From contig NZ_CP141821.1 in the NCBI RefSeq assembly GCF_035621495.1, forward strand, positions 1,144,760 to 1,208,759: a stretch of 64,000 bases of DNA, read 5' to 3'. The notes under the pieces are model-generated. The model saw only the letters and a list, made by a program, of their open reading frames with translations, had not been told where the DNA came from and ran no database searches. Position numbers and translations under genes: made by a program. The stretch comes from Thermococcus sp. SY098 (GTDB lineage Archaea > Methanobacteriota_B > Thermococci > Thermococcales > Thermococcaceae). Position 1 is the stretch's first letter; each line of letters begins with the position of its first letter. Shown here one piece after another: positions 1 through 64,000 of this stretch.

Positions 1-224
1 TAACATCAGCAGCAAGCTTCCAGTACTTTATGGTACCCTATCTCTACAACGCCGGGCTCTTCGAGGACAAGTTCCTCCTGCTATACGGATTCAGAAAGGC
101 ATTCGGAGCATCACCACATTACGGAAGAGCTGCGGCAATAATGGTAATTGCAACCCTTGTCTTAGCGGTTTACATGTACGTCAACGTTAAAATAACAAAG
201 CTACAGGAGGGTGCCAAGGGATGA
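1..224 (+). CDS. malF: Maltodextrin ABC transporter permease MalF, C-terminal part
   Basis: This is the 3' end of a gene that begins before the window; the open frame enters at base 3 and gives 73 residues. The visible part holds the end of an ABC-importer inner-membrane permease: a loop (FQYFMVPYLYNAG) followed by one hydrophobic helix (AAIMVIATLVLAVYMYVNV) and a short charged cytoplasmic tail. Its TGA overlaps the ATG of malG (ATGA), the usual coupling of malF and malG. From memory, the Pyrococcus furiosus maltodextrin operon runs binding protein, malF, malG, amylopullulanase, malK, which fits what follows here. The identity rests mainly on this context, because only the last seventh or so of the protein is visible. 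Confidence 0.8.
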   Translation, partial: TSAASFQYFMVPYLYNAGLFEDKFLLLYGFRKAFGASPHYGRAAAIMVIATLVLAVYMYVNVKITKLQEGAKG

Positions 225-1480
225 ATATCAGATTGCCAAAAAGGAGGGGCGAAGTCATTAAGGCATTCGCAGTAACTTTAGTGGCCATTCTTATAATGTT
301 CGTTATTCTCTTCCCAGTCTACTACATCTTTACAGTCTCTATAAAACCGGTTTCAACTTTAGCAACTACTGAGCTTACACTAATTCCCAAAAACATAACT
401 GCTGAAGCGTATAAAGAAGTCCTCTTTGGATTTGAAGGTAGCAAAATTTCAGCAAACTTTACTGGAAAAATGGAAGGAAATGGAAAACTTGATGGAAACA
501 TCTTGTATGTGACAAACGGAAGGATAATAGGGACAGTAAAGGCAGGACCATTCACAGCGTTAAGATTTGAAATTCCTTTTAAGGAGGTCAAATTTAGAGT
601 CGGACAGAACGGCTCCAAAGAGGGGCCGTTTAATGGAGAAATCACCGGTGCCTTTAGATTAACGAGGATCAACAAAGACGGCTCTATAGGTTTCGCTGTG
701 GTGAAGAATGTCAAATTGGAAAATGGAAGAATCAATGGGATTACAGTTAGCGGGACAATGGAAAGATACATAGTAGCACGAAACACAGGAGCTGTAGAGA
801 TAACCGCAGTTGGGAAGTTTGTTAACTCAGTGTTCTTTGGTCACCTTAAGAACAGCCTGTTCATAGCAGGATTTACAGTGATACTAACATTGTTCTTTGT
901 GATCCCTGCAGCATATGCCTTTTCAAGGCTTAAGTTCTTCGGAAGAGAGCACGTCCTGTACTTCTACTTGATGTTCACCCAAGTAGCTGGAGGTCTGGGG
1001 ATAGCGGGATTAATAGCCCTCTACGGCATGATTGTCAAACTTGGACTATACGACAAACTGCCCGTTCTGTCCCTTATATATGCAGCAGGAAGTGTTCCGT
1101 TCAATACATGGCTTCTTAAAGGATACATAGACTCAATAAGTCCAGATTTCGATGAAGCAGCTCTTGTGGATGGAGCGAGTTACCTACAGATCATCAGGTA
1201 TGTTCTCCTGCCCATGGCGCTTCCTGGAATAGCCACTGTAGCAATTTTTGCATTTATCGGGGGATGGACAGAATTCATCTTGGCAAATCTTCTACTTACA
1301 GAGGCGAATCAACCACTTTCAGTTTGGATTTACCTCCTCATGGGAGGAATTGGAAGAGGGATTGACTGGAATTATTTTGCAGCTGCTGCATTGCTGTTCG
1401 CGTTACCGGTATTTATAATGTTTATGTTAGCTCAAAACTACGTCAGAAGTGGTCTGACAGTTGGAGGATTAAAAGAATGA
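221..1480 (+). CDS. malG: Maltodextrin ABC transporter permease MalG with large extracytoplasmic insertion
   Basis: Membrane permease of the maltodextrin importer, 419 residues against about 280 for ordinary MalG proteins. Helix 1 is at about 14-38. The EAA loop that contacts the ATPase is clear (EAALVDGASYLQIIRYVLLP, 312-331), and the remaining helices lie from 212 onward. Residues about 71-205 are an extra, hydrophilic, beta-rich segment between helix 1 and helix 2, with recurring NGRI(I/N)G-like turns; this would face outside the cell. The start is the ATG that overlaps the malF stop, preceded by AGGAGG. The amylopullulanase gene follows after 10 bases, so substrate processing and uptake are co-transcribed. 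Family assignment is firm; the role of the insertion is unknown. Confidence 0.93.
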   Translation: MNIRLPKRRGEVIKAFAVTLVAILIMFVILFPVYYIFTVSIKPVSTLATTELTLIPKNITAEAYKEVLFGFEGSKISANFTGKMEGNGKLDGNILYVTNGRIIGTVKAGPFTALRFEIPFKEVKFRVGQNGSKEGPFNGEITGAFRLTRINKDGSIGFAVVKNVKLENGRINGITVSGTMERYIVARNTGAVEITAVGKFVNSVFFGHLKNSLFIAGFTVILTLFFVIPAAYAFSRLKFFGREHVLYFYLMFTQVAGGLGIAGLIALYGMIVKLGLYDKLPVLSLIYAAGSVPFNTWLLKGYIDSISPDFDEAALVDGASYLQIIRYVLLPMALPGIATVAIFAFIGGWTEFILANLLLTEANQPLSVWIYLLMGGIGRGIDWNYFAAAALLFALPVFIMFMLAQNYVRSGLTVGGLKE

Positions 1481-1490
1481 GGTGAATGGA

Positions 1491-4400
1491 ATGAGGAAGG
1501 TGTTTTCCATACTTGCAATTTTTTTAGTTCTCTTCAGCACTTTGGCAGTTCCAGCCAAGGGTGAAGAACCAAAGCCGCTAAATGTTATAATAGTGTGGCA
1601 CCAGCATCAGCCATATTACTATGACCCAATTCAAGATATATACACAAGACCATGGGTTAGGCTTCATGCGGCAAACAACTACTGGAAGATGGCGTATTAT
1701 CTGAGCAAGTATCCCGAAGTACACGCTACAATCGATTTGTCCGGTTCATTAATTGCTCAATTAGCAGATTACATGAACGGTAAAAAAGACACATACCAGA
1801 TAATCACAGAGAAGATTGCGAATGGAGAGCCATTAAGCATAGACGACAAGTGGTTTATGCTCCAAGCACCTGGAGGATTCTTTGACCACACCATTCCATG
1901 GAATGGAGAACCAGTTACAGACAAAAACGGAAACCCAATAAGGAGCTTCTGGAAGCGCTATACAGAACTCAAAGACAAGAGAAACAAAGCATTTGCAATG
2001 TATGGGGGCTTGCCATTAGATGAGCAAAAAAAGAAAATTACCTCTGAATTCACAGAACAGGATTACATTGATCTTGCAGTTCTCTTCAACTTAGCCTGGA
2101 TCGACTACAATTACATAATGATGCACGATGACCTGAAAGCAATCTATGAAAAGAGAAACACTGGAGGCTACACGAGAGACGACGTTAAGACGGTATTGCA
2201 GCATCAGATGTGGCTTCTCAACCACACATTTGAAGAGCACGAAAAGATAAACCTCCTTTTAGGCAATGGCAATGTTGAAGTCACAGTCGTTCCGTATGCT
2301 CATCCGATTGGACCAATTCTCAACGACTTCGGCTGGGAAAGCGATTTTGATGCCCACGTTAAGAAAGCTGATGAGTTATACAAAAAATATCTTGGTGGAG
2401 GGAAAGTCGAGCCAAAGGGCGGATGGGCTGCTGAGAGTGCTTTAAATGACAAAACACTGGAGATTTTAGCAGAAAATGGCTGGCAGTGGGTCATGACGGA
2501 TCAGCTTGTTCTTGAGAGAATGGGAATTCCCTACAGCATTGAAAATTACTACAAGCCTTGGGTCGCCGAATTTAATGGAAAGAAGATTTATCTCTTCCCA
2601 AGAAATCACGACTTAAGCGATAGGGTTGGTTTCAGGTACAGCGGAATGAACCAATATGAAGCTGTTGAAGACTTTATCAACGAGCTCTTGAAGATCCAAA
2701 AACAGAACTACGACGGCAGCTTGGTATACGTTGTAACGCTTGATGGGGAGAATCCATGGGAGCACTATCCATACGATGGCAAGATCTTCCTTGAACAGCT
2801 GTATAAAAGGCTCACTGAACTCCAAAAGCAGGGGCTAATTAGAACCCTGACACCAAGCGAGTACATACAGCTCTATGGCGACAAGGCAAACAAGCTGACT
2901 CCAAAAGAGCTCAAACGCTTAGATTTGTCAACAGAGAACAAAGCGAAGAAGCTCCTTGAGGCCAAAAGTCTGAACGAGCTCTATGACATGGTCGGCGTTA
3001 CGGAACCACAGCAATGGATTGAGTCAAGCTGGGTTGATGGAACACTTTCAACTTGGATAGGTGAGCCGCAAGAAAATATCGCATGGTATTGGCTCTACTT
3101 GGCAAGAAAAGCCCTCTTTGAAAACAAGGACAAGATGTCTCCAGAAGAGTGGAACAAAGCTTATGAATACCTGCTGAGAGCCGAAGCAAGCGATTGGTTC
3201 TGGTGGTACGGGAACGATCAGGACAGCGGTCAGGATTACACATTTGACCGCTATCTTAAAACATATCTGTATGGGATTTACAAGCTCGCAAATATCAAGC
3301 CTCCAAGCTATCTTTACGGAAACTACTTCCCAGATGGACAACCATATCGCGTGAGAGAACTCTCTGGGCTCGGAGAAGGAGAGAAAAAAACATATTCAAG
3401 CCTCTCAACTTCCGCAAAGGAAGTCGAAGTTTACTTTGACAAGGATGGAATGCACTTTGTAATTAAAGGAGCTCCAGAGCAATTTGAGATAAGCATTTAC
3501 GAAAAAGGAAAAATAATCGGAAATACATTTACGCTACTTCAAGGAACACCAAAATATGAATACAGTTTGTTCCCATATATCAAGGACAGCATAGGGCTCA
3601 TGATTACCAAGCATGTGGTTTACAAAGATGGAAAGGCTGAAATTTACAAAGCAAAAGACTACGAAACGAGCGAAAAAGTTGGAGAGGCAACAGTGAAAAA
3701 GCTCAGCGACGGTGTTGAGATAGTTGTGCCCTTTGACTACATTGAAACGCCAGAAGACTTTTACTTTGCAGTTTCGACGGTTAAAGATGGCAACCTTGAA
3801 GTCATAACAACACCTGTTGAACTTAGGCTCCCAATGGAAGTTAAAGGGATTCCAATAGTTGACATAACAGACCCTGAAGGCGATGACTACGGTCCAGGAA
3901 CCTACACATATGCCACAGATAAAGTGTTTGTTAAAGGAGCGTTTGACCTGCTTCGCTTTAGAATGCTCGAACAAACAGATGCATATGTCATGGAATTCTA
4001 CTTTAAGGAGCTTGGGGATAATCCATGGAACGGTCCAAATGGTTTCAGCTTACAGATAATTGAAGTGTACTTCGACTTCAAAGAGGGTGGAAACACATCA
4101 GCAATCAAAATGTTTCCAGATGGACCGGGAAGCAATGTGCAACTTGACCCAGACCATCCATGGGATGTGGCATTTAGAATTGCTGGGTGGGACTACGGAA
4201 ACATAATCGTGCTATCCAACGGGACTGCTATCCAAGGAGAGCTTCAAATTTCAGCGGATCCAGTTAAGAACGCAATAATCGTAAGGGTTTCCAAGAAGTA
4301 TCTTCAGATTAATGAGGATTATGGACTTTATGGCGCTGTACTTGTAGGTTCTCAGGATGGCTATGGCCCAGACAAATGGAGACCAGTGGCAGTTGAAGCA

Positions 4401-5546
4401 GAACAGTGGAAGATTGGTGGAGCTGAGCCAGATGCCGTGATAAACAATGTTGCTCCTCGCGTCATGGATCTCCTTGCTCCAAAAGGATTCAAACCAACAC
4501 AGGAAGAGCAGTTAAAGAGCTATGATGCAAAGAACATCAAGCTTGCCACAGTTAGGATGCTCCCACTGCTCAAAACAGGAATCGTCATCAAAGATCCAGA
4601 AGGAGATGACCATGGTCCAGGTACTTATACCTATGCAACAAACAAGGTGTTCGTTCCACACCACTTGGATCTTCTCAAGTTCAAGATGACGGAAGAGGAT
4701 GAGTACTGGAAGCTTGAGTTCTACTTCAAGGAGCTTGGAGACAACCCATGGAACGGTCCGAATGGATTCAGTCTGCAAATCATTGAAGTTTATTTTGACT
4801 TCAAAGAAGGAGGGAACACATCAGCAATCAAAATGTTCCCAGACGGACCAGGTTCAAACGTTGATCTTGATCCAAATCATCCATGGGACGTTGCACTGAG
4901 AATAGCCGGCTGGGACTACGGAAACATAATCGTTGTGCCTGGTGAGAAGCCAATTCAAGGAGAACTAAAGATATCAGCGGATCCAACAAGAAATGCAATC
5001 ATTGTCGAGCTACCTAAGAAGTACCTTCAGATTAATGAAGATTATGGTCTCTATGGGGCAGTGCTTGTAGGCTCTCAGGATGGCTATGGCCCAGACAAAT
5101 GGAGACCAGTTGCTGTCCAAGCTGAAGAGTGGAAAGGAGGCGGGGCAGAACCCGATGCAGTCATAAACAACGTTGCACCAAGGGTTTATGATCTTTTGGT
5201 TCCAGAAGGATACAAGCCAACGCAAGAGGAAATGCTAAGCAGCTATGATGCAAAAGCCGGAAAAAGGGCTGTTGTTCTCATGATTCCAATAATAAAGGGA
5301 ACAAAGAGTGAAGAAAAGCCGACGCCAACTGAAACAAAAACGGAAACAACTACCACTAAAGCGACTACTACCACAACACAAACCACAACTACCAAAGAAA
5401 CAAAAACAACTACAACAAGCACTCCCAGCAAAACAACAACTTCACCAACTCCAAGCGAGACTTCACCAACTGAGAGCGGAATCTGCGGACCAGCATTGAT
5501 TATTGGGCTCGCATTGCTACCAGTATTGCTTAAGAGAAAGAGATAA
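1491..5546 (+). CDS. apu: Extracellular GH57 amylopullulanase with CGP-CTERM anchor
   Basis: Type II pullulanase/amylopullulanase hydrolysing alpha-1,4 and alpha-1,6 bonds of starch and pullulan outside the cell, 1351 residues from the ATG preceded by GAGGTGA (a GTG nine bases earlier is less likely). A signal peptide covers residues 1-25. The GH57 domain shows WHQHQPYY (36-43), the nucleophile region GGWAAESALND (Glu315) and the acid/base region VTLDGENPW (Asp418). Two tandem glucodextranase-C-like beta domains (about 791-1030 and 1032-1270) follow; both start DPEGDD and repeat with a 241-residue period. Then come a Thr-rich linker (about 1275-1325) and a terminal CGPALIIGLALLPVLLKRKR, the CGP-CTERM type of Thermococcales surface-anchor signal. 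It sits between malG and malK, so its products feed the importer. Confidence 0.96.
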   Translation: MRKVFSILAIFLVLFSTLAVPAKGEEPKPLNVIIVWHQHQPYYYDPIQDIYTRPWVRLHAANNYWKMAYYLSKYPEVHATIDLSGSLIAQLADYMNGKKDTYQIITEKIANGEPLSIDDKWFMLQAPGGFFDHTIPWNGEPVTDKNGNPIRSFWKRYTELKDKRNKAFAMYGGLPLDEQKKKITSEFTEQDYIDLAVLFNLAWIDYNYIMMHDDLKAIYEKRNTGGYTRDDVKTVLQHQMWLLNHTFEEHEKINLLLGNGNVEVTVVPYAHPIGPILNDFGWESDFDAHVKKADELYKKYLGGGKVEPKGGWAAESALNDKTLEILAENGWQWVMTDQLVLERMGIPYSIENYYKPWVAEFNGKKIYLFPRNHDLSDRVGFRYSGMNQYEAVEDFINELLKIQKQNYDGSLVYVVTLDGENPWEHYPYDGKIFLEQLYKRLTELQKQGLIRTLTPSEYIQLYGDKANKLTPKELKRLDLSTENKAKKLLEAKSLNELYDMVGVTEPQQWIESSWVDGTLSTWIGEPQENIAWYWLYLARKALFENKDKMSPEEWNKAYEYLLRAEASDWFWWYGNDQDSGQDYTFDRYLKTYLYGIYKLANIKPPSYLYGNYFPDGQPYRVRELSGLGEGEKKTYSSLSTSAKEVEVYFDKDGMHFVIKGAPEQFEISIYEKGKIIGNTFTLLQGTPKYEYSLFPYIKDSIGLMITKHVVYKDGKAEIYKAKDYETSEKVGEATVKKLSDGVEIVVPFDYIETPEDFYFAVSTVKDGNLEVITTPVELRLPMEVKGIPIVDITDPEGDDYGPGTYTYATDKVFVKGAFDLLRFRMLEQTDAYVMEFYFKELGDNPWNGPNGFSLQIIEVYFDFKEGGNTSAIKMFPDGPGSNVQLDPDHPWDVAFRIAGWDYGNIIVLSNGTAIQGELQISADPVKNAIIVRVSKKYLQINEDYGLYGAVLVGSQDGYGPDKWRPVAVEAEQWKIGGAEPDAVINNVAPRVMDLLAPKGFKPTQEEQLKSYDAKNIKLATVRMLPLLKTGIVIKDPEGDDHGPGTYTYATNKVFVPHHLDLLKFKMTEEDEYWKLEFYFKELGDNPWNGPNGFSLQIIEVYFDFKEGGNTSAIKMFPDGPGSNVDLDPNHPWDVALRIAGWDYGNIIVVPGEKPIQGELKISADPTRNAIIVELPKKYLQINEDYGLYGAVLVGSQDGYGPDKWRPVAVQAEEWKGGGAEPDAVINNVAPRVYDLLVPEGYKPTQEEMLSSYDAKAGKRAVVLMIPIIKGTKSEEKPTPTETKTETTTTKATTTTTQTTTTKETKTTTTSTPSKTTTSPTPSETSPTESGICGPALIIGLALLPVLLKRKR
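3861..5303 (+). repeat. Two tandem 723-bp repeats inside the amylopullulanase gene
   Basis: The two C-terminal beta domains are encoded by direct repeats of exactly 723 bp (copy 1 from 3861, copy 2 from 4584). Similarity persists at nucleotide level. The longest identical run I found is 37 bases, at 4351-4387 and 5074-5110, and the segment encoding ELGDNPWNGPNGFSLQIIEV is near identical in both. Confidence 0.85.
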
Positions 5547-5548
5547 CG

Positions 5549-5575
5549 CTTTCATTTCTTATTTCTTTATTGTGG
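5549..5575 (+). terminator. T-rich tract after amylopullulanase
   Basis: Just after the stop codon there are clustered T runs (TTTC, TTTCTT, TTTCTTT) with no hairpin. Oligo-T without a stem is the usual intrinsic terminator form in Thermococcales. It separates the amylopullulanase gene from the promoter-driven malK. Confidence 0.4.
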
Positions 5576-5602
5576 AACCTTAACACTAAACATCAAAACT
5601 TA

Positions 5603-5642
5603 TTTATATCATGACACCCTTCATGTTTACTAAAAGTAAACA
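5603..5642 (+). promoter_or_regulatory. malK promoter with palindrome at the start site
   Basis: A TATA box (TTTATATC, 5603-5610) lies where transcription should begin near 5630. That point is covered by a perfect inverted repeat, TGTTTACT-AAA-AGTAAACA (5624-5642). A palindrome on the start site is the expected place for a repressor. The TACT-N3-AGTA core resembles what I recall of the TrmB site at the trehalose/maltose promoter, so a TrmB-family sugar regulator is a reasonable guess; this is inference. Confidence 0.6.
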
Positions 5643-5660
5643 CAAACTGAGGTGGACTTG

Positions 5661-6788
5661 ATGGCAGAGGTTAAGTTGATAAATGTGTGGAAAAAGTTTG
5701 GCGAAGTAACTGCAGTTCAGGATATGAGTCTTCATGTAAAAGATGGAGAATTCATGATTCTTCTCGGTCCAAGTGGTTGTGGAAAAACAACGACACTCAG
5801 AATGATCGCTGGATTAGAGGAACCAACAAAAGGACAGATATATGTTGGGGACAAATTAGTGGCTGATCCTGAAAAGGGTATCTTTGTTCCCCCAAAGGAT
5901 AGAGATATCGCAATGGTTTTCCAGAGCTATGCTCTGTATCCTCATATGACTGTTTATGATAACATAGCATTTCCACTTAAACTTAGAAAAGTTCCAAAAC
6001 AGGAGATAGACAGGAGAGTCAGAGAAGTTGCAGAAATGTTGGGTTTAACTGAGCTTTTAAAGAGAAAACCCAGAGAATTAAGCGGTGGACAAAGACAGAG
6101 AGTCGCCCTTGGAAGGGCAATAGTAAGGCAACCTCAGGTTTTTCTTATGGATGAGCCATTAAGTAACTTGGATGCAAAGCTTAGAGTCAGAATGAGAGCT
6201 GAATTAAAGAAATTGCAAAAGCAACTCGGTGTTACCACAATTTACGTGACCCACGATCAAGTTGAAGCTATGACAATGGGGGACAGGATAGCTGTAATTA
6301 ATGCAGGTGTTCTGCAGCAAGTTGGAACGCCAGATGAAGTTTACAACAAGCCAGCAAATGTTTTTGTTGGTGGCTTTATTGGCTCACCAGCAATGAACTT
6401 CCTTGATGCATCAGTTGTTGAGGATGAAAGAGGAGTTTGGGTGGATTTTGGTGAATTTAAGCTCAAACTTCTTGAAGATCAAGCAGAAGTGCTGAGAGAG
6501 CTGGGTTACATAGGAAAAGAAGTCATCTTTGGTATAAGACCAGAAGACCTCTACGATGCAATGTTTGCCCAAGTTAAAATTCCAGGAGAAAACATGATCA
6601 GGGCAATGGTTGATATCGTAGAAAACTTAGGCAGCGAAAGGATTGTTCACTTAAGGGTAGGGAATCTAACATTTGTTGGTGCATTCCATGCCGAATCAAT
6701 GGTAAAAGAAGGTCAAGAAATTGACGTAGTGTTTGACATGAAGAAAGTACACATCTTCGATAAAAAGACTGAAAAAGCAATTTTCTAA
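5661..6788 (+). CDS. malK: Maltodextrin ABC transporter ATP-binding subunit MalK
   Basis: ATPase subunit energising maltodextrin import, 375 residues. Walker A is GPSGCGKTT (about 36-44), the signature LSGGQRQR starts near 140, and Walker B is VFLMDEP with Glu165. The D-loop (SNLD) and switch His (VTHDQ) are present, followed by a C-terminal regulatory OB domain of the MalK type. The ATG used here is preceded by GAGGTGG; a GTG nine bases upstream overlaps that ribosome site and is rejected. It is separated from the amylopullulanase gene by its own promoter and palindrome, so it can be regulated independently of malF-malG. Similarity to the structurally known Thermococcus litoralis MalK is evident over the whole length. 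Confidence 0.96.
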   Translation: MAEVKLINVWKKFGEVTAVQDMSLHVKDGEFMILLGPSGCGKTTTLRMIAGLEEPTKGQIYVGDKLVADPEKGIFVPPKDRDIAMVFQSYALYPHMTVYDNIAFPLKLRKVPKQEIDRRVREVAEMLGLTELLKRKPRELSGGQRQRVALGRAIVRQPQVFLMDEPLSNLDAKLRVRMRAELKKLQKQLGVTTIYVTHDQVEAMTMGDRIAVINAGVLQQVGTPDEVYNKPANVFVGGFIGSPAMNFLDASVVEDERGVWVDFGEFKLKLLEDQAEVLRELGYIGKEVIFGIRPEDLYDAMFAQVKIPGENMIRAMVDIVENLGSERIVHLRVGNLTFVGAFHAESMVKEGQEIDVVFDMKKVHIFDKKTEKAIF

Positions 6789-6790
6789 AG

Positions 6791-6817
6791 ATTTTTAAGT
6801 TCTTTTTCTTTTCTCTT
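6791..6817 (+). terminator. T-rich tract after malK that also carries the next promoter
   Basis: Runs of T (TTTTTAAG, CTTTTTCTTTTCTC) follow the malK stop. The first part (GATTTTTAAG) also sits about 26 bases before the next ATG, as expected of a TATA-like box for a leaderless message, so both roles may be combined. Confidence 0.35.
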
Positions 6818-6821
6818 AATC

Positions 6822-7229
6822 ATGTACGAGAAACTTGCAGAATACTTTGCGCAAAAAGTTAAAAGAGGAAAAATCATAGAAATCGGAATTGGCTTTAATT
6901 TTAAAGTTGCGTTAAAGTTAAAAGAGCTGGGATTTGATGTCGTAGTCATTGACTGGAACCCGAAAGCTGTTGAAAGGGCAAAAGAGATAGGACTAAACGC
7001 CATTGTTGATGACATTTTTAACCCTCGGCTTGAAATTTACAAACAAGCGAAAGCCATGTACTCAATCAGACCAACACCAGAAATGATGCCCTACTTATTA
7101 AAGCTCGCTAAGACCATTAAAGTCCCCCTATACATTGTGCCTTTTTCCACAGATGTTGTTCCAATAGAGATGAGGCTCGAAAATTATAGGGGACTGGCAA
7201 TTTACAAGTGGGAGGCTAAAGATATATAA
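6822..7229 (+). CDS. UPF0146 family protein
   Basis: A 135-residue cytosolic protein matching the archaeal UPF0146 family from memory. The N-terminal half has a Rossmann-like, SAM-methyltransferase-like pattern: a glycine loop IIEIGIGFNFKVALKL near residues 16-31 followed by VVVIDWNPKA (acidic end of strand 2). The later methyltransferase motifs are reduced, so enzymatic activity is uncertain. There is no ribosome site upstream of the ATG; a TATA-like sequence about 26 bases before it suggests a leaderless transcript. The phosphohexomutase gene starts 30 bases downstream on the same strand and may be co-transcribed. Function unknown. Confidence 0.8.
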   Translation: MYEKLAEYFAQKVKRGKIIEIGIGFNFKVALKLKELGFDVVVIDWNPKAVERAKEIGLNAIVDDIFNPRLEIYKQAKAMYSIRPTPEMMPYLLKLAKTIKVPLYIVPFSTDVVPIEMRLENYRGLAIYKWEAKDI

Positions 7230-7259
7230 AGCTAAGCCATACATTAACTTGGTGGTGTT

Positions 7260-8615
7260 ATGAAGCTCTTTGGAACAGCTGGAATTAGGGGCCCTATTGA
7301 CTCCAAAGTAACCCCAGAACTGGCATTAAACGTTGGAAAAGCCTTGGGGACATACATTAATTCTGGGAAGGTTGTAATTGGTAGGGATGCCAGAACTTCA
7401 AGTGTAATGCTGGAGAATGCCCTCATAAGCGGGTTGCTGAGCACAGGATGTGATGTGATAGAGCTGGGCTTAATACCAACTCCCATGCTTGCTTGGGCAA
7501 CTAACAAGTTAGGCGATGCAGGGGTTATGATAACTGCCTCACATAACCCCCCAACAGACAACGGAATCAAGGTATTTAACGAAAATGGTGTTGAATTCTA
7601 CCTGGAACAGGAAGAAGAGCTTGAAAGAATAATCTTCTCCCAAAGCTACAAAATAGCAAAATGGGATGAAATAGGGGAAGTTAAAAAGCTGGATTTAAAA
7701 GAAAGATACATAAATGCAGTGCTAAAATTTGTGGAACATGAAACGAATCTCACGGTTCTGTATGATGGGGCGAATGGAACCGGCAGTATGATAGCCCCAT
7801 ACCTCCTAAGGGAAATGGGGGCAAGAGTAATCTCAATTAATGCTCATTTGGATGGACACTTTCCGGGTAGAAAACCAGAGCCAAGGTATGAGAACATTGC
7901 ATATCTTGGAGATCTCGTTAGACAACTGGGTGTTGATTTAGCAATAGCTCAAGATGGTGACGCCGATAGGATAGCAGTTTTTGATGAAAAGGGAAACTAC
8001 ATTCCAGAGGATACACTAATCGCACTCTTTGCCAAACTCTATGTGGAAGAAAACAAAGGTGGGGTCGTTGTTACATCAATAAATACGAGCTTTAGAATCG
8101 ATAAGGTTGTCCAAGATGCAGGGGGAAAGGTTTATCGTGTACCATTAGGTCAGCTCCATGATGGTATAAAGAAATATCATGCAATTTTTGCTGCCGAACC
8201 TTGGAAGTTCATTCATCCAAAATTTGGAATGTGGATTGATAGCTTTGTAACGATGGGGCTTCTAATCAAGCTGATTGACGAAGAAAAGAGACCTCTTTCA
8301 GAGATCGTTAAAGATATACCTCAGTATCCGTTGATAAAGAAGAATGTTAAATGTCCAGACGAGCTGAAGCCAAAAGTTATGGAAGTTGCAAGAAATGAGC
8401 TTGAAAGAAAGCTGAAAGACGAGATTAAAGAAGTTCTCACAATTTCTGGAGTAAGGTTCAATCTTAAAGATGGATCATGGGTTTTGGTAAGACCCTCTGG
8501 AACAGAACCGAAAATCAGAGTTGTTGTGGAAGGACAGACAGAAAAGAAAATGAGGAAACTATTTGAATTAGCCTATGGCATAGTTTCAAAGGCTCTGACC
8601 TCCTCCCTGCCGTGA
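7260..8615 (+). CDS. glmM: Phosphohexomutase (phosphoglucosamine/phosphomannomutase family), 3' end altered by an IS
   Basis: Alpha-D-phosphohexomutase moving phosphate between C1 and C6 of a hexose or hexosamine, 451 residues, typical length. The catalytic phosphoserine loop TASHNP (Ser94), the metal loop DGDADR (232-237) and the phosphate loop RPSGTEP (from 411) are all intact. The start has GGTGGTG upstream. The last six residues (LTSSLP) and the TGA are encoded by the terminal sequence of the adjacent IS element; the host frame ends at Ala445. If the host flanks are rejoined at the shared GGCT, a TGA follows the Ala codon directly, so the native protein probably ended there. The added tail is unlikely to affect the active site. 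Substrate (GlcN versus Man or Glc) cannot be told from sequence alone. Confidence 0.9.
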   Translation: MKLFGTAGIRGPIDSKVTPELALNVGKALGTYINSGKVVIGRDARTSSVMLENALISGLLSTGCDVIELGLIPTPMLAWATNKLGDAGVMITASHNPPTDNGIKVFNENGVEFYLEQEEELERIIFSQSYKIAKWDEIGEVKKLDLKERYINAVLKFVEHETNLTVLYDGANGTGSMIAPYLLREMGARVISINAHLDGHFPGRKPEPRYENIAYLGDLVRQLGVDLAIAQDGDADRIAVFDEKGNYIPEDTLIALFAKLYVEENKGGVVVTSINTSFRIDKVVQDAGGKVYRVPLGQLHDGIKKYHAIFAAEPWKFIHPKFGMWIDSFVTMGLLIKLIDEEKRPLSEIVKDIPQYPLIKKNVKCPDELKPKVMEVARNELERKLKDEIKEVLTISGVRFNLKDGSWVLVRPSGTEPKIRVVVEGQTEKKMRKLFELAYGIVSKALTSSLP

Positions 8616-8720
8616 ACGGCGAGGGTTCAGCTTAATCCCTCGCCAGTGAGGGGGAGGTTTGAGGAGCTTCATAGCCTAAATTCAGCCCCTCTGGCTCGGT
8701 CTTGAGCCAGTTACCCCTAC
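8595..8720 (-). ncRNA. Predicted omega RNA (reRNA) region of the TnpB element
   Basis: In TnpB systems the guide scaffold comes from the 3' end of tnpB plus the right end of the element, with the guide read from flanking DNA. Here this stretch has a perfect 8-bp stem (8618-8625 with 8637-8644) whose loop holds the tnpB stop codon. It also has a competing right-end hairpin that reuses the same CCTCGCC strand. The predicted guide would begin at 8594 and read AGCCTTTGAAACTATGCC, antisense to the end of the phosphohexomutase gene. The upstream limit is arbitrary. Confidence 0.4.
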
Positions 8721-9927
8721 CTGCCGTTAAACCCGGCAGGCTCGGGGTTATGGTTTTCACGATCTTCCTCAGAATATTAAACGCTCCTACCAAATCAGCA
8801 TTCATTACAACACCCTCTCTGCGACACTTAAACAAACCTCTAAAAATACGTCCGTTTGGATGGCGTTGGCCACAGAGAGGGCAGGATTGAGAAGTAAAAG
8901 CCTCATCCGTAATTATAACAGAAATACCATACTCCTCAGCAACTTCCCTAAGTCGTTTAATGACGTAATTAAAACGCCAAACATGAGAGAGGAGAAAGTT
9001 TTGCTTTCTGCCCTTATCGGAATTTCTTGCAATTTCTTTGGGATAACCGACCACGATTTTTGAGACTCCCAAATAGTAGAGTCTTTCAACAGTCCGCCTA
9101 ACTGCAGTATTAATGTAATGCTTCGCCTGGAGTTTTATCTTCTCATGCATTTTCTTAAGTCTTCTACTCTTTTTTGAACCTGACTTATTGATTTTAGACT
9201 GATACTCAGCAATCCTCTTCTGCCAGTAAAAGGCTATGCTTTTTAGTGGTCTGCCATTCACAAGAAAGCTTTTACCGTTCTCAACGTAAACAGCCATTAA
9301 ATTGTTTACGCCCAAATCTACCCCAGCAGTTAAGTTACCTTCTGGTTCTCTTGGTTGTTTAACCCATTTTCCTCCGATTAGTTTCTCCTCTACGTTAAAG
9401 TTAATGTGAGCATACCACTTTCTCTTAGCGTCATCGTAAACGATTTCTAACCTCCCCTGCCTGCCCTTCCAGTGAATTCTCCCCTTGAATTGAATCCTCA
9501 GTCTACCAAATTTTCCGAGCCTCCTCAGCTTGATAACATTTCCTTCAATCCGATACTGGTCGTTCCTGAGAGGAATGATGAAAAGTTTTTCGCCGTTTTC
9601 TTCCTTGACGAATTTCGGTGGCTTGGGCTTGAACCACCCGGGAAGTTCTCTGGACTTTTTCTTCTTGTTAAGTTTGAAGAAGCTTCTCCAAGCTTCGGCA
9701 TTCTTTCTTGCCAATTGCTGAACTGTTGAACCACCAATCCAATCTTTAAAGCAGTAATAAGCCTCTTTTTCCGTTCCGTTAAAGTCTATTTTCCCGAATT
9801 CCTTGAATTGCTTTAGTCTCTGGTAGTTAATTTTGTTCCAGATTATGGCTGTAGCTTGAGCTAACTCGAACAAAATCTTTTCTTGTTCCTTTGAAGGTTG
9901 AAGTTTTACCGTTACTGTTCGCCTCAT
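8632..9927 (-). CDS. tnpB: TnpB RNA-guided nuclease (IS605 OrfB) with relocated RuvC-II glutamate
   Basis: A 431-residue TnpB: N-terminal OrfB-type helix-turn-helix/wedge region, RuvC-I motif AGVDLGVNN (Asp204), zinc-ribbon region (Cys349, Cys352, Cys368) and RuvC-III motif MNADLVGA (Asp378). At the usual RuvC-II position (normally I/V-V-x-E-D) the protein reads IVVGYPKE with Gly294. Acidic residues occur instead in IITDEAFTS (Asp341/Glu342), next to the zinc ribbon. The fourth zinc-ribbon Cys is also missing (CRREG). It starts with ATGA overlap to the RHH gene. The frame is intact and the three-carboxylate set can be completed with Glu342, so activity is plausible. The biological role in these elements is element maintenance at vacated sites (known for the family). 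Confidence 0.93.
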   Translation of the reverse strand: MRRTVTVKLQPSKEQEKILFELAQATAIIWNKINYQRLKQFKEFGKIDFNGTEKEAYYCFKDWIGGSTVQQLARKNAEAWRSFFKLNKKKKSRELPGWFKPKPPKFVKEENGEKLFIIPLRNDQYRIEGNVIKLRRLGKFGRLRIQFKGRIHWKGRQGRLEIVYDDAKRKWYAHINFNVEEKLIGGKWVKQPREPEGNLTAGVDLGVNNLMAVYVENGKSFLVNGRPLKSIAFYWQKRIAEYQSKINKSGSKKSRRLKKMHEKIKLQAKHYINTAVRRTVERLYYLGVSKIVVGYPKEIARNSDKGRKQNFLLSHVWRFNYVIKRLREVAEEYGISVIITDEAFTSQSCPLCGQRHPNGRIFRGLFKCRREGVVMNADLVGAFNILRKIVKTITPSLPGLTAGRGNWLKTEPEGLNLGYEAPQTSPSLARD

Positions 9928-10079
9928 TCCTCTTCCCGTTCGACTTTTTTAATCCAGTCAAGGATTGCCTGTTCGGCAGCAATGCTCAAAGCTCCCCTTC
10001 TATCCCCATAGAGTTTTTTGACAAGTTCTCTGAACTTTTTCTCTACATCATCTCGGAGATAAATATCTATTCTACCCAC
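9924..10079 (-). CDS. Small ribbon-helix-helix (CopG-like) protein encoded with TnpB
   Basis: A 51-residue ORF, GTG start with GGGTGG upstream, ending in an ATGA overlap with tnpB. The product begins MGRIDIYLRDDVEKKFRELV: one short strand with alternating polar and hydrophobic residues (RIDIYL) followed by two predicted helices (DDVEKKFRELVKKLYG, ALSIAAEQAILDWIKKVE). This is the layout of a ribbon-helix-helix DNA-binding dimer. An inverted repeat, CACTATT-N8-AATAGTG, overlaps its start codon, which suggests autorepression of the RHH-tnpB transcript. The fold assignment is by eye; an antitoxin-like or purely regulatory role cannot be distinguished. Confidence 0.75.
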   Translation of the reverse strand: MGRIDIYLRDDVEKKFRELVKKLYGDRRGALSIAAEQAILDWIKKVEREEE

Positions 10080-10098
10080 TATTAACCACCCAATAGTG
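10077..10098 (-). promoter_or_regulatory. Inverted repeat over the RHH/tnpB start, possible operator
   Basis: The perfect 7-bp inverted repeat CACTATT-N8-AATAGTG has its distal half overlapping the GTG start. An AT-rich TATA-like stretch (10107-10120, minus strand GTTTAAATAG) lies just upstream. Position and symmetry fit binding by the RHH dimer encoded immediately downstream; binding itself is inferred. Confidence 0.5.
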
Positions 10099-10219
10099 AG
10101 TATGAGTGTTAAACTATTTAAACTTTAAACTTTTTGACTTTCCTCCAAAAGTGCTGAATTTTTAGTTTTTATGTCCCACCCTAAAGGGCGAGGCTTGAAA
10201 AAAGAAAAAATCACAAAGT

Positions 10220-11032
10220 TCAAACCCACCTAGCTGGTCTCAATGTTTTCAATCTTATTTCTTTTCCAATTGTGACTCTAAAACCCTCTTTTGCAACAAG
10301 GGTTTTCACTCCAGTAACATTTTCGATAAACTTTGCTTCCTTATACGGATTTGCAAAGTGCATCTTCATGCCTATGTGGTTCATAATCAGCAATTCCGGC
10401 TTATCCTTCATGCCCTTCAACATGTAAATCACATCCTCTGTGCACAGATGGTATGGAATTCTCATGTCTTTGGGTCGGGTTATAGCAGCTATCATGACCC
10501 TTGCGCCCTCATGCCACTTCTTGAGTTCATCAAAGTACTGAGTATCGGGGATGTAGGATATGTCTCCATGCTTAGTCCTAAGCCGAAAACCAATGGTTGT
10601 GGGGTCTGCATGCATCGCAGGCGTTATTATCATTTCTTCCTCCCCAAGGATGAATTTATCACCGGGATTTGGAGTGTGGATTTCTTCCAATGAATCGAGA
10701 TGGTACTGTGAAACTGCAGGTGTGTGACTTTCATCTCCATGGACAACGCTTTTAGATGCTATTAAAATTCCCCTTTTTCTTGTCACTCCCATAGTTATGC
10801 CCTCAAGCATAACCTCAACATCATTGCAGTGATCTGTATGCCTGTGGGACACAAAGAGAACATCAATTCGTCTTGGGTCGATTTTGTACCGCCAAGCCCT
10901 TACAAGTGCTCCAGGACCTGGATCGACATAGATTTTCTTGCTCGCTTTTATGAAGAATCCGCCTGTAGAACGAGTTTGTGTTATTGTTATGAATCTGCCT
11001 CCACCACTGCCCAGAAATGTTATCTCTATCAT
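10220..11032 (-). CDS. MBL-fold metallo-hydrolase
   Basis: A 270-residue metallo-beta-lactamase-fold protein. The dinuclear metal motif HxHxDH is present as SHRHTDHCND (His63, His65, Asp67, His68), with a following VHGDESHTP loop, a metal-bridging Asp in YIPDTQYFD and a late MNHIGMK histidine. No signal peptide or added RNase-type (beta-CASP) domain is present, so it is a small cytosolic hydrolase of unknown substrate. A ribosome site GGAGGT lies upstream of the ATG and a TATA box is at about 11083-11090. Its stop is only about 25 bases from the IS element's left end, but the gene is intact. Confidence 0.88.
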   Translation of the reverse strand: MIEITFLGSGGGRFITITQTRSTGGFFIKASKKIYVDPGPGALVRAWRYKIDPRRIDVLFVSHRHTDHCNDVEVMLEGITMGVTRKRGILIASKSVVHGDESHTPAVSQYHLDSLEEIHTPNPGDKFILGEEEMIITPAMHADPTTIGFRLRTKHGDISYIPDTQYFDELKKWHEGARVMIAAITRPKDMRIPYHLCTEDVIYMLKGMKDKPELLIMNHIGMKMHFANPYKEAKFIENVTGVKTLVAKEGFRVTIGKEIRLKTLRPARWV

Positions 11033-11357
11033 GCCTTTACCTCCTATTCTTTTTTCAGATGTTAAATGTTTGCATCAGATAGTATATAAGACATTCTACA
11101 GAATTCTCAATATACTAATTAAGAAAACAAGATCTCACTAATGAAGTAGAGAGTATTACACAAATTAACACTTGCTTTTTGTTGTTTTCCATTTTGAACA
11201 TATAGTTTTAAAGCATGAAATGTAATTTGAAACATGATGTTCGATTTAGGTGTTTAGATAATAAAGTATAGTGTTAAATCTTTGCAGTTTCAGAAACATT
11301 TTTATATGAAATTTAATTTATTAACTTATGCAAAAAAACTTTTGGAGGGTGGCTTGA
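11033..11357. promoter_or_regulatory. Divergent promoter region between the MBL hydrolase and OPT transporter
   Basis: This 325-base AT-rich spacer holds no credible gene. A TATA box for the leftward hydrolase lies at 11083-11090 (TATATAAG on the plus strand). A TATA box for the OPT gene lies at 11300-11308 (TTTTATATG), placing transcription near 11330. A small perfect inverted repeat, AACAT-G-ATGTT, is near 11232; its meaning is unknown. Confidence 0.55.
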
Positions 11358-13238
11358 ATGGAGCAAAAACCATATATACCTCCCGAAAAATCACTACCGG
11401 AGTACACAATAAAAGCATTTATTTTGGGTGTTGTTCTTTCCATAATAATGGGTGCAGCAAACGCATATCTTGGAATGTATGCAGGTATGACTGTAAGTGC
11501 AAGCATTCCAGCAGCAGTTATTTCAATGGCAATTCTAAGACTCTTCAAAGATAAGAACATTTTGGAGAACAATATGGTTCAAACAGCAGCATCTGCAGGA
11601 GAATCATTGGCTGCAGGTATAATCTTCACACTTCCAGCATTAATAGTCCTCAACTACTACACTGAATTCCCCTACTACCTTGTCACAATAATTGCAGCCC
11701 TCGGTGGTTCATTAGGTGCTCTCTTCACAGTTGTCCTCAGAAGAGCATTTATTGTTGAAGAAAAGCTCCCATATCCAGAAGGAACAGCCTGTGCAGAAGT
11801 GCTAATCGCTGGAGACAAGGGTGGATCACATGCAAAGCCAATCTTTTACGGTGGACTCTTTGGAGGTCTCTATAAGCTTCTTGGAAGCTCTGGTCTTTGG
11901 GCAGGGACTGTTGAAACAGCAAAAATGGTTGGCTCAAGAGTACTCTACATAGGAAGCGACCTTTCAGCGGCTTTAATAAGCGTTGGTTATATTGTTGGAT
12001 TAAATATTGCATTCCTCGTTTTCCTTGGTGGAGCTATTGCATGGTTTATTGCTATTCCTATCTATGCCGCTAAAACTGGAAATCCAAATGGACTAAGTGC
12101 AATCGATCTCGCATGGACAATCTGGAGCACCAAGATTAGATACATGGGAGTTGGCGCAATGGTAGTCGGTGGGCTTTGGAGCCTTGTAAAGCTCAGAGGA
12201 CCAATCATTAGGGGAATAAAAGCCGGTCTTGAGGTTGCAAAAAGGAGACAAGCTGGAGAAAGCGTTCTCAGAACAGAAGAAGACTTGCCACTTAACTACG
12301 TTATAATACTTATTATTGCATTCGTTGTGCCTTTGTTCCTGCTCTACTTACACATCATAAACTCAGTTGGGATTGCTGCAGTCATGGCAATAATACTCCT
12401 AATAGTTGGATTCCTCGGAAGCTCAATAGCCGGTTACTTGGCGGGTGTCGTTGGTTCATCAAATAATCCAGTTTCAGGTATCACCATTATGAGCCTTCTC
12501 TTTACAGCTCTAGTGCTTAAAGCTCTTGGACTCAGTGGAATTGAAGGAATGGCAGCAACAATTTTAGTTGCGGCAGTTATCTGTACAGCAGCAGCAATTG
12601 CTGGAGATACCATGCAAGATTTAGCAACAGGTTATTTAGTCGGTGCAACACCAAAGAGACAGCAGATATTTGAGATTATTGGCACTTTCTTCGCTGCATT
12701 AGTCATGGCCCCAGTCCTTAACCTACTTATTAAAGCCTATGGTATAGCAGGAACACCCACTGCAAAAGCAAACGCACTTCCAGCTCCTCAAGCATTCTTA
12801 ATGGCCAAGGTTACAGAGGGTGTCTTCAAAGGAACACTTGAGTGGAACATGGTTTACATCGGTGCTGGAATTGCAATTGTTCTTATAATTCTCGATGAAA
12901 TTTTAGCAATGAAAAAGTCAAAGTTCAGAACACCAGTTATGCCAGTTGCAGTTGGAATTTATCTCCCACTCAGCTTAGGCATTCCAATTTTCATCGGAGG
13001 TATCACAAGACACTTAGTTAACAAAGCAAGAGGAAGTAAAGTTGAAGAAAAGCCAACCGATGCAGGAGTTCTTGGAGCAGCTGGTTTAATAGCCGGTGAG
13101 GCAATAATGGGAATATTCTTTGCAGCACTCATCGTCGCAAACAAAGCACCATCAATTGGCTTTAGCAGCAACATATTAGGAATTCTGCTCCTCGTAGGGC
13201 TCTTAATCTGGCTCTACATAACAGGCAAGGAAGAGTAA
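11358..13238 (+). CDS. OPT family oligopeptide transporter
   Basis: A polytopic membrane protein of 626 residues with about 14-16 hydrophobic helices, matching the OPT (oligopeptide transporter) family. The N-terminal YTIKAFILGVVLSIIMGAAN and AYLGMYAGMTVSASIPAAV segments, the LPYPEGTACAEVL loop and the AGDTMQDLATGYLVGATPKR loop are characteristic. It would import short peptides with an ion gradient, fitting a peptide-fermenting archaeon. The start is preceded by GGAGGGTGG. The gene is transcribed alone: own TATA box upstream and a T-rich tract after the stop. Confidence 0.95.
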   Translation: MEQKPYIPPEKSLPEYTIKAFILGVVLSIIMGAANAYLGMYAGMTVSASIPAAVISMAILRLFKDKNILENNMVQTAASAGESLAAGIIFTLPALIVLNYYTEFPYYLVTIIAALGGSLGALFTVVLRRAFIVEEKLPYPEGTACAEVLIAGDKGGSHAKPIFYGGLFGGLYKLLGSSGLWAGTVETAKMVGSRVLYIGSDLSAALISVGYIVGLNIAFLVFLGGAIAWFIAIPIYAAKTGNPNGLSAIDLAWTIWSTKIRYMGVGAMVVGGLWSLVKLRGPIIRGIKAGLEVAKRRQAGESVLRTEEDLPLNYVIILIIAFVVPLFLLYLHIINSVGIAAVMAIILLIVGFLGSSIAGYLAGVVGSSNNPVSGITIMSLLFTALVLKALGLSGIEGMAATILVAAVICTAAAIAGDTMQDLATGYLVGATPKRQQIFEIIGTFFAALVMAPVLNLLIKAYGIAGTPTAKANALPAPQAFLMAKVTEGVFKGTLEWNMVYIGAGIAIVLIILDEILAMKKSKFRTPVMPVAVGIYLPLSLGIPIFIGGITRHLVNKARGSKVEEKPTDAGVLGAAGLIAGEAIMGIFFAALIVANKAPSIGFSSNILGILLLVGLLIWLYITGKEE

Positions 13239-13241
13239 CCG

Positions 13242-13257
13242 CTTTCTTTTTCTTTTC
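13242..13257 (+). terminator. T-rich tract after OPT transporter
   Basis: GCTTTCTTTTTCTTTTC directly follows the stop codon. It has no stem, which matches the oligo-T style of termination in this group. Confidence 0.45.
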
Positions 13258-13292
13258 AACTTTTAGATTTTATAACGCTGGAGGAAATTATC

Positions 13293-13628
13293 ATGGAAGA
13301 CTATCTAAACCTTGTTCCAGTACGCAATGAAAAGGTCGAGCTCAGAAAGGTGGAGGGCAGGTACTACCTCCTCATCCCGATGGACTCGAAGCTCGACTTT
13401 CTCGCGAGGAAGCTCCACGGAGACTACAGGAGGATCGAGCTCGACGAAATAGGCGCCTACACGTGGGAGCTCTGCGACGGAAGGAGAACCGTGAGGGAAA
13501 TAGGGAAGGCCCTGAGGGCCCGCTTTGGGAATGAAGTCGAGCCCCTCTACGAGCGCCTTGTGACGTTTCTCATTAAACTAAGGAAAAGATATTTAGTTGA
13601 GTTTAAAAGATTAGACGAGATAGTTTAG
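13293..13628 (+). CDS. PqqD family protein, GC-rich
   Basis: A 111-residue protein of the PqqD fold, the peptide-chaperone/recognition module of RiPP and radical SAM systems. Recognisable are the LDEIGAYTWELCDGRRTVREI segment (about 49-69) and the helical tail. No radical SAM maturase or precursor peptide is adjacent, so its partner is unknown. The ATG has GGAGG upstream. The stop is 12 bases from the following M20 peptidase start, suggesting co-transcription. Bases 13311-13560 are about 58% GC by my count, clearly richer than neighbouring genes at roughly 40%, which suggests recombination with a GC-rich relative. Confidence 0.82.
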   Translation: MEDYLNLVPVRNEKVELRKVEGRYYLLIPMDSKLDFLARKLHGDYRRIELDEIGAYTWELCDGRRTVREIGKALRARFGNEVEPLYERLVTFLIKLRKRYLVEFKRLDEIV

Positions 13629-13640
13629 GTGGTGGTCGAA

Positions 13641-14879
13641 ATGAGCGAAACCCTCGAAAAAGTTTCCCTGGAGATAGAAAAGCTCCGTGATGAGATGGTC
13701 AATACTCTCGTCGAACTAATAAAAATTCCCGCCATAAGCCCCGACTACGGCTACGAGGGAGAATATGACAAGGCTCAGAAGCTGCTTGAAATAATAAAGG
13801 GCTGGGGTTTTGATAGGATTGAGCGTTATGATGCCCCGGATGAGAGGGCTAAAAACGGAGTAAGACCGAACATTTTGGCTTATTATTATGGAGAAAACCA
13901 AGAAGCACCGCGCTTATGGATTCTCACCCACTTAGATGTAGTCCCGCCCGGGGAGGGGTGGACTGTAACGGAACCATTCAAGCCAGTCATTAAAGATGGG
14001 AAAATTTATGGAAGGGGAAGCGAGGACAACGGGCAGAGCATGGTTGCCTCACTGTATGCAGTTAAAGCACTAATGAATCTTGGCATAAGACCAAGGAGGA
14101 CAATAATCCTTGCATTTGTAAGTGATGAGGAAACAGGAAGCGAATACGGAATAAAATGGCTCATGAAGAACCACCCAGAACTCTTCAGAAAAAACGACCT
14201 CGTATTAGTACCAGATGGTGGAAACCAAGAAGGAACATTCATAGAAATAGCAGAAAAGAGCATACTCTGGATGAAAATTAAATTTAAGGGAAAGCAAGTC
14301 CATGCAAGCATGCCTGATAAAGGCATTAACGCTCACCGTATTGCTTTAGAATATGGCTATAAGCTCGACAAACTCCTCCATGAGAAATATGATGCAAAGG
14401 ATGAAATCTTTGACCCACCTGAGAGCACTTTCGAGCCAACTATGGGTGGAAATCCATCAGATGCCCCAAACATAGCCCCAGGGGAGCATGAGATAGTATT
14501 TGACTGTAGAGTTCTGCCCAAGTACAATCTTGATGACATTTTAAATGATTTTAGAGAGCTTGCAAAAGAAATGGAAGAAAAGTACAGAGGGGCAAAAATT
14601 GAGATTGAAGTTATGCAGAGGGTTGATGCCCCAGAGCCAACACCAAAAGATAGCGAAATAGTGAAATTGCTCCAAGAAGCGATTAAAGTCCTAAGAAACA
14701 AGGAAGCCAAAGTTGGAGGAATCGGGGGAGGAACTTTTGCAGCTTACTTCAGAATGCTTGGAATCCCTGCAGTTGTGTGGTGTACATGCGATGAAACGGC
14801 ACACCAGCCAAATGAGTACGCTAAAATAGACAACATAGTTGAGGACGCAAAAGTTATGGCAATTTTAGCCCTATTATGA
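13641..14879 (+). CDS. M20 family metallopeptidase (ArgE/DapE-like)
   Basis: Zinc-dependent amidohydrolase/peptidase of the M20 family, 412 residues from the ATG preceded by GGTGGTG. Metal ligands and catalytic residues are visible: HLDVVPPG (His97, with Asp99), GRGSEDNGQ (bridging Asp129), DEETGS (catalytic Glu163, ligand Glu164), and the late TAHQPNEY histidine. The central lid domain (KGKQVHASMPDKGINA) carries the HASxP motif typical of dimeric family members. Substrate, whether dipeptides, acylated amino acids or succinyl-diaminopimelate, cannot be assigned. It follows the PqqD-like gene; the first ~100 bases share the GC-rich character of that gene. Confidence 0.9.
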   Translation: MSETLEKVSLEIEKLRDEMVNTLVELIKIPAISPDYGYEGEYDKAQKLLEIIKGWGFDRIERYDAPDERAKNGVRPNILAYYYGENQEAPRLWILTHLDVVPPGEGWTVTEPFKPVIKDGKIYGRGSEDNGQSMVASLYAVKALMNLGIRPRRTIILAFVSDEETGSEYGIKWLMKNHPELFRKNDLVLVPDGGNQEGTFIEIAEKSILWMKIKFKGKQVHASMPDKGINAHRIALEYGYKLDKLLHEKYDAKDEIFDPPESTFEPTMGGNPSDAPNIAPGEHEIVFDCRVLPKYNLDDILNDFRELAKEMEEKYRGAKIEIEVMQRVDAPEPTPKDSEIVKLLQEAIKVLRNKEAKVGGIGGGTFAAYFRMLGIPAVVWCTCDETAHQPNEYAKIDNIVEDAKVMAILALL

Positions 14880-14893
14880 CTTCCGCTCATCTT

Positions 14894-15118
14894 TCACTTT
14901 ACAAATTTTGAAGCAATACACACATTGATCACAAAACCAAAGTCAAGGATTATTCTATCCGCATAGGGGCATAACAAGCATTCAGCATCATCAATAGGGA
15001 TGCCACCATAGTAGTGCTCAAACATCTCAATAACATCTTCACTTAAATGATCGACAACTTTCCCACAAGGGAGCACTAATCGTGAACCATATATGTTTTG
15101 TGTCTTTGTTCTCACCAT
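14894..15118 (-). CDS. Small cysteine-containing hypothetical protein
   Basis: A 74-residue protein of unknown function, taking the ATG (MVRTK) preceded by GGTGA; an ATG 12 bases upstream lacks a ribosome site. It has four Cys: one in VLPCGK, a CLLC pair near the middle and one in FVINVC. The four could bind zinc or an iron-sulfur cluster. Composition and the upstream TATA-like sequences (TATATAAC, TATAAAAA) favour a real gene. It converges on the M20 gene with 14 bases between stops. I do not recognise the family. Confidence 0.6.
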   Translation of the reverse strand: MVRTKTQNIYGSRLVLPCGKVVDHLSEDVIEMFEHYYGGIPIDDAECLLCPYADRIILDFGFVINVCIASKFVK

Positions 15119-15245
15119 GCAGTTCACCATTTTGTTATATTATCCTCATCATATATAACTATTTTTATACATATTTTGCAAACTTCTGTTAATGGTAAGC
15201 AAAATTTGAAAAACCCAAGATATAGCAGATAGTGAGAGTGAGAAC

Positions 15246-15971
15246 ATGAAAATGATAGGACTAAAAATAGAGGAAGCTCTGAAAATCTTCCCCGAGCTTC
15301 AAAAATATATAAAAAATGGCAAGCTTGACTTCAGCAGCAGAGAAGCGCGGATTCTATACAATAAGGCAGTTGCGAAAGCCGTTTTTGACCTCAAGATAGA
15401 ATATCATCCAAAGGGCTTGATAACCCCTCCAATTTCACGATACATTTTTCTAAAGACATTTTTGAGAGGTGGAGAAAAAGTCCTCGAAATTGGAACTGGT
15501 CATTCTGCATTGATGGCAATTATTGCAGCTAAGCTATTTAACTGCGAAGCTTGGGCCACAGAAATCAATGAGGAATTCTTTGAGTATGCAAAAAGGAATA
15601 TTGAGTGTAATAAGGTTCAAGTGAAGCTCATAAAAAGCAAAGGACAGATCATAAAAGGCTTAATTCCAGAGGGGGAAAAATTCGATGTTATATTCTCAGC
15701 CCCTCCTTACTATGAGAAGCCCACAAAGGGGGTTTTAACTCCTATCGAAGCTGTAGGCGGAGGCAAATATGGAGAAAAATTCTCACTCAAGCTCTTGAGA
15801 GAGGCAAAAGACTACTTGAAACCTAAAGGAAAAGTTGCTCTGTTTTTGCCTGACAAAGCTCCTCTGCTTAATGCTATAACCCAAGAAGCCGAGAAGATGG
15901 GCTATAAAATCAGAGACATAAAATTTAAAGCAGGAACAAGAGTTAGACACTCTTTAATTTTCACTCTATAG
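15246..15971 (+). CDS. RlmF/METTL16-like SAM-dependent methyltransferase
   Basis: A 241-residue class I methyltransferase. The SAM-binding loop is VLEIGTGHSALMAI, followed by the acidic strand-2 end (WATEINEE). The catalytic motif IV is SAPPYY, of the (N/D/S)PP(Y/F) type that methylates exocyclic amino groups of adenine. The N-terminal helical segment before the Rossmann core fits the RlmF/METTL16 subgroup, so an RNA adenine is the likely substrate (inference). GAGTGAG precedes the ATG. The stop codon abuts the D box of a C/D sRNA encoded on the opposite strand. Confidence 0.85.
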   Translation: MKMIGLKIEEALKIFPELQKYIKNGKLDFSSREARILYNKAVAKAVFDLKIEYHPKGLITPPISRYIFLKTFLRGGEKVLEIGTGHSALMAIIAAKLFNCEAWATEINEEFFEYAKRNIECNKVQVKLIKSKGQIIKGLIPEGEKFDVIFSAPPYYEKPTKGVLTPIEAVGGGKYGEKFSLKLLREAKDYLKPKGKVALFLPDKAPLLNAITQEAEKMGYKIRDIKFKAGTRVRHSLIFTL

Positions 15972-16033
15972 CGTCAGACCGTGGGCGTATCTTCATTGCA
16001 GTGCTCAGAGGAGGTGCTTTCTCTTCATTCGCC
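15971..16033 (-). ncRNA. C/D box guide sRNA
   Basis: On the minus strand the order is C-like ATGAAGA (16028-16022), guide 1, D' CTGA (16008-16005), C' ATGAAGA (15996-15990), guide 2, D CTGA (15977-15974). These are flanked by GGCG/CGC bases able to close a terminal stem. The spacing (about 12-13 nt guides, 8 nt D'-C' spacer) is typical of archaeal 2'-O-methylation guides. Both C boxes deviate from RUGAUGA in the same way. By the N+5 rule the predicted targets are AGGAGGUGCUUUC (fifth base G) and ACCGUGGGCGUAUC (fifth base U). A palindromic TATA box sits about 25 bases upstream of the predicted 5' end. Confidence 0.85.
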
Positions 16034-16054
16034 AAAGAAATTATGCTCCCCCAA

Positions 16055-16062
16055 CTTATAAG
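16055..16062 (-). promoter_or_regulatory. TATA box of the C/D sRNA
   Basis: CTTATAAG is centred about 25 bases before the sRNA 5' end, the standard archaeal distance. It starts 2 bases beyond the stop codon of the upstream membrane-protein gene, so the sRNA can be transcribed on its own. Confidence 0.65.
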
Positions 16063-16063
16063 G

Positions 16064-17524
16064 TTAAGCCTCCTTGTAAAGTACTATTATTAAAATCCCT
16101 TCCAATGCCAAGAAAATAACTCCAGCAAAAATTCTGATATAACCATGGAGAAGATAGAAAAGAGACGCTGGAAAATTGACCAGAAAGAATGCTAAGCCAA
16201 AAATTACTAGCGTATCTCCAATTGTGAGATATGCAGGCATTAGCGTGTATTCATCCTTCATGTTTCGAGTAAGCCAGAAGGTTATGGCTTTAGCCATTAA
16301 AAGATTAGTAAAAGCTCCAAATATAAAAAGGAAGAGAGAAGAACCTGATATATCAACTTTTGCGACAACCACAGAAACTAATAAGACTGGAGCAAAAAGG
16401 ATAAAAGATGTCAAAGCTTTCGCGTTTCTAAACTCTTTCCACTTTACTGGAAGAGAGAACATGAACCAGCCGCTTTTATATTCTTCCATAAGCAAAATTT
16501 GAACGTTTAATGACGTTATAACTGCAAAAGAGCCTATTATCATAACCCAAGTTACAAGTCTGTCGTCTCTGAGAAATGTGAGAGGTACTAAGAAGATAAA
16601 GGGCATAAGAAGAACAAAGAGAGATGAACTTCTCCGCAAGGCAAGTTTGACATCTTTAGCTATCATTGAAAGCATTTTTGGCAGAAGTTTTGCTTCAAAT
16701 GATTTTTCAATTTTTGAAATTTGCCTTTCCTCAATCAGATGAAGCATTATTAAATGATTACCAAACAACAAAATTAGAAATGAAAGAGTTGCATAGGCCA
16801 TAATTACTTTCCATTGCAAGATTCCTTGGAAAGATAAAACGAGAGTTGTCGCCTGAGCAATTGGAAAGAGATACGTTGACAGTGCTCTAAACTGAAATAC
16901 ACTTTTAAATATTTCGGGAAATATGACACCATAGAATATGAAAAGAGTCAAAAAGAGAATAAAGATAACTCTCAGTGTTAGACTAAAGATATCTCTTAAA
17001 ATTCCGGTTTTCCTCATCCTTAAAGAGAATATCGCAATAAGACACCCAAAACCCCAGCCTATAGCTATCGAGATTATGAACCACATCATCGCCACAAGAA
17101 GTGCCATCCAATGATACCTCAGCATTTTCAAGAAAAAAGGTAGAAACAAGAACATAAGAGGAAGAGTGTAATATTTGAGCCATGTCTTAATCGGTAGAAA
17201 CTCAACATTAATCGGGAGAGGTAGCAAAGGCTGAAGTGCTCGGGTTCGTACAAGTGAATATAGGAATTCTACAACCAGAAAAGACGAAATGACCACAACA
17301 AAAATCAATAAGGCAGAAACCAATGAAGCAAAAACAATTTCACTTTCTCCAAGCAATTTCTCAGCTCTGAGAAATACAAATGAAAAAATCAAGAACACTG
17401 TAGAAGTAAAAGAGAGCTGTACTAAAGGTGCTCTCTTGAGGAATCTCCTAAACTTTTCGGTTCCATACTTGTCCAGTCTATGTCTGAATTCCTGAAAAAA
17501 CAGCTCTCTAATGAGAGCTTCCAT
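16064..17524 (-). CDS. Polytopic membrane protein, ABC-2-like exporter permease without an adjacent ATPase
   Basis: A protein of 486 residues with about 12 hydrophobic segments in two blocks. The blocks are separated by a charged cytoplasmic stretch (residues about 265-300, EERQISKIEKSFEAKLLPK). This layout, with an amphipathic N-terminus (LIRELFFQEFRHRLDKY), resembles large archaeal ABC-2-type permeases, but no ATP-binding gene is next to it. I take the ATG preceded by GTGATT; a GTG nine bases upstream overlaps the stop of the rRNA methyltransferase gene (GTGA), so translation is probably coupled either way. Substrate unknown. Confidence 0.7.
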   Translation of the reverse strand: MEALIRELFFQEFRHRLDKYGTEKFRRFLKRAPLVQLSFTSTVFLIFSFVFLRAEKLLGESEIVFASLVSALLIFVVVISSFLVVEFLYSLVRTRALQPLLPLPINVEFLPIKTWLKYYTLPLMFLFLPFFLKMLRYHWMALLVAMMWFIISIAIGWGFGCLIAIFSLRMRKTGILRDIFSLTLRVIFILFLTLFIFYGVIFPEIFKSVFQFRALSTYLFPIAQATTLVLSFQGILQWKVIMAYATLSFLILLFGNHLIMLHLIEERQISKIEKSFEAKLLPKMLSMIAKDVKLALRRSSSLFVLLMPFIFLVPLTFLRDDRLVTWVMIIGSFAVITSLNVQILLMEEYKSGWFMFSLPVKWKEFRNAKALTSFILFAPVLLVSVVVAKVDISGSSLFLFIFGAFTNLLMAKAITFWLTRNMKDEYTLMPAYLTIGDTLVIFGLAFFLVNFPASLFYLLHGYIRIFAGVIFLALEGILIIVLYKEA

Positions 17525-17529
17525 TTTAA

Positions 17530-18720
17530 TCACTTCATGTCCTCAACATATAAGAACAAACATTTGAGATATTCAGTATCCTTTGAAGCCATTAGTATCG
17601 GGTGATCCGGAGCTTGCGTTCTATAAGGCTCAAGCATCTTGAGGAATTTGCCAGCCTTTGCCGCAGCAGCAATAATCATGTCCTTAAAAGCTTGCAAATC
17701 AACGTGCTGAGAGCATGAGCAAGTTACCAAGATTCCTCCATCTTTTACAAGCTTAAGCCCCTGATAATTCACATTGAAATAAGCCCTTAATCCTCTCTTT
17801 AAGTCCTTTTCATGTTGAACAAATGCGGGAGGGTCGAGAATTACTATATCAAACTTTTCTCCTCTCTTTTGGAGTTTTTCCATTTCAGGAAATGCTGAAC
17901 CCACTATGAACTCCATTTTGTCTTCAACACCGTTGAGCTTTGCATTTTCCTTCGCCTGTTCTATTGCTCTTGGAGACTTATCAATGGCTATCACTTTCTC
18001 AGCTCCAGCAACTGCCGCATGAATTGCAAAGCCTCCGGTGTAAGTGAATACATCAAGAACCTTTTCACCGCCCCTAATATACTTCTCAAGAGCTATCCTG
18101 TTTTCTCTCTGGTCAAGGAAAAACCCAGTCTTTTGTCCACGCATGTCAACTATGAATTTAGCCCGTCCCTCTTCAATTATCGTTCTGTATTTCTCTTTAC
18201 CAAGCAATACACGCTCAATCTCTGGTAATCCTTCTCTTCTCCTTGACCTTCCAGTGTTCTTTTCAAAAACGGTCTCTATATCTGGCTCAACTTCCATTAT
18301 CGCTTCCGCAACATCAAGCTTAAATCTCTCCATACCAGCACTTGAAATCTGAATGGCGGCTATATCATTAAAGCGATCGACGATTAATCCTGGCAGATAA
18401 TCTGCCTCACCATATACCATCCTGTAAACGTTGCCATAACGGAGAACATTTTTCCTATATTCGTTTGCTTTTCTAATCCTCTCTTTGAAGAGTTCTTTGT
18501 TAATTTCCACATCTTTTTCTTTTGTCAACAGACGAACCATTATATTAGAATTTGGATTCGCAAATCCTTTACCTAAGAACTTCCCACCACGAGAATACAC
18601 CTCAACTATATCTCCCGGCTTTATATCCCCCTCAGTTCTAACAACACCTTTTTTAAAGATAATCATAGCTCCCTTCTGAAGTGCTCGTGAGGCTTGAGCA
18701 TCAACATAAACTCTCGCCAT
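17530..18720 (-). CDS. RlmI-like 23S rRNA cytosine-5 methyltransferase with PUA domain
   Basis: Class I rRNA methyltransferase of the RlmI/RlmK type, 396 residues. The N-terminal PUA domain (about 1-75, MARVYVDAQASRALQKGA) is followed by a small beta domain and a Rossmann core. The core has VLDVFTYTGGFAIHAA (SAM loop), AIDKSPRAIEQAKENAKLNG, the catalytic DPPAFV and the TCSCSQ motif, with cysteine available as the 5-methylcytosine nucleophile. Start at the ATG with GGTGGTGAGA upstream. Likely modifies rRNA; the exact nucleotide is not known from sequence. It is first in a two-gene unit with the membrane protein. Confidence 0.88.
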   Translation of the reverse strand: MARVYVDAQASRALQKGAMIIFKKGVVRTEGDIKPGDIVEVYSRGGKFLGKGFANPNSNIMVRLLTKEKDVEINKELFKERIRKANEYRKNVLRYGNVYRMVYGEADYLPGLIVDRFNDIAAIQISSAGMERFKLDVAEAIMEVEPDIETVFEKNTGRSRRREGLPEIERVLLGKEKYRTIIEEGRAKFIVDMRGQKTGFFLDQRENRIALEKYIRGGEKVLDVFTYTGGFAIHAAVAGAEKVIAIDKSPRAIEQAKENAKLNGVEDKMEFIVGSAFPEMEKLQKRGEKFDIVILDPPAFVQHEKDLKRGLRAYFNVNYQGLKLVKDGGILVTCSCSQHVDLQAFKDMIIAAAAKAGKFLKMLEPYRTQAPDHPILMASKDTEYLKCLFLYVEDMK

Positions 18721-18792
18721 TCTCACCACCAACCAATAGTTAAAGCGATAGGTATTTAACTCTTGAGATGAAAGTATATAATGGTGAGTTCT

Positions 18793-19101
18793 ATGAACTT
18801 AGAAGTTATAAAAGAGTTTCTGGAGGATATCGGAGCAGACTATACAGAAATTGAGGGAGAAATTCACCTCGCCCCAGAGGTGTTCTATGAGGTTTGGAAG
18901 TATGTGGGGCAGCCTGATTTAAAAACATATATCATTGAAGATGAGATTGTAGAACCCGGTTCCTATGATCCCCCTGAAATGAAGTACACAACTGCAAAGA
19001 AGGTTAAAATCAAAAAGGTCTACTTCGAGACCCTTGACAATGTGAAAATAGTCACAGATTATGCTGAGTTCCAAAGGATTTTGAAGGAAAAATCAGCTTA
19101 A
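18793..19101 (+). CDS. Hypothetical protein, 102 residues
   Basis: A small acidic protein of unknown function: an N-terminal helical segment (MNLEVIKEFLEDIGADYTEIEGE), a mixed central part with PPEMKYTTAKKVKIKKV, and a C-terminal helix. No membrane segment or cysteine. The ATG used has GGTGAG five bases upstream; an ATG 12 bases earlier is at the expected transcription start and lacks a ribosome site. It is divergent from the rRNA methyltransferase and convergent with the TctA-like gene (2-base gap). Composition is coding-like; I do not recognise the family. Confidence 0.7.
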   Translation: MNLEVIKEFLEDIGADYTEIEGEIHLAPEVFYEVWKYVGQPDLKTYIIEDEIVEPGSYDPPEMKYTTAKKVKIKKVYFETLDNVKIVTDYAEFQRILKEKSA

Positions 19102-19103
19102 TT

Positions 19104-20261
19104 CTATCTTCTAACCATTATTTTTACCATTAAAACTCCCATACAGTTTGTTCTCTTTATGTTAAGAAGAAGGGGAAGAGAACCTATTAGTGATGCTGTT
19201 GCCAAAACTAAGATACCAAGGACCCTGTCGAAATATAAGGACAGGACAACAACAAAAGATAAAACAAGGAAGTTTAGGAGCTTATAATTCACCTTAAAGA
19301 GAACACTGCTAATTATTTTAGCTATTTTCAGCCCGTAGAGGCTTATAATTAAAGTCGCAGCAATAGTAAGTAGTGTTAAAATTAAAATCTCATGTGAACT
19401 CAACAAATAGTACTTCTCTTTAATCAAAACCATTATTCCATTTCTCGTTCTCCCCGTTAGGTAGAAATTAAAAAGTGAAAAGAAAAAATTCGATGTGTTC
19501 ACAGAGAATGCCACCGTCAAAAACGACCTTTCATCCCTTGAAAAGAAGCTTCCAATTAATGCGGCCTGAGAAGAGGTAAAGGTAGGAAGCAGGGATGCAA
19601 GCATTCCTAAAGCAGTTCCAAGAAGGGAAAAACCAAATAAAGACTTATAGGACATTTTAATTTCATAATCTCCAGCTTCAATGGTGGTAATCCCACTACG
19701 CAGAGAATAAAATATTGTGGGAACTCCAAATAACCCAACAAAAATATGAAAATATGGCTCCCGGAGAGGTAAATAGTCAATCAGAATTCCAAGAATCCCA
19801 GAGATTAAGAAAACAAGTAAAGCAAAAGCCTTCTTTATTCCTTTTTCTATTAAAATCAAAAAACAAGCCAAAAAGAATACAAATACTCTACCAAACCCGG
19901 GTGTGTAGTTAGGGGCTAAGGAGAGATAAACAGGTAAGAGGGGAAAAGCAAAAATTACTGCTAAAAGACTTGCCTTCAGGGAGATGTTAATTACCTCAAG
20001 AGCCCTCCCCTCAAGAACCAATTTATGGGCAGGCAAAGTATTCAATACCGTATCTTCATCAGGAACTCCAAGAAAAGTTGAAGGTATAGAGTCCAAAAAC
20101 GTATGAGTTAAACCCATTGTATAAATGAGTATCACAAATCCAAATCCATTGGGCTTATTATTTAAACCATTCAACAGTGATGCTAAAGTATTAACGTGTA
20201 ACGCTGGTGTTATCCCTGTCATAGTCCCAGCTATGAGCCCAAACAAGAATTCTCTAAGCAT
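19104..20261 (-). CDS. TctA-like (DUF112) membrane permease
   Basis: A polytopic membrane protein of 385 residues with about 9-10 helices. The N-terminus, LFGLIAGTMTGITPALHVNTLASLL, carries the GxxxGxxPGxxxN-like signature of TctA/DUF112 permeases (here GTMTGITPALHVN). A second inverted-repeat-like copy is near residues 206-230 (FSLLGTALGMLASLLPTFTSSQAALIGSF). TctB and TctC partners are not adjacent, as is usual for the archaeal branch. The ATG lies inside the 3' end of the preceding gene (31-bp overlap), with GAGGGA upstream, so the two are translationally coupled. Confidence 0.8.
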   Translation of the reverse strand: MLREFLFGLIAGTMTGITPALHVNTLASLLNGLNNKPNGFGFVILIYTMGLTHTFLDSIPSTFLGVPDEDTVLNTLPAHKLVLEGRALEVINISLKASLLAVIFAFPLLPVYLSLAPNYTPGFGRVFVFFLACFLILIEKGIKKAFALLVFLISGILGILIDYLPLREPYFHIFVGLFGVPTIFYSLRSGITTIEAGDYEIKMSYKSLFGFSLLGTALGMLASLLPTFTSSQAALIGSFFSRDERSFLTVAFSVNTSNFFFSLFNFYLTGRTRNGIMVLIKEKYYLLSSHEILILTLLTIAATLIISLYGLKIAKIISSVLFKVNYKLLNFLVLSFVVVLSLYFDRVLGILVLATASLIGSLPLLLNIKRTNCMGVLMVKIMVRR

Positions 20262-21436
20262 ACATCATCCCTCGAATGTACTTCAAGGGCGGGCTTCCCT
20301 CTATGTGTTGTGTAAATTCCAAAAGCTGTAATCGTTTGGTTCTCTTTAAGCTCAAGATTTAGAGACTTTCTAAGTTTTAGAAGAATCCAACATTTGTTAT
20401 TAGTAATATTTGCCAAACCGAACCCATTTTTGTAAATCCTAATCCAAGAAATCCTTCCTTCAATTTTAATGACGCCCTCATGTTCAGGATTGCATATCGA
20501 ATTTTCGAGTTTTTCTCTTGGGAGCTTAACAGAACAGTTCAAACATACAAGAGAGTGCTCTCTTCGGAGAGCTTCAAACTCTACAATATCCCCAGTTCTT
20601 GCAGAGTATGCGTATAGCTTTAAGTCAGTACACTTCAAGCTTAGACCTTTACCAGCTTTAGTGACTTGGCAACTTCCATATGCTATGTCTCCAATTTCCT
20701 CTTCTCCAATAGCTTTTCTTTCTGCTTTTCCAGTAATTTTAACATCATCTATGCTGTTTACGTAAAGCGTAAGCGTCGAATACAGTCTTGCAATCCCCAA
20801 AATTTCAACTTTGTCTCCAAGCTTCAGAGAAAATCTGTAGGGTAAGTAAACTTTAATCTTTTCTTTTCCGTTCCATATTATTGTTGGTGTTCTGTTATCT
20901 AAAACTACTCCAACAACTCGATAGGGAAAATTATCCTTGGGCTTTGCCAAAAAATCTCCTACTTCAAAGCTAATGACATAAAATGTACCACCATAAATCA
21001 CGCCTTTTGCCTGTATCTCTGCGCCTTTCTGAACATTTAAACATCTGTCAAGTTTTACTTTTTGGGGAGTGAGAATATAGCAACTGTGATCATTCCAATA
21101 AACCCCCGATAAGTAGGAGAGATGCAATTCTTCAGTACTTCCATTTGTGATTCTTAAAGGATACACAGATTTTCGCTTTTTGTTGACAACTTTCCCCTGA
21201 ATCGTGTATATCTTGCCTTCAATTAGACCTTTATAAACTGTGACAGTTCCAAGTCCATCAGTGAGCACACTAAAGTCACCCTTAGAATAAACACAAATAC
21301 CAGTAAAAACTACAATATCGCCCTTTTGAGCATCTTCAATGTTACTGTATTTCTCGGAACCAATAATATATGCAGCACCCAACATCATTAAAGATGCTGA
21401 TATTAATACCACAGCGTATACTCTATCTTTAACCAT
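20231..21436 (-). CDS. Membrane-anchored extracytoplasmic protein with beta-barrel (OB-like) repeats
   Basis: A 401-residue protein with an N-terminal hydrophobic helix (residues 6-24, VYAVVLISASLMMLGAAYI) acting as signal or anchor. The remainder is predicted extracellular and beta-rich. At least three segments follow the pattern KGDIVVFTGICVY, KGAEIQAKGVIYGG..FYVISFEV and LGDKVEILGIARL..TLYVNSIDDVK, which looks like successive OB folds. Seven or more Cys occur in the second half (SCQVTK, KCTDLK, CLNC), which could form disulfides. It overlaps and precedes the TctA-like permease, so it may be its accessory protein. No family name can be given; function unknown. Confidence 0.7.
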   Translation of the reverse strand: MVKDRVYAVVLISASLMMLGAAYIIGSEKYSNIEDAQKGDIVVFTGICVYSKGDFSVLTDGLGTVTVYKGLIEGKIYTIQGKVVNKKRKSVYPLRITNGSTEELHLSYLSGVYWNDHSCYILTPQKVKLDRCLNVQKGAEIQAKGVIYGGTFYVISFEVGDFLAKPKDNFPYRVVGVVLDNRTPTIIWNGKEKIKVYLPYRFSLKLGDKVEILGIARLYSTLTLYVNSIDDVKITGKAERKAIGEEEIGDIAYGSCQVTKAGKGLSLKCTDLKLYAYSARTGDIVEFEALRREHSLVCLNCSVKLPREKLENSICNPEHEGVIKIEGRISWIRIYKNGFGLANITNNKCWILLKLRKSLNLELKENQTITAFGIYTTHRGKPALEVHSRDDVCLENSCLGS

Positions 21437-21514
21437 GATTATAAGTAATTTAAAAACTTTAAAAAGTTTTCTATTGCTGGATTAAATACCTTATACCAGA
21501 ACAAAGGGTAAGAA

Positions 21515-22279
21515 TCAGACTTGAAGCTGAATTCCTGTTTCAGTTATCTCATAAGGCACCCAAGACAGAACATGTTTGGTTCTTCTCATCCCATAGACCC
21601 TTAGATATCTTCTGAGGGTCATATTTTCTTCTATTAACCTCATCTCGATTATTCCATCAACAATTGCCTTAACCATCATTTCAACATGAGGTTCCTCAAT
21701 TCCAGAATTCATCTCAACCAACCACACCTGCTTGTTTCTGTGAGCAAGTTCTTTTAAATCCTCCAAAAATTTGTATATCTGCTTTTTATCTGTTTCAAAG
21801 AATATTGGAGTCAAAGATGATATTATTCCCGTTATCATTGGAGGGTTCTTTTCAGATAAAATCTTCAAGGTTACATCCTTTATCGCATCGATAAGTTGAG
21901 TGGTGTCTCTGATATCAGTAACAACCGCTTCATCAAAGGAGAACTTAGGAGTCCCCCTTAATCTCTGACTGTAGGCATCGAGTATGAAGAAATTCTCCTC
22001 AAGATATGGCATGAAATCCCATCCAAAGTCAAGAGCATTACTTACAAACTCATATTTTGGAATATCAACGAGAATCCCAATTGTGGAGTATCCTCCAGTT
22101 AGCTGTGTGTGAACGAACTGGCTGATAAACGTTGTTTTTCCTGACTTGGGGTCACCAATTAGCAAAACAACGCTACCTTTTGGAATGCCCCCCATTATGA
22201 GGTCATCTATTATCCCAGTCGGAACTCTTTCTACTCGTTTTTCAATATCCTCATACATTTCAAAGATATTCTGAACCAA
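21515..22279 (-). CDS. KaiC/RadA-like ATPase homologue with degenerate active site
   Basis: A single-domain KaiC-like RecA-fold protein of about 254 residues. Walker A is intact (GDPKSGKTT), but the paired catalytic glutamates after strand 2 (EE in relatives) are replaced in GILVDIPKYEF, and the Walker B aspartate (normally hhhhDS) is missing in MITGIISSL. It may therefore bind but not hydrolyse ATP. The start is uncertain: the TTG used here has GGGGTG six bases upstream, an ATG seven codons further in lacks one, and the open frame extends upstream into the neighbouring gene. It is the second gene after an intact paralogue, so the two may form a heteromeric complex. Confidence 0.85.
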   Translation of the reverse strand: MVQNIFEMYEDIEKRVERVPTGIIDDLIMGGIPKGSVVLLIGDPKSGKTTFISQFVHTQLTGGYSTIGILVDIPKYEFVSNALDFGWDFMPYLEENFFILDAYSQRLRGTPKFSFDEAVVTDIRDTTQLIDAIKDVTLKILSEKNPPMITGIISSLTPIFFETDKKQIYKFLEDLKELAHRNKQVWLVEMNSGIEEPHVEMMVKAIVDGIIEMRLIEENMTLRRYLRVYGMRRTKHVLSWVPYEITETGIQLQV

Positions 22280-22307
22280 AGCGAGACACCCCGTGCAGAA
22301 TTCGAAA

Positions 22308-23057
22308 TTAATAAATCTCTCCACTTGGATAGACAACTATTCCACTGTTGGTTATTTCAAATGGGTATTTTCTCATCGAATGCTTTGTCTCACGCATCTT
22401 CCTGATAAGCAAGTATCTTTTTAGCTCAATGTTTCTTTCTTGAAGATCAAGAATCACGACACCCCTTGCTATATATTCCTCAATCCCATATCTGCTTATT
22501 CTCCCAGCACTCGGGTCTGGAGCTTCGGTTGTCAGGATTGTTGTAACTCCCATTTCAAGAAGTATTGTGTTCAACTTTAGTAGCACTTCTCTGATTTGTG
22601 TCTCCTCTTTAAGTCTAAATGCTATCGAAGGAACAGAATCAATAACGAGACGTTTCGCATTTATTGCTTTTACGACCCTATAGATGTATCTAAGAAAATT
22701 ATCAATGTTAAACCTATCCTCAAGAGCAAATTTTTCTTCGGAAGGCAATCCAACGCTTGAGCTAACGCCATCCACAATGGCAATTAAGCCTTGCTCTTCA
22801 TATTTTCTAAAATCCCATCCAAAAGAGAGCATTTCCCTCCGAAGGTCTTTTGCCCTTTCTTCTAACGTAACAAAAACACCTGGCTCTCCATATTCTTCTG
22901 CGCCTTTATATATAAATTGAGCTCCAAAAGTAGTCTTACCAGTACCAGTACTACCAGTTACCAGGATAGTTGTATTCTCAGGGAAACCGCCCTCAATCAG
23001 CTCATCAAAACCCGGGATTCCGCTTTTAACCCTCCTTACTACATAAGACTCAACCAT
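22308..23057 (-). CDS. KaiC/RadA-like ATPase, catalytically complete
   Basis: A 249-residue single-domain KaiC-like RecA-superfamily ATPase. Walker A GSTGTGKTT (35-43), adjacent catalytic glutamates in VFVTLEERAKDL (Glu66, Glu67) and Walker B RLVIDSVPS (Asp140) are all present, as is the C-terminal KMRETKHSMRKYPFEIT motif typical of these archaeal KaiC paralogues. Start at the ATG after GGTGAT. Cytosolic. In archaea such proteins have been linked to signalling and motility control (ArlH-like relatives), but this one's partner is most likely the degenerate paralogue encoded next. There is no circadian context. Confidence 0.9.
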   Translation of the reverse strand: MVESYVVRRVKSGIPGFDELIEGGFPENTTILVTGSTGTGKTTFGAQFIYKGAEEYGEPGVFVTLEERAKDLRREMLSFGWDFRKYEEQGLIAIVDGVSSSVGLPSEEKFALEDRFNIDNFLRYIYRVVKAINAKRLVIDSVPSIAFRLKEETQIREVLLKLNTILLEMGVTTILTTEAPDPSAGRISRYGIEEYIARGVVILDLQERNIELKRYLLIRKMRETKHSMRKYPFEITNSGIVVYPSGEIY

Positions 23058-23066
23058 CGTGATCAC

Positions 23067-23340
23067 CTGATAACATTGATAAGTATAACATCCAGGCTTT
23101 TATTAAATTTATCCTTTCTCCATTTCGTTATGACCAATTTATTTTTGAGTTATTAACCAATATAAAATTTTTGGGGTGAGGTTTCCTGTTTTCTGCAATT
23201 TCCGCAACTCTCGTTGCTAATTCTTCAAATTTAGAGAATATCTACAAAAAAGAAAGCAAATAGATCAGATCACAGTACTCTGCTTGCTATGTGGCATAAG
23301 AGTTTTAATATCAAAATCAACAATTCCCTTAGGTGAGGTC
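23067..23340. promoter_or_regulatory. Divergent spacer between KaiC-like pair and primase operon
   Basis: This spacer carries the leftward start region of the KaiC-like genes and a TATA-like TTTTAATAT (near 23305) with GGTGAGG just before priL. In its middle is a short open stretch that reads like protein on the minus strand, entered separately as a possible relic. Confidence 0.4.
23128..23241 (-). pseudogene. Possible gene relic (38 codons, no start)
   Basis: The minus strand reads IFSKFEELATRVAEIAENRK followed by PHPKNFILVNNSKINWS and a TAA. The peptide is amphipathic and protein-like, but an in-frame TAG lies immediately upstream and there is no start codon or ribosome site. It may be the C-terminal remnant of a deleted gene. 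The parent family is not recognised, and chance cannot be excluded. Confidence 0.25.
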
Positions 23341-24537
23341 ATGCTCGATCCCTTTGGGAAAAAGGCAAGGGAATTACTTAAGGAATTTGAAGACATTAAC
23401 AGCTTCTTAGAGATTATTCCAACGTATTTGGATATAAATTTAGCATTAGAACGGGTTAAATGGCTAAAAAATGATGCAATTCCAGAATATATTTTAAATG
23501 CTAATGATTGGAAAGATTTAATGGGATTTTACGCCCTTTTAGGTGCACTCGCATTTTCTCCGTATGGATTTGAAATGGAGCTTGTAAAAGAAGCCAATTT
23601 AAAGATATATCTTACCAGAATCAAAAAAACCAAGAATTTTGAAGAGCTTTCAATATCTATTGCACCCGTAGCAGATAATGAAATACCTCAAAGAGATCTG
23701 ACGATAATTGAAAAAAGGCTTTACAGTGAAATTTCTCCAGAAGACAGAGAAAAAATCACCCTCAAATACAAAGTTAAGCTAAAAGATTTTCTAAGCTTAA
23801 ATGAAGGTAGCTTAAAAGACGTGTACATTAGAAATGGATATGCATATCTGAATAGAAGCCAACTTATAGAGCTCTGGAAAAAATCCTTTGAAAAAAATCT
23901 TGAGAGAGCCGTGAATCTGTTGTATGAACTCAGAGATGAGCTTCCCCAGTACTATATCCAGCTTTATAACCGGTTAAGTGAGATTGCAAGAGAGTACTTT
24001 AAGAAAAGGCTTGAAGGGGTCGGAAGAACCACCGCCCAACCATTGAGATTCGATTTATTCCCTCCATGCATTAAAATCGCCTTGGGAGGCGTACCCAGCG
24101 GGTTGAGAAATTATGCCATAACTGTTCTATTGACATCATTCCTGAGCTATGCAAGGATATGCCCCAATCCCCCAAGCAAAAATGTGAAAATCAAAGACTG
24201 CATAAAGGATTTAAGCATAATTGAAAAAGAAATCCTGCCAGTGATAATTGAAGCGGGGAACCGGTGCTCTCCCCCACTTTTTGAAGATCAGCCAAATGAG
24301 ATCAAAAACATATGGTACCATCTTGGATTTGGTTATACTTCAAAACCTAAACTGGAAGACAGTGGCACATCCACTTGGTATTTCCCACCAAACTGCTCAA
24401 AAATTAAAGTGAATGCACCTCAGCTCTGCAAACCCGATAAAGACTGCAAGTACATCAAAAATCCTCTCACCTACTATCTGAGAAAGCTATACTTAGAAAG
24501 TAAGAAAGAGAGTCAAGGAGAGGATAAAAATGAATGA
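23341..24537 (+). CDS. priL: DNA primase large subunit PriL (p46, iron-sulfur)
   Basis: Regulatory subunit of the archaeal-eukaryotic heterodimeric primase, 398 residues from the ATG preceded by AGGTGAGG (the open frame extends 19 codons further up without a ribosome site). Four widely spaced Cys in the C-terminal half fit the 4Fe-4S cluster of PriL: PPCIKIA, RICPNP, NRCSPP and PPNCSKI. The N-terminal domain binds the catalytic subunit. It overlaps priS by 8 bases, so the two subunits are made together. Confidence 0.93.
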   Translation: MLDPFGKKARELLKEFEDINSFLEIIPTYLDINLALERVKWLKNDAIPEYILNANDWKDLMGFYALLGALAFSPYGFEMELVKEANLKIYLTRIKKTKNFEELSISIAPVADNEIPQRDLTIIEKRLYSEISPEDREKITLKYKVKLKDFLSLNEGSLKDVYIRNGYAYLNRSQLIELWKKSFEKNLERAVNLLYELRDELPQYYIQLYNRLSEIAREYFKKRLEGVGRTTAQPLRFDLFPPCIKIALGGVPSGLRNYAITVLLTSFLSYARICPNPPSKNVKIKDCIKDLSIIEKEILPVIIEAGNRCSPPLFEDQPNEIKNIWYHLGFGYTSKPKLEDSGTSTWYFPPNCSKIKVNAPQLCKPDKDCKYIKNPLTYYLRKLYLESKKESQGEDKNE

Positions 24538-25567
24538 GCTTTTCAGGGAAGTTACAAAAAGGGAGAGGCAGCTTTACTATGAAAAGGAATGGAATGCTGA
24601 AAAACTTCCATCATTTATTGTGGATACTCTCGAAAATAGAGAATTTGGTTTTGATCATACTGGAGATGGACCAAGTGATAGGAAAAATGTATTCCATGAC
24701 CTAAGAGACTTAGAAGATTACGTTAAAGCAACAGCACCTTATGCAATATTTTCAAGTGTTGCATTATATGAGGAGCCCAAAGAAATGAGTGGGTGGCTTG
24801 GAGCAGAGCTTGTTTTTGATATAGATGCCAAGGATCTGCCCCTAAGAAGGTGTAACCATGAAAGTGGAACTGTTTGTCCAATTTGTTTAGAAGATGCTAA
24901 AGAGCTTGCAAAAGATACGCTAATTGTTTTAAAGGAGGATTTTGGATTTGAAGATATCCACATTGTGTACTCCGGTAGAGGATATCACATAAGGGTACTT
25001 GATGAATGGGCACTTGAACTTGATTCCAAGGCGAGGGAGAAAATTTTAGCATATATATCTTCAGCAGAAGAGGTTACATTCGATGACATCCAAAGCAAGA
25101 GGATAATGCTATCTTCTGGATACTTCAGGATTTTTCGTCTTCGCTTTGGATATTTTATAATGCGTGTTAGATATAACCACCTCAAAAATATTGGATTAAA
25201 TAAAAAGCAGATTAGTTTGATTCTGAACAACAAAGAAAAAATCTACCAAGGATTTGTTAAAGAGGCAAGACTTACAGCCTTTCCACAGGGAATAGGGTAC
25301 AAAACTCTCCTTAGACTCTTCGCATTGTCAACTACATTCTCAAAAGCATACTTCGATGGCAGGGTCACAGTTGATGTTAAAAGAATCCTCAGAGTTCCCT
25401 CAAGCCTTCATTCTAAAGTCGGATTAATCACAACTTATATTGGGAGCAAAGAAAAGGAGCTTGAAAAGTTTAATCCGTTTAGAGATGCAGTGCCAAAGTT
25501 CAGAAAAGAAGAAGTCAAGCAAGCATATGAGGAATGGCTCAAGAATAATGAGCTAAAGAGTGAGTAG
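24530..25567 (+). CDS. priS: DNA primase catalytic small subunit PriS (p41)
   Basis: Catalytic subunit that makes the RNA or DNA primers for replication, 345 residues, the normal length. The metal-binding pair is in ELVFDIDAKD (Asp97, Asp99). The adjoining zinc motif is Cys108, His110, Cys116, Cys119 (RRCNHESGTVCPIC). The nucleotide-binding SGRGYHIRV motif and the late DVKRILRVPSSLHSKVG segment are also typical. Translation is coupled to priL by the 8-base overlap, and the downstream EamA gene follows after 2 bases, implying one operon. Confidence 0.96.
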   Translation: MNELFREVTKRERQLYYEKEWNAEKLPSFIVDTLENREFGFDHTGDGPSDRKNVFHDLRDLEDYVKATAPYAIFSSVALYEEPKEMSGWLGAELVFDIDAKDLPLRRCNHESGTVCPICLEDAKELAKDTLIVLKEDFGFEDIHIVYSGRGYHIRVLDEWALELDSKAREKILAYISSAEEVTFDDIQSKRIMLSSGYFRIFRLRFGYFIMRVRYNHLKNIGLNKKQISLILNNKEKIYQGFVKEARLTAFPQGIGYKTLLRLFALSTTFSKAYFDGRVTVDVKRILRVPSSLHSKVGLITTYIGSKEKELEKFNPFRDAVPKFRKEEVKQAYEEWLKNNELKSE

Positions 25568-25569
25568 AG

Positions 25570-26430
25570 ATGGAAATTTCAGGGAGAATTAAAATAACAG
25601 TCTCAATGCTAATCTGGGGAAGTGTTGGGATTTTTGCGAGGTTCACAAATTTAAATGGATTGGGAATCGCATTCTTTAGGGTTGCATTAGGAGCTTTAAT
25701 TTTAGCACTGTTGTTCAGCATAAAAGATAAATCTTGGTTTCAGAAGGTTAGTGATGCTACCAAACAAAAGTTTGGATGGATGATCCTCCTTGGCATTGCA
25801 CTTGCCTTAAATTGGGTGTTTTTATTTACCGCTTTTCTATACACTTCAATAGCAAGAGCAGTCCTTATTTATTATTCAGCTCCAGTTCTTGCAACGTTAA
25901 TTTCAGCTAAGTTCCTTAAAGAAAAAATCTCGAAATTTCAAATTTTGCTGATTCTTATGGCTTTTCTTGGCTTGCTGATAATAATGAGCGAGCAAAAAAT
26001 GAATTTTGAAAACAGAGATTTTATAGGAGCCGTATTCGCATTCATAGCAGCAGTTTTTTATGCGATGATTCCAAATCTGGGTAGATTTTTAAAAGAAGTG
26101 AAAAGTGACATACTAACATTTGTTCAGCTGTTTATAGCCTCTGTAATCCTTATTCCTTTCGTCCTCTATGGTAAAATATTCGTTGGAAAGATTAACTGGC
26201 TTGCCGTTGGAATTTTAGTAGCTGTGCACACTGTTTTTGCACTCTTCCTATATATGGACGGATTAAAAAGCGTTAAAGTGAATGAAGCCGCCTTGCTCAG
26301 CTATCTTGATCCTCTAAGTGCGGTGGTTTATGCGTTTTTAGTATTCGGAGAAGTCCCTACTGTCAGAACAGTGATAGGGGGAGTTCTGATACTATCAGCA
26401 TCTCTTTTAGATACATTAAAGCGGAGATAG
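25570..26430 (+). CDS. EamA/DMT family transporter
   Basis: A 286-residue membrane protein with ten predicted helices in two EamA repeats (about 5-135 and 145-284). The conserved start of repeat 1 (SMLIWGSVGIFARF) and the LSYLDPLSAVVYAFLVFGEV stretch late in repeat 2 are characteristic. It probably exports or imports a small metabolite; substrate not predictable. It starts 2 bases after priS, and its stop codon touches the 3' end of the RNase P RNA gene on the other strand. A second family member is encoded near 32 kb. Confidence 0.9.
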   Translation: MEISGRIKITVSMLIWGSVGIFARFTNLNGLGIAFFRVALGALILALLFSIKDKSWFQKVSDATKQKFGWMILLGIALALNWVFLFTAFLYTSIARAVLIYYSAPVLATLISAKFLKEKISKFQILLILMAFLGLLIIMSEQKMNFENRDFIGAVFAFIAAVFYAMIPNLGRFLKEVKSDILTFVQLFIASVILIPFVLYGKIFVGKINWLAVGILVAVHTVFALFLYMDGLKSVKVNEAALLSYLDPLSAVVYAFLVFGEVPTVRTVIGGVLILSASLLDTLKRR

Positions 26431-26756
26431 GCGAGAGGGCTATAGCCCGCCTTCTGTATTAAGGAAGCATTCGACTGAGCGGCCAACCACGGGGCTCACA
26501 CCGGGAACTCATCGCCCCTCTTTCGGCCTTGCACCCCGCGGGACGGCCGTTTCACCGATCCCCCCGAGGTCGTCTGCGGGTTAGCTCGGGAGCTGTCACC
26601 AGCTCCCTTCACCGCTTTCATTCCCATCCCTCGGAGGACGTGTCGTTTCTGCGCCGTTGCCCTCCCTCTCGGGAGGTGCCTTGCGGCACCGCGGCCCCGG
26701 TGCGGTGGGCGGAACTTCCTCGGGCTCAAGGCCCGGCAACTCCCAGCCCTCTCGCC
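26430..26756 (-). ncRNA. rnpB: RNase P RNA
   Basis: The RNA component of RNase P, which trims tRNA 5' leaders. The ends pair as the P1 helix (GGCGAGAGGGC with GCCCTCTCGCC). Next to P1 at the 5' side are GGGAGTTGCCGGGC and GCCCGAGGAAGTTCC (conserved region I), and near the 3' end is the ACAGAAGGCGGGCTATAG block (conserved region V). The gene is markedly GC-rich with many helices, as expected for a structured RNA at high temperature. A TATA box (plus-strand ATTATAAA, 26780-26787) lies about 27 bases before the 5' end. Apparent protein frames inside it are not genes. Confidence 0.96.
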
Positions 26757-26779
26757 TAAAAAGGGATTTAAAAGAAGAT

Positions 26780-26787
26780 ATTATAAA
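26780..26787 (-). promoter_or_regulatory. TATA box of the RNase P RNA gene
   Basis: TTTATAAT on the minus strand lies about 27 bases upstream of the RNA 5' end. It is squeezed into the 38 bases after the stop of the preceding gene. Confidence 0.65.
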
Positions 26788-26794
26788 GATTTGG

Positions 26795-28417
26795 TTACTT
26801 ATTTTTTGGGAGTTCTGTTTTTTCTCTAAATTTCGGAATTTTTGGTTTCTTATACTTACCGAGAGGAGACTTTCTCTTAGGCCTGGGCCTTTTTCTTTTC
26901 TTTTTCTTGTCAGATTTCACAAGTCCTATAAAAACCGCCGTTAATACAGCCGCAATTAATATTCCTACGAAATACATTGTCCATGTTTTCTTTTCCTTAT
27001 GTTCTCCCTCTATCAATTGAGAAGTTGTTTCTTTTGTCTTAATTATGCTACTGGAGGATGTTGAAGATAGCGTCTGTGTTGGAGTCCGCTTCTCAATGTA
27101 AACAGTTCCCTCCTTAATGATATTCTTCCCGAATGCAGAGAGCACAAACTGGTACTTTGCCTCCCCCTCTGGAAGGGTGTACTCAAGGCGTATTTTGTTC
27201 TCTCCCGGAAACAATGTAATATCCTTTAACCCCTTGTATAGGGTTTCATTTGCTGCAGTTATCTTATAATGCAACGCCCCCTCAATTTTCTTTGAATTTT
27301 CGTTCATGATTGCAACTGTAAACTCGACCTTTCCATTGTAGAGGACGCGATACGTTACGCTGTCTATCTTTGGATATGCTATAACATGATATGTTGCCGA
27401 TCTCTCTCCAAGAGAGACGCCATCATAGGCTACTTTCACAAGAACCTTGACTTCACCAGGAGGTGCTGAAGAGAGTGAAAAACGAACTATGTTTGTACCT
27501 TTTTGAAGCTGAACAGTCTCAGTATATTTGTGAAGCAGTTCGCCATTTTTATCGTATGTCAAAAGCGTGACATTGACTTTAATATCTCTTTCAGATGTTA
27601 GTGTGATATAAACTTCATTTTCAGAATCTTCCATAACTTGGGTGCTCTTTAAAGACAGTGCAGAAAGCTCAACACCAAACTGAATGTAATATTCCTTCGA
27701 AAAACTATATGTCCCTCCAGGATATTCCAATAGATATACAAGTTTGTAATTGCCAGATGGTAGATCATAAGGAATCGGAATTTCAAACCGGACTATATTA
27801 TCTCCCTTTGTCAGATTAACAGTCTTTGTTACGAGCAGATATTTCTTTCCGTTTCTCTCAAGATACGCAGAAGCCTTCAGTGGGATTATACTGTTCTTTA
27901 AATTCTTAATATGAGAAGACACAACCACTGTTTCTCCATTAAGTACATAATTAGAACTAAAAGGTCTTTCTTTTACATAAGTTATCGCCTCCTCAAAAAT
28001 GAGGGGTTTGTCAATGACTTTTACTGGAATTTTTGCTGTTATAATGTATATATCCCCAGATTCTAAAAAGCCCCAGAATGTCAAAACAATCTGATAATTA
28101 CCAGGTTTGACGCTTTCATTCACAAAAAGCTTGTAGCTTATTTCCTTGGTCTCCCCTGATGTCCATTCATTATAAATGGTTTTTTGAAGTTCCAGCCTAA
28201 ATCCTTCAACCCTATTAAGCCTTTCATCCAAGACAACATACTTCCGGAAGCTTACAATCTTAAAATCAAAGTTTTGATCATTCTTCAAAATAAAAGTACC
28301 TTCTGTATAATCCCCAGAAAGCACTAAAATTTCACCCTGAGATGAAAAGATTATAAATTGTGCAGATGCAAGGGGCAATAAAAACAGTGTTATAGCAATG
28401 ATAAGTGTTACTCTTTT
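26795..28417 (-). CDS. Secreted, membrane-anchored protein with beta-sandwich repeats
   Basis: 540 residues: a signal peptide (MKRVTLIIAITLFLLPLASA), then about 430 residues of predicted Ig-like beta domains. Recurring sandwich-edge phrases include KGDNIVRFEIPIPYDLPSGN, KGTNIVRFSLSSAPPGEV and PGENKIRLEYTLPEGE, suggesting at least three repeated domains. A Ser/Thr linker, one membrane helix (MYFVGILIAAVLTAVFIGLV) and a strongly basic cytoplasmic tail (KSDKKKKRKRPRPKRKS) follow. The start is the ATG after GGGGG. It lies third in a likely operon after the DUF61 and small membrane genes. It looks like a cell-surface or adhesion-type protein; function is inferred only from architecture. Confidence 0.82.
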   Translation of the reverse strand, partial: KRVTLIIAITLFLLPLASAQFIIFSSQGEILVLSGDYTEGTFILKNDQNFDFKIVSFRKYVVLDERLNRVEGFRLELQKTIYNEWTSGETKEISYKLFVNESVKPGNYQIVLTFWGFLESGDIYIITAKIPVKVIDKPLIFEEAITYVKERPFSSNYVLNGETVVVSSHIKNLKNSIIPLKASAYLERNGKKYLLVTKTVNLTKGDNIVRFEIPIPYDLPSGNYKLVYLLEYPGGTYSFSKEYYIQFGVELSALSLKSTQVMEDSENEVYITLTSERDIKVNVTLLTYDKNGELLHKYTETVQLQKGTNIVRFSLSSAPPGEVKVLVKVAYDGVSLGERSATYHVIAYPKIDSVTYRVLYNGKVEFTVAIMNENSKKIEGALHYKITAANETLYKGLKDITLFPGENKIRLEYTLPEGEAKYQFVLSAFGKNIIKEGTVYIEKRTPTQTLSSTSSSSIIKTKETTSQLIEGEHKEKKTWTMYFVGILIAAVLTAVFIGLVKSDKKKKRKRPRPKRKSPLGKYKKPKIPKFREKTELPKNK

Positions 28418-28461
28418 CATCAACATCCCCCAAATATTTTTGCATTTGAACAATATAAATT

Positions 28462-28728
28462 TCATGTTAAGAGAAGAACTATCCCAAGGAGTGTAAATCC
28501 AAAAAATAAGATCAAGCTTAACTTGTAAAGAGTAAGTCTTGAAAAGTGTCCCCTAACCATGAGAGCAAGTATCGTAAGCATGCTACCATAAAAGACTGCA
28601 AAAATTCCAAGAGCTTTCTTTATATCAACCTTCAAGAGCAGAAGCAACCCAAGAACTGCTCCAGCCAATACTGTTATGTGAGGCACTGTGAACAGATAGT
28701 AGTTAAGCAAAACTTTGTTTTCGTCCAT
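28462..28728 (-). CDS. Small membrane protein, 88 residues
   Basis: Three predicted membrane helices (about 12-34, 39-58 and 69-87) and few charges apart from the DENK start and a VDIKK loop. It lies between the DUF61 gene (6-base gap) and the secreted beta-domain protein on the same strand, so it is probably co-transcribed with them. Family not recognised. Confidence 0.65.
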   Translation of the reverse strand: MDENKVLLNYYLFTVPHITVLAGAVLGLLLLLKVDIKKALGIFAVFYGSMLTILALMVRGHFSRLTLYKLSLILFFGFTLLGIVLLLT

Positions 28729-28734
28729 TGTTAT

Positions 28735-29142
28735 TCACTCCATTATAAATGCATAAGTTGTAGTTGTGGGCAAAGTTCTTCTTATTTTTGGTAGCAAATA
28801 CCGAGGAAGGATAACTTCTACTTTTTCCTCTAATATGTCATACGTCCCAAGTACTTTTTCAATTACCTTAACTTCAACCCTCCCCCTAACCCTAAAATAC
28901 CCATGCCAGGCAGTCGTTATTTCAAGCACGATTGGGAGGTGAAGCTTTTCAAGTTCCTCTACATCTAAGAGAGATTGCAAATATTCAAGTTCCTCCTTTT
29001 TGAAATAATGAAAACTCCCATCTCTAAGCTGAACTTTTGGAACATCTTCGTTCAAAAGCTTTGCTAAGCTTTTTCTCGCTCTGGGCAGGTGTATGTTAAT
29101 TCTTGCTATTTCTTTGTTTATTATTTCATCTGGTTGAGACAT
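28735..29142 (-). CDS. DUF61 (UPF0216) family protein
   Basis: A 135-residue soluble archaeal protein of the DUF61/UPF0216 family. It starts DEIINKEIARINIHLPRARKSL and has the conserved VPKVQLRDGSFHYFKKEELEYL segment. Function unknown in the family. No ribosome site is visible before the ATG; a TATA-like CTTTTTATC about 30 bases upstream suggests a leaderless message. It heads the unit with the small membrane and surface protein genes. Confidence 0.8.
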   Translation of the reverse strand: MSQPDEIINKEIARINIHLPRARKSLAKLLNEDVPKVQLRDGSFHYFKKEELEYLQSLLDVEELEKLHLPIVLEITTAWHGYFRVRGRVEVKVIEKVLGTYDILEEKVEVILPRYLLPKIRRTLPTTTTYAFIME

Positions 29143-29176
29143 GAATTAAACTAAGATAAAGATGATAAAAAGGTTT

Positions 29177-30133
29177 TCACTCCAATGTCCTTAAGAGTTC
29201 TCGAACGGTCCTTTTTACAGCATCATAACTGTTCATTTTTGGCTTCCATCCCTTGCCTTTAGCTTTTTCAATGCTTAAACGCATGAACTTCACGTCTCCT
29301 TTCCACCCTCTCCCGCCATCAACTCCACCTGTAAAATAGAACTCCGGATTAAGTCCCATCTCTTCGCTGACAATTTCAGCAATTTCCTTAACTGTAATCC
29401 AATCCTCGCTTCCAAGGTTGTAGACATCATAGGTTTTATTCTCCTCCTTAAACTTCTCAAAAAGGAACAACATCCCTTCAACAGTATCGCTCACATGAAG
29501 ATAGCTCTTCTTTTGAGTTCCATCTCCAAGAATTTCTAAACGATTTGGGTTTGCCTTCAGTTTATTTATGAAGTCATAGATTACTCCATGATTTGAGCGC
29601 TCTCCTATTATATTTGCTAACCTGAAGACCAAACTTTTTATATCAAAAGTATGGGCATAACCACTAATTAAAGCCTCAGCTGCAAGCTTTGCCCCACCAT
29701 AGACACTTATCGGTTCAAGAGGAGCATAATCTTCCGGAGTTGGAATAACTTTAGCATCCCCATAGACAGTGGATGAAGATGTGAACACAAGGTACTGGAC
29801 TTCCTCCCCCCTCATGGCATCAAGAAGGTTATACGTTATCAAGACATTTGTTTCATATAAAAGTCCCGGGCTCTGTGCCCCAATTCTAACCTCCGGATTA
29901 GCCGCCAGGTGGAATACAACCTCAACATCTCTTACGGCTTTTTTCGCAACTTCCTTACTCCTCAAGTCACCTTTGAGAAATTCAAACCGTTCATGATCAA
30001 GCCACTGTTTAATATTATTCAAGCTACCAGCACTTAGGTTGTCAACTACTCTAACTTCGTACCCTTGTTCCATCAATCTGTCAACTAAGTGGGAACCAAT
30101 GAAACCTGCACCTCCAGTAACAAGAACCTTCAT
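29177..30133 (-). CDS. NAD-dependent sugar-nucleotide epimerase/dehydratase (GalE-like)
   Basis: An extended SDR enzyme, 318 residues. The nucleotide-binding TGGAGFIGSHL is at residues 6-16, the acidic end of strand 2 is in RVVDNLSAG, and the catalytic residues are Ser/Thr in TSSSTVYGD plus the YxxxK in YGGAK. FRLANIIGERSNHGVIYDFI and the ILGDGTQKKSYLHVSD motif are typical of UDP-glucose 4-epimerase relatives. It likely interconverts nucleotide sugars for glycans. Of two ATGs, the second is chosen because GGGAGGGG directly abuts the first. A TATA box (ATATATAATGG on the minus strand) lies upstream. Confidence 0.88.
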   Translation of the reverse strand: MKVLVTGGAGFIGSHLVDRLMEQGYEVRVVDNLSAGSLNNIKQWLDHERFEFLKGDLRSKEVAKKAVRDVEVVFHLAANPEVRIGAQSPGLLYETNVLITYNLLDAMRGEEVQYLVFTSSSTVYGDAKVIPTPEDYAPLEPISVYGGAKLAAEALISGYAHTFDIKSLVFRLANIIGERSNHGVIYDFINKLKANPNRLEILGDGTQKKSYLHVSDTVEGMLFLFEKFKEENKTYDVYNLGSEDWITVKEIAEIVSEEMGLNPEFYFTGGVDGGRGWKGDVKFMRLSIEKAKGKGWKPKMNSYDAVKRTVRELLRTLE

Positions 30134-30288
30134 TTTCATCCCCTCCCAATTATCTGAACGACCATTATATATCCTTTTTGTAGTTAGCTGGTTACGAGGT
30201 AGATCATCAAAATGAAACCACTGTTTCTCAGAATTCTATCAACATAAATTTGTAGAAATAGTCAAGTAGTTCCATAAAATTTGGCATA

Positions 30289-30398
30289 TTTTTGTCACAA
30301 AAATAGACTCTGGGTGGACATTTGTCAAAATGACAATTGTTCAGACAAAAACCTTATATTATATAAATTGTTCAAAGAAAAAGCGTTTATAATGAACA
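30289..30398 (+). promoter_or_regulatory. glnA promoter with several inverted repeats
   Basis: Upstream of the TATA region (30354-30367, TTATATTATATAAA) are two perfect palindromes: TTTTTGT-C-ACAAAAA (30289-30303) and TTGTCA-AAA-TGACAA (30322-30336). The second runs into ACAATTGT (30334-30341). Downstream, TGTTCA-N18-TGAACA (30369-30398) brackets the likely start of transcription. Such stacking suggests nitrogen- or amino-acid-responsive control. The binding protein is unknown, and the sequences do not match the PII/NtrC paradigm of bacteria. Confidence 0.55.
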
Positions 30399-30422
30399 TT
30401 CAAACAATAATAGGTGATAAAA

Positions 30423-31745
30423 ATGAACGAAATAAAAAGCATGACAACGATGGAGAGAAGAAAAATAAAATTCCTTCAGCTGATTTTTGTTGACATAAAC
30501 GGTGTTCCAAAAGGAATGGAAGTGCCAATAGAAAGATACGAGGAGGCTATAAGTGATGGAATTTCTTTTGATGGATCGTCCATCCCTGGATTTCAGGGAA
30601 TAGAGGACAGCGACTTAATATTTAAGGCTGACCCTTCAACATATGCAGAAATCCCATGGGAAGGAGTAGCAAGAGTCTATGGGTTCATATATAAAGATGA
30701 CAAACCCTATCATGCAGACCCAAGAGGAATTTTAAAGAGTGTGAGTGATGAACTTGCGAAAGAAGGACTAAAAATTTATATCGGGCCAGAACCAGAATTT
30801 TACCTCTTCAGAAAAAATGGAACATGGGAACTTCAATTACCAGACGTTGGGGGATATTTTGATATCATAAACCTTGACAAGGCTAAGGATGTAAAGAGAG
30901 AAATTGCACTCTACATGCCCTACTTTGGTCTAACTCCTGAAGTGTTACACCATGAGGTGGGGGCTGGACAGCACGAAATAGATTTTAAGTTCTCAGATGC
31001 CCTCGGAACAGCAGACAACATCATAAGCTTCAAATATGTTGTCAAGGCAGTTGCAGAGAGTCATGGATTATATGCAACATTCATGCCAAAGCTCATCTAT
31101 GGCATGCCTGGCAATGGAATGCACCTTCACATAAGCCTGTGGAAAGATGAAGAGAATTTATTTGTCGGGGAAGAGGGACTCAGTGAAACAGCACTATACT
31201 TCATTGGCGGAATATTAAAGCATGCCAAGGCACTGGCAGCTTTGACGAACCCAACCGTAAATAGTTACAAACGTTTAGTCCCAGGATATGAAGCCCCTGT
31301 TTATGTAAGCTGGGGTTACAGAAACAGGAGTGCACTGATAAGAGTTCCAGCATACAAAGGAAAGGGTGCAAGAATTGAATACCGCTGTCCAGATCCAAGT
31401 GCAAATCCCTATTTAGCATTTGCCGCAATAATCGAGGCAGGCTTGGATGGAATAAAGCACAAGATTGAACCTTTTGCATATGTCGAAGAAAACGTTTATG
31501 AAATGGATAGAGAAAAGAGAATTGAAACAGGTATTGAGACCCTGCCATCAAGCTTAAAAGAAGCCTTAGATGAGCTCAAAAAGGACAAAATTGTTAGAAA
31601 AGCCCTTGGAAAGGCTTACAGAAACTTCAAAGAATATAAAGAAAGGGAATGGGAAGAATATATCGAGTACCTCAAGAAAAGAAATATCCCATTAGAGACC
31701 AAAGAAGTAACAGAATGGGAGCTCGAAAAGTATTTCTACGTTTAA
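30423..31745 (+). CDS. glnA: Glutamine synthetase, type I
   Basis: ATP-dependent amidation of glutamate with ammonia, the main nitrogen-assimilation step; 440 residues from the ATG preceded by GGTGAT. Conserved blocks present are DGSSIPGFQGIEDSD, the metal-binding GPEPEFYLF and HHEVGAGQHEIDF, the ATP loop NGMHLHISLW and the RNRSALIRVPA segment with RIEYRCPDPSANPY. The adenylylation Tyr region of bacterial GSI-beta is not expected or seen, so control is probably transcriptional and allosteric (GSI-alpha-like). Close along its length to the Pyrococcus enzyme from memory. It converges on the EamA gene with a 4-base overlap. Confidence 0.97.
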   Translation: MNEIKSMTTMERRKIKFLQLIFVDINGVPKGMEVPIERYEEAISDGISFDGSSIPGFQGIEDSDLIFKADPSTYAEIPWEGVARVYGFIYKDDKPYHADPRGILKSVSDELAKEGLKIYIGPEPEFYLFRKNGTWELQLPDVGGYFDIINLDKAKDVKREIALYMPYFGLTPEVLHHEVGAGQHEIDFKFSDALGTADNIISFKYVVKAVAESHGLYATFMPKLIYGMPGNGMHLHISLWKDEENLFVGEEGLSETALYFIGGILKHAKALAALTNPTVNSYKRLVPGYEAPVYVSWGYRNRSALIRVPAYKGKGARIEYRCPDPSANPYLAFAAIIEAGLDGIKHKIEPFAYVEENVYEMDREKRIETGIETLPSSLKEALDELKKDKIVRKALGKAYRNFKEYKEREWEEYIEYLKKRNIPLETKEVTEWELEKYFYV

Positions 31746-32590
31746 TTCTTTTTCCCAATTATATCATCTAAATGAATAAGCACTGAGCCTCCAATTATTA
31801 AAGCCGCCCCTAACAACTGTTTTAATGTCAAGACTTCATTAAATACCAGATACGCTAAAATTAGAGCTACGACTGGTTCTATCGTCGCTATTATTGAAGC
31901 TTTGCTTACCTCAACCTCTCTCAGAGCAGTGTTATATAATATGTATGCCAGAAATGTTGGAAAAAACGCAAGTGCAAAAATATAGGGAACTGCATTTAAT
32001 GGAATTTTAAAATTAGAAAAGGGGATTAAGAACAGAGCTCCAAATCCAAGAGTATATAGTAATGCCTCTTCAGGGTTCTCGTTTCTAACTGCCATTTTAC
32101 CTAAAACACCATATAATGCATAAGTAACTCCGGATAGAAGTCCCAATATTATTGCAAGAATGCTTATTCTTTCATCATTCGGATTTACAACAAATAGCAC
32201 TCCTGAAACTGCCATTATCAATGCTATTGACTTTGTTGGAGTTACTTTTTCTTTAAAGACAAGGTATCCAAGTATCATAGAGTGAATTGGGGCAGTGTAT
32301 AAGAGTAAAACCGCCAAAGACACTGAAGATATTCTTACAGTATAAAAATACAGCACATAAAACAAAAAAATACTAAAAAACCCATAGAATGCGTAAAATG
32401 GGAGACGTTCTTTCTTAATCTTCAAACCTTTTGAGGAGTTATATATTAAGAGGAGAAAAAACGCAATCATCACCCGATAAAATACCACAGTAAAAGTGTC
32501 CAAGTTAAACTGATACAGCAGTTTGGCAAATATTCCAAGAGTACCCCACATACTGGCAGCTAAAAAAACTAAAAGATATCCCCTCTTCAA
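31742..32590 (-). CDS. EamA/DMT family transporter (second copy)
   Basis: A 282-residue ten-helix membrane protein with two EamA repeats, starting LVFLAASMWGTLGIFAKLLYQF; the repeat-2 block IIATIEPVVALILAYLVFNEVL is diagnostic. The start is TTG, with GAGGTGGGAG shortly before it, 9 bases after the nadE stop, so it is the last gene of a unit with the 162-residue membrane protein and nadE. Its similarity to the 25.6-kb EamA protein is at family level only. Substrate unknown. Confidence 0.88.
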   Translation of the reverse strand: MKRGYLLVFLAASMWGTLGIFAKLLYQFNLDTFTVVFYRVMIAFFLLLIYNSSKGLKIKKERLPFYAFYGFFSIFLFYVLYFYTVRISSVSLAVLLLYTAPIHSMILGYLVFKEKVTPTKSIALIMAVSGVLFVVNPNDERISILAIILGLLSGVTYALYGVLGKMAVRNENPEEALLYTLGFGALFLIPFSNFKIPLNAVPYIFALAFFPTFLAYILYNTALREVEVSKASIIATIEPVVALILAYLVFNEVLTLKQLLGAALIIGGSVLIHLDDIIGKKN

Positions 32591-32599
32591 GCTCCCACC

Positions 32600-33364
32600 T
32601 CAGATCTCTGGACCTACTGGTAGACTTCTCTTGTGTTCACTATTCTTTATTAAATTCTCAACGTATTCGATTTTTTCAATTGGAATACCTAACTCCTCAG
32701 CAATTTTTTCTTTTGGCAGTTTCAAGTCAACTAATCTGTAAAGGATCTCATCCAGGAGTTTGTAACTTATGCCGAGTTCATCCTCATCCGTCTGCCCAAT
32801 CCAGAGCCCAGCAGTGGGTTTCTTCTCAATAATCCTCTCCGGAACACCCAACCTCTTGGCAATCTCCCAGACTTCCGTTTTGTAGAGGTTTATCAGTGGA
32901 GCATAATCACTTGCACCATCACCCCACTTAGTATAATAACCCGTCAAAAGCTCACTCTTATTGCTTGTTCCCAAAACGAGGAGGTTGTACTGGTTTGCAT
33001 GAGCATAGAGGAGAACCATCCTCGTCCTCACCATTATGTTGCCCTTGGTAATCTTGTCCGGCTCGAAGTCAAGGCTTTCCTCAAAAGCATCAACTATTGG
33101 CTTGATGTTGATGATCTTATAGTTAATTCCAAGAGTTTCACAGACTAATTTCGCATCCTCAACGTCCTGATTCTCGTAGTATGGCATTATCAAGCCAAGA
33201 ACTTTCTCCTTTCCCAAAGCCTTCACCGCAAGAAAAGCAGTAGTAGCACTATCAACACCACCACTAACACCAACCACAACACCACCTACATTTGTTTCGT
33301 CTACCTTTTCTTTAATGAAGTGCACTATTTTCTCAATAACCTCCTCGTAGTTTAGAGTCCTCAT
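32600..33364 (-). CDS. nadE: Ammonia-dependent NAD synthetase
   Basis: Final step of NAD biosynthesis: amidation of deamido-NAD with ammonia and ATP. 254 residues with only the synthetase domain and no glutaminase domain, so ammonia is the N donor. The PP-loop is [14 protein letters not shown], with [27 protein letters not shown] as the deamido-NAD/metal loop and [15 protein letters not shown] as the late conserved block. The ATG is preceded by a GGTGAT ribosome site that overlaps the stop region of the upstream gene. Confidence 0.95.
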
Positions 33365-33369
33365 TGAGA

Positions 33370-33858
33370 TCACCTTCTTCTCTTCCGTGTTTTTTCAACA
33401 GCACCTTCCATAAATCTAATATATCCATACACACTTAAAGCACTTCCTACAATCATGAAAACAAAAGCCAAGAGTGATAAGAGGGAGTAGGGATAATCAA
33501 CACCGTAAACTCTATACGAATAGCTCACATTACCACTCTCGACACGTATTTCAGGTTGGGAAGTTGGGGTTAGACGAACAGATTGATTATTGAGAGTGTA
33601 AGAGTTTATCTTCCCCCTCTGAATAACAACAACACTTGCATTTTGAGAGGAAATGATAAGAGTTCTATTTATTACGAAATAGTTGCTTTCGAACTCTTTG
33701 TCTCCAATAATGTGATGCCCAACACCTAAGGTTCCCTGGGAAAAATAGGATTTTTCAACACTATACATTGATACCAGGGATAGAAGAAGAGCAAGTGCTA
33801 AAAAAATTAATCCCCCCTTTATCAGCGGATAATTAATGGCTTTTCTGAATGTAGTCAT
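33370..33858 (-). CDS. Membrane protein with two helices and an external beta-rich loop
   Basis: 162 residues: helix 1 at about 13-31, a predicted extracytoplasmic beta-rich region (about 32-118, with [19 protein letters not shown]), helix 2 at about 119-141, and a basic tail (KTRKRRR). GGATGTGAT precedes the ATG. It is first in a unit with nadE. No family recognised; it may be an envelope protein. Confidence 0.65.
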
Positions 33859-33896
33859 GGTATCACATCCAAACAGAGAAATAAAGAAGGAAAGGC

Positions 33897-34904
33897 TCAG
33901 ATTTTACCTGCTAAATGGCACTCAACCCAATGGTTGTGTTCGTATTCAATGAGCTGTGGATGCTTAACATCACAGAGTCCTTTCTCCATGTAGACACATC
34001 TGGGATGGAACCTGCACCCTGGTGGAATGTTGACAGCACTTGGAACTTCACCTTTAATTGGCAATTCTTTGATGATGTTTCTCCTCTCTGGAATTGGCTC
34101 TGGAACAGCAGCCAAGAGAGCTCTTGTATATGGATGTATTGGATTGTCAATTACGACTTTAGCGGGCCCCATTTCAACTATTCTCCCCAGATACATAACG
34201 GCTATCCAGTCAGCAAAGTACCTTGCCGTTGAAAGGTCGTGGGTGATGTAGAGATATGTAACGCCCATCTTTTCTTTAAGCTCCTTCATCAATTCAAGGA
34301 TTTCTGCTCTAATTGAAACATCAAGCATTGAAACAGGCTCATCTGCAACGATAAATGTTGGATTCAAGATGAGTGCTCTTGCAATAGCAACTCTCTGTCT
34401 CTGACCGCCTGAAAGCATGTGCGGATGTCTTCCAACATAGTCCTCCGGTGGAACAATTTTGACCATTTCCAGTGCTTTGTATATGAGTTCTTCTCTTTCC
34501 GCCCTTGTTTCGCCTATTCCGTGAATTAAGAGAGGTTCTTCGAGCACGTCATATATCCTGAATCTTGGATTCATTGACGAGAAAGGATCCTGGAATATCA
34601 TCTGAACCTTTCTTCTGTAGGCCTTAATTTCCTCTTGAGTTTTGAGTTCAGTAACATCTTTCCCTTCCAGATATATTCTGCCATCTGTAGGCTCAAGGAG
34701 CTTCATGACAAGCTTTCCTGTTGTTGTTTTACCACAGCCACTCTCACCGACTAAAGCAAAAACTTCCTGCTTGTGCACTTCAAAACTGACCCCATCAACA
34801 GCCCTAACGAATCGTGGGGGTTCTCCCCTGAGTGCCCCAAGTAATCCTCTCTTGATCGGGAAGTACTTCTTAAGATTTTCAACCTTTAAAATTGGCTCAG
34901 CCAT
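33897..34904 (-). CDS. Peptide-type ABC transporter ATP-binding protein (OppF/DppF-like)
   Basis: A 335-residue ATPase, distal gene of the importer operon. Walker A is GESGCGKTT near residue 54, the signature is LSGGQRQR, Walker B is FIVADEP and the switch His is in ITHD. The C-terminal oligopeptide extension is PPGCRFHPRC with further Cys (MEKGLCDV, VECHL) that in relatives hold a 4Fe-4S cluster. Two different ATPases per importer is the Opp/Dpp pattern. Follows the OppD-like gene by 10 bases. Confidence 0.93.
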   Translation of the reverse strand: MAEPILKVENLKKYFPIKRGLLGALRGEPPRFVRAVDGVSFEVHKQEVFALVGESGCGKTTTGKLVMKLLEPTDGRIYLEGKDVTELKTQEEIKAYRRKVQMIFQDPFSSMNPRFRIYDVLEEPLLIHGIGETRAEREELIYKALEMVKIVPPEDYVGRHPHMLSGGQRQRVAIARALILNPTFIVADEPVSMLDVSIRAEILELMKELKEKMGVTYLYITHDLSTARYFADWIAVMYLGRIVEMGPAKVVIDNPIHPYTRALLAAVPEPIPERRNIIKELPIKGEVPSAVNIPPGCRFHPRCVYMEKGLCDVKHPQLIEYEHNHWVECHLAGKI

Positions 34905-34914
34905 CTTTCATCCC

Positions 34915-35874
34915 TCACAACAGCCAGCATGCTGCATAGTGATCTTTATCAATCTCCTTTAGCTCTGGTTCTTGTTCTTTACATACCTGCATCGCATAGG
35001 GGCATCTTGGATGGAATCTGCAGCCACTTGGGGGTTTAATGAGGTTCGGCGGTTGTCCTGGAATGAATTCAAGCTTATCAACGTCCTCATGCAATCTTGG
35101 GATTGCTGCAAGCAACTTTTGAGTATACGGATGGGCTGGCTCATAGTAGATCTTCTGGCTGTCACCGATCTCGATTATCTTTCCAGCATACATTATCGCA
35201 ACACGGTCGCTGATCTCTGCAAGAATGCTCAAGTCATGTGTGATGAATATCATTGAAAGTCCAAGTTCCTTCTTAAGCTTCTTCATCAAATTGATGATCT
35301 GCGCCTGAACAACGACGTCAAGAGCTGTTGTTGGCTCATCGGCAATAACAACCTCTGGCTCAAGGATTAATGCCGTTGCAATGACAACCCTCTGCTTCAT
35401 TCCACCGCTCAGCTCATGTGGATATCTGTAAACAATCTCTGGCGACAGACCAACTAACTCGAGATATTTCATTGCTCTGTCAAGGGCTTCTTCTTTTTCC
35501 ATTCCTTTGTGATAGATGAGGGGCTCAATCATCTGGTAGCCAATTGTATAAACTGGATTCAAAGCATTCATTGCACCCTGGAATATCATTGATATCTTCT
35601 GCCACCTTATTTCTCTTCTCAAAACGTCCTCTGGAAGTCCAACTATTTCTCTGCCGTCAATTTTAACACTGCCTCCCACAATTTTTCCTGGAGGAGTTGG
35701 CATTCCCATTAAAGTAAAGCCAAGAGAGGACTTGCCACATCCACTCTCTCCAGCGAGTCCTAATACTTCTCCCTTTTTGAGCTCAAAGCTGACATTGTCG
35801 ACTGCTTTGACGACACCTCTGGATGTGAAGTAGTACATTTTGAGATCTTTAACTTCAAGGACAGTCTTAGCCAT
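34915..35874 (-). CDS. Peptide-type ABC transporter ATP-binding protein (OppD/DppD-like)
   Basis: A 319-residue ATPase pairing with the OppF-like subunit. Walker A GESGCGKSS, signature LSGGMKQR (the GGMKQR variant is typical of OppD), Walker B VVIADEPTTALD, and the C-terminal PPSGCRFHPRCPYAMQVC extension with clustered Cys. The start is the ATG just after GAGGTGTGGAAG; a GTG nine bases up is part of the ribosome site. It lies 10 bases after the OppC-like gene. Confidence 0.93.
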   Translation of the reverse strand: MAKTVLEVKDLKMYYFTSRGVVKAVDNVSFELKKGEVLGLAGESGCGKSSLGFTLMGMPTPPGKIVGGSVKIDGREIVGLPEDVLRREIRWQKISMIFQGAMNALNPVYTIGYQMIEPLIYHKGMEKEEALDRAMKYLELVGLSPEIVYRYPHELSGGMKQRVVIATALILEPEVVIADEPTTALDVVVQAQIINLMKKLKKELGLSMIFITHDLSILAEISDRVAIMYAGKIIEIGDSQKIYYEPAHPYTQKLLAAIPRLHEDVDKLEFIPGQPPNLIKPPSGCRFHPRCPYAMQVCKEQEPELKEIDKDHYAACWLL

Positions 35875-35884
35875 CTTCCACACC

Positions 35885-37327
35885 TCACAATCTCCTGAGT
35901 CTTGGGTTCAACACTCTATCCAATGCCACACCAATAAGCACGAATGTCAATGCAACTAATGAAATTGCCAATCCTGGTGGAATGACCCACCACCAGTACC
36001 CGTTAATTGTTGCACTGTTTGTCTGAGCATCATAGAGGATTTGTCCCCATGTAACTGCTGTTGGGTCACCAAGTCCAAGGAAGCTGAGTGATGCTTCAGT
36101 GAGAACGGCTCCAGGAACGCTTAAAGCCATGACAGCAAATGCATAAGGCATGATCTGTGGCATGATATGCTTGAATATAATCCTTCCAGTCCCAGCGCCC
36201 AAAGCTTTTGCTGCCTCGACATAGGTCTGCTCTTTAATCTGGAGCGCCATACTCCTTGCAACCTTGGCAATTCCAGTCCATCCGAACATCACCAGCAGGA
36301 AGACTATTGTCCACAATGTAACGTGTCCCTTGAATGCTGCACCCAAAAGGATAAGGATCGGCAACGTTGGGATTGAAGCAACAAACTCGTTAACTCTCTG
36401 CATAAACTCGTCCTTCCAGCCACCAAGGTATGCGCTCGTGACACCGTATGCAATTCCGATTAAAACGCTCAAGACTGCTACTGACACACCAACGACAAGT
36501 GAAACCCTTGTTCCCCATACTAAACCTGCCCAAAGGTCTCTCCCTTTGTAATCCGTTCCCATCAGCCCATAAGTTCTTCCAGTGAGGATGATTTGGACAG
36601 GCTTTAAGTCAACTTTATCTCCCTTGTTAAACGTGAATATCTCAACCTGGAACTTGTAGTCCCCGTGGAGAGGCTGTGGGTTTATTAGTATACCTGGTTC
36701 AGCTTTTGCAAATATGACCTCCATGACGTCCATTGTGCTTTTTATTGTTTCAACTCTACCCTGAAGGTTCTTTGGATCTTCAAACTGCGACGCCCAGTTA
36801 AACACATTGTTCCTAACAGCACCCATTTTGGCAAGTTGGTATATTGATCCCTCCACCAAGTCAGCACTCAAAAGCTCGATCTTTTTCCCATCTGGTCTGT
36901 AAACCGTGATTACGATCTGAGCTGGAGTGTTGAGATCAGCAAGCTGAACCCCAATATTCTTTATTATCAAATCTTTTGGAGGCAGATCGTACCTATTATT
37001 GTAGTCAAATTCAAAAGCGTAGTATTTTATCCCTCCCCCTAAATCCTGTCCTTCAGCTGTAACCTTCAAGTCATTATAGGTAAGAACCTCGTGGGCTGCA
37101 AGCTTTTTTGCAGTGAAATAGTTGTACCATACTGGGGGAACATTTGTAGGATTGCCCTCCCAGTATGTGGTCCATTTCTTTGGAATGTCTGGTTCAGTTA
37201 TGTAAGGGGCTGCTATGGCTGTGAAAACTAAGAGGGCAAGTAAGAATAATCCAAGCAACCCACCTTTTTGCCTTCTAAATTCAAACCAGAAATCCTTAAT
37301 GCTCTCCTTTACATCAACCCATCTCAT
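35885..37327 (-). CDS. Peptide-type ABC transporter permease (OppC/DppC-like) with ~190-residue external insertion
   Basis: Membrane permease of 480 residues; normal OppC proteins have about 300. Helix 1 (GLLGLFLLALLVFTAIAAPYI) is followed by about 200 extracytoplasmic residues before the conserved MGTDYKGRDLWAGLVWGTRVSL motif that normally comes soon after helix 1. The remaining five helices and the EAA loop (EAAKALGAGTGRIIFKHIMP) are normal. Start at the ATG after GAGGTGAGG; the open frame extends 25 codons into oppB but without a site. The insertion has beta-rich segments (YAFEFDYNNRYDLPPKDLII, DYKFQVEIFTFNKGD) and may contact the binding protein. Fold unknown. Confidence 0.92.
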   Translation of the reverse strand: MRWVDVKESIKDFWFEFRRQKGGLLGLFLLALLVFTAIAAPYITEPDIPKKWTTYWEGNPTNVPPVWYNYFTAKKLAAHEVLTYNDLKVTAEGQDLGGGIKYYAFEFDYNNRYDLPPKDLIIKNIGVQLADLNTPAQIVITVYRPDGKKIELLSADLVEGSIYQLAKMGAVRNNVFNWASQFEDPKNLQGRVETIKSTMDVMEVIFAKAEPGILINPQPLHGDYKFQVEIFTFNKGDKVDLKPVQIILTGRTYGLMGTDYKGRDLWAGLVWGTRVSLVVGVSVAVLSVLIGIAYGVTSAYLGGWKDEFMQRVNEFVASIPTLPILILLGAAFKGHVTLWTIVFLLVMFGWTGIAKVARSMALQIKEQTYVEAAKALGAGTGRIIFKHIMPQIMPYAFAVMALSVPGAVLTEASLSFLGLGDPTAVTWGQILYDAQTNSATINGYWWWVIPPGLAISLVALTFVLIGVALDRVLNPRLRRL

Positions 37328-37337
37328 CTGCCTCACC

Positions 37338-38399
37338 TCATGTTTGCTGGGATGCACCAACTTTAACTCTTGGATCAAGGTAACCGTATGCCAAATCCGC
37401 AAGTATCATGCTTATCAGATAAAGGGCAACTGTAACAAATGTAACTCCCATGAGAAGTCTCGTTTCGTTTTGTTGTAGAGCAGTCCAGTAGAGTCTTCCC
37501 ATTCCCGGCCAGTTGAAGACTCCCTCTGTAATGATTGCACCACCCAAGGAACCGAGAAGGCTGAAGATCGTCATTGTGATGATTGGTGGAGCAGATGCTC
37601 TCAGAGCATGTCCGTAAATAACTTTTCTTTCCGGAACACCTTTAGCTCTTGCAGCCATGATGAAGTCTTCCTGCATTGTGCCGATCATGATGTTTCTGGT
37701 TGTCCACGCCCAACCTCCAAAGAGGACAAACACTATCGTCCCCACAGGGAGTACCATATGATAAAGGATGTCAGTGTAGTAGGCAAATCCTTCCTTAGGT
37801 GGAGTGGATGTCATACCACCACTTGGGAACCATCCAAGTTTGAACGAGAATATTAAGATTGCGATCATTCCAAACCACCACATTGGTATACTGCTCGTTA
37901 GCATTGCAATGATGGAAACTGCTCTGTCCAATGCACTACCTGCAACCTGAGCTGCTTTAACACCTAAGAGAAGGCCAATCAGAATAACAATTATCTGTGC
38001 TGTCGTGAAGAGCAAAACTGTTCTTGGAATCGCAGCTGCAATAATCTTTTTAACGTTAGTCTCACCGAATATTGGAGTTTTTGTATTACCGAAGTTTAGA
38101 GTTAGAGTGTCCTTTGTTCTCTCTAAGACCCTAACCCAGAAAGGCTTATCCAGTCCGTAGGCACGAATTAATCTGTTGTACTCATTTTGATACCACTGTT
38201 GAAACCTTTCAGGATCGGCTGAAAGCTGCTTCATAAGTTCCGGATTTGCCCTTAGCTTCATATTTATCTGCTCCTGTATGCTTGACTTTAAGTCCTCCTC
38301 TGCAACTTTTGTAAACAGAACTGAAACAAGTAGCGTTACTAATGCCAGAACTAAAAGCGCATTTAAGAGTCTAATTGCCAAATAACGACCGTATCCCAA
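37338..38399 (-). CDS. Peptide-type ABC transporter permease (OppB/DppB-like)
   Basis: A 353-residue inner-membrane permease. Helix 1 (LAIRLLNALLVLALVTLLVSVLF) is followed by a longer than usual loop with DLKSSIQEQINMKLRANPEL and RLIRAYGLDKPFWVRVL. The ARAKGVPERKVIYGHALRASAPP block is the EAA loop. Five further helices. The start codon is TTG with GAGGTGTGAGG upstream. It is the first gene of the four-gene membrane/ATPase unit, driven by its own promoter and separated from the binding-protein gene by 228 bases. Confidence 0.93.
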   Translation of the reverse strand: MGYGRYLAIRLLNALLVLALVTLLVSVLFTKVAEEDLKSSIQEQINMKLRANPELMKQLSADPERFQQWYQNEYNRLIRAYGLDKPFWVRVLERTKDTLTLNFGNTKTPIFGETNVKKIIAAAIPRTVLLFTTAQIIVILIGLLLGVKAAQVAGSALDRAVSIIAMLTSSIPMWWFGMIAILIFSFKLGWFPSGGMTSTPPKEGFAYYTDILYHMVLPVGTIVFVLFGGWAWTTRNIMIGTMQEDFIMAARAKGVPERKVIYGHALRASAPPIITMTIFSLLGSLGGAIITEGVFNWPGMGRLYWTALQQNETRLLMGVTFVTVALYLISMILADLAYGYLDPRVKVGASQQT

Positions 38400-38473
38400 A
38401 CCTCACACCTCCCTGTTCAGACATGTTCATTCGGGACATTTCTCATTCATCAACATTTTCAATCTTGTAAAAC

Positions 38474-38483
38474 TTTTATATAT
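38474..38483 (-). promoter_or_regulatory. TATA box of the permease/ATPase operon
   Basis: A strong TATA element (minus-strand AATATATAAAAG) lies about 75 bases before the oppB-like start codon. It gives the membrane subunits a promoter separate from the binding-protein gene, and the leader would be about 50 nt. Confidence 0.55.
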
Positions 38484-38576
38484 TTTTCTATAACGATAAG
38501 TGGGATACGTATATTTCAAGAAAATGAAGTGGCAAAACCCACAGTATACCAAGTTGTTTGTATATGGAGAACGGAG

Positions 38577-38610
38577 AAAAACACCAAGTTCCAAAAACAA
38601 AGTAAAAGTT
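38577..38610 (-). terminator. Oligo-T tracts after the binding-protein gene
   Basis: On the minus strand, AACTTTTACTTTG, TTTTTGG and GTGTTTTTC follow the stop of the binding protein. Partial termination here would let the abundant binding protein be made in excess over the membrane subunits. Confidence 0.4.
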
Positions 38611-38627
38611 AGAAAGAAGGAAAGAGT

Positions 38628-41420
38628 TCACTTCCTCCTTCTCAGGAGCAGTGGAATTAATGCTAATCCAAGGAGTGCTGCTGGACCACAGACACCTGTC
38701 TTAGTCTCGGTTGGTGATGGTGACGGACTTGGGCTTGGTGATGGACTTGGTGATGGAGATGGGCTTGGAGATGGTGATGGACTTGGTGATGGGCTTGGGC
38801 TCGGGCTTGGTGATGTAACCTGCTTCTTGATTACAATCAGAGTCTTCTTGTCAGTGAATGATGTAACACCCTCCATCAGTCCGCCTTTGACATAGATGTC
38901 GTATCTTCCAGCCTCCCACTTTGCAGTCTCTGAACCTGGAACAGTTATCTCGAAGACTCCTGCCTTAGTGAGTTTAGCCTCGCCGGTGTAAACTGGATTG
39001 CCGTTCTCATCTCTTATCTCAATGTAGACGAATCCCTTGTCAGCCGGCTGGGTTCCCTCTGTTGGATACTCAACGACCATGTTTGCCCTGACCTCAATCT
39101 TCAGATCATCTCCTGTAAATACCCTTGTTGGAACATTGACACCAGCAAGCTCAAGCTTTGCAAGGATGAGTTTTTGCTTCCAGTAGTCAACGCTGAACGG
39201 ATAGGTTGGGTCTCTGAATGCCTTGAGTTCAACGAATATCTTGTCTGGATCGTACTTCTCAATGTAGAATGGACCGTTGCTGACTACAGCGTTGCCGTGC
39301 TCGTCAATCCACTTGATGAGTGCGTCGTAACCTGGTGTTGGGTCTTTAACATCGTTGGCAATTGAAGGTGGAACCGCCTTCTTGGCCTTGAGAGCCTCAA
39401 TAACTTTCTTCAAGTCTGCAACGTGGTCTTTGATGAGCAAGTCAAGCTGTGCAACACCCTCTGCCTCTTCACTGAATGAGTACTTCTGTGATGCTCCATA
39501 TTCTTGTCCCTTTGCAACGAGTTCGCTCATTGCATAGAGGAGCTGCCATGGGAGCGTTGGCCAGACAGCGTTGTTTGCAGCGATGACATCATCAGCAATT
39601 GGGTGGATGTAGTCTGTATAGACTGCAATTGTGTCCTCATCGACGAATTCATAACCCTTTATCTGCTTGGCGATATCAACGAATGCGTTTGCGATCTTCT
39701 CATCGTAATATGGATCGTTGTCGCCATTCTTGTAAGCCCATTCATAGTTGAATGCTATTGCATACTTAAAGTCTGCCATTGTCATTGGCTGTCCATCGTG
39801 CCAGTTGCCAAGCTTACAATCGTAGGTAACCTTGGCTTTAGCCTCCTGACCAGCGTATGGTGAAACCCACTTCTTCACAGTTGCGTTCCAGATGACTGCG
39901 GTCTTGGGCACCTTAATTGGTCCTCTCTCAACCTTGAAATCACATCTGACTGGGATGTATGTTCCGGTTGAGAGGTCTGTGTAAACTGGGTAGTCTCTAA
40001 CAACCCTCCAGATTGCACTTGCATAAACGTCGTCGATACCACCGACTGGGTTGAATGCGCTCATGAAGAGTGCACCGGTTGCTGAGTACTCGGCAACGTT
40101 GACAACCTTGTCAGGTGTTTCAGCAGTTATCAGGCTCCATCTTGTCCAGAGACCGCTTGAGACATCTCTTGCAATCGCTTTAACTCTGTTCTTGTTGACT
40201 GGGAAGTACTCCCATGTCTCTGCTGTAAACATTCTTATGCTGTCCATTATACCAAGTCCCATTGATATCTTCTGGAGATCCCAGTACTGGTCGGCATTTC
40301 CTTCTTCAAGCTTGTACTCCTTACCATTGACTTTAACACTTGTAAGTACAAGAAGCTTGGTGACATCATCAATTGTCCAGTCGTAAAGCTCCTTAAGCTT
40401 GTCTCCAACATAGTACTTGAGACCAAGTGCCTCAACTGCCTTGTCTGGGCCTCCTATATAGTCAATGAAGTCCTTGACTGTGAGGGTTGGCTTGTACTCC
40501 CATCCAACTGGAGCCGGAAGCCATCCATACCAGTCAGCATACCAGAAGGCTGTGTAGTCATCTGGCCACTTGACGTTAACTGTTGAAACCCAACCAGCAG
40601 TGTAGAGGTTCCATTCATAGTTCTTTGGATCGCTCAGGTAAACTGTTGATGAAGCCTTTCTCCTATCCCAGAGAAGTCTCTCAACCTTGAAGTGGAAGAA
40701 CTTTTCAATTAAGTCAGCAACATAAAGACCCTCGTCTTTTCTTCTATCTTCAATTCTTATGATGAACTTAACCGTAACGGGCTCACCATCAAAGTACCAC
40801 CACTGTCTTCCGTTCTCATCGGTCTTGAGCTCGAGTTTGTGCCCCTGCTTTGCTAATTCGTCAGCAGCTTTCTTCATAGCTTCTTCAACCATCTTCTGTG
40901 CCTTGGCAACGTCAGCTGTAGCTGAGATTCCAAGAGCCTTATAAACTGGCTCAAAGTATGGGTTGGCACCTGTGCTTGGTCTAATACCACCAATCATTGG
41001 AGCTCCGCTACCTTGGAGGATGTTCTGAACAATGTACTGCCTGCTGACGAGCCAGTTCATTGCAAATCTGACTTCCCTAATTGCAAATGGGTTGAAATAC
41101 TTCTTCTCACCTACTGTAATCAAGTATGGGCTGTCATCGTCATGGACGGGGTTCATGGTAATTTCCCAGTAACCGCTTGCTGTTTTGATGAGCTTTAAGT
41201 TGTTTAAAACATCTGCTGGTAAGTCCTTGAACTTAGCTCCGCTGACTGACCAGAGGAATATATCCAAGTCTCCTTTTGCAACGTCTGTTATACCAGTTTC
41301 CTCATTAGTCCTAATTGAGATATACACAGTGTCAGGGGCTGGCCCCTGCTCTGCTGCAGCTAATGGTCCTAAAAGCATAACAAAAACAAACAACAAGGCC
41401 AAAATTCCAGACCTCTTCAT
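38628..41420 (-). CDS. Peptide-type ABC transporter substrate-binding protein (SBP family 5) with (SP)n stalk and CGP-CTERM
   Basis: An extracellular lipid- or surface-anchored binding protein of 930 residues, large for family 5. Signal peptide MKRSGILALLFVFVMLLGPLAAAEQ. The SBP_bac_5 body includes ADVAKAQKMVEEAM, RIEDRRKDEGLYVADLIEKF and WHDGQPMTMADFKYAIAF, followed by a beta-rich domain (about 790-880, VFTGDDLKIEVRANMVVEYP). A pure Ser-Pro stalk of about 34 residues and the C-terminal CGPAALLGLALIPLLLRRRK (CGP-CTERM signal) end the protein. The ATG is preceded by GGAGGAC. It is the first gene of the importer cluster and likely captures peptides or oligosaccharides; family 5 in Thermococcales includes both. 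Confidence 0.93.
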   Translation of the reverse strand: MKRSGILALLFVFVMLLGPLAAAEQGPAPDTVYISIRTNEETGITDVAKGDLDIFLWSVSGAKFKDLPADVLNNLKLIKTASGYWEITMNPVHDDDSPYLITVGEKKYFNPFAIREVRFAMNWLVSRQYIVQNILQGSGAPMIGGIRPSTGANPYFEPVYKALGISATADVAKAQKMVEEAMKKAADELAKQGHKLELKTDENGRQWWYFDGEPVTVKFIIRIEDRRKDEGLYVADLIEKFFHFKVERLLWDRRKASSTVYLSDPKNYEWNLYTAGWVSTVNVKWPDDYTAFWYADWYGWLPAPVGWEYKPTLTVKDFIDYIGGPDKAVEALGLKYYVGDKLKELYDWTIDDVTKLLVLTSVKVNGKEYKLEEGNADQYWDLQKISMGLGIMDSIRMFTAETWEYFPVNKNRVKAIARDVSSGLWTRWSLITAETPDKVVNVAEYSATGALFMSAFNPVGGIDDVYASAIWRVVRDYPVYTDLSTGTYIPVRCDFKVERGPIKVPKTAVIWNATVKKWVSPYAGQEAKAKVTYDCKLGNWHDGQPMTMADFKYAIAFNYEWAYKNGDNDPYYDEKIANAFVDIAKQIKGYEFVDEDTIAVYTDYIHPIADDVIAANNAVWPTLPWQLLYAMSELVAKGQEYGASQKYSFSEEAEGVAQLDLLIKDHVADLKKVIEALKAKKAVPPSIANDVKDPTPGYDALIKWIDEHGNAVVSNGPFYIEKYDPDKIFVELKAFRDPTYPFSVDYWKQKLILAKLELAGVNVPTRVFTGDDLKIEVRANMVVEYPTEGTQPADKGFVYIEIRDENGNPVYTGEAKLTKAGVFEITVPGSETAKWEAGRYDIYVKGGLMEGVTSFTDKKTLIVIKKQVTSPSPSPSPSPSPSPSPSPSPSPSPSPSPSPSPSPTETKTGVCGPAALLGLALIPLLLRRRK
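38711..38813 (-). repeat. Hexanucleotide-type repeat encoding the (Ser-Pro)n stalk
   Basis: About seventeen consecutive Ser-Pro codon pairs, built from TCACCA, AGTCCA and AGCCCA units, give an imperfect 6-base minisatellite. Synonymous variation between units shows it is not a very recent expansion, but the length is likely to vary among strains. Confidence 0.85.
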
Positions 41421-41770
41421 GGTTTAGTCCTCCCTCATTTTCTTAAACACTACTGCATTTCTTAGGGTATAAAGGCATAAGATTATACATACGATTCCTA
41501 TTTAAGAGTTACGTTTTTGTAAAACTTTGAGAATGTTCACTGTACTCCTGCAAGCCCATACACAAAGAAGAGCACTAACATTGGAACTCAAGCTTAATGC
41601 GACAATATTATTGGACAGTTCCAGCATTAATTTAATAAGCAAGCATATTTTATCAGATCATCCAGATAAAATTTTGTAGAAAGCCGAGAAAATCGTCTGA
41701 AACCTTATTTCATGACATCAATATCGAAAATCTTAAAAACATTGGGCATTTGACGTTTAAACGGGCACTT
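41421..41770. promoter_or_regulatory. Divergent promoter region between the binding-protein gene and pyrC
   Basis: This 350-base AT-rich stretch holds no gene I can support. The leftward TATA box is at 41468-41474 (TATAAAG on the plus strand), giving a leader of about 20 nt. The rightward TATA-like element is TCTTAAAAAC at 41731-41740, giving an almost leaderless pyrC message. A GGAACT/AGTTCC pair about 30 bases apart (41590-41635) is too weak to interpret. Confidence 0.5.
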
Positions 41771-42994
41771 ATGCATGAGCTTGTTCTAAAGGGCAAGTTT
41801 TTTGTTGAAAAGCATGTCATAAATGGATACATTGGGGTTGATAATGGTAAAATTACAAAGTTCTCAAAAAAGCCTCTCAATGGGGAAAAAATCATCGAAA
41901 CAAAAGCTCACGAGATCATAATGCCTGGAATAATTGACGTTCATGTTCATTTAAGGGATTTCAATCAAAAGCATAAAGAGACAATAAAAAGCGGCACGAT
42001 GGCTGCTCTTCATGGGGGAATAACAACAGTATTTGATATGCCAAATACAGATCCACCAGTTATGACTAAGGAAATTTTTGAAAAGAGGACAGAGCTCTTC
42101 AAGAGAAAATCTTATACAGATTACGCATTGGGCTTTTTAATTGCAGGAAACTGCAGTGAGGTTAAAAATGCAAAGGCAGATTTTTATAAAATTTTCATGG
42201 GAGCCTCCACAGGAGGAATCTACTCGGAAAATTTCGAAGAAGATTATACATGTGCTAACAAAAGGGTTAGTGTCCATGCCGAGGATTATGAGTTAATCCA
42301 AAAATTCCCAGAGAGGCCCAACATTGTGGAGGTCAAAGCTATTGAGAAAGCTCTGAATATTAGCAAAAAATTAAGGAAACCTCTCCACATTTGCCACGTC
42401 TCTACAAAAGAAGGGTTAAAGAGAATTTTGGAGGAAAGTCTTCCATGGATAAGCTTTGAAGTTACTCCTCATCACTTATTCCTGACTAAAAAGGACTTTA
42501 AGAAAAATCCACTTTTAAAAGTGTACCCTCCACTAAGAAGCAGAGAAGATGTCATATATCTTTGGCAGAACTTCGAAAAAATTCCAATCGTTGCAAGCGA
42601 CCACGCGCCCCACACTTTGGATGAAAAAGAGGAAGGTGCAGCAGGTTTACCCGGATTAGAGACAGAATTATCTCTTCTCCTGACAGCATACAATAGAGGC
42701 ATGGTTTCCCTTTGGGGTATAATTGAAAAAACATCTCTAAATCCAGCCAAGATTTTTGGAATAAAGAACAAAGGTTTCGAGGTTGGGAAAGACGCTGATT
42801 TAATAGTTGTGAACTTAAAAGAAGAGTGGAAAGTTGAGCCTGAAGAGTTTTACACAAAAGCAAAATGGAGTCCATTTGAAGGATGGAAGCTGAAAGGAAA
42901 AGTTGAAATGACTCTGCTTAGAGGAAAGATTGTTATGGAAGACAATGAAATCGTAGGAAAGCCAAGGGGGGAGAGAATTGTTATCAAGGGTTGA
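41771..42994 (+). CDS. pyrC: Dihydroorotase
   Basis: Third step of pyrimidine synthesis: cyclisation of carbamoyl-aspartate to dihydroorotate. 407 residues, type I amidohydrolase. Metal ligands are seen in DVHVHLRD, the carboxylated Lys is in FYKIFMG, His residues are in VHAED and ICHVST, and the catalytic Asp is in ASDHAPH. MPNTDPP is the substrate loop. The start is an internal ATG with no clear ribosome site (TTG seven codons upstream is possible); the nearby TATA-like element suggests a short or absent leader. The next gene is pyrK, overlapping by 17 bases, so pyrimidine functions are coupled. Confidence 0.95.
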   Translation: MHELVLKGKFFVEKHVINGYIGVDNGKITKFSKKPLNGEKIIETKAHEIIMPGIIDVHVHLRDFNQKHKETIKSGTMAALHGGITTVFDMPNTDPPVMTKEIFEKRTELFKRKSYTDYALGFLIAGNCSEVKNAKADFYKIFMGASTGGIYSENFEEDYTCANKRVSVHAEDYELIQKFPERPNIVEVKAIEKALNISKKLRKPLHICHVSTKEGLKRILEESLPWISFEVTPHHLFLTKKDFKKNPLLKVYPPLRSREDVIYLWQNFEKIPIVASDHAPHTLDEKEEGAAGLPGLETELSLLLTAYNRGMVSLWGIIEKTSLNPAKIFGIKNKGFEVGKDADLIVVNLKEEWKVEPEEFYTKAKWSPFEGWKLKGKVEMTLLRGKIVMEDNEIVGKPRGERIVIKG

Positions 42995-43724
42995 GCTAAG
43001 TGAAGTGTGGGAAGAAGCCAAGAACATTAAAGCCTTCCGCTTTAACAGAAAGCTCGATTTTGTGCCGGGTCAGTTTATAATGGTCTGGCTCCCAGGCTTT
43101 GGGGAAAAGCCGTTCAGCTTAGCTGATAGAGACCTAATCCTTGTAAAGAGAGTTGGAGCATTTACATCAAAAATGTTTGAGCTGAAAGAAGGGAATTACG
43201 TTTGGATTCGCGGTCCCTATGGAAGGGGATTTGAGCCAGAAGGTGAGAACATTGGAGTGATTGCAGGTGGAATTGGAATTCCCCCGCTGTATGCCCTTGT
43301 AAAGCATTATAGAGGGTATTTTGAGAGAATCACTTTAATTTATGGATCAAAAAGCGGAGATGAATTTGCACTGCTCGACATTGAGAATTATGTTGATGAA
43401 ATTATTTTAACAACTGACGATGGAAGCTTAGGAGTTAAAGGATTTCCGACGGATGTTTTAGCAGAGAGAAAGGATGAATTTGACTATGTTTATACCTGCG
43501 GTCCCGAAGTCATGATGGCAAAAGTCCTCGAAATTATGAACTTTAAGAACGTTCAAGTTTCAGCTGAGAGGTATATGAAGTGCGGAATTGGTGTCTGTGG
43601 AAGCTGTGCCCTTGGGGAATATTTAGTGTGCAGAGATGGACCTGTGTTTTATGCAGAACAGCTCAAGAACGCAGAGCTTGGAAAATTCAGGAGACTGCCA
43701 GATGGGAGGATTGCAATGCTTTAA
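42978..43724 (+). CDS. pyrK: Dihydroorotate dehydrogenase electron transfer subunit PyrK
   Basis: FAD and 2Fe-2S protein that passes electrons from dihydroorotate dehydrogenase to NAD or a related carrier; 248 residues. FAD domain: PGQFIMVWLPG and KPFSLAD. NAD domain: GVIAGGIGIPPLYAL and YTCGPEVMM. The iron-sulfur loop is CGIGVCGSCALGEYLVCRDG (four Cys). The start codon is TTG after a strong GGGGGGAGAG inside the end of pyrC. The catalytic PyrD subunit is not adjacent and must be elsewhere. Confidence 0.92.
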   Translation: MLSRVELSEVWEEAKNIKAFRFNRKLDFVPGQFIMVWLPGFGEKPFSLADRDLILVKRVGAFTSKMFELKEGNYVWIRGPYGRGFEPEGENIGVIAGGIGIPPLYALVKHYRGYFERITLIYGSKSGDEFALLDIENYVDEIILTTDDGSLGVKGFPTDVLAERKDEFDYVYTCGPEVMMAKVLEIMNFKNVQVSAERYMKCGIGVCGSCALGEYLVCRDGPVFYAEQLKNAELGKFRRLPDGRIAML

Positions 43725-43783
43725 CTATTTTTGTCCAATTAAATTTTTAATACCATCACAAACTCTCTTTTAAGGTGAGAAAA

Positions 43784-44938
43784 GTGAAGTACACGTGGGA
43801 AGAATTTGCGAGAAAAATGGGGATTGAAGTCGAGAGACTGGAAAATAAAGAAGCCAGAGAGCTAAAGAAGTTTGTTGATGAGTTAATAGTTCCAACCCAC
43901 TGTCAGTTCTGCCAAGGATTGGATTTAAGCATCGATAATCCCGTCCATCATCCTTCCTACGAGCTGACTCCAGCATGCAATCATGACTGCATCTTCTGCT
44001 ATTCAAATGTGGCAGTAAAATTGGGAAAAGCCCCAAAGCCCGGCTATTATGGCTGGGAGAATCCAAAGGCGATAACAATTTCCCAGTATGGAGAACCCTT
44101 GCTTTCACCAAGAATTGTTGAAGTTAATAAGATGCTCCGTGAAAAGTTTCCAGATGCCAGATTGGACTTGCAAACTAATGGGAGTCTTCTAACGGAGGAG
44201 CTCTGGCAAAAGCTTGATTTCGATTTAGTTATGATAAGTTTGGATGCCGCAAGCAGAGAAAAGCACAGAATGATTACGAATGCTGACACATTTGATAAAG
44301 TTGTAAACGCCCTCAAAATAGTTGGTTCTGATAAATCGGTTCGTTCAATTGTGAGGACAATCTTTATGCCGGGGATAAATGATGAGGATATTCCAAAGAT
44401 CGCAGAGCTTGCTGCGTCACTCGGAATTGACGAAATGATGCTCCAGCCTTTGACAATTCATAAACTCAACGAAAAGAGGCTCAGAAAAGCAGGCTTGGAC
44501 TTTGAAAGGGCGGAAAGTGTTAGAGAATTGCTTAGAATTGCAATGAAAGCCAAAAAATACATAGATGTCAGAATAAGAGGATGCCTGCTGGTTCAGCTCA
44601 AGAAAATGGATGCCTTAACACTCTACAACATCTACAAGGTATCAAGGGATGTTGCCCCTTTGGTTAAAAGAGAGAGAAAAGAGTTGGGTGAAGTTGAGGA
44701 AACCTGTGATGGTGGAGTTAGGATCAACATGGGAGAGAATGTGAACGTAGAAAAAATAGAGATGTCTCTAAAAAAACGTAAGGTAAAATACCTCAAAACA
44801 AAAAATTTGATTAAATTTACAAAAGATGATGTTGAAATAACCGTGTTTAAGAACGGAAAAATTTTGATAAGAGGAACTAATGATAAAGAAGAGATAAAGA
44901 GAATTATAAGTGAGTTTGGTCTCTTAAGGGGGGATTGA
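43784..44938 (+). CDS. Radical SAM protein
   Basis: 384 residues. The SAM-cluster motif is CNHDCIFCYS (Cys65, Cys69, Cys72), preceded by an extra CxxC (THCQFC, about 40-43) that may bind a second metal. The barrel has SQYGEPLLSP, LQTNGSLL and VMISLDAA strands. The C-terminal ~60 residues (KTKNLIKFTKDDVEITVFKN) form a separate small beta domain of a kind seen at the end of some ThiF/MoeB-like proteins. GTG start after GGTGAG. It probably modifies an RNA or cofactor; substrate not known. It follows pyrK by about 60 bases and precedes small membrane genes. Confidence 0.85.
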   Translation: MKYTWEEFARKMGIEVERLENKEARELKKFVDELIVPTHCQFCQGLDLSIDNPVHHPSYELTPACNHDCIFCYSNVAVKLGKAPKPGYYGWENPKAITISQYGEPLLSPRIVEVNKMLREKFPDARLDLQTNGSLLTEELWQKLDFDLVMISLDAASREKHRMITNADTFDKVVNALKIVGSDKSVRSIVRTIFMPGINDEDIPKIAELAASLGIDEMMLQPLTIHKLNEKRLRKAGLDFERAESVRELLRIAMKAKKYIDVRIRGCLLVQLKKMDALTLYNIYKVSRDVAPLVKRERKELGEVEETCDGGVRINMGENVNVEKIEMSLKKRKVKYLKTKNLIKFTKDDVEITVFKNGKILIRGTNDKEEIKRIISEFGLLRGD

Positions 44939-44939
44939 A

Positions 44940-45302
44940 TTGGATATTTTCCAAGTACTTGCTTATGTTCTCATTATACCATTCGTTTTATTGAATGTCA
45001 TGATTTCAATGATGGGATTTTTCATTTCAGCAGGAAGCAAATTGATGACAAAGATTTTCAGAATACAAATTCCCAAAAATGAAAAGAGAGAGTACGAAAT
45101 TTTGTTTACGATCACGTGGATAGTAGCTGGGATATATGCCGTGAAAAGTTTCAAGAACACAAACGTACTCTTAGGAATCCTGACATTTTTGACTTTCAGA
45201 AATGGTGCAACCATATCTAAAAAACTCATTTACGGAATTCACGATGCAAATTTGATTAAAGAAAGTGCAGGAGACAAGAAAATTTTAAGGTTTAATAAAT
45301 AG
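44940..45302 (+). CDS. Small membrane protein, 120 residues
   Basis: Two or three hydrophobic helices (about 5-30, FQVLAYVLIIPFVLLNVMIS; 55-70; 80-95), the rest basic and polar. TTG start with GGGGGG eight bases before it, 1 base after the radical SAM stop, so co-transcribed. Family not recognised. Confidence 0.6.
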   Translation: MDIFQVLAYVLIIPFVLLNVMISMMGFFISAGSKLMTKIFRIQIPKNEKREYEILFTITWIVAGIYAVKSFKNTNVLLGILTFLTFRNGATISKKLIYGIHDANLIKESAGDKKILRFNK

Positions 45303-45381
45303 AGCAGTTGGGCTTGGCATACTGTCCGAAATCCTATTCTTATTTATTTGGGCTCTCTCTTACAGAGCTGTAACAATCGGG

Positions 45382-45609
45382 ATGAACGCACTTCTTAGAT
45401 TAGGGCTTAATGAGCTGGTTTTATATCTATGGATTGCAGGAGTCGTTTTTGGAGCAGTATTCGGGATGTTTATCTCCCATAACAACAAAGGAATCCTCCT
45501 TCAAAATGAAGTGATGCTTGTCCTTTTATTCGCTGGAAAGAAAGGATTTAGAACATTCACGAGTCTAAAACAGAGAACAAAACAGAACTTTCAGAAAGTG
45601 GAGGGATAA
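45382..45609 (+). CDS. Small membrane protein, 75 residues or longer; start unclear
   Basis: A hydrophobic N-terminal helix (NELVLYLWIAGVVFGAVFGMF) and a basic tail (RTFTSLKQRTKQNFQKVEG). The ATG has only a weak GGG upstream. The same frame stays open and hydrophobic for 25 or more codons further up (RAVGLGILSEILFLFIWALS), back to the stop of the previous gene, but without ATG, GTG or TTG. Either a non-standard start is used, the gene begins at the ATG, or it has been damaged by a frameshift relative to its neighbour. Confidence 0.45.
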   Translation: MNALLRLGLNELVLYLWIAGVVFGAVFGMFISHNNKGILLQNEVMLVLLFAGKKGFRTFTSLKQRTKQNFQKVEG

Positions 45610-45639
45610 TATTTTAAACCATCAAGATTTCCTTATATC

Positions 45640-46458
45640 ATGCCCACATGCTCAGTTTGTATAAACAATGAGAAAACATCAAAGATCAAGATTGTCAATG
45701 GAAAACCCATTTGTAAGGAATGCATAGTGTACCTCAGCCATAAACCGGATAAGAGCAAGATTCAGGTAGAATTGGAGGAGCTTATGAAGGATGTTGATAA
45801 AGCAATTGTGGCTTTTTCTGGCGGAAAAGACAGCACAGTTGCACTTTATTTAGCCAAAGAAGTTTACAAGGTTCCAGAGCTTGAAGCAGTTATGATTGAC
45901 CACGGCTTTATGGCAGGGAAAGCGATTGAAAATGCCAAAAGAATAGCGGAATATCTGAATGTGCAATTTACAATTCTAAGATATGACTATTCAGACATCT
46001 TTCGTGAGGCTTTCTTAAAGGCTCAATCTCCATGCAGGAGATGCTCCAAGAGAACCATGGAAAAGCTGAGAAAGTATGCACTGAAGAAGGGAGTCAAATA
46101 CATAATCACAGGTCACGAATTACCTTTTGGCCATCATCCCTACCGCTTAATGTCTGGCGGGGTAGTTCAGATTAGGCTTTTGAGCTTGATGAGCGAAAGC
46201 GAAAGATTTGAAATTCTGAAAAAGCTACCTTTTGAGTTTCCCAAGTTAGCTGGATATACAACGAACTGCCTCATCTTAGGTCCAGCCTTGGAGAGGTACT
46301 ATGAAAAACACGGCTTCAGCTTTGAGTATAGGAGAATAGCAGCTTTAGTTAGGTATGGGCTTTTAGACAGAGAGAAAGCTTTGGAAAAAGTGAAGAAGCC
46401 AGAGATTCCAGAAGAGATAAAGAGAAAGGTCTACGAGCGTTTAGGCATAAGCGAGTAA
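45640..46458 (+). CDS. PP-loop ATPase with N-terminal zinc ribbon (tRNA-thiolation-like)
   Basis: 272 residues. N-terminal CxxC pairs (CSVC at 4-7, CKEC at 25-28) form a probable zinc ribbon. The PP-loop SGGKDS is at 60-65, and a further CxxC is in SPCRRCSKRT (132-135), followed by ITGHELPFGHHPYR. This combination resembles TtcA/TtuA/ThiI-type enzymes that adenylate and thiolate tRNA, but the sequence is not the standard TtuA, so the substrate is not assigned. The ATG lies a few bases after a promoter-like TTTTAAACC region. Its 3' end overlaps the convergent gene by 28 bases. Confidence 0.82.
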   Translation: MPTCSVCINNEKTSKIKIVNGKPICKECIVYLSHKPDKSKIQVELEELMKDVDKAIVAFSGGKDSTVALYLAKEVYKVPELEAVMIDHGFMAGKAIENAKRIAEYLNVQFTILRYDYSDIFREAFLKAQSPCRRCSKRTMEKLRKYALKKGVKYIITGHELPFGHHPYRLMSGGVVQIRLLSLMSESERFEILKKLPFEFPKLAGYTTNCLILGPALERYYEKHGFSFEYRRIAALVRYGLLDREKALEKVKKPEIPEEIKRKVYERLGISE

Positions 46459-46856
46459 ACAACCAGAGCAACAAGTGTGATAATGGTGGAATCAACGAAC
46501 AGATTTTTATTTACAAGGAAAACAATCAAATTACCTAAAAATGCTGTATAAAGAGGAATTAACACCTCAAGCTTTTCCCCTCTTGTAAGGGATTTTATTG
46601 TATGTCCAAGCATCCTTCGAAGCTCTTCCTCAGTGAGATACAGAACTTCATCTGAGTTGCCGATAATATAAGGCTCCCTTTTCTTAGAGGGGGTTGAGGG
46701 TATTAGGAGGAGCACTGAGATGAGTACGAGCATATAAACCCAGCTAAACAGGAAATTTAGCCACAAAGGTGAAGCATCCGGAGATATTTCTGCAGCAACA
46801 AAGCCCAAGAAGAAATACAGTGGGGTAAGAAGCAGAAACTTGTCACTTCTCTTCAT
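46431..46856 (-). CDS. Membrane protein, 141 residues
   Basis: Four predicted helices (about 8-24, 31-50, 99-113 and 120-136) around a cytosolic loop containing YLTEEELRRMLGHTIKSLTR. Its start codon overlaps the alaX stop by 4 bases (ATGA), so it is translated with alaX. The 3' end overlaps the convergent PP-loop gene. Not recognised. Confidence 0.65.
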   Translation of the reverse strand: MKRSDKFLLLTPLYFFLGFVAAEISPDASPLWLNFLFSWVYMLVLISVLLLIPSTPSKKREPYIIGNSDEVLYLTEEELRRMLGHTIKSLTRGEKLEVLIPLYTAFLGNLIVFLVNKNLFVDSTIITLVALVVYSLMPKRS

Positions 46857-48073
46857 AACATCTCCCTCAGCTTCTTCTTAGCAATCTCAAGCACCTTCTC
46901 CGGCTCAACTCTAAATCCTCCACCCTTAGCTAAAACTTCACTGCCTCCCCCACCGCCACCCGTCTCCTTGAGGACTTCCCTCAAAAGCTCCTTCATTGAA
47001 ACACCTTCAACACTTCTATTCTTTGCAAATATCACATAGTTCCTCCCAACAACTAAAGCAATTGTGTCTGGATTCTTATCTACCAAATAGACCACAAAAG
47101 CTTGAGCATCTTTCATATCAAGCTCTTCAACTGTGCTAACGATTTTAAGTCCTCTAACTTCTTCAGACTCTTTTAAAAGTGCTTTAGCTTTCCACTCCCA
47201 TAATTCAAGCCTCAGAGCTTTTTTCTCCTCTTCAAGCTTTACAATCTCGCTTTTAAGTTCCCTAATCCTCTTAATCAAAGGCCTGTTCTTATTTGGCATC
47301 TCATCCAAGCTTTCCCAGTAATCTTCCAAGAGCTCATCTAAATATCTCAAAGCTCTATTGCCGCAGACGAACTCAATACGCCAGATGTTTTTGCTCTTCT
47401 TGTAGAAGTTCACAACTTTAATAAAGCCGACCTCCCCCGTGCTTTTTACATGAGTTCCCCCACAAGGGATTACGTCAACACCCGGAATGCTGACAATCCT
47501 TATTGGGGGCTTAACCCTATCAGAAAGATCTTTTCGGAGCTGGTTTCTTAAATCCTCCGGAAGCTCATCGTAAAATTCAATTTCGACAGGCAAGTCTTTG
47601 CTAACAATTTCATTAGCCCTAATCTCAGCATTTAAAATATGCTCCCAAGTCAGCTTTCCATCAAAATCAATCTCAATCTTGTTGTAGTTTTCAAAAATTT
47701 GAAAGCCCGTCGTGTTGCTGTCGTACAAATCTTTTAGAACTGCTGAGAGAATGTGCTGACCCGTATGCTGCTTCATGTTTTCGTATCTCCACTCCCAGTC
47801 AAGCTTAAGGTCAACTTCTTCTCCAGGCTTTGGTTCCCTGCCTTTCAAAGTTCCCTCATGCCATATCTCATCTTTACCATAAACTTTCTCTACTTTAATT
47901 TCAAAGCCATCCCCTCTGATAATTCCTTTGTCGCTCGGCTGACCGCCACCCTCAGGATAGAAAATTGTCCTATCAAGCTTGAGTTTGACTCTATTTCCCT
48001 TAACTTCAAGGGTCTCAATTTTTGCCTTTGCTTCCTTGAGATAAGCATCCTCATAAAAGAGCTTAGCAGTCAT
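46853..48073 (-). CDS. alaX: Alanyl-tRNA editing protein AlaX-L with DHHA1 domain
   Basis: Free-standing editing enzyme that hydrolyses Ser- or Gly-mischarged tRNA-Ala. 406 residues: N-terminal beta barrel with FYPEGGGQPSD, zinc ligands in HTGQH (His103, His107) and CGGTH (Cys204, His208), a coiled-coil linker (RIRELKSEIVKLEEEKKALR) and a C-terminal DHHA1 domain with ETGGGGGGS. This is the long AlaX class. ATG after GGTGATT; a TATA box (48103-48113) gives a short leader. Confidence 0.93.
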   Translation of the reverse strand: MTAKLFYEDAYLKEAKAKIETLEVKGNRVKLKLDRTIFYPEGGGQPSDKGIIRGDGFEIKVEKVYGKDEIWHEGTLKGREPKPGEEVDLKLDWEWRYENMKQHTGQHILSAVLKDLYDSNTTGFQIFENYNKIEIDFDGKLTWEHILNAEIRANEIVSKDLPVEIEFYDELPEDLRNQLRKDLSDRVKPPIRIVSIPGVDVIPCGGTHVKSTGEVGFIKVVNFYKKSKNIWRIEFVCGNRALRYLDELLEDYWESLDEMPNKNRPLIKRIRELKSEIVKLEEEKKALRLELWEWKAKALLKESEEVRGLKIVSTVEELDMKDAQAFVVYLVDKNPDTIALVVGRNYVIFAKNRSVEGVSMKELLREVLKETGGGGGGSEVLAKGGGFRVEPEKVLEIAKKKLREML

Positions 48074-48102
48074 GGAATCACCCAACAGAGAATAAAAAGG
48101 GA

Positions 48103-48113
48103 CAATATAAAAA
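48103..48113 (-). promoter_or_regulatory. TATA box for alaX
   Basis: Minus-strand CATTTTTATATTG lies between the atpD stop and alaX. It places transcription about ten bases before the alaX ribosome site, so alaX need not rely on read-through from the ATP synthase operon. Confidence 0.45.
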
Positions 48114-48131
48114 TGTTATTAGATGAAAAGC

Positions 48132-48779
48132 TCACTCAGCCTCAGCTCTCGCTTCAAGGATTGCTTTAACCCTTTTAAGCCTGAAGAAGTTTTCTCTTTC
48201 CATTTCATCCAAGTGTTGGCTGATGAACTTTACAGTGTTCTTCATTCTTGGGATTATTATGTATTCGAGGGCATTTACCCTCCTCTTTGTCTTTTCAATT
48301 TCCTTTGCCAATCTTTTGAGAGTCTCCTCCACTTCAGCCAAGCGAATAGCTAATTCCAATACCTCCTCAAACTTCTCTGCTGCCAAATCAACCCTCGGAG
48401 AGCTTGCAACAAATGTATATCCCCTTTCATCTGGCTTTCTCTTGAAAGATTCTGCCTCAATCAGCGGTACTGAAACACCCATGATGTTTCTCTTCCTTAT
48501 TTCGACTTCCTTGTTTGGCTTAACACCAAGGGCAATCTCCTTAAGTCTTAACACTCCAACGTCAATCTCAGCCAAACGTAAAGTTTCAAAGGCTTCCCCT
48601 ATCTTCTGGTTAAGCTCTCTCCTCAGGTTCAATGCCTCGTCATAAATTGTAAAAAACTCCATAATCAAAGCATCTTGCTTCTCCTTGAGAAGTTTATGTC
48701 CCTTTTCTGCAAGCTTAATGCGCCTTTTTAGTTTGAGCAACTCCATACGTGTTGGCTTGACTTTAAGCATCTCTGGCAT
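48132..48779 (-). CDS. atpD: A-type ATP synthase subunit D (central stalk)
   Basis: 215-residue rotor shaft subunit, coupling the catalytic A3B3 head to the c-ring. It is almost wholly helical: N-terminal [20 protein letters not shown] and C-terminal [20 protein letters not shown] form the antiparallel coiled coil characteristic of V/A-type subunit D. Last gene of the nine-gene operon, 27 bases after atpB. Confidence 0.95.
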
Positions 48780-48806
48780 CTCAGCTCACCTCAGAAAATA
48801 ATGGAA

Positions 48807-50195
48807 TCAAGAGGAGCGCCTGTACTTTGGATGGTACTTCCTGATGTACTTTGGCTCAATTCTCTTAAGCTCGCTCTCTGGAAGCATTGCAAGCAATTCC
48901 CAGCCAAGGTCAAGTGTTTCTTCAATGCTTCTGTCCTCATCATATGCCTGAGCAACGAATTCCCTCTCAAATCTGTCAGCGAAAGCCAAGTACTTCCTAT
49001 CGGTCTCAGATAGTGCCTCTTCACCGACAACTGCAACCAAGTCTCTTAAGCTCCTACCCTCAGCATAAGCGGCATATAACTGCTGGCTTAATTGTGGATG
49101 ATCCTCTCTTGTTCTTCCCTTACCGATACCGTCCTTCATCAATCTGCTCAATGATGGCAGAACGTCAATTGGTGGATAAATGCCTTTTCTGTGCAGGTCT
49201 CTGCTGAGAACGATCTGACCCTCTGTAATGTAGCCTGTCAGGTCTGGAATTGGGTGTGTAATGTCATCGTCAGGCATCGTGAGAATTGGCATCTGTGTGA
49301 TTGAACCCTTCTTGCCTCTAACTCTACCGGCCCTCTCATAAATTGTTGCCAAGTCTGTGTAGAGGTAACCGGGATAACCCCTTCTTCCTGGGACTTCCTC
49401 TCTTGCTGCTGAAATTTCACGCAAAGCTTCACAGTAGTTTGTCATGTCCGTAAGAATGACCAAGACCTGCATATCGTAGTCGAAAGCTAAGTATTCAGCA
49501 ACTGTGAGAGCCATTCTTGGGGTAATGATACGCTCAATAGCCGGGTCATCTGCAAGATTGAGGAAAAGCACAGCCCTCTCAATTGCACCCGTCTCTTCAA
49601 AGCTCTTTTTGAAGAAGTTTGCCTCCTCATATGTGATGCCCATGGCTGCAAAAACGACAGCGAACTGCTCTTCTTCCCCTAAAACCTTAGCTTGCCTTGC
49701 AATCTGAGCAGCTAACTGGTTGTGTGGCAAACCAGAACCGCTGAAGATTGGCAGCTTTTGACCCCTAACGAGGGTATTCATTCCATCGATAGCAGAAATA
49801 CCCGTCTGAATGAAGTCCCTTGGGTATGCTCTCGCGACGGGATTGAGTGGGGCACCGTGAACATCTCTCCTGTCCTCCGGAATTATCTCCGGACCTCCAT
49901 CAATTGGCTTACCAATACCACTGAATACCCTTCCAAGCATATCCATGCTCACTGGGACTTTCAATGTCTCGCCGGTGAACCTTACGCGTGTGGTTTTAAC
50001 ATCCAAATCCCTTGTTCCCTCGAAAACCTGAACAATTGCCATGTTTTCCCTTGCTTCCAGCACTTGACCTTTTCTCTTCTCCCCGCTCTCTGTCTCTATC
50101 TCAACGACTTCACCGTAAGCTACTCCTTTGACTCCCTGAACAATCATGAGAGGACCATAGATCTTGCTAATTGTGGAGTATTCCCTTCCTGACAT
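48807..50195 (-). CDS. atpB: A-type ATP synthase subunit B
   Basis: Non-catalytic nucleotide-binding subunit of the A3B3 head, 462 residues. It shows [14 protein letters not shown] at the N-terminus, the degenerate P-loop region ([12 protein letters not shown], where Lys is absent as normal for B) and the conserved [36 protein letters not shown] block. I take the ATG; a GTG nine bases upstream overlaps the atpA stop. Not interrupted by an intein. Confidence 0.97.
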
Positions 50196-50200
50196 TCTTA

Positions 50201-51958
50201 TCACGCCCCATACTTCTTAAAGAGTTCCTCAAACTGTTCCTTTGTCTCATCAATAAGCTTGGCAATCTCATCAATGTTTGGTTCAAACTTCATTCTACCA
50301 ATCTTCTCCCTCACTGGAAGTTTGGCAATCTCTTCAACCGGTATCCCCCTGTCAATTGCCTGCATGGTGTAGTTGTAGAAGTTGAGCAGAACACGCATCA
50401 TTGTGACCTGCTTCTTTGGTGGACAGTAAGTGTCAACCTCATGGAACGCATCCTGCTGGAGATAATCTTCTCTGATCATTCTTGTGACCAAAAGAACTGC
50501 TCTCTCCCTGTCTGGCAGAGCATCTGGGCCAACAATTCTGACAATCTCCTGGAGTTCAGCCTCCTTCTGGAGGAGCTTCATTGCAGTATCCCTCATCTCT
50601 TTCCACTCTGGATCAATATTCTGATGCCACCAATCCTTAACTGCATCAACATAAAGCGAATAGCTCATAAGCCAGTTGATTGCTGGGAAGTGTCTTCTTC
50701 TTGCTAAGTCAGCATCTAATGCCCAGAAAACCTTTACAACTCTCAAGGTGTTCTGAACGACAGGCTCTGAGAAGTCACCTCCGGGTGGTGAAACAGCCCC
50801 GATAACTGAAACGCTTCCAACTCTGTAGTCGCTTCCCAGTGTGACAACTCTACCAGCTCTCTCATAGAATTCAGCAATTTTTGAAGCTAAATATGCTGGA
50901 TAACCCTCCTCACCGGGCATCTCCTCTAAACGACCGGAGATTTCTCTCAAAGCCTCAGCCCATCTTGAGGTTGAGTCTGCCATCAAAGCTACATCATATC
51001 CCATGTCCCTGAAGTACTCCGCAATTGTGATTCCCGTGTAAATTGAAGCTTCTCTCGCTGCGACAGGCATGTTTGAGGTGTTTGCAATTAAAACTGTTCT
51101 CTCCATTAACGGTTTTCCACTTCTTGGGTCTTTGAGCTTTGGAAATTCTTCAAGAACATCCGTCATCTCGTTGCCTCTCTCACCGCAGCCGATGTAAACC
51201 ACAACTTGAGCATCACTCCACTTTGCTAACTGGTGCTGTGTAACCGTCTTTCCGCTTCCGAAAGGACCTGGAATTGCTGCAGTTCCGCCTTTGGCTTGTG
51301 GGAAGAATGTGTCAATTGTTCTCTGGCCAGTGATAAGCGGAACATGCGGTGGGAGTTTCTCCTTGTAAGGTCTCTTCTTTCTGACAGGCCACTTCTGATA
51401 CATTTTTAATTCTTTAATCTCACCGCTTGGTGTCTTAACTTTCGCAATTATTTCCTCAATCGTGTAGTCTCCTTCTTCAGCGATCTCAACAATTTCTCCC
51501 TCGATTCCAGGGGGAACCAGTATTTTGTGGACGATTAGACTTGTCTCTGGGACTTCACCGATAATGTCTCCAGAAACTACTTTGTCACCAACTTTAACCT
51601 TCGGTGTGAAGTGCCACTTCTTGTCCCTTGGTAATGCTGGAGCTGTCAAACCTCTTGCAATGAAATCACCGCTTTTCTCTCTGAGAACCTCAAGGGGTCT
51701 CTGAATACCGTCATAAATCGAAGTCAGCAAACCAGGACCGAGCTCAACGCTAAGTGAGGCACCCGTTCCAATAACCGGTTCTCCCGGCTTAAGGCCTGCG
51801 GTTTCCTCATAAACCTGGATGACAGCTTTATCTCCCTCGAGCCTAATGATTTCCCCTATCAGACCAAGTTCACCAACCTTAACGACTTCGTACATCCTTG
51901 CTCCTCTCATGTTATCAGCAACAACCAGAGGTCCGGTAACTCTAATTACCTTTCCCAT
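50201..51958 (-). CDS. atpA: A-type ATP synthase subunit A (catalytic)
   Basis: Catalytic subunit, 585 residues. P-loop GPFGSGKTV, then the non-homologous insert region (about 110-200) specific to V/A-type A subunits before it, and the [32 protein letters not shown] block after it. Start at the ATG after AGAGGTGAAAAA. Some Pyrococcus strains carry an intein in this P-loop; here the gene is continuous. Confidence 0.97.
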
Positions 51959-51963
51959 TTTTT

Positions 51964-52272
51964 TCACCTCTTTAACTCAACACCAATCGCTTTTCTTACA
52001 ATTTCCCTCAGCTGTTCTTCACCAAAGATTGAACCAAATTTATCAGGAATTTGAAGGATGATTGGAAATGCAACATCAGGTATTTCAATTCTCTGAGCCA
52101 AACGTTCGGTAATCAGTATTATACCCACATCTTCCCTCTCTATGAGTTCCTTTAACTTATTCTTTGCTCGTTCGTTTTCAAGCGGAGTTTCTTCAAAAGA
52201 ATAAACCTCATGAACCCCAGCGAGTTTAAATCCTAAAGCAGTGTCCCTGTCACCCATTAAAACTATCTTCAT
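51964..52272 (-). CDS. atpF: A-type ATP synthase subunit F
   Basis: 102-residue central-stalk subunit: a small Rossmann-like domain ([31 protein letters not shown]) and a flexible C-terminal helix. Regulates coupling through contact with subunit D and the head. ATGA overlap with atpC; 5-base gap to atpA. Confidence 0.93.
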
Positions 52273-53381
52273 GGCAGTTCACCCACAATAGCCTTTATGC
52301 TCTCTGGCTTTATTTTGTCTTCAATAAGTTTGGCTATTGCCTTAAGCTTTCTTATTTCACTCTCCTTTGCGAGAATGTAGTTTAGTGGAATTGCAACACT
52401 CAATGGGTAGAACCTTGTCAGTTCGTTGATTTTTCTCTTTATATACCTCTCAAACGCTTTGTTAAACACATCCAAGTCGCCGCTCTCAAGGCCTTCTCTA
52501 ACCTCTCTGAGCACCCCACCATATTTAGTTGAGTCAAGCTCAGCCAGTGCCATACTCAAGTCTTCAACGTGCATTAGAGCATCTAAAACCCTCTGGCTTA
52601 AGCTCCCCCCAGGAATCAGGAATGATCTTATCTTATCCGCACCCAGACCATGGAGCTTTGCCCTCAAAATTGTCATCAAGTTTATCTTGTCGATTTTGAG
52701 TCTAACGAACTCCTCAAGGATTTTTCTCTCTTCATCCTTCCTTGACTGTGCATATTTCAGCAACTTTGCATAATGCATTTTGTAAAGCTCTGTTTCAAAT
52801 TCTTCGATAGTGATTTCTTTTAGGAGAAGCCCCTGATAAACTTCCTCATATTCTGTTCCCTCGAGGATAACAAGAATTTCCTCCAATGTTTTGGCTTCAG
52901 CCATGGCTTTAATTTTCTCAACCATGGTTCCAAGCTCTGCTATGTAATCCCTTGCAACCTCACCGTAAACCTTAGCTTTAACAATTGCGGAGATATTTCT
53001 AATGTCCCACTCTTCAAGGAGAAGCTTAAAGAATGGATTTATCCTTTTGGGCAGGATCTTAAACATCAACCTATAAGTATCTGCAAGGGCTTCATCAAAT
53101 GCCCTATCAATTGTTTCAGCCGTATATATCGAGAGCTTACTTAGATAAGGCTTGTAATCACTATCCTCCAGATTCATAACAAACGTGTTAAGATCTTTTG
53201 ATTCTGCAAGCTCATTAAACCTTTGCTCCGTAAACAGTCTCGCCTCCATGGCCCTGATTCTTGCATTTGGATAGGAGTATGGAGTGTATTTGTAAATAAT
53301 CGAGCCTGTTTTGTAAGCTATCCACGTAAAGACAACGGCAAGGGTTGTGTCCAAGATGCCGGTTATTGTGCTGATTTCCAC
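52269..53381 (-). CDS. atpC: A-type ATP synthase subunit C
   Basis: 370-residue V-type subunit d/C protein forming the socket between central stalk and c-ring. All-helical, with three repeated ~100-residue units, including [25 protein letters not shown] near the start and [24 protein letters not shown] near the end. GTG start after GGGTGATGG, 6 bases after atpE. Confidence 0.94.
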
Positions 53382-53387
53382 TTTCCA

Positions 53388-53999
53388 TCACCCAAAGAGC
53401 ACTTTTGCTATTCTTGACCTAAGTTCGCTTTCCAGACGATCAATTCTTGCTTCAAAAGTATTGTCAACTCTGATAGTCCTATCGGCATTCTCAACCAAAA
53501 CCCCACCAATGGTGCTAATTTTGTCTCCAAGCTCAATGCGTATCTCCCTACCAGTTTTCTCGTTCAAGAATGCCTTAATTTCCTCAAGTTTCTCTGCTAT
53601 TAACTGCAGAGTCGCTTCATTTGAACTGACCCTAATCCTATCTTCACCAAGTTCCTTAACAGCCTGAAGCATTAAATCTTTAACAACCCCAAGATACTCA
53701 TCTTTTGGAAGATTCGCCAGCCTTTCTTTGAGGCTTTTAAGAACTTCATTTATGAACTCTTCCTGAAGAGCCAGCCTTTTCTTTCTAATTTCAAGCTTAG
53801 CATTCGCTATAATTCTCTGCTTTTCTATTTCAGCTTGTGTTTGTGCTTTTCTTAAAATCCACTCTGCCTTGGCTCTTGCTCTTTTCTCTGCTTCTGCTTT
53901 AATGTCTTCAGCCTGCTTCTCTGCCTCGCTTAAGATATACCTTATCTTCTGCTCTGCCTCTCTGTTTATCTCTTCGATGATCAGCTTTGCTCCTTCCAT
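53388..53999 (-). CDS. atpE: A-type ATP synthase subunit E (peripheral stalk)
   Basis: 203 residues. The N-terminal ~100 residues form a charged coiled coil (EAEKQAEDIKAEAEKRARAK) that pairs with subunit H. A C-terminal globular domain follows, with GGVLVENADRTIRVDNTFEARI anchoring to the head. Located between atpK and atpC in the operon. Confidence 0.94.
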   Translation of the reverse strand: MEGAKLIIEEINREAEQKIRYILSEAEKQAEDIKAEAEKRARAKAEWILRKAQTQAEIEKQRIIANAKLEIRKKRLALQEEFINEVLKSLKERLANLPKDEYLGVVKDLMLQAVKELGEDRIRVSSNEATLQLIAEKLEEIKAFLNEKTGREIRIELGDKISTIGGVLVENADRTIRVDNTFEARIDRLESELRSRIAKVLFG

Positions 54000-54031
54000 T
54001 GCTCTGCCTCCCTAAAGGAAAGTTAGGGGGC

Positions 54032-54520
<489 letters not shown>

Positions 54521-54535
54521 TCAACACCTCCTACC

Positions 54536-56515
54536 TCAAATTTCAAGTTCCGAGACTTCCCTTCTTGATTTGAAAGGTTCAAACCTTTTACCTTCTCCAG
54601 AGTAAAATGTTCCGAAAAATTCAACATAATGCAAACGGAGAGCATGAACGAAAGCACCTAAGGCATTTATTGCCGTTGAAAATATCTGCCCGCCAATGAA
54701 AACTACCAGGCCCACGGCTATGCCAAGAGGAACTGAACCTATTTTTAAACCCCATATCATCTGGACAATTATGTTGACAACCATGGCAATTCCCGATGTT
54801 GCCAAAGCCAAAGCCATCAATCTTGCATAGCTGAGCCAGTTTCCAACAAAGCCGAAAAAGTCAGATATTGTCATCAAAAGCTTCATTGGAATTGGAAGGT
54901 CATTTTGAAACTCAGACACTGCAAAGAGAACAAACCCAGCCCCAAAGACAATCTTTGCAGCTTCAGCACTTCCCATGCCTACCATTGAAAGCGCAAAGAG
55001 TATTACTCCAAGTATTATGAGCATCCATGACAGCTGTTCAAGTACTGCCTCTTTAATTTGCCTGTTCTTAAGTTTGACAATAAAGCCAAGGGTGTATCCA
55101 ATAAACAGATGAAGGATACCTATTGCTAATGCTATCTCAAGAACGATCAGTGCATCTCTCATTGCATCCAGCTTACGCCACACATGGAACCCTGCAAGGT
55201 CAAGAATATTCCCGAAGTAGCTGCCAAAGAATATTCCCATAAGCATCGTGAAAAACGCACTCCACAGCAGTATGTTTGCGAATTTCCATGTTCCATCTTT
55301 CAAGTGCCTATGTCCCTTAACGAGGAGCGCCGCAACGGTTCCAATTAAAAGTCCATACATGAAATCCGTGAGCATGAAACCGAAGAAGAATGAGTACGTA
55401 AATGCCAAAATTGGTGTTGGATCAATTTCATTGTACTTCGGAACCCCAAACATCTCCGTAAGCATTTCAAATGGGGCTATGAGCTTCGGATTTTTGAGTT
55501 TGATTGGAACTTCCTCAAGCTCTTCTTTAGTTGGTTCCTTGATATTGATGTAAACTTTGCCCTCTGTAATTCTCTTTATACCCTCCACAACCCTTGGAAC
55601 ATCTTTCCTTGGAAGCCAGCCGAGCATAGCAAAGGTCATGTTTGTTCTGACGAGATTGTTTAAGATGTTCGCTTTATCCCTTTCATTTTCCATGAGCTCC
55701 TGATAGAACACTACATCATCATAATACTTTCTTGCAAGTTCTTTTGCCTCTTTCTCTGCTTTTGCCAACTCCTTCTCCTTTTCAGCCAATTGGTGCTGAT
55801 ACTCTCTCATAACTTCCCTCGGGGTACCTTTTCCTTCCGGAACCTCTATACGCTCAAAAGCGTACTTGGCCAGTATTGGATTTGCTCTCTCATAGTCTCT
55901 CTTGAGAATAGCAAACACAACCAAATACCTGGCTTTAAGCTGCTTTGAAACATATGCAACTCTACCCTCAAGAGTTTTCGTCAATTCTTCTATCAGCGGA
56001 GAATACTTGTCCCTATCAACAAAGCCAACAACGATTTCAATCTTCTCGGTTGGTCTGAGATATGAAATATCAATGTCCAGAGCAGATAAAAGCTCAAGAA
56101 CTGCCATATTATTTTTTATTCTTTCTATTTCCGTGTTAATCGAACTTATTCTGCTCTCAACCTGTTTGATTTGCGGCTCAATGTTCTCTAAGAACCTCTC
56201 AACATCCTTTACAAGATCCTCAATGCTCTTGTATTTGTATTTCCTTTTAGATTTCATTGGTGGAAAGAAAAACTCCTTAATGCCGCTTTTTTTCTCTTCC
56301 CTATATGTTTCAAGAAACTCAACCAAGCGGGATATCCCAATGCTGTAAGAAGTTGCTTTACGATAAAACTCATTGGGGACATCTTTTTGCGCAATTTCAA
56401 CGTCAAGCTCCCTTATTTCAACCACACCTTCCTCATGAAGATACGTTAAAAGCCTATCCTTATATCTATTAATACTTATGAGCTCAATCTTGACCATCTC
56501 TTCGGGCCTAAACAT
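54536..56515 (-). CDS. atpI: A-type ATP synthase subunit I (membrane stator, a-subunit)
   Basis: 659 residues. The cytosolic N-terminal half has long coiled coils (QVESRISSINTEIERIKNNM, QLAEKEKELAKAEKEAKELA). The C-terminal membrane half (about 350-640) has eight helices. The essential Arg for ion transfer is expected in the NWLSYARLMALALA segment (SYxRLxAL motif seen). It forms the two ion half-channels beside the c-ring. Follows atpH after 1 base. Confidence 0.95.
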   Translation of the reverse strand: MFRPEEMVKIELISINRYKDRLLTYLHEEGVVEIRELDVEIAQKDVPNEFYRKATSYSIGISRLVEFLETYREEKKSGIKEFFFPPMKSKRKYKYKSIEDLVKDVERFLENIEPQIKQVESRISSINTEIERIKNNMAVLELLSALDIDISYLRPTEKIEIVVGFVDRDKYSPLIEELTKTLEGRVAYVSKQLKARYLVVFAILKRDYERANPILAKYAFERIEVPEGKGTPREVMREYQHQLAEKEKELAKAEKEAKELARKYYDDVVFYQELMENERDKANILNNLVRTNMTFAMLGWLPRKDVPRVVEGIKRITEGKVYINIKEPTKEELEEVPIKLKNPKLIAPFEMLTEMFGVPKYNEIDPTPILAFTYSFFFGFMLTDFMYGLLIGTVAALLVKGHRHLKDGTWKFANILLWSAFFTMLMGIFFGSYFGNILDLAGFHVWRKLDAMRDALIVLEIALAIGILHLFIGYTLGFIVKLKNRQIKEAVLEQLSWMLIILGVILFALSMVGMGSAEAAKIVFGAGFVLFAVSEFQNDLPIPMKLLMTISDFFGFVGNWLSYARLMALALATSGIAMVVNIIVQMIWGLKIGSVPLGIAVGLVVFIGGQIFSTAINALGAFVHALRLHYVEFFGTFYSGEGKRFEPFKSRREVSELEI

Positions 56516-56516
56516 T

Positions 56517-56828
56517 TCAGCCCCCTCTTATGAGTTTTATGCTCTCATCAATTGCTTTTTCGAGATTTTCAGTTGCTCTCACTTTAAGTTCTTCAAGCTC
56601 CTTAGTTCCCTCTTCAATAAGCCTATTAGCTTCAATTTCTCCCTCTTTCTTTTTCTGTTCAATCACCATCTTTGCTTTCTCTTGAGCCTCAGCAATTATT
56701 TTACTCTCAAGTTTTTTCGCTTCTTCTTTTGCTTTTTGAATGATGAGCTTTGCCTCCTCTTTTGCTTTTTCAATTCTCTCCTTAGCTTGTTTTTCAGCTT
56801 CCACGATTTGCTTAATAATTTCTTCCAT
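56517..56828 (-). CDS. atpH: A-type ATP synthase subunit H (peripheral stalk)
   Basis: First gene of the operon, 103 residues from the ATG after GGAGATGAT. Continuous coiled coil rich in Glu, Lys and Ala (EAEKQAKERIEKAKEEAKLI). It forms the right-handed heterodimeric stalk with subunit E. The open frame extends 13 codons upstream without a ribosome site, into the leader. Confidence 0.92.
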   Translation of the reverse strand: MEEIIKQIVEAEKQAKERIEKAKEEAKLIIQKAKEEAKKLESKIIAEAQEKAKMVIEQKKKEGEIEANRLIEEGTKELEELKVRATENLEKAIDESIKLIRGG

Positions 56829-56885
56829 GAGTATCATCTCCTGATGATGGATGAAAATCAGGCTCATTTTTGGCTACTCTAACTG

Positions 56886-56895
56886 GTTTAAATAG
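56886..56895 (-). promoter_or_regulatory. Promoter of the ATP synthase operon
   Basis: Minus-strand ACTATTTAAACC is a TATA-like element about 60 bases before the atpH ATG, giving a leader of about 35 nt. No other promoter-like sequence stands out in the 136-base gap to the TrkA-type gene. Confidence 0.5.
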
Positions 56896-56964
56896 TTTAT
56901 GCTCGTGGGATATGGCAATATGCTGAAAAAAGAAAGGGAAAATTTAAGGATAATACTTTACTTC

Positions 56965-57645
56965 TCATTCTTTTTTCTTTTCAATGAGTGACTTAATCTC
57001 TTTAAGCGCATTATTTTTAGCAAATATTACAATCTGTCCCTTCTTTGGAAGTTTGGTGTCACCAGATGGGATAACCAAATTGCCTTTTTCATCATAAATT
57101 GCAACTATGAGGGAATCTTTTGGAAGGCCGAGATCCTTTACAACTTTCTCAGCAACTTCGCTGTTTTCATCGATCTTAAACTGGACAATTTCAGCACCTT
57201 CTTTTGGGAATAATACCCTATCAAACCCCGGAGTGACTATACTCCTGAAGATATAATTCGCCGCTATCTCCTCAGGACTTATAACAAAGTCAAAGTACCT
57301 TTTGAGGTCCTCAACTCTCTCAAAGACTTCTTTGTTCTTCGGATTGCTGACCCTTAAGATCGTTGTGACTTTTGGATTTAGGTGCTTCGCCAAAATGCAG
57401 GCAAGGAGATTTGCATCGTCCCTTCCAGTTAAAGCAGCAAAAGCATCAGCCTGCTTTATATTCGCCTCCTCAAGAGTTTTTTGATCAGTTGCATCCCCCT
57501 CGATTACAAGACCATTAATTAAGAGGGAAAGTTCTTTGGCTCTCTCTTTGTTCATTTCGATTATTGTGACATCATGACCCTCTGCCTCAAGCATTTTTGC
57601 AACAAGATAGCCAACCCTGCCTGCTCCCATTATTACAACGAACAT
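56965..57645 (-). CDS. TrkA-N/TrkA-C family potassium uptake regulator
   Basis: 226-residue cytosolic RCK-type regulator: Rossmann NAD-binding domain (MFVVIMGAGRVGYLVAKML, then EMNKERA and EGDATD) and a C-terminal TrkA-C (RCK_C) domain from about residue 140 (GAEIVQFKIDENSEVAEKVV). It gates a Trk/Ktr K+ channel, which is not encoded nearby. The ATG is chosen because GAGGTGATT, which overlaps the secD stop, lies just upstream; so it is coupled to secD. Confidence 0.9.
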   Translation of the reverse strand: MFVVIMGAGRVGYLVAKMLEAEGHDVTIIEMNKERAKELSLLINGLVIEGDATDQKTLEEANIKQADAFAALTGRDDANLLACILAKHLNPKVTTILRVSNPKNKEVFERVEDLKRYFDFVISPEEIAANYIFRSIVTPGFDRVLFPKEGAEIVQFKIDENSEVAEKVVKDLGLPKDSLIVAIYDEKGNLVIPSGDTKLPKKGQIVIFAKNNALKEIKSLIEKKKE

Positions 57646-57649
57646 CCAA

Positions 57650-59173
57650 TCACCTCTTTTCCCCAATGAGGAACTTCGCTATCTCCGCATATGCTGGTCT
57701 CGTTATGAGTATTCCAATCATTACACCAAGTATTGTTGTAAATGCAAATCCTCTCAGTCCTCCAACGAAGAACTTAAAGAGAAAGCTCATTGCTACGACT
57801 GTTGTTGTTGCCGATGCCAAAATGACAAAGAACGCCCTTCCCATTCTTTTGAGTATGCTACTTCTCTTAACGATCTTCTCCCTTCCCCTTCTTCCCAAGA
57901 GTTCGTCAGTTATAACTATTTGCTGATCGACTCCAGTTCCTATGGCTGCTATTATTCCCGCAATACTTGGGAGATCAAGATTCCATTTGATCAATGCAGC
58001 AATTCCAAGGATTATTATTACCTCGCTCAGACTTGTAAATGTTACGGGTATGGCTATCTTAAGCCTCCTGTAGTGAAGCCAGATTATGAGTCCAACAACA
58101 ATCAAAGCCGCTATACCGGCAATTAGAACCTGCCTCTTGAAATTCTCACCAAGCTCTGGGGAAATATACTGGGAACCTTCCACGTAGACCTTAACAGGCA
58201 GAGAACCACTGCTCAGGACAACCGCTATTACCTGAGCCTCCTGCTGGGCAAGATACTGATTTGGGGCAGTTCCTGTTATTCTCACATTGGTTTGGGGGAC
58301 TCCCTGAGCAAGACCTGATCCAAGAGAGTATGGACCATACAGTCCCAGGGCTCTTGTTATCACGTTCTTTAAACTCTCCCCCTGTTGCGGCTCAAAGTAC
58401 CTAACCTTTATTCCCCTTGCTTCAAGCTGATCCTTAAGGTTTTTATCGACACCAACAAGAACCACAAGCTCCTTGTTCTTCGCAAGGTTTGCTATCTCTT
58501 CAGCACTTTGATTTGTATAGGCAATTGTGTCAATGTTGAAAGCTTTTTTGATCCTTTCAGTTAGAGGCATGGCATTTGGGGCTTCAGCTTTAAAATCTGT
58601 TGTCATAAGATTATAACCATCCCGGGAAACCACAAACAGGGAATTCACTGGAGGATCAAGGAACATGTCCACAGGGTAGCCTGCTTTACCCTTAGCCAGC
58701 TCTGCAAATTTTTCTGCAGCTTGCTTTGATATCCTGAAGGGGACAGACCATTCATAGTAAGTTCCCTTTGGCTCTATCTGAATTGAAAATACCTGAACAA
58801 TGTCTTTACCGGTTGCAAACACAACTCCCTCAAACTCAGCATAGAATACACCCTGTCGCTCTATCGTTTCTTTTACGCTTCTCGCCTCCTCTTCAGTTAC
58901 ACCGGCAACCTTTACAATGAGATACTGATTGCCCCAAGGCTCAACTTTAATATCTTTCACACCAAGCTGGTTCAGCCTCTTCTCGAGGGATATTTTAACC
59001 TGCTCCATGGTATTTTGATCCACCGGCTTTTCAAGTTTAACCGTGATGGCAGTTCCACCACTTATATCAAGACCGAAGGTTAAACCATACGTCAGGAGAG
59101 AGGCTATTGAGCCGAGTATAAAAATTGTGAGCAGCAAAATCCTCCAGTTGAGAAATAGTTTTTTCCAGTTCAT
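57650..59173 (-). CDS. secD: Protein translocase accessory subunit SecD
   Basis: 507 residues, six helices. TM1 ([20 protein letters not shown]), large external P1 domain (about 45-350), then helices 2-6 with the conserved [21 protein letters not shown] containing the functional Asp in TM4. Uses the ion gradient to aid late steps of protein export. ATGA overlap with secF. Confidence 0.95.
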
Positions 59174-60096
59174 CTTCTACCCCTCCTCTTCTTCTTGGAA
59201 GCTCTTGAAGCTTTAGATGTCCCAGAAGATTTTCTCTTTTCCCTTTCCTCCCTCTTTGCTATGAACCACCTCAAGACACCTGCATTCAAAATCCATGTGT
59301 TCATGAAGTCCGCGAGCAGACCGAATATAAGCACTATCGCAATTTCATCAATGACCTTAGCTGTTGAAAACAGCCAGAGTGAGGCTAAAGCCCCTAAAGT
59401 AGTTGTGCTCATTGTAAAACCTGTTGAAACAGCCGAAAAGTATGCTTCCTCCACAGTGTCTTCTTTCCTCTTGAGCAGTTTGGTTGTCAGAAGAATGTTG
59501 CTGTCTACAGAATAACCAATAAGCATCAGCAAAGCGGCAATTGTTGCTTGGCTGAGTTCAATACCGAAGATGCTCATTAAAGCTAAGGCTATCACCATAT
59601 CTGAAAAGGCTGAGAATATGACTGTGAATGAGGGAACTGGGACTCTGAAGAACAGGAACACAACAATCGCCATTCCAAGGAATGCCAAGGAAATTGCCTT
59701 TATTCCCTGTTCCCTTGCCATTGCTCCAAAGGTGGGTCGAACTTCTGATATGGCGTACTTTGCATTCGGAAAAAGTTGCCTCAGAGCCTCTCTTATTTTT
59801 TCGGGATCAACTTCGGCAGGGGCATAAACATTTATTCCACTGCTCTCTTTTCCAATCCCTGTGAACTTCTCCACTCTGACATCAACCCCAAGTTGCTGAG
59901 ATAAGTATTTAGCGACCTCATCTGGATTTGTATCTACACCGTAGGCAGTTACAACAACACCACCTTTGAGGTCAATTCCAAGTTGCGGAAAGTGAACAAC
60001 AAGTATTAAAAGTGCCACAAAGAATACAACAAGAGGGTAAACTATCATCTTTCTGGTCTCAATTTCGGTAAGCTTTTTAAGCTTGTCTTTGATCAT
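59170..60096 (-). CDS. secF: Protein translocase accessory subunit SecF
   Basis: 308 residues, six helices, with a short external domain (about 45-125). TM4 block [21 protein letters not shown] carries the conserved Asp, and the C-terminal tail is very basic (KKKRRGRR). SecF is encoded upstream of SecD, an order I believe is common in archaea and the reverse of E. coli. ATG after GAGGTGG region. Confidence 0.94.
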
Positions 60097-60206
60097 TCTT
60101 TCCACCTCTGGATAATTTTAAAGACTTTCGATTAGACTCTTTTCCATTACTTCGGCGAAACTATTTTAAAAGTATGTGGTATTTAAGTTTGCCCTTGAGC
60201 ACTCAA

Positions 60207-60215
60207 CTTTAAAAG
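60207..60215 (+). promoter_or_regulatory. TATA-like box of the SAM decarboxylase gene
   Basis: CTTTAAAAG lies about 40 bases before the ATG and gives a short leader carrying GGTGATG. Confidence 0.45.
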
Positions 60216-60248
60216 GTGAAAGCTTAAAGGTTATGTTAGGTGATGCTC

Positions 60249-60665
60249 ATGGACACCATAGGGTATCACTATGTGGTCGAGGCTTCAGGCTGTGATCCCG
60301 AAATTCTGAGTGACGCTAACAAAATAAGGGAGATCTTCTTAAAAGCCGCAGAAGCAGGGAACATGGAAGTTAAAGCAAGCTATTTCTTTAAATTCTCTCC
60401 CACAGGGGTCAGTGGCATGGTGATTGTTGCAGAATCACATATATCAATCCACACATGGCCCGAGAAAGGTTACGCTGCCATAGACGTTTACACATGTGGA
60501 GAAAAGGCTGACCCCGAAAAAGCAGTTGACTACATCCTTGACGCAATAAAAGCAGAATATGCCCACGTCTCAGAGGTTAAGAGGGGAATCGAAGAAGAGG
60601 ACAGCACATTTACACACATGATCTTAACATGGGAAGAAAAACTCGAAAGGAAAAATAAGAAATAA
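60249..60665 (+). CDS. speD: S-adenosylmethionine decarboxylase proenzyme
   Basis: Makes decarboxylated SAM for (long-chain) polyamine synthesis. 138 residues, the short class 1B form that self-cleaves. The serinolysis site is AES-HIS (Glu62/Ser63), leaving a pyruvoyl group on the new N-terminus; His65 and the TCGEK Cys region complete the active site. ATG after GGTGATG. Convergent with the coiled-coil gene (3-base gap). Polyamines are important in thermophiles. Confidence 0.95.
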   Translation: MDTIGYHYVVEASGCDPEILSDANKIREIFLKAAEAGNMEVKASYFFKFSPTGVSGMVIVAESHISIHTWPEKGYAAIDVYTCGEKADPEKAVDYILDAIKAEYAHVSEVKRGIEEEDSTFTHMILTWEEKLERKNKK

Positions 60666-60668
60666 GAA

Positions 60669-61619
60669 TCACTCCAGGAGCTTTTCAATTTCTTCCTTCA
60701 GCCTTTCAATCTTTTCTTTGAGCTCCTCGAACTTAATCTTGTAGGGCTCAAGTTCATTGATTTTCTTTTTAAGTTCCTCGTTCTCTCTGCTTAGTTCCTC
60801 AACTTTCTTTTGGAGTTCTTCCTTCTCCTTCCTGAGCTCATCGGCTAAGCCTTCCATCTCTTCAACTTTCTTCTCAAGCTCCTCTTTTGCCAATGTTAGC
60901 TCCTTGACAACTTTTTCTAACTTCTCTATTTCCTCCTCTTTAGCCTTAAGCTTCTCCTCAAGCTCCTTAATCCTACCTTCGTCCACTCTCTTCGCCTGCA
61001 ATTCCATGAGCTTAACCTTTGCCTCACTGAGCTCTTTTTCTAACTCTCTCTTCTCCCTCTTAACTTTCTCAAGTTCTGCCTTTGTCTCCTCAAGCTCGCT
61101 CTTTAATTTTTCAATCTCCTCCCTTGCCCTCTCCAAGCTTCCCAATTCAACGGTCTGCTTCATCTTCTCAAGCTCTTCCTTAACCTTCTCGTATTCAAGC
61201 TTAAGCTTCTCATATTCTTCCATCAGCTTTTCGTACTCTTCCCTGGCAATTACTTCTTTCAGCCCACCTTTCTCAATCATTTCAATTGTCCTAATGAGCT
61301 CATCAAGCTTGCCTTGCTTAATGAGTTCATAGGTTTCCCTGACAAGCTCTCCAGCTTTGCTCTCGCCTCTGAGGTGCTTCCTGATTGTTTGCTCAGTCCT
61401 CCCAAGCTCTCTGGCTATCTCACTAACCGTCATCCCAGCCTTTTCCCTTGCAATAGCGCCAGCGGCAACTGCTAAGCTGTCAACCCACGTTAATCTTTCG
61501 GCTGGGTCTTTGATGAGCTCAATTACCTCTGGTCTGAAAAGCGTTGCAAATAAGAGAATGCTCTCAAGCTGATGAATTTCTTGTCTTCCAAGGGGGTTGA
61601 GTGGAACCTCAATTGTCAT
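60669..61619 (-). CDS. KaiC-partner protein: HTH (near-KaiC domain) plus long coiled coil
   Basis: 316 residues. The N-terminal ~110 residues hold a conserved domain (PLNPLGRQEIHQLESILLFA) and a helix-turn-helix, MTVSEIARELGRTEQTIRKH, matching what I recall as the near-KaiC regulatory domain (TIGR03879 type). The remaining ~200 residues are one continuous Glu/Lys/Leu coiled coil with clear heptads. Start ATG chosen after GAGGTGATGG. It follows the KaiC-like gene by 13 bases, so both are co-expressed and probably act together. Target unknown. Confidence 0.85.
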   Translation of the reverse strand: MTIEVPLNPLGRQEIHQLESILLFATLFRPEVIELIKDPAERLTWVDSLAVAAGAIAREKAGMTVSEIARELGRTEQTIRKHLRGESKAGELVRETYELIKQGKLDELIRTIEMIEKGGLKEVIAREEYEKLMEEYEKLKLEYEKVKEELEKMKQTVELGSLERAREEIEKLKSELEETKAELEKVKREKRELEKELSEAKVKLMELQAKRVDEGRIKELEEKLKAKEEEIEKLEKVVKELTLAKEELEKKVEEMEGLADELRKEKEELQKKVEELSRENEELKKKINELEPYKIKFEELKEKIERLKEEIEKLLE

Positions 61620-61632
61620 CTCCATCACCTCC

Positions 61633-62376
61633 TCACAGATCTAAAATCCTACCTCTCTTCAGTATCTTATCATGGTAAACAATTATCCCCTTGTCTGTTA
61701 TATCAAATGGATGCCTCCTCATTGAATGTGATGTTCCTCTCATCTTCCAGACGATCAATGATCTCTTAAGCTCACCATCAATTTCATCAAGATCGAGCCT
61801 TATGATACCATCAACACCATGTTCAACTCCGGGTCCACCGAATCCTCTCTCACCAACACTGATCTGGCTCACAAAGATTGATGTACATCCTGTTCCGGCT
61901 AAAACTCTCTTGAGCTGCAGGATTATACTTCTTGCCATGGCCGGCTTGTTTATGTAGAGTGTTGTAACAGAATCGACGACAACTCTCTTTGCCCCAATAT
62001 CTCTAATTGCTTGTCTCAAAACATCGATGAACTCCCTCAAATCTGTCAAGTCATGGACGATGTATTTTTCATACTCCTTTGATCTGCCAATTCCTGCTGT
62101 GAATGCATCAACCATTGCAAATAAGCCCTCCTCCTCATATTTTTTCACATCCCAGCCAAATTGAGCCATGTTCTGCCTCACTTGGACTGGATGCTCTTCC
62201 AAAGCAACATATATGCCTGGCTCACCCATTTGGAGACCGTTCCACAAGAACTGCTGGCTGAAAATCGTCTTACCAGTTCCTGGCCCACCGCTCAGTAAAA
62301 CAACGTTTCTCTCAGGTATTCCTCCGTGGAGTATTTCATCCATTCCCGGAATTCCCGTCTTAACACGTTTAACCAT
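61633..62376 (-). CDS. KaiC/RadA-like ATPase with near-KaiC partner
   Basis: 247-residue single-domain KaiC-like ATPase: Walker A GGPGTGKT (30-37), catalytic Glu pair in [11 protein letters not shown] (60, 61), Walker [11 protein letters not shown] and the C-terminal [18 protein letters not shown] block. Start at the ATG after GGTGGTGAAG. Third KaiC homologue in the window and the only one next to its HTH/coiled-coil partner. Likely a signalling or assembly ATPase; not circadian. Confidence 0.92.
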
Positions 62377-62478
62377 CTTCACCACCTCCATCATCAAAAT
62401 TAGGTTATTTTAACTTAATCAGAAAAAGCCCCGATTTTAATTACCGAAAGATACTATAAATATTGAGGTATATAAAAG

Positions 62479-62991
62479 TTACGCTTTTCTATGACGCCGT
62501 ATAAACTCTCCAACGTCTGTAATGTTTTTGATAAAAGCTCTCTCACTGTTAGGCTGAATTCTGCCAATTCCCAAAATTATCCCATTCTCATCGAAGAGAA
62601 CAAGCTTTTTTGTGCCTTCCCATATGTACTCCTTAATGCCCCTTTTTGGAACATCTTTGCCTGTTGTGAAAAGGAAAGCGGCCTTTGGCTTCAAGATGGC
62701 ATAGTTCTTTTTGATATCAACGAAGTAGAAGAACTCAATGTTTGGATAGAACTTCTCCACCAAATTTTCATCAACTTTTATCGTTCCAACAAAAGTCCCA
62801 AAGGAATAGGGCTTGAGCTTTAAATTTTCAATCTCTCCCCAAACTTTCTCGTTCACAGCATAAACATCTCTGAATTTGCCCTCAACAACTGCAAAAAAGC
62901 TGTGTCTAAGCTCGCCATATTTTTCTGCTTCTCTCAAAATTAAGTCAAACTCCCATGAGGAAGCCCTTCGATATCTAAGCCCCTGCACCAT
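62479..62991 (-). CDS. PUA-domain protein, possibly Nip7-like
   Basis: 170 residues: an N-terminal alpha/beta domain (about 1-85) and a C-terminal PUA-type domain (about 90-165, [36 protein letters not shown]). The arrangement resembles ribosome-biogenesis protein Nip7, but the match is by pattern, so another PUA RNA-binding role is possible. The second ATG is used (GTGA before it). Confidence 0.65.
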
Positions 62992-63022
62992 TTTCACTCA
63001 AAATTAACTAACACAATGGCCC

Positions 63023-63379
63023 TTAAAAGGTTAGCTTGAGGTCGTGAGATTTGGGGGAGGCACTTAATATGGGAGTTTCCACGGGAGTCCTCATAAAATA
63101 AAACAAAGCCCAGAGAGACCCAAATAAGCCAAATAGGAAGTAAACTGCTCCAAACTTCTTTGCTCTTTTGAAATTCGTAGCAATTCCCAAGTAGTAAAGC
63201 GAAATCGTTCCTAAAGCAAAGTAACCAAGTATAAGGAACGGTAAAGACCATGCAATATGCCGATAAGCATAACTTGGAACAATTGTAGAGAACATAATTG
63301 GCACAAAGCCGTAGAACGCAAGGTTGACAACTGCCTGAATCATAAAACATGCCAACAAGATGGTGGACTTCCACCTCAT
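63023..63379 (-). CDS. Small membrane protein, 118 residues
   Basis: Three hydrophobic helices (about 7-30, 43-64 and 76-95) with short loops (FKRAKKFG) and a polar C-terminus. Lies between the PUA gene and the YkgJ-type gene on the same strand. Not recognised. Confidence 0.6.
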   Translation of the reverse strand: MRWKSTILLACFMIQAVVNLAFYGFVPIMFSTIVPSYAYRHIAWSLPFLILGYFALGTISLYYLGIATNFKRAKKFGAVYFLFGLFGSLWALFYFMRTPVETPILSASPKSHDLKLTF

Positions 63380-63407
63380 ACCAAAAATTAAGGGTGGAGC
63401 GTTATAT

Positions 63408-63917
63408 TTACTTTTTGGCTTCGTCTAAAATCTTGCTCAGCCCATCCAAATCACTCTTATCAAACTCCTCCTTGAATTTCAAACCAAGCTCAGCTATCTC
63501 TTCTCTTGTGATGATTTCTTTTCCTTCCCCTATTCCCGGACAGCTTTCATCATAATACAGCCAGAGCTTTTCACCTTTATATTCAAAAGGCTCTTCCCCT
63601 TCAACGCCCAGAGGTCTGTGAGAGACCATAAAAGGATAAATCCGACAAACTAAGGGATTGTAATCATGGATTTTGCATTTGCCCGTTTCTGGATCATGAA
63701 AGACGCAACCCAAATCCCACTCCCTGTAAGCCAGGACAAACCTGATTTTCCTGTTTTCAGCTGTGAAGAGAACGAAGTCTTGAGGATCATGGCCATGCTC
63801 CGCTATCCTTTTGATGTCGTAAAGTGTGAGGTAGATAAAGCGCCCTCGGCAACAATCTACACAGAATTTGCATTCAAATTTAACGTCACTTTTGAGGGGT
63901 TTTGGTTTAAAGCGCAT
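63408..63917 (-). CDS. YkgJ family cysteine-cluster protein
   Basis: 169 residues with the zinc/iron-chelating CxxCxxCC pattern of the family: CKFCVDCCRG near the N-terminus, then GCVFHDPETGKCKIHDYNPLVCRIYPF with three more Cys, and a late ESCPGIGEG. This C-rich arrangement is typical of UPF0153/YkgJ proteins. Function unknown; possibly an oxidoreductase-associated metal protein. Confidence 0.88.
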   Translation of the reverse strand: MRFKPKPLKSDVKFECKFCVDCCRGRFIYLTLYDIKRIAEHGHDPQDFVLFTAENRKIRFVLAYREWDLGCVFHDPETGKCKIHDYNPLVCRIYPFMVSHRPLGVEGEEPFEYKGEKLWLYYDESCPGIGEGKEIITREEIAELGLKFKEEFDKSDLDGLSKILDEAKK

Positions 63918-63981
63918 TTTTAACCCTCATGAAAACCTGTCTCCAAAACTTTTAAATCTCTCGGAATGGAAAAATGAACAT

Positions 63982-64000
63982 ATGGCGGCACGTTTTATCA
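63982..64000 (+). CDS. Possible start of a further gene, cut by the window end
   Basis: An ATG reading MAARFI runs off the end of the window. A TATA-like CTTTTAAAT about 30 bases upstream and the lack of a ribosome site fit a leaderless start. Only six codons are visible, so identity is unknown. Confidence 0.3.

What the first reader, a model, noticed from the sequence alone, without database searches (positions are those of the whole stretch)
9924..10098. RHH mini-gene translationally coupled to tnpB, with a palindrome across its own start
A 51-codon ribbon-helix-helix-like ORF overlaps tnpB by ATGA. The inverted repeat CACTATT-N8-AATAGTG overlaps its GTG start. The element thus appears to carry an autoregulated repressor-nuclease module instead of the usual tnpA-tnpB pair. 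Such a pairing could limit TnpB levels, or behave like an antitoxin-nuclease unit.
Basis: partly seen in the sequence, partly recalled or inferred. Interest (0 to 1): 0.72.

Follow-up and report, generated by a model that had tools for sequence, protein, structure and literature searches.

The report
Antitoxin-derived autorepressor riding with TnpB nuclease
In heat-loving Thermococcus-type archaea, many jumping genes that carry the RNA-guided DNA cutter TnpB have, in front of it, a tiny gene-switch protein related to toxin-antitoxin pairs, which probably keeps its own and the nuclease's production low.

Summary
A 51-codon GTG-start ORF (9924-10079, -) overlaps tnpB (8632-9927, -) by ATGA; CACTATT-N8-AATAGTG lies at 10077-10098 over its start. 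The ORF is a genuine ribbon-helix-helix (RHH) gene: homologues occur in 39 of 94 Thermococcaceae genomes, dN/dS is mostly 0.01-0.15, and most lie directly upstream of tnpB. The pairing recurs with three TnpB lineages (IS605-like, IS607-like, TIGR01765-type), in the slot otherwise held by tnpA or serine recombinase, or empty. Outside the family, most homologues are VapB-type antitoxins before PIN toxins; on plasmid pTI1 one sits CopG-like before the primase-polymerase. TnpB-linked proteins keep only the DNA-binding domain. The tnpB Shine-Dalgarno lies inside the RHH gene (27/32; 1/39 in tnpB-only elements). Leaders co-vary with RHH type, and one RHH-plus-leader cassette is shared by two unrelated element types.

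The palindrome itself is weak: p about 0.06 against shuffles, perfect only here and in L005. No binding was tested. Best reading: a CopG-like autorepressor, shared with VapB-type antitoxins, limiting TnpB dosage. A literal toxin-antitoxin pair is unlikely because the toxin-binding tail is absent. New variant of a known kind.

The parts
9924..10079 (-). RHH gene, 51 aa, GTG start (MGRIDIYLRDDVEKKFRELVKKLYGDRRGALSIAAEQAILDWIKKVEREEE); strand region residues 2-8, helices 10-24 and 30-50 in the model
   Evidence: relatives match Pfam RHH_6 to 3e-7, RHH_1; AF2 mean pLDDT 94, two helices; purifying selection
8632..9927 (-). tnpB, 431 aa, RNA-guided endonuclease TnpB family; canonical RuvC-II Glu apparently replaced (VVGYPKE), RuvC-III NAD present
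   Evidence: OrfB_IS605 5.8e-30, Cas12f1-like_TNB 3.6e-15; NF040570 165.8 bits, cut-off 100; active-site remark read by eye
10077..10098 (-). Inverted repeat CACTATT-N8-AATAGTG over Shine-Dalgarno and GTG start: candidate operator
   Evidence: p about 0.06; group A columns
10115..10122 (-). Putative TATA box TTTAAATA
   Evidence: read; similar position in relatives
10086..10090 (-). Shine-Dalgarno GGTGG of the RHH gene, in the spacer of the inverted repeat
   Evidence: read
9928..9933 (-). Shine-Dalgarno-like AGAGGA for tnpB, inside the 3' end of the RHH gene
   Evidence: such a motif in 27 of 32 RHH-tnpB loci, 1 of 39 tnpB-only loci
8594..10208 (-). Whole IS605-like element (ends approximate, a few bases uncertain); LE hairpin near 10175-10195, RE with omega-RNA-type region near 8594-8700
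   Evidence: empty sites in L128, L129, L130, L131; omega RNA location inferred from family knowledge
7260..8615 (+). Host phosphohexomutase-type gene whose last codons are replaced by the element's right end
   Evidence: C-terminal end differs in uninterrupted relatives; gene name recalled from sequence, not searched

Best explanation
The small gene encodes a dimeric RHH autorepressor, in effect the DNA-binding half of a VapB-type antitoxin, used by TnpB elements. It is first in a two-gene operon with tnpB. The dimer binds short repeated sites between the TATA box and its own start codon and represses transcription of both genes; tnpB, whose ribosome-binding site lies inside the RHH gene, is translated from the same message by coupling. 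The effect is CopG-like dosage control: a brief burst of TnpB when the element enters a new cell (no repressor yet), then a low steady level that limits damage and cost. Shown here: the gene is real, conserved, under purifying selection, coupled to three TnpB lineages, related to VapB-type antitoxins and to an RHH in copG position on a plasmid, and inherited together with its leader. Inferred: dimerisation, DNA binding, repression, the burst and the benefit.
For: RHH in 39/94 Thermococcaceae genomes, most directly upstream of tnpB; three TnpB lineages, in the slot of tnpA or serine recombinase. Purifying selection. tnpB SD inside the RHH gene 27/32 versus 1/39. Leader tracks RHH after controlling for TnpB and LE. 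RHH type D plus leader shared by an IS605-like element (L025) and IS607-like elements (L103, L104) while LE and TnpB differ. In group A the leader is at least as conserved as the coding sequence, with CAC-n-AT..AT-n-GTG in 7 of 7. Outside relatives: VapB-type RHH before PIN toxin; pTI1 RHH 2 nt before primase-polymerase, the layout of copG-repB. Window TnpB sits in a 100%-supported clade with RHH in 11 of 12.
Against: No binding or expression data. The exact palindrome is not significant alone and is not kept by compensatory changes. TnpB-only leaders also carry a conserved CATAC[CT] motif (36/39), so leader conservation need not mean RHH binding. Leader and RHH are adjacent, so co-inheritance may be plain linkage; within clade 1 the leader also tracks TnpB (partial r 0.32). 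Foldseek gave no significant PDB match for the monomer model.
Confidence: 0.62

Rival explanations
1. The RHH binds TnpB (or its omega RNA) directly and blocks nuclease action: a true antitoxin-toxin pair with TnpB as toxin.
For: Homologues are VapB-type antitoxins whose toxins are also nucleases, with the same operon layout. RHH retained in nearly all of one TnpB clade.
Against: The TnpB-linked proteins are 51-54 aa and end where the VapB-type proteins (79-132 aa) continue into the tail that normally holds the toxin. RHH type D serves two TnpB types of about 27% identity, which argues against a specific protein contact. tnpB without RHH is common.
Confidence: 0.12
2. The RHH acts on transposition: it binds element ends or the promoter of a transposase supplied in trans, regulating mobility rather than TnpB dosage.
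For: It occupies the tnpA slot and these elements are non-autonomous. CATAC-type motifs recur in tnpB-only leaders.
Against: Leader distance follows RHH type after controlling for LE distance; RHH type D occurs with two LE types.
Confidence: 0.12
3. The inverted repeat acts as an mRNA hairpin that hides the RHH start codon, and the RHH protein has another role.
For: RNA folding of the window leader gives -8.4 kcal/mol, z -3.1; L005 z -2.6.
Against: Hairpin not conserved (L007 z -0.56, L003 z -0.91). A start site 22-24 nt after the TATA box would cut off the left arm (inferred), leaving -1.5 kcal/mol; an AU-rich stem is unstable at growth temperature (general knowledge).
Confidence: 0.06
4. The small gene is a hitchhiker or relic with no role for the element.
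For: tnpB-only and tnpA-tnpB relatives exist in numbers without it.
Against: Strong purifying selection, three TnpB lineages, swaps of RHH type together with its leader.
Confidence: 0.06

Closest known systems
VapBC toxin-antitoxin modules with RHH-type VapB (PIN-domain toxin)
   Same: Homologous RHH domain (42-57% identity over the domain), first gene, overlapping or adjacent to the downstream nuclease gene
   Different: No PIN toxin; the C-terminal antitoxin tail is absent; the downstream gene is TnpB
CopG-RepB copy-control operon (recalled) and the pTI1 RHH-primase/polymerase pair
   Same: Very small RHH protein, first gene before a dosage-sensitive DNA enzyme, abutting or overlapping it, candidate operator over promoter and start
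   Different: Carried by a transposable element; downstream gene is an RNA-guided nuclease; binding not shown
IS200/IS605 and IS607 TnpA-TnpB elements
   Same: LE/RE layout, tnpB, overlap of the upstream gene with the tnpB start
   Different: RHH instead of Y1 transposase or serine recombinase, so non-autonomous
Omega repressor of pSM19035 (recalled)
   Same: Small RHH that binds direct and inverted short repeats; group A leaders have CAC-type copies in direct and inverted order
   Different: No sequence relation tested; controls plasmid genes

Membership tests
Ribbon-helix-helix (MetJ/Arc/CopG) DNA-binding proteins | Sequence match to an RHH family model | tested here: met
   14 of 28 aligned members match Pfam RHH_6 (best 3e-7, limit E 1), 10 match RHH_1; the window protein itself has no significant hit but aligns without gaps to those members
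Ribbon-helix-helix (MetJ/Arc/CopG) DNA-binding proteins | beta-alpha-alpha fold forming a dimer | tested here: inconclusive
   AF2 monomer: N-terminal extended segment plus two helices, pLDDT 94; Foldseek PDB no match with E under 1; dimer not modelled
Ribbon-helix-helix (MetJ/Arc/CopG) DNA-binding proteins | Sequence-specific DNA binding | not testable with these tools
   needs a binding assay
VapBC toxin-antitoxin system | Downstream PIN-domain toxin | tested here: not met
   Downstream gene is TnpB; PIN found only next to outside relatives
VapBC toxin-antitoxin system | Antitoxin C-terminal toxin-binding tail | tested here: not met
   51-54 aa against 79-132 aa
CopG-like autorepressor operon | Small RHH gene first in an operon with overlap or coupling to a dosage-sensitive gene | tested here: met
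CopG-like autorepressor operon | Conserved symmetric operator in the promoter | tested here: inconclusive
   Leader conserved, palindrome only partly
CopG-like autorepressor operon | Repression of its own promoter | not testable with these tools
   needs a reporter assay
IS200/IS605 TnpB element | tnpB of the RNA-guided TnpB family within an element with empty sites in relatives | tested here: met
IS200/IS605 TnpB element | Own Y1 transposase tnpA | tested here: not met
   No tnpA ORF in the element; this is common for solo tnpB elements

The most novel reading that the evidence does not exclude
Antitoxin-type DNA-binding domains have been recruited repeatedly as swappable regulatory cassettes by TnpB elements of several lineages, and the RHH acts also in trans on incoming or RHH-less TnpB elements that share leader motifs, giving element-level immunity and copy control of a population of RNA-guided nucleases in one genome.
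Probability: 0.2. Interest if true: 0.78.

Novelty: new variant of a known kind. Interest (0 to 1): 0.62.

Why it matters
TnpB elements are usually described as tnpA-tnpB or tnpB alone. How expression of their RNA-guided nuclease is restrained is open; the control described in the paper I could read acts at the RNA level (PMC10278001). A dedicated transcriptional repressor, related to toxin-antitoxin systems and swapped between unrelated TnpB elements, would be a dosage-control layer for relatives of the ancestors of Cas12, directly testable in genetically tractable Thermococcus.

Tried and rejected
The palindrome as a strong stand-alone signal: rejected as such. ATACT as an RHH-specific half-site for groups B, C, E: not specific, also in 28 of 39 tnpB-only leaders. 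Foldseek of the monomer: uninformative. Viral contigs and phages: no homologue. The phylum-wide search repeated the class-wide one. RHH tree: too few columns; it hints at several origins among VapB-type proteins but with weak support. Literature: ten searches found no description of an RHH upstream of tnpB; two key TnpB papers are not held, so a prior description cannot be excluded.

Full report
Observation. The window lies in a 2.03-Mb genome (G000:C1:1144760-1208759) whose named relatives by this gene are Thermococcus. On the minus strand a 51-codon ORF with a GTG start (9924-10079) overlaps tnpB (8632-9927) by ATGA. TnpB is confirmed by Pfam and NCBIfam. The inverted repeat CACTATT-GGGTGGTT-AATAGTG spans 10077-10098, with the Shine-Dalgarno GGTGG in the spacer and the GTG start in the right arm. 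The element is an insertion absent from four congeners, giving ends at about 8594 and 10208.

Is the small ORF a gene? Yes. A protein search found homologues in 39 of 94 Thermococcaceae genomes. In the loci held with enough flank the next gene is a tnpB, with few exceptions: a standalone group (L109-L111, L117), the plasmid RHH (L020/L175) and degraded copies. Pairwise dN/dS is mostly 0.01-0.15, with synonymous sites often saturated. Half of a 28-member alignment matches Pfam RHH_6 at a loose limit (best 3e-7), the window protein alone does not. The model has the two helices of the fold at high confidence; the structure search of the monomer was uninformative.

Three TnpB partners. The RHH precedes (1) IS605-like TnpB of the window type; (2) IS607-like TnpB of about 27% identity, where sister elements have a serine recombinase in the same place; and (3) a TIGR01765/TnpB-related protein with a 40-nt overlap. 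In a sample of 73 clade-1 TnpBs (chosen, not random), 28 have RHH, 39 no partner and 6 a Y1 tnpA; the RHH label needs 12 changes on the tree, and well-supported branches alone force at least 3. The window TnpB is in a clade with full support in which 11 of 12 have RHH.

Ancestry. A pattern scan of 84,980 species genomes found few homologues outside Thermococcaceae, all longer (67-132 aa). In eight of these loci the next, overlapping or adjacent gene is a PIN-type protein (five checked by Pfam, 1e-11 to 2e-15; the other three look alike by sequence), i.e. VapBC-type pairs; one, L073, has no such partner. The scan is not exhaustive. The TnpB-linked proteins stop at 51-54 aa, so they keep the DNA-binding domain and lack the tail. 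A related RHH on Thermococcus indicus plasmid pTI1 sits 2 nt before the primase/polymerase gene, the layout of copG-repB. The direction of change (antitoxin to TnpB partner) is inferred.

Coupling. In RHH-tnpB loci a Shine-Dalgarno-like motif precedes tnpB inside the RHH gene in 27 of 32; in tnpB-only loci in 1 of 39. With a 4-nt overlap the RHH leader most simply drives both genes.

Regulation in cis. The 48 nt before the RHH start are 79% identical between this element and L007, while the first half of the RHH gene is 68%. Leader distance correlates with RHH distance after controlling for TnpB and LE distance (partial Mantel 0.31 all, 0.41 clade 1, 0.37 clades 1+2; p 0.001); the converse with TnpB is nil in the mixed sets and 0.32 within clade 1. 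L025 (IS605-like) and L103/L104 (IS607-like) share the RHH type D and its leader, but not LE or TnpB: a natural cassette swap. RHH types differ at the strand positions 3, 5, 7 expected to touch DNA (R-D-Y in group A; expectation from the known fold), and group A leaders share CAC-n-AT...AT-n-GTG in 7 of 7. Against this, the exact palindrome is only p about 0.06 in the window, 0.01 in L005, and is degraded elsewhere without compensation; the right arm is also constrained by the start codon.

Mechanism. The best-supported reading is a CopG-like autorepressor limiting RHH and TnpB together. The strict toxin-antitoxin reading fails two defining features (PIN toxin, antitoxin tail), although 'works like the autoregulated operon of a toxin-antitoxin pair' stands. 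TnpB helps insertion sequences fix in plasmids (PMC11870625) and described TnpB control is at the RNA level (PMC10278001); a repressor would allow a burst on entry and a low level later. That last step is inference.

Novelty. No held paper describes it (ten searches), but two key TnpB papers were not readable. I rate it a new variant of a known kind.

Noticed in passing
L135, L047, L150, L050, L041 (leaders of another TnpB subgroup, proteins starting near TYLTQKNHL): A TnpB subgroup without RHH has its own strong palindrome over the ribosome-binding site, e.g. CACCTATTA-N5-TAATAGGTG in L135.
   Followed up: no
tnpB-only loci, e.g. L056, L057, L059, L061, L138-L174: 36 of 39 tnpB-only leaders hold CATAC[CT] in the last 30 nt (often CATACCATACTTT) and lack a Shine-Dalgarno; possible initiator or operator for a trans-acting factor.
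   Followed up: partly
window 8632-9927: Window TnpB appears to lack the canonical RuvC-II glutamate (VVGYPKE) and has only three zinc-finger cysteines; resembles the RuvC-II rearranged TnpBs of PMC10278001. Read by eye.
   Followed up: no
L112-L124: A TIGR01765-type TnpB-related protein without zinc finger in Thermococcaceae, with an RHH in front overlapping by 31-40 nt; function unknown.
   Followed up: partly
window 8594-8615: The element's right end supplies the last codons and stop of the phosphohexomutase-type gene, changing its C-terminus against the uninterrupted relatives.
   Followed up: partly
L109, L110, L111, L117: A conserved standalone RHH (MRQLHVLIPDELDEEF...) with a conserved long leader, upstream of a 588-aa unknown protein in L110; not linked to tnpB.
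   Followed up: no
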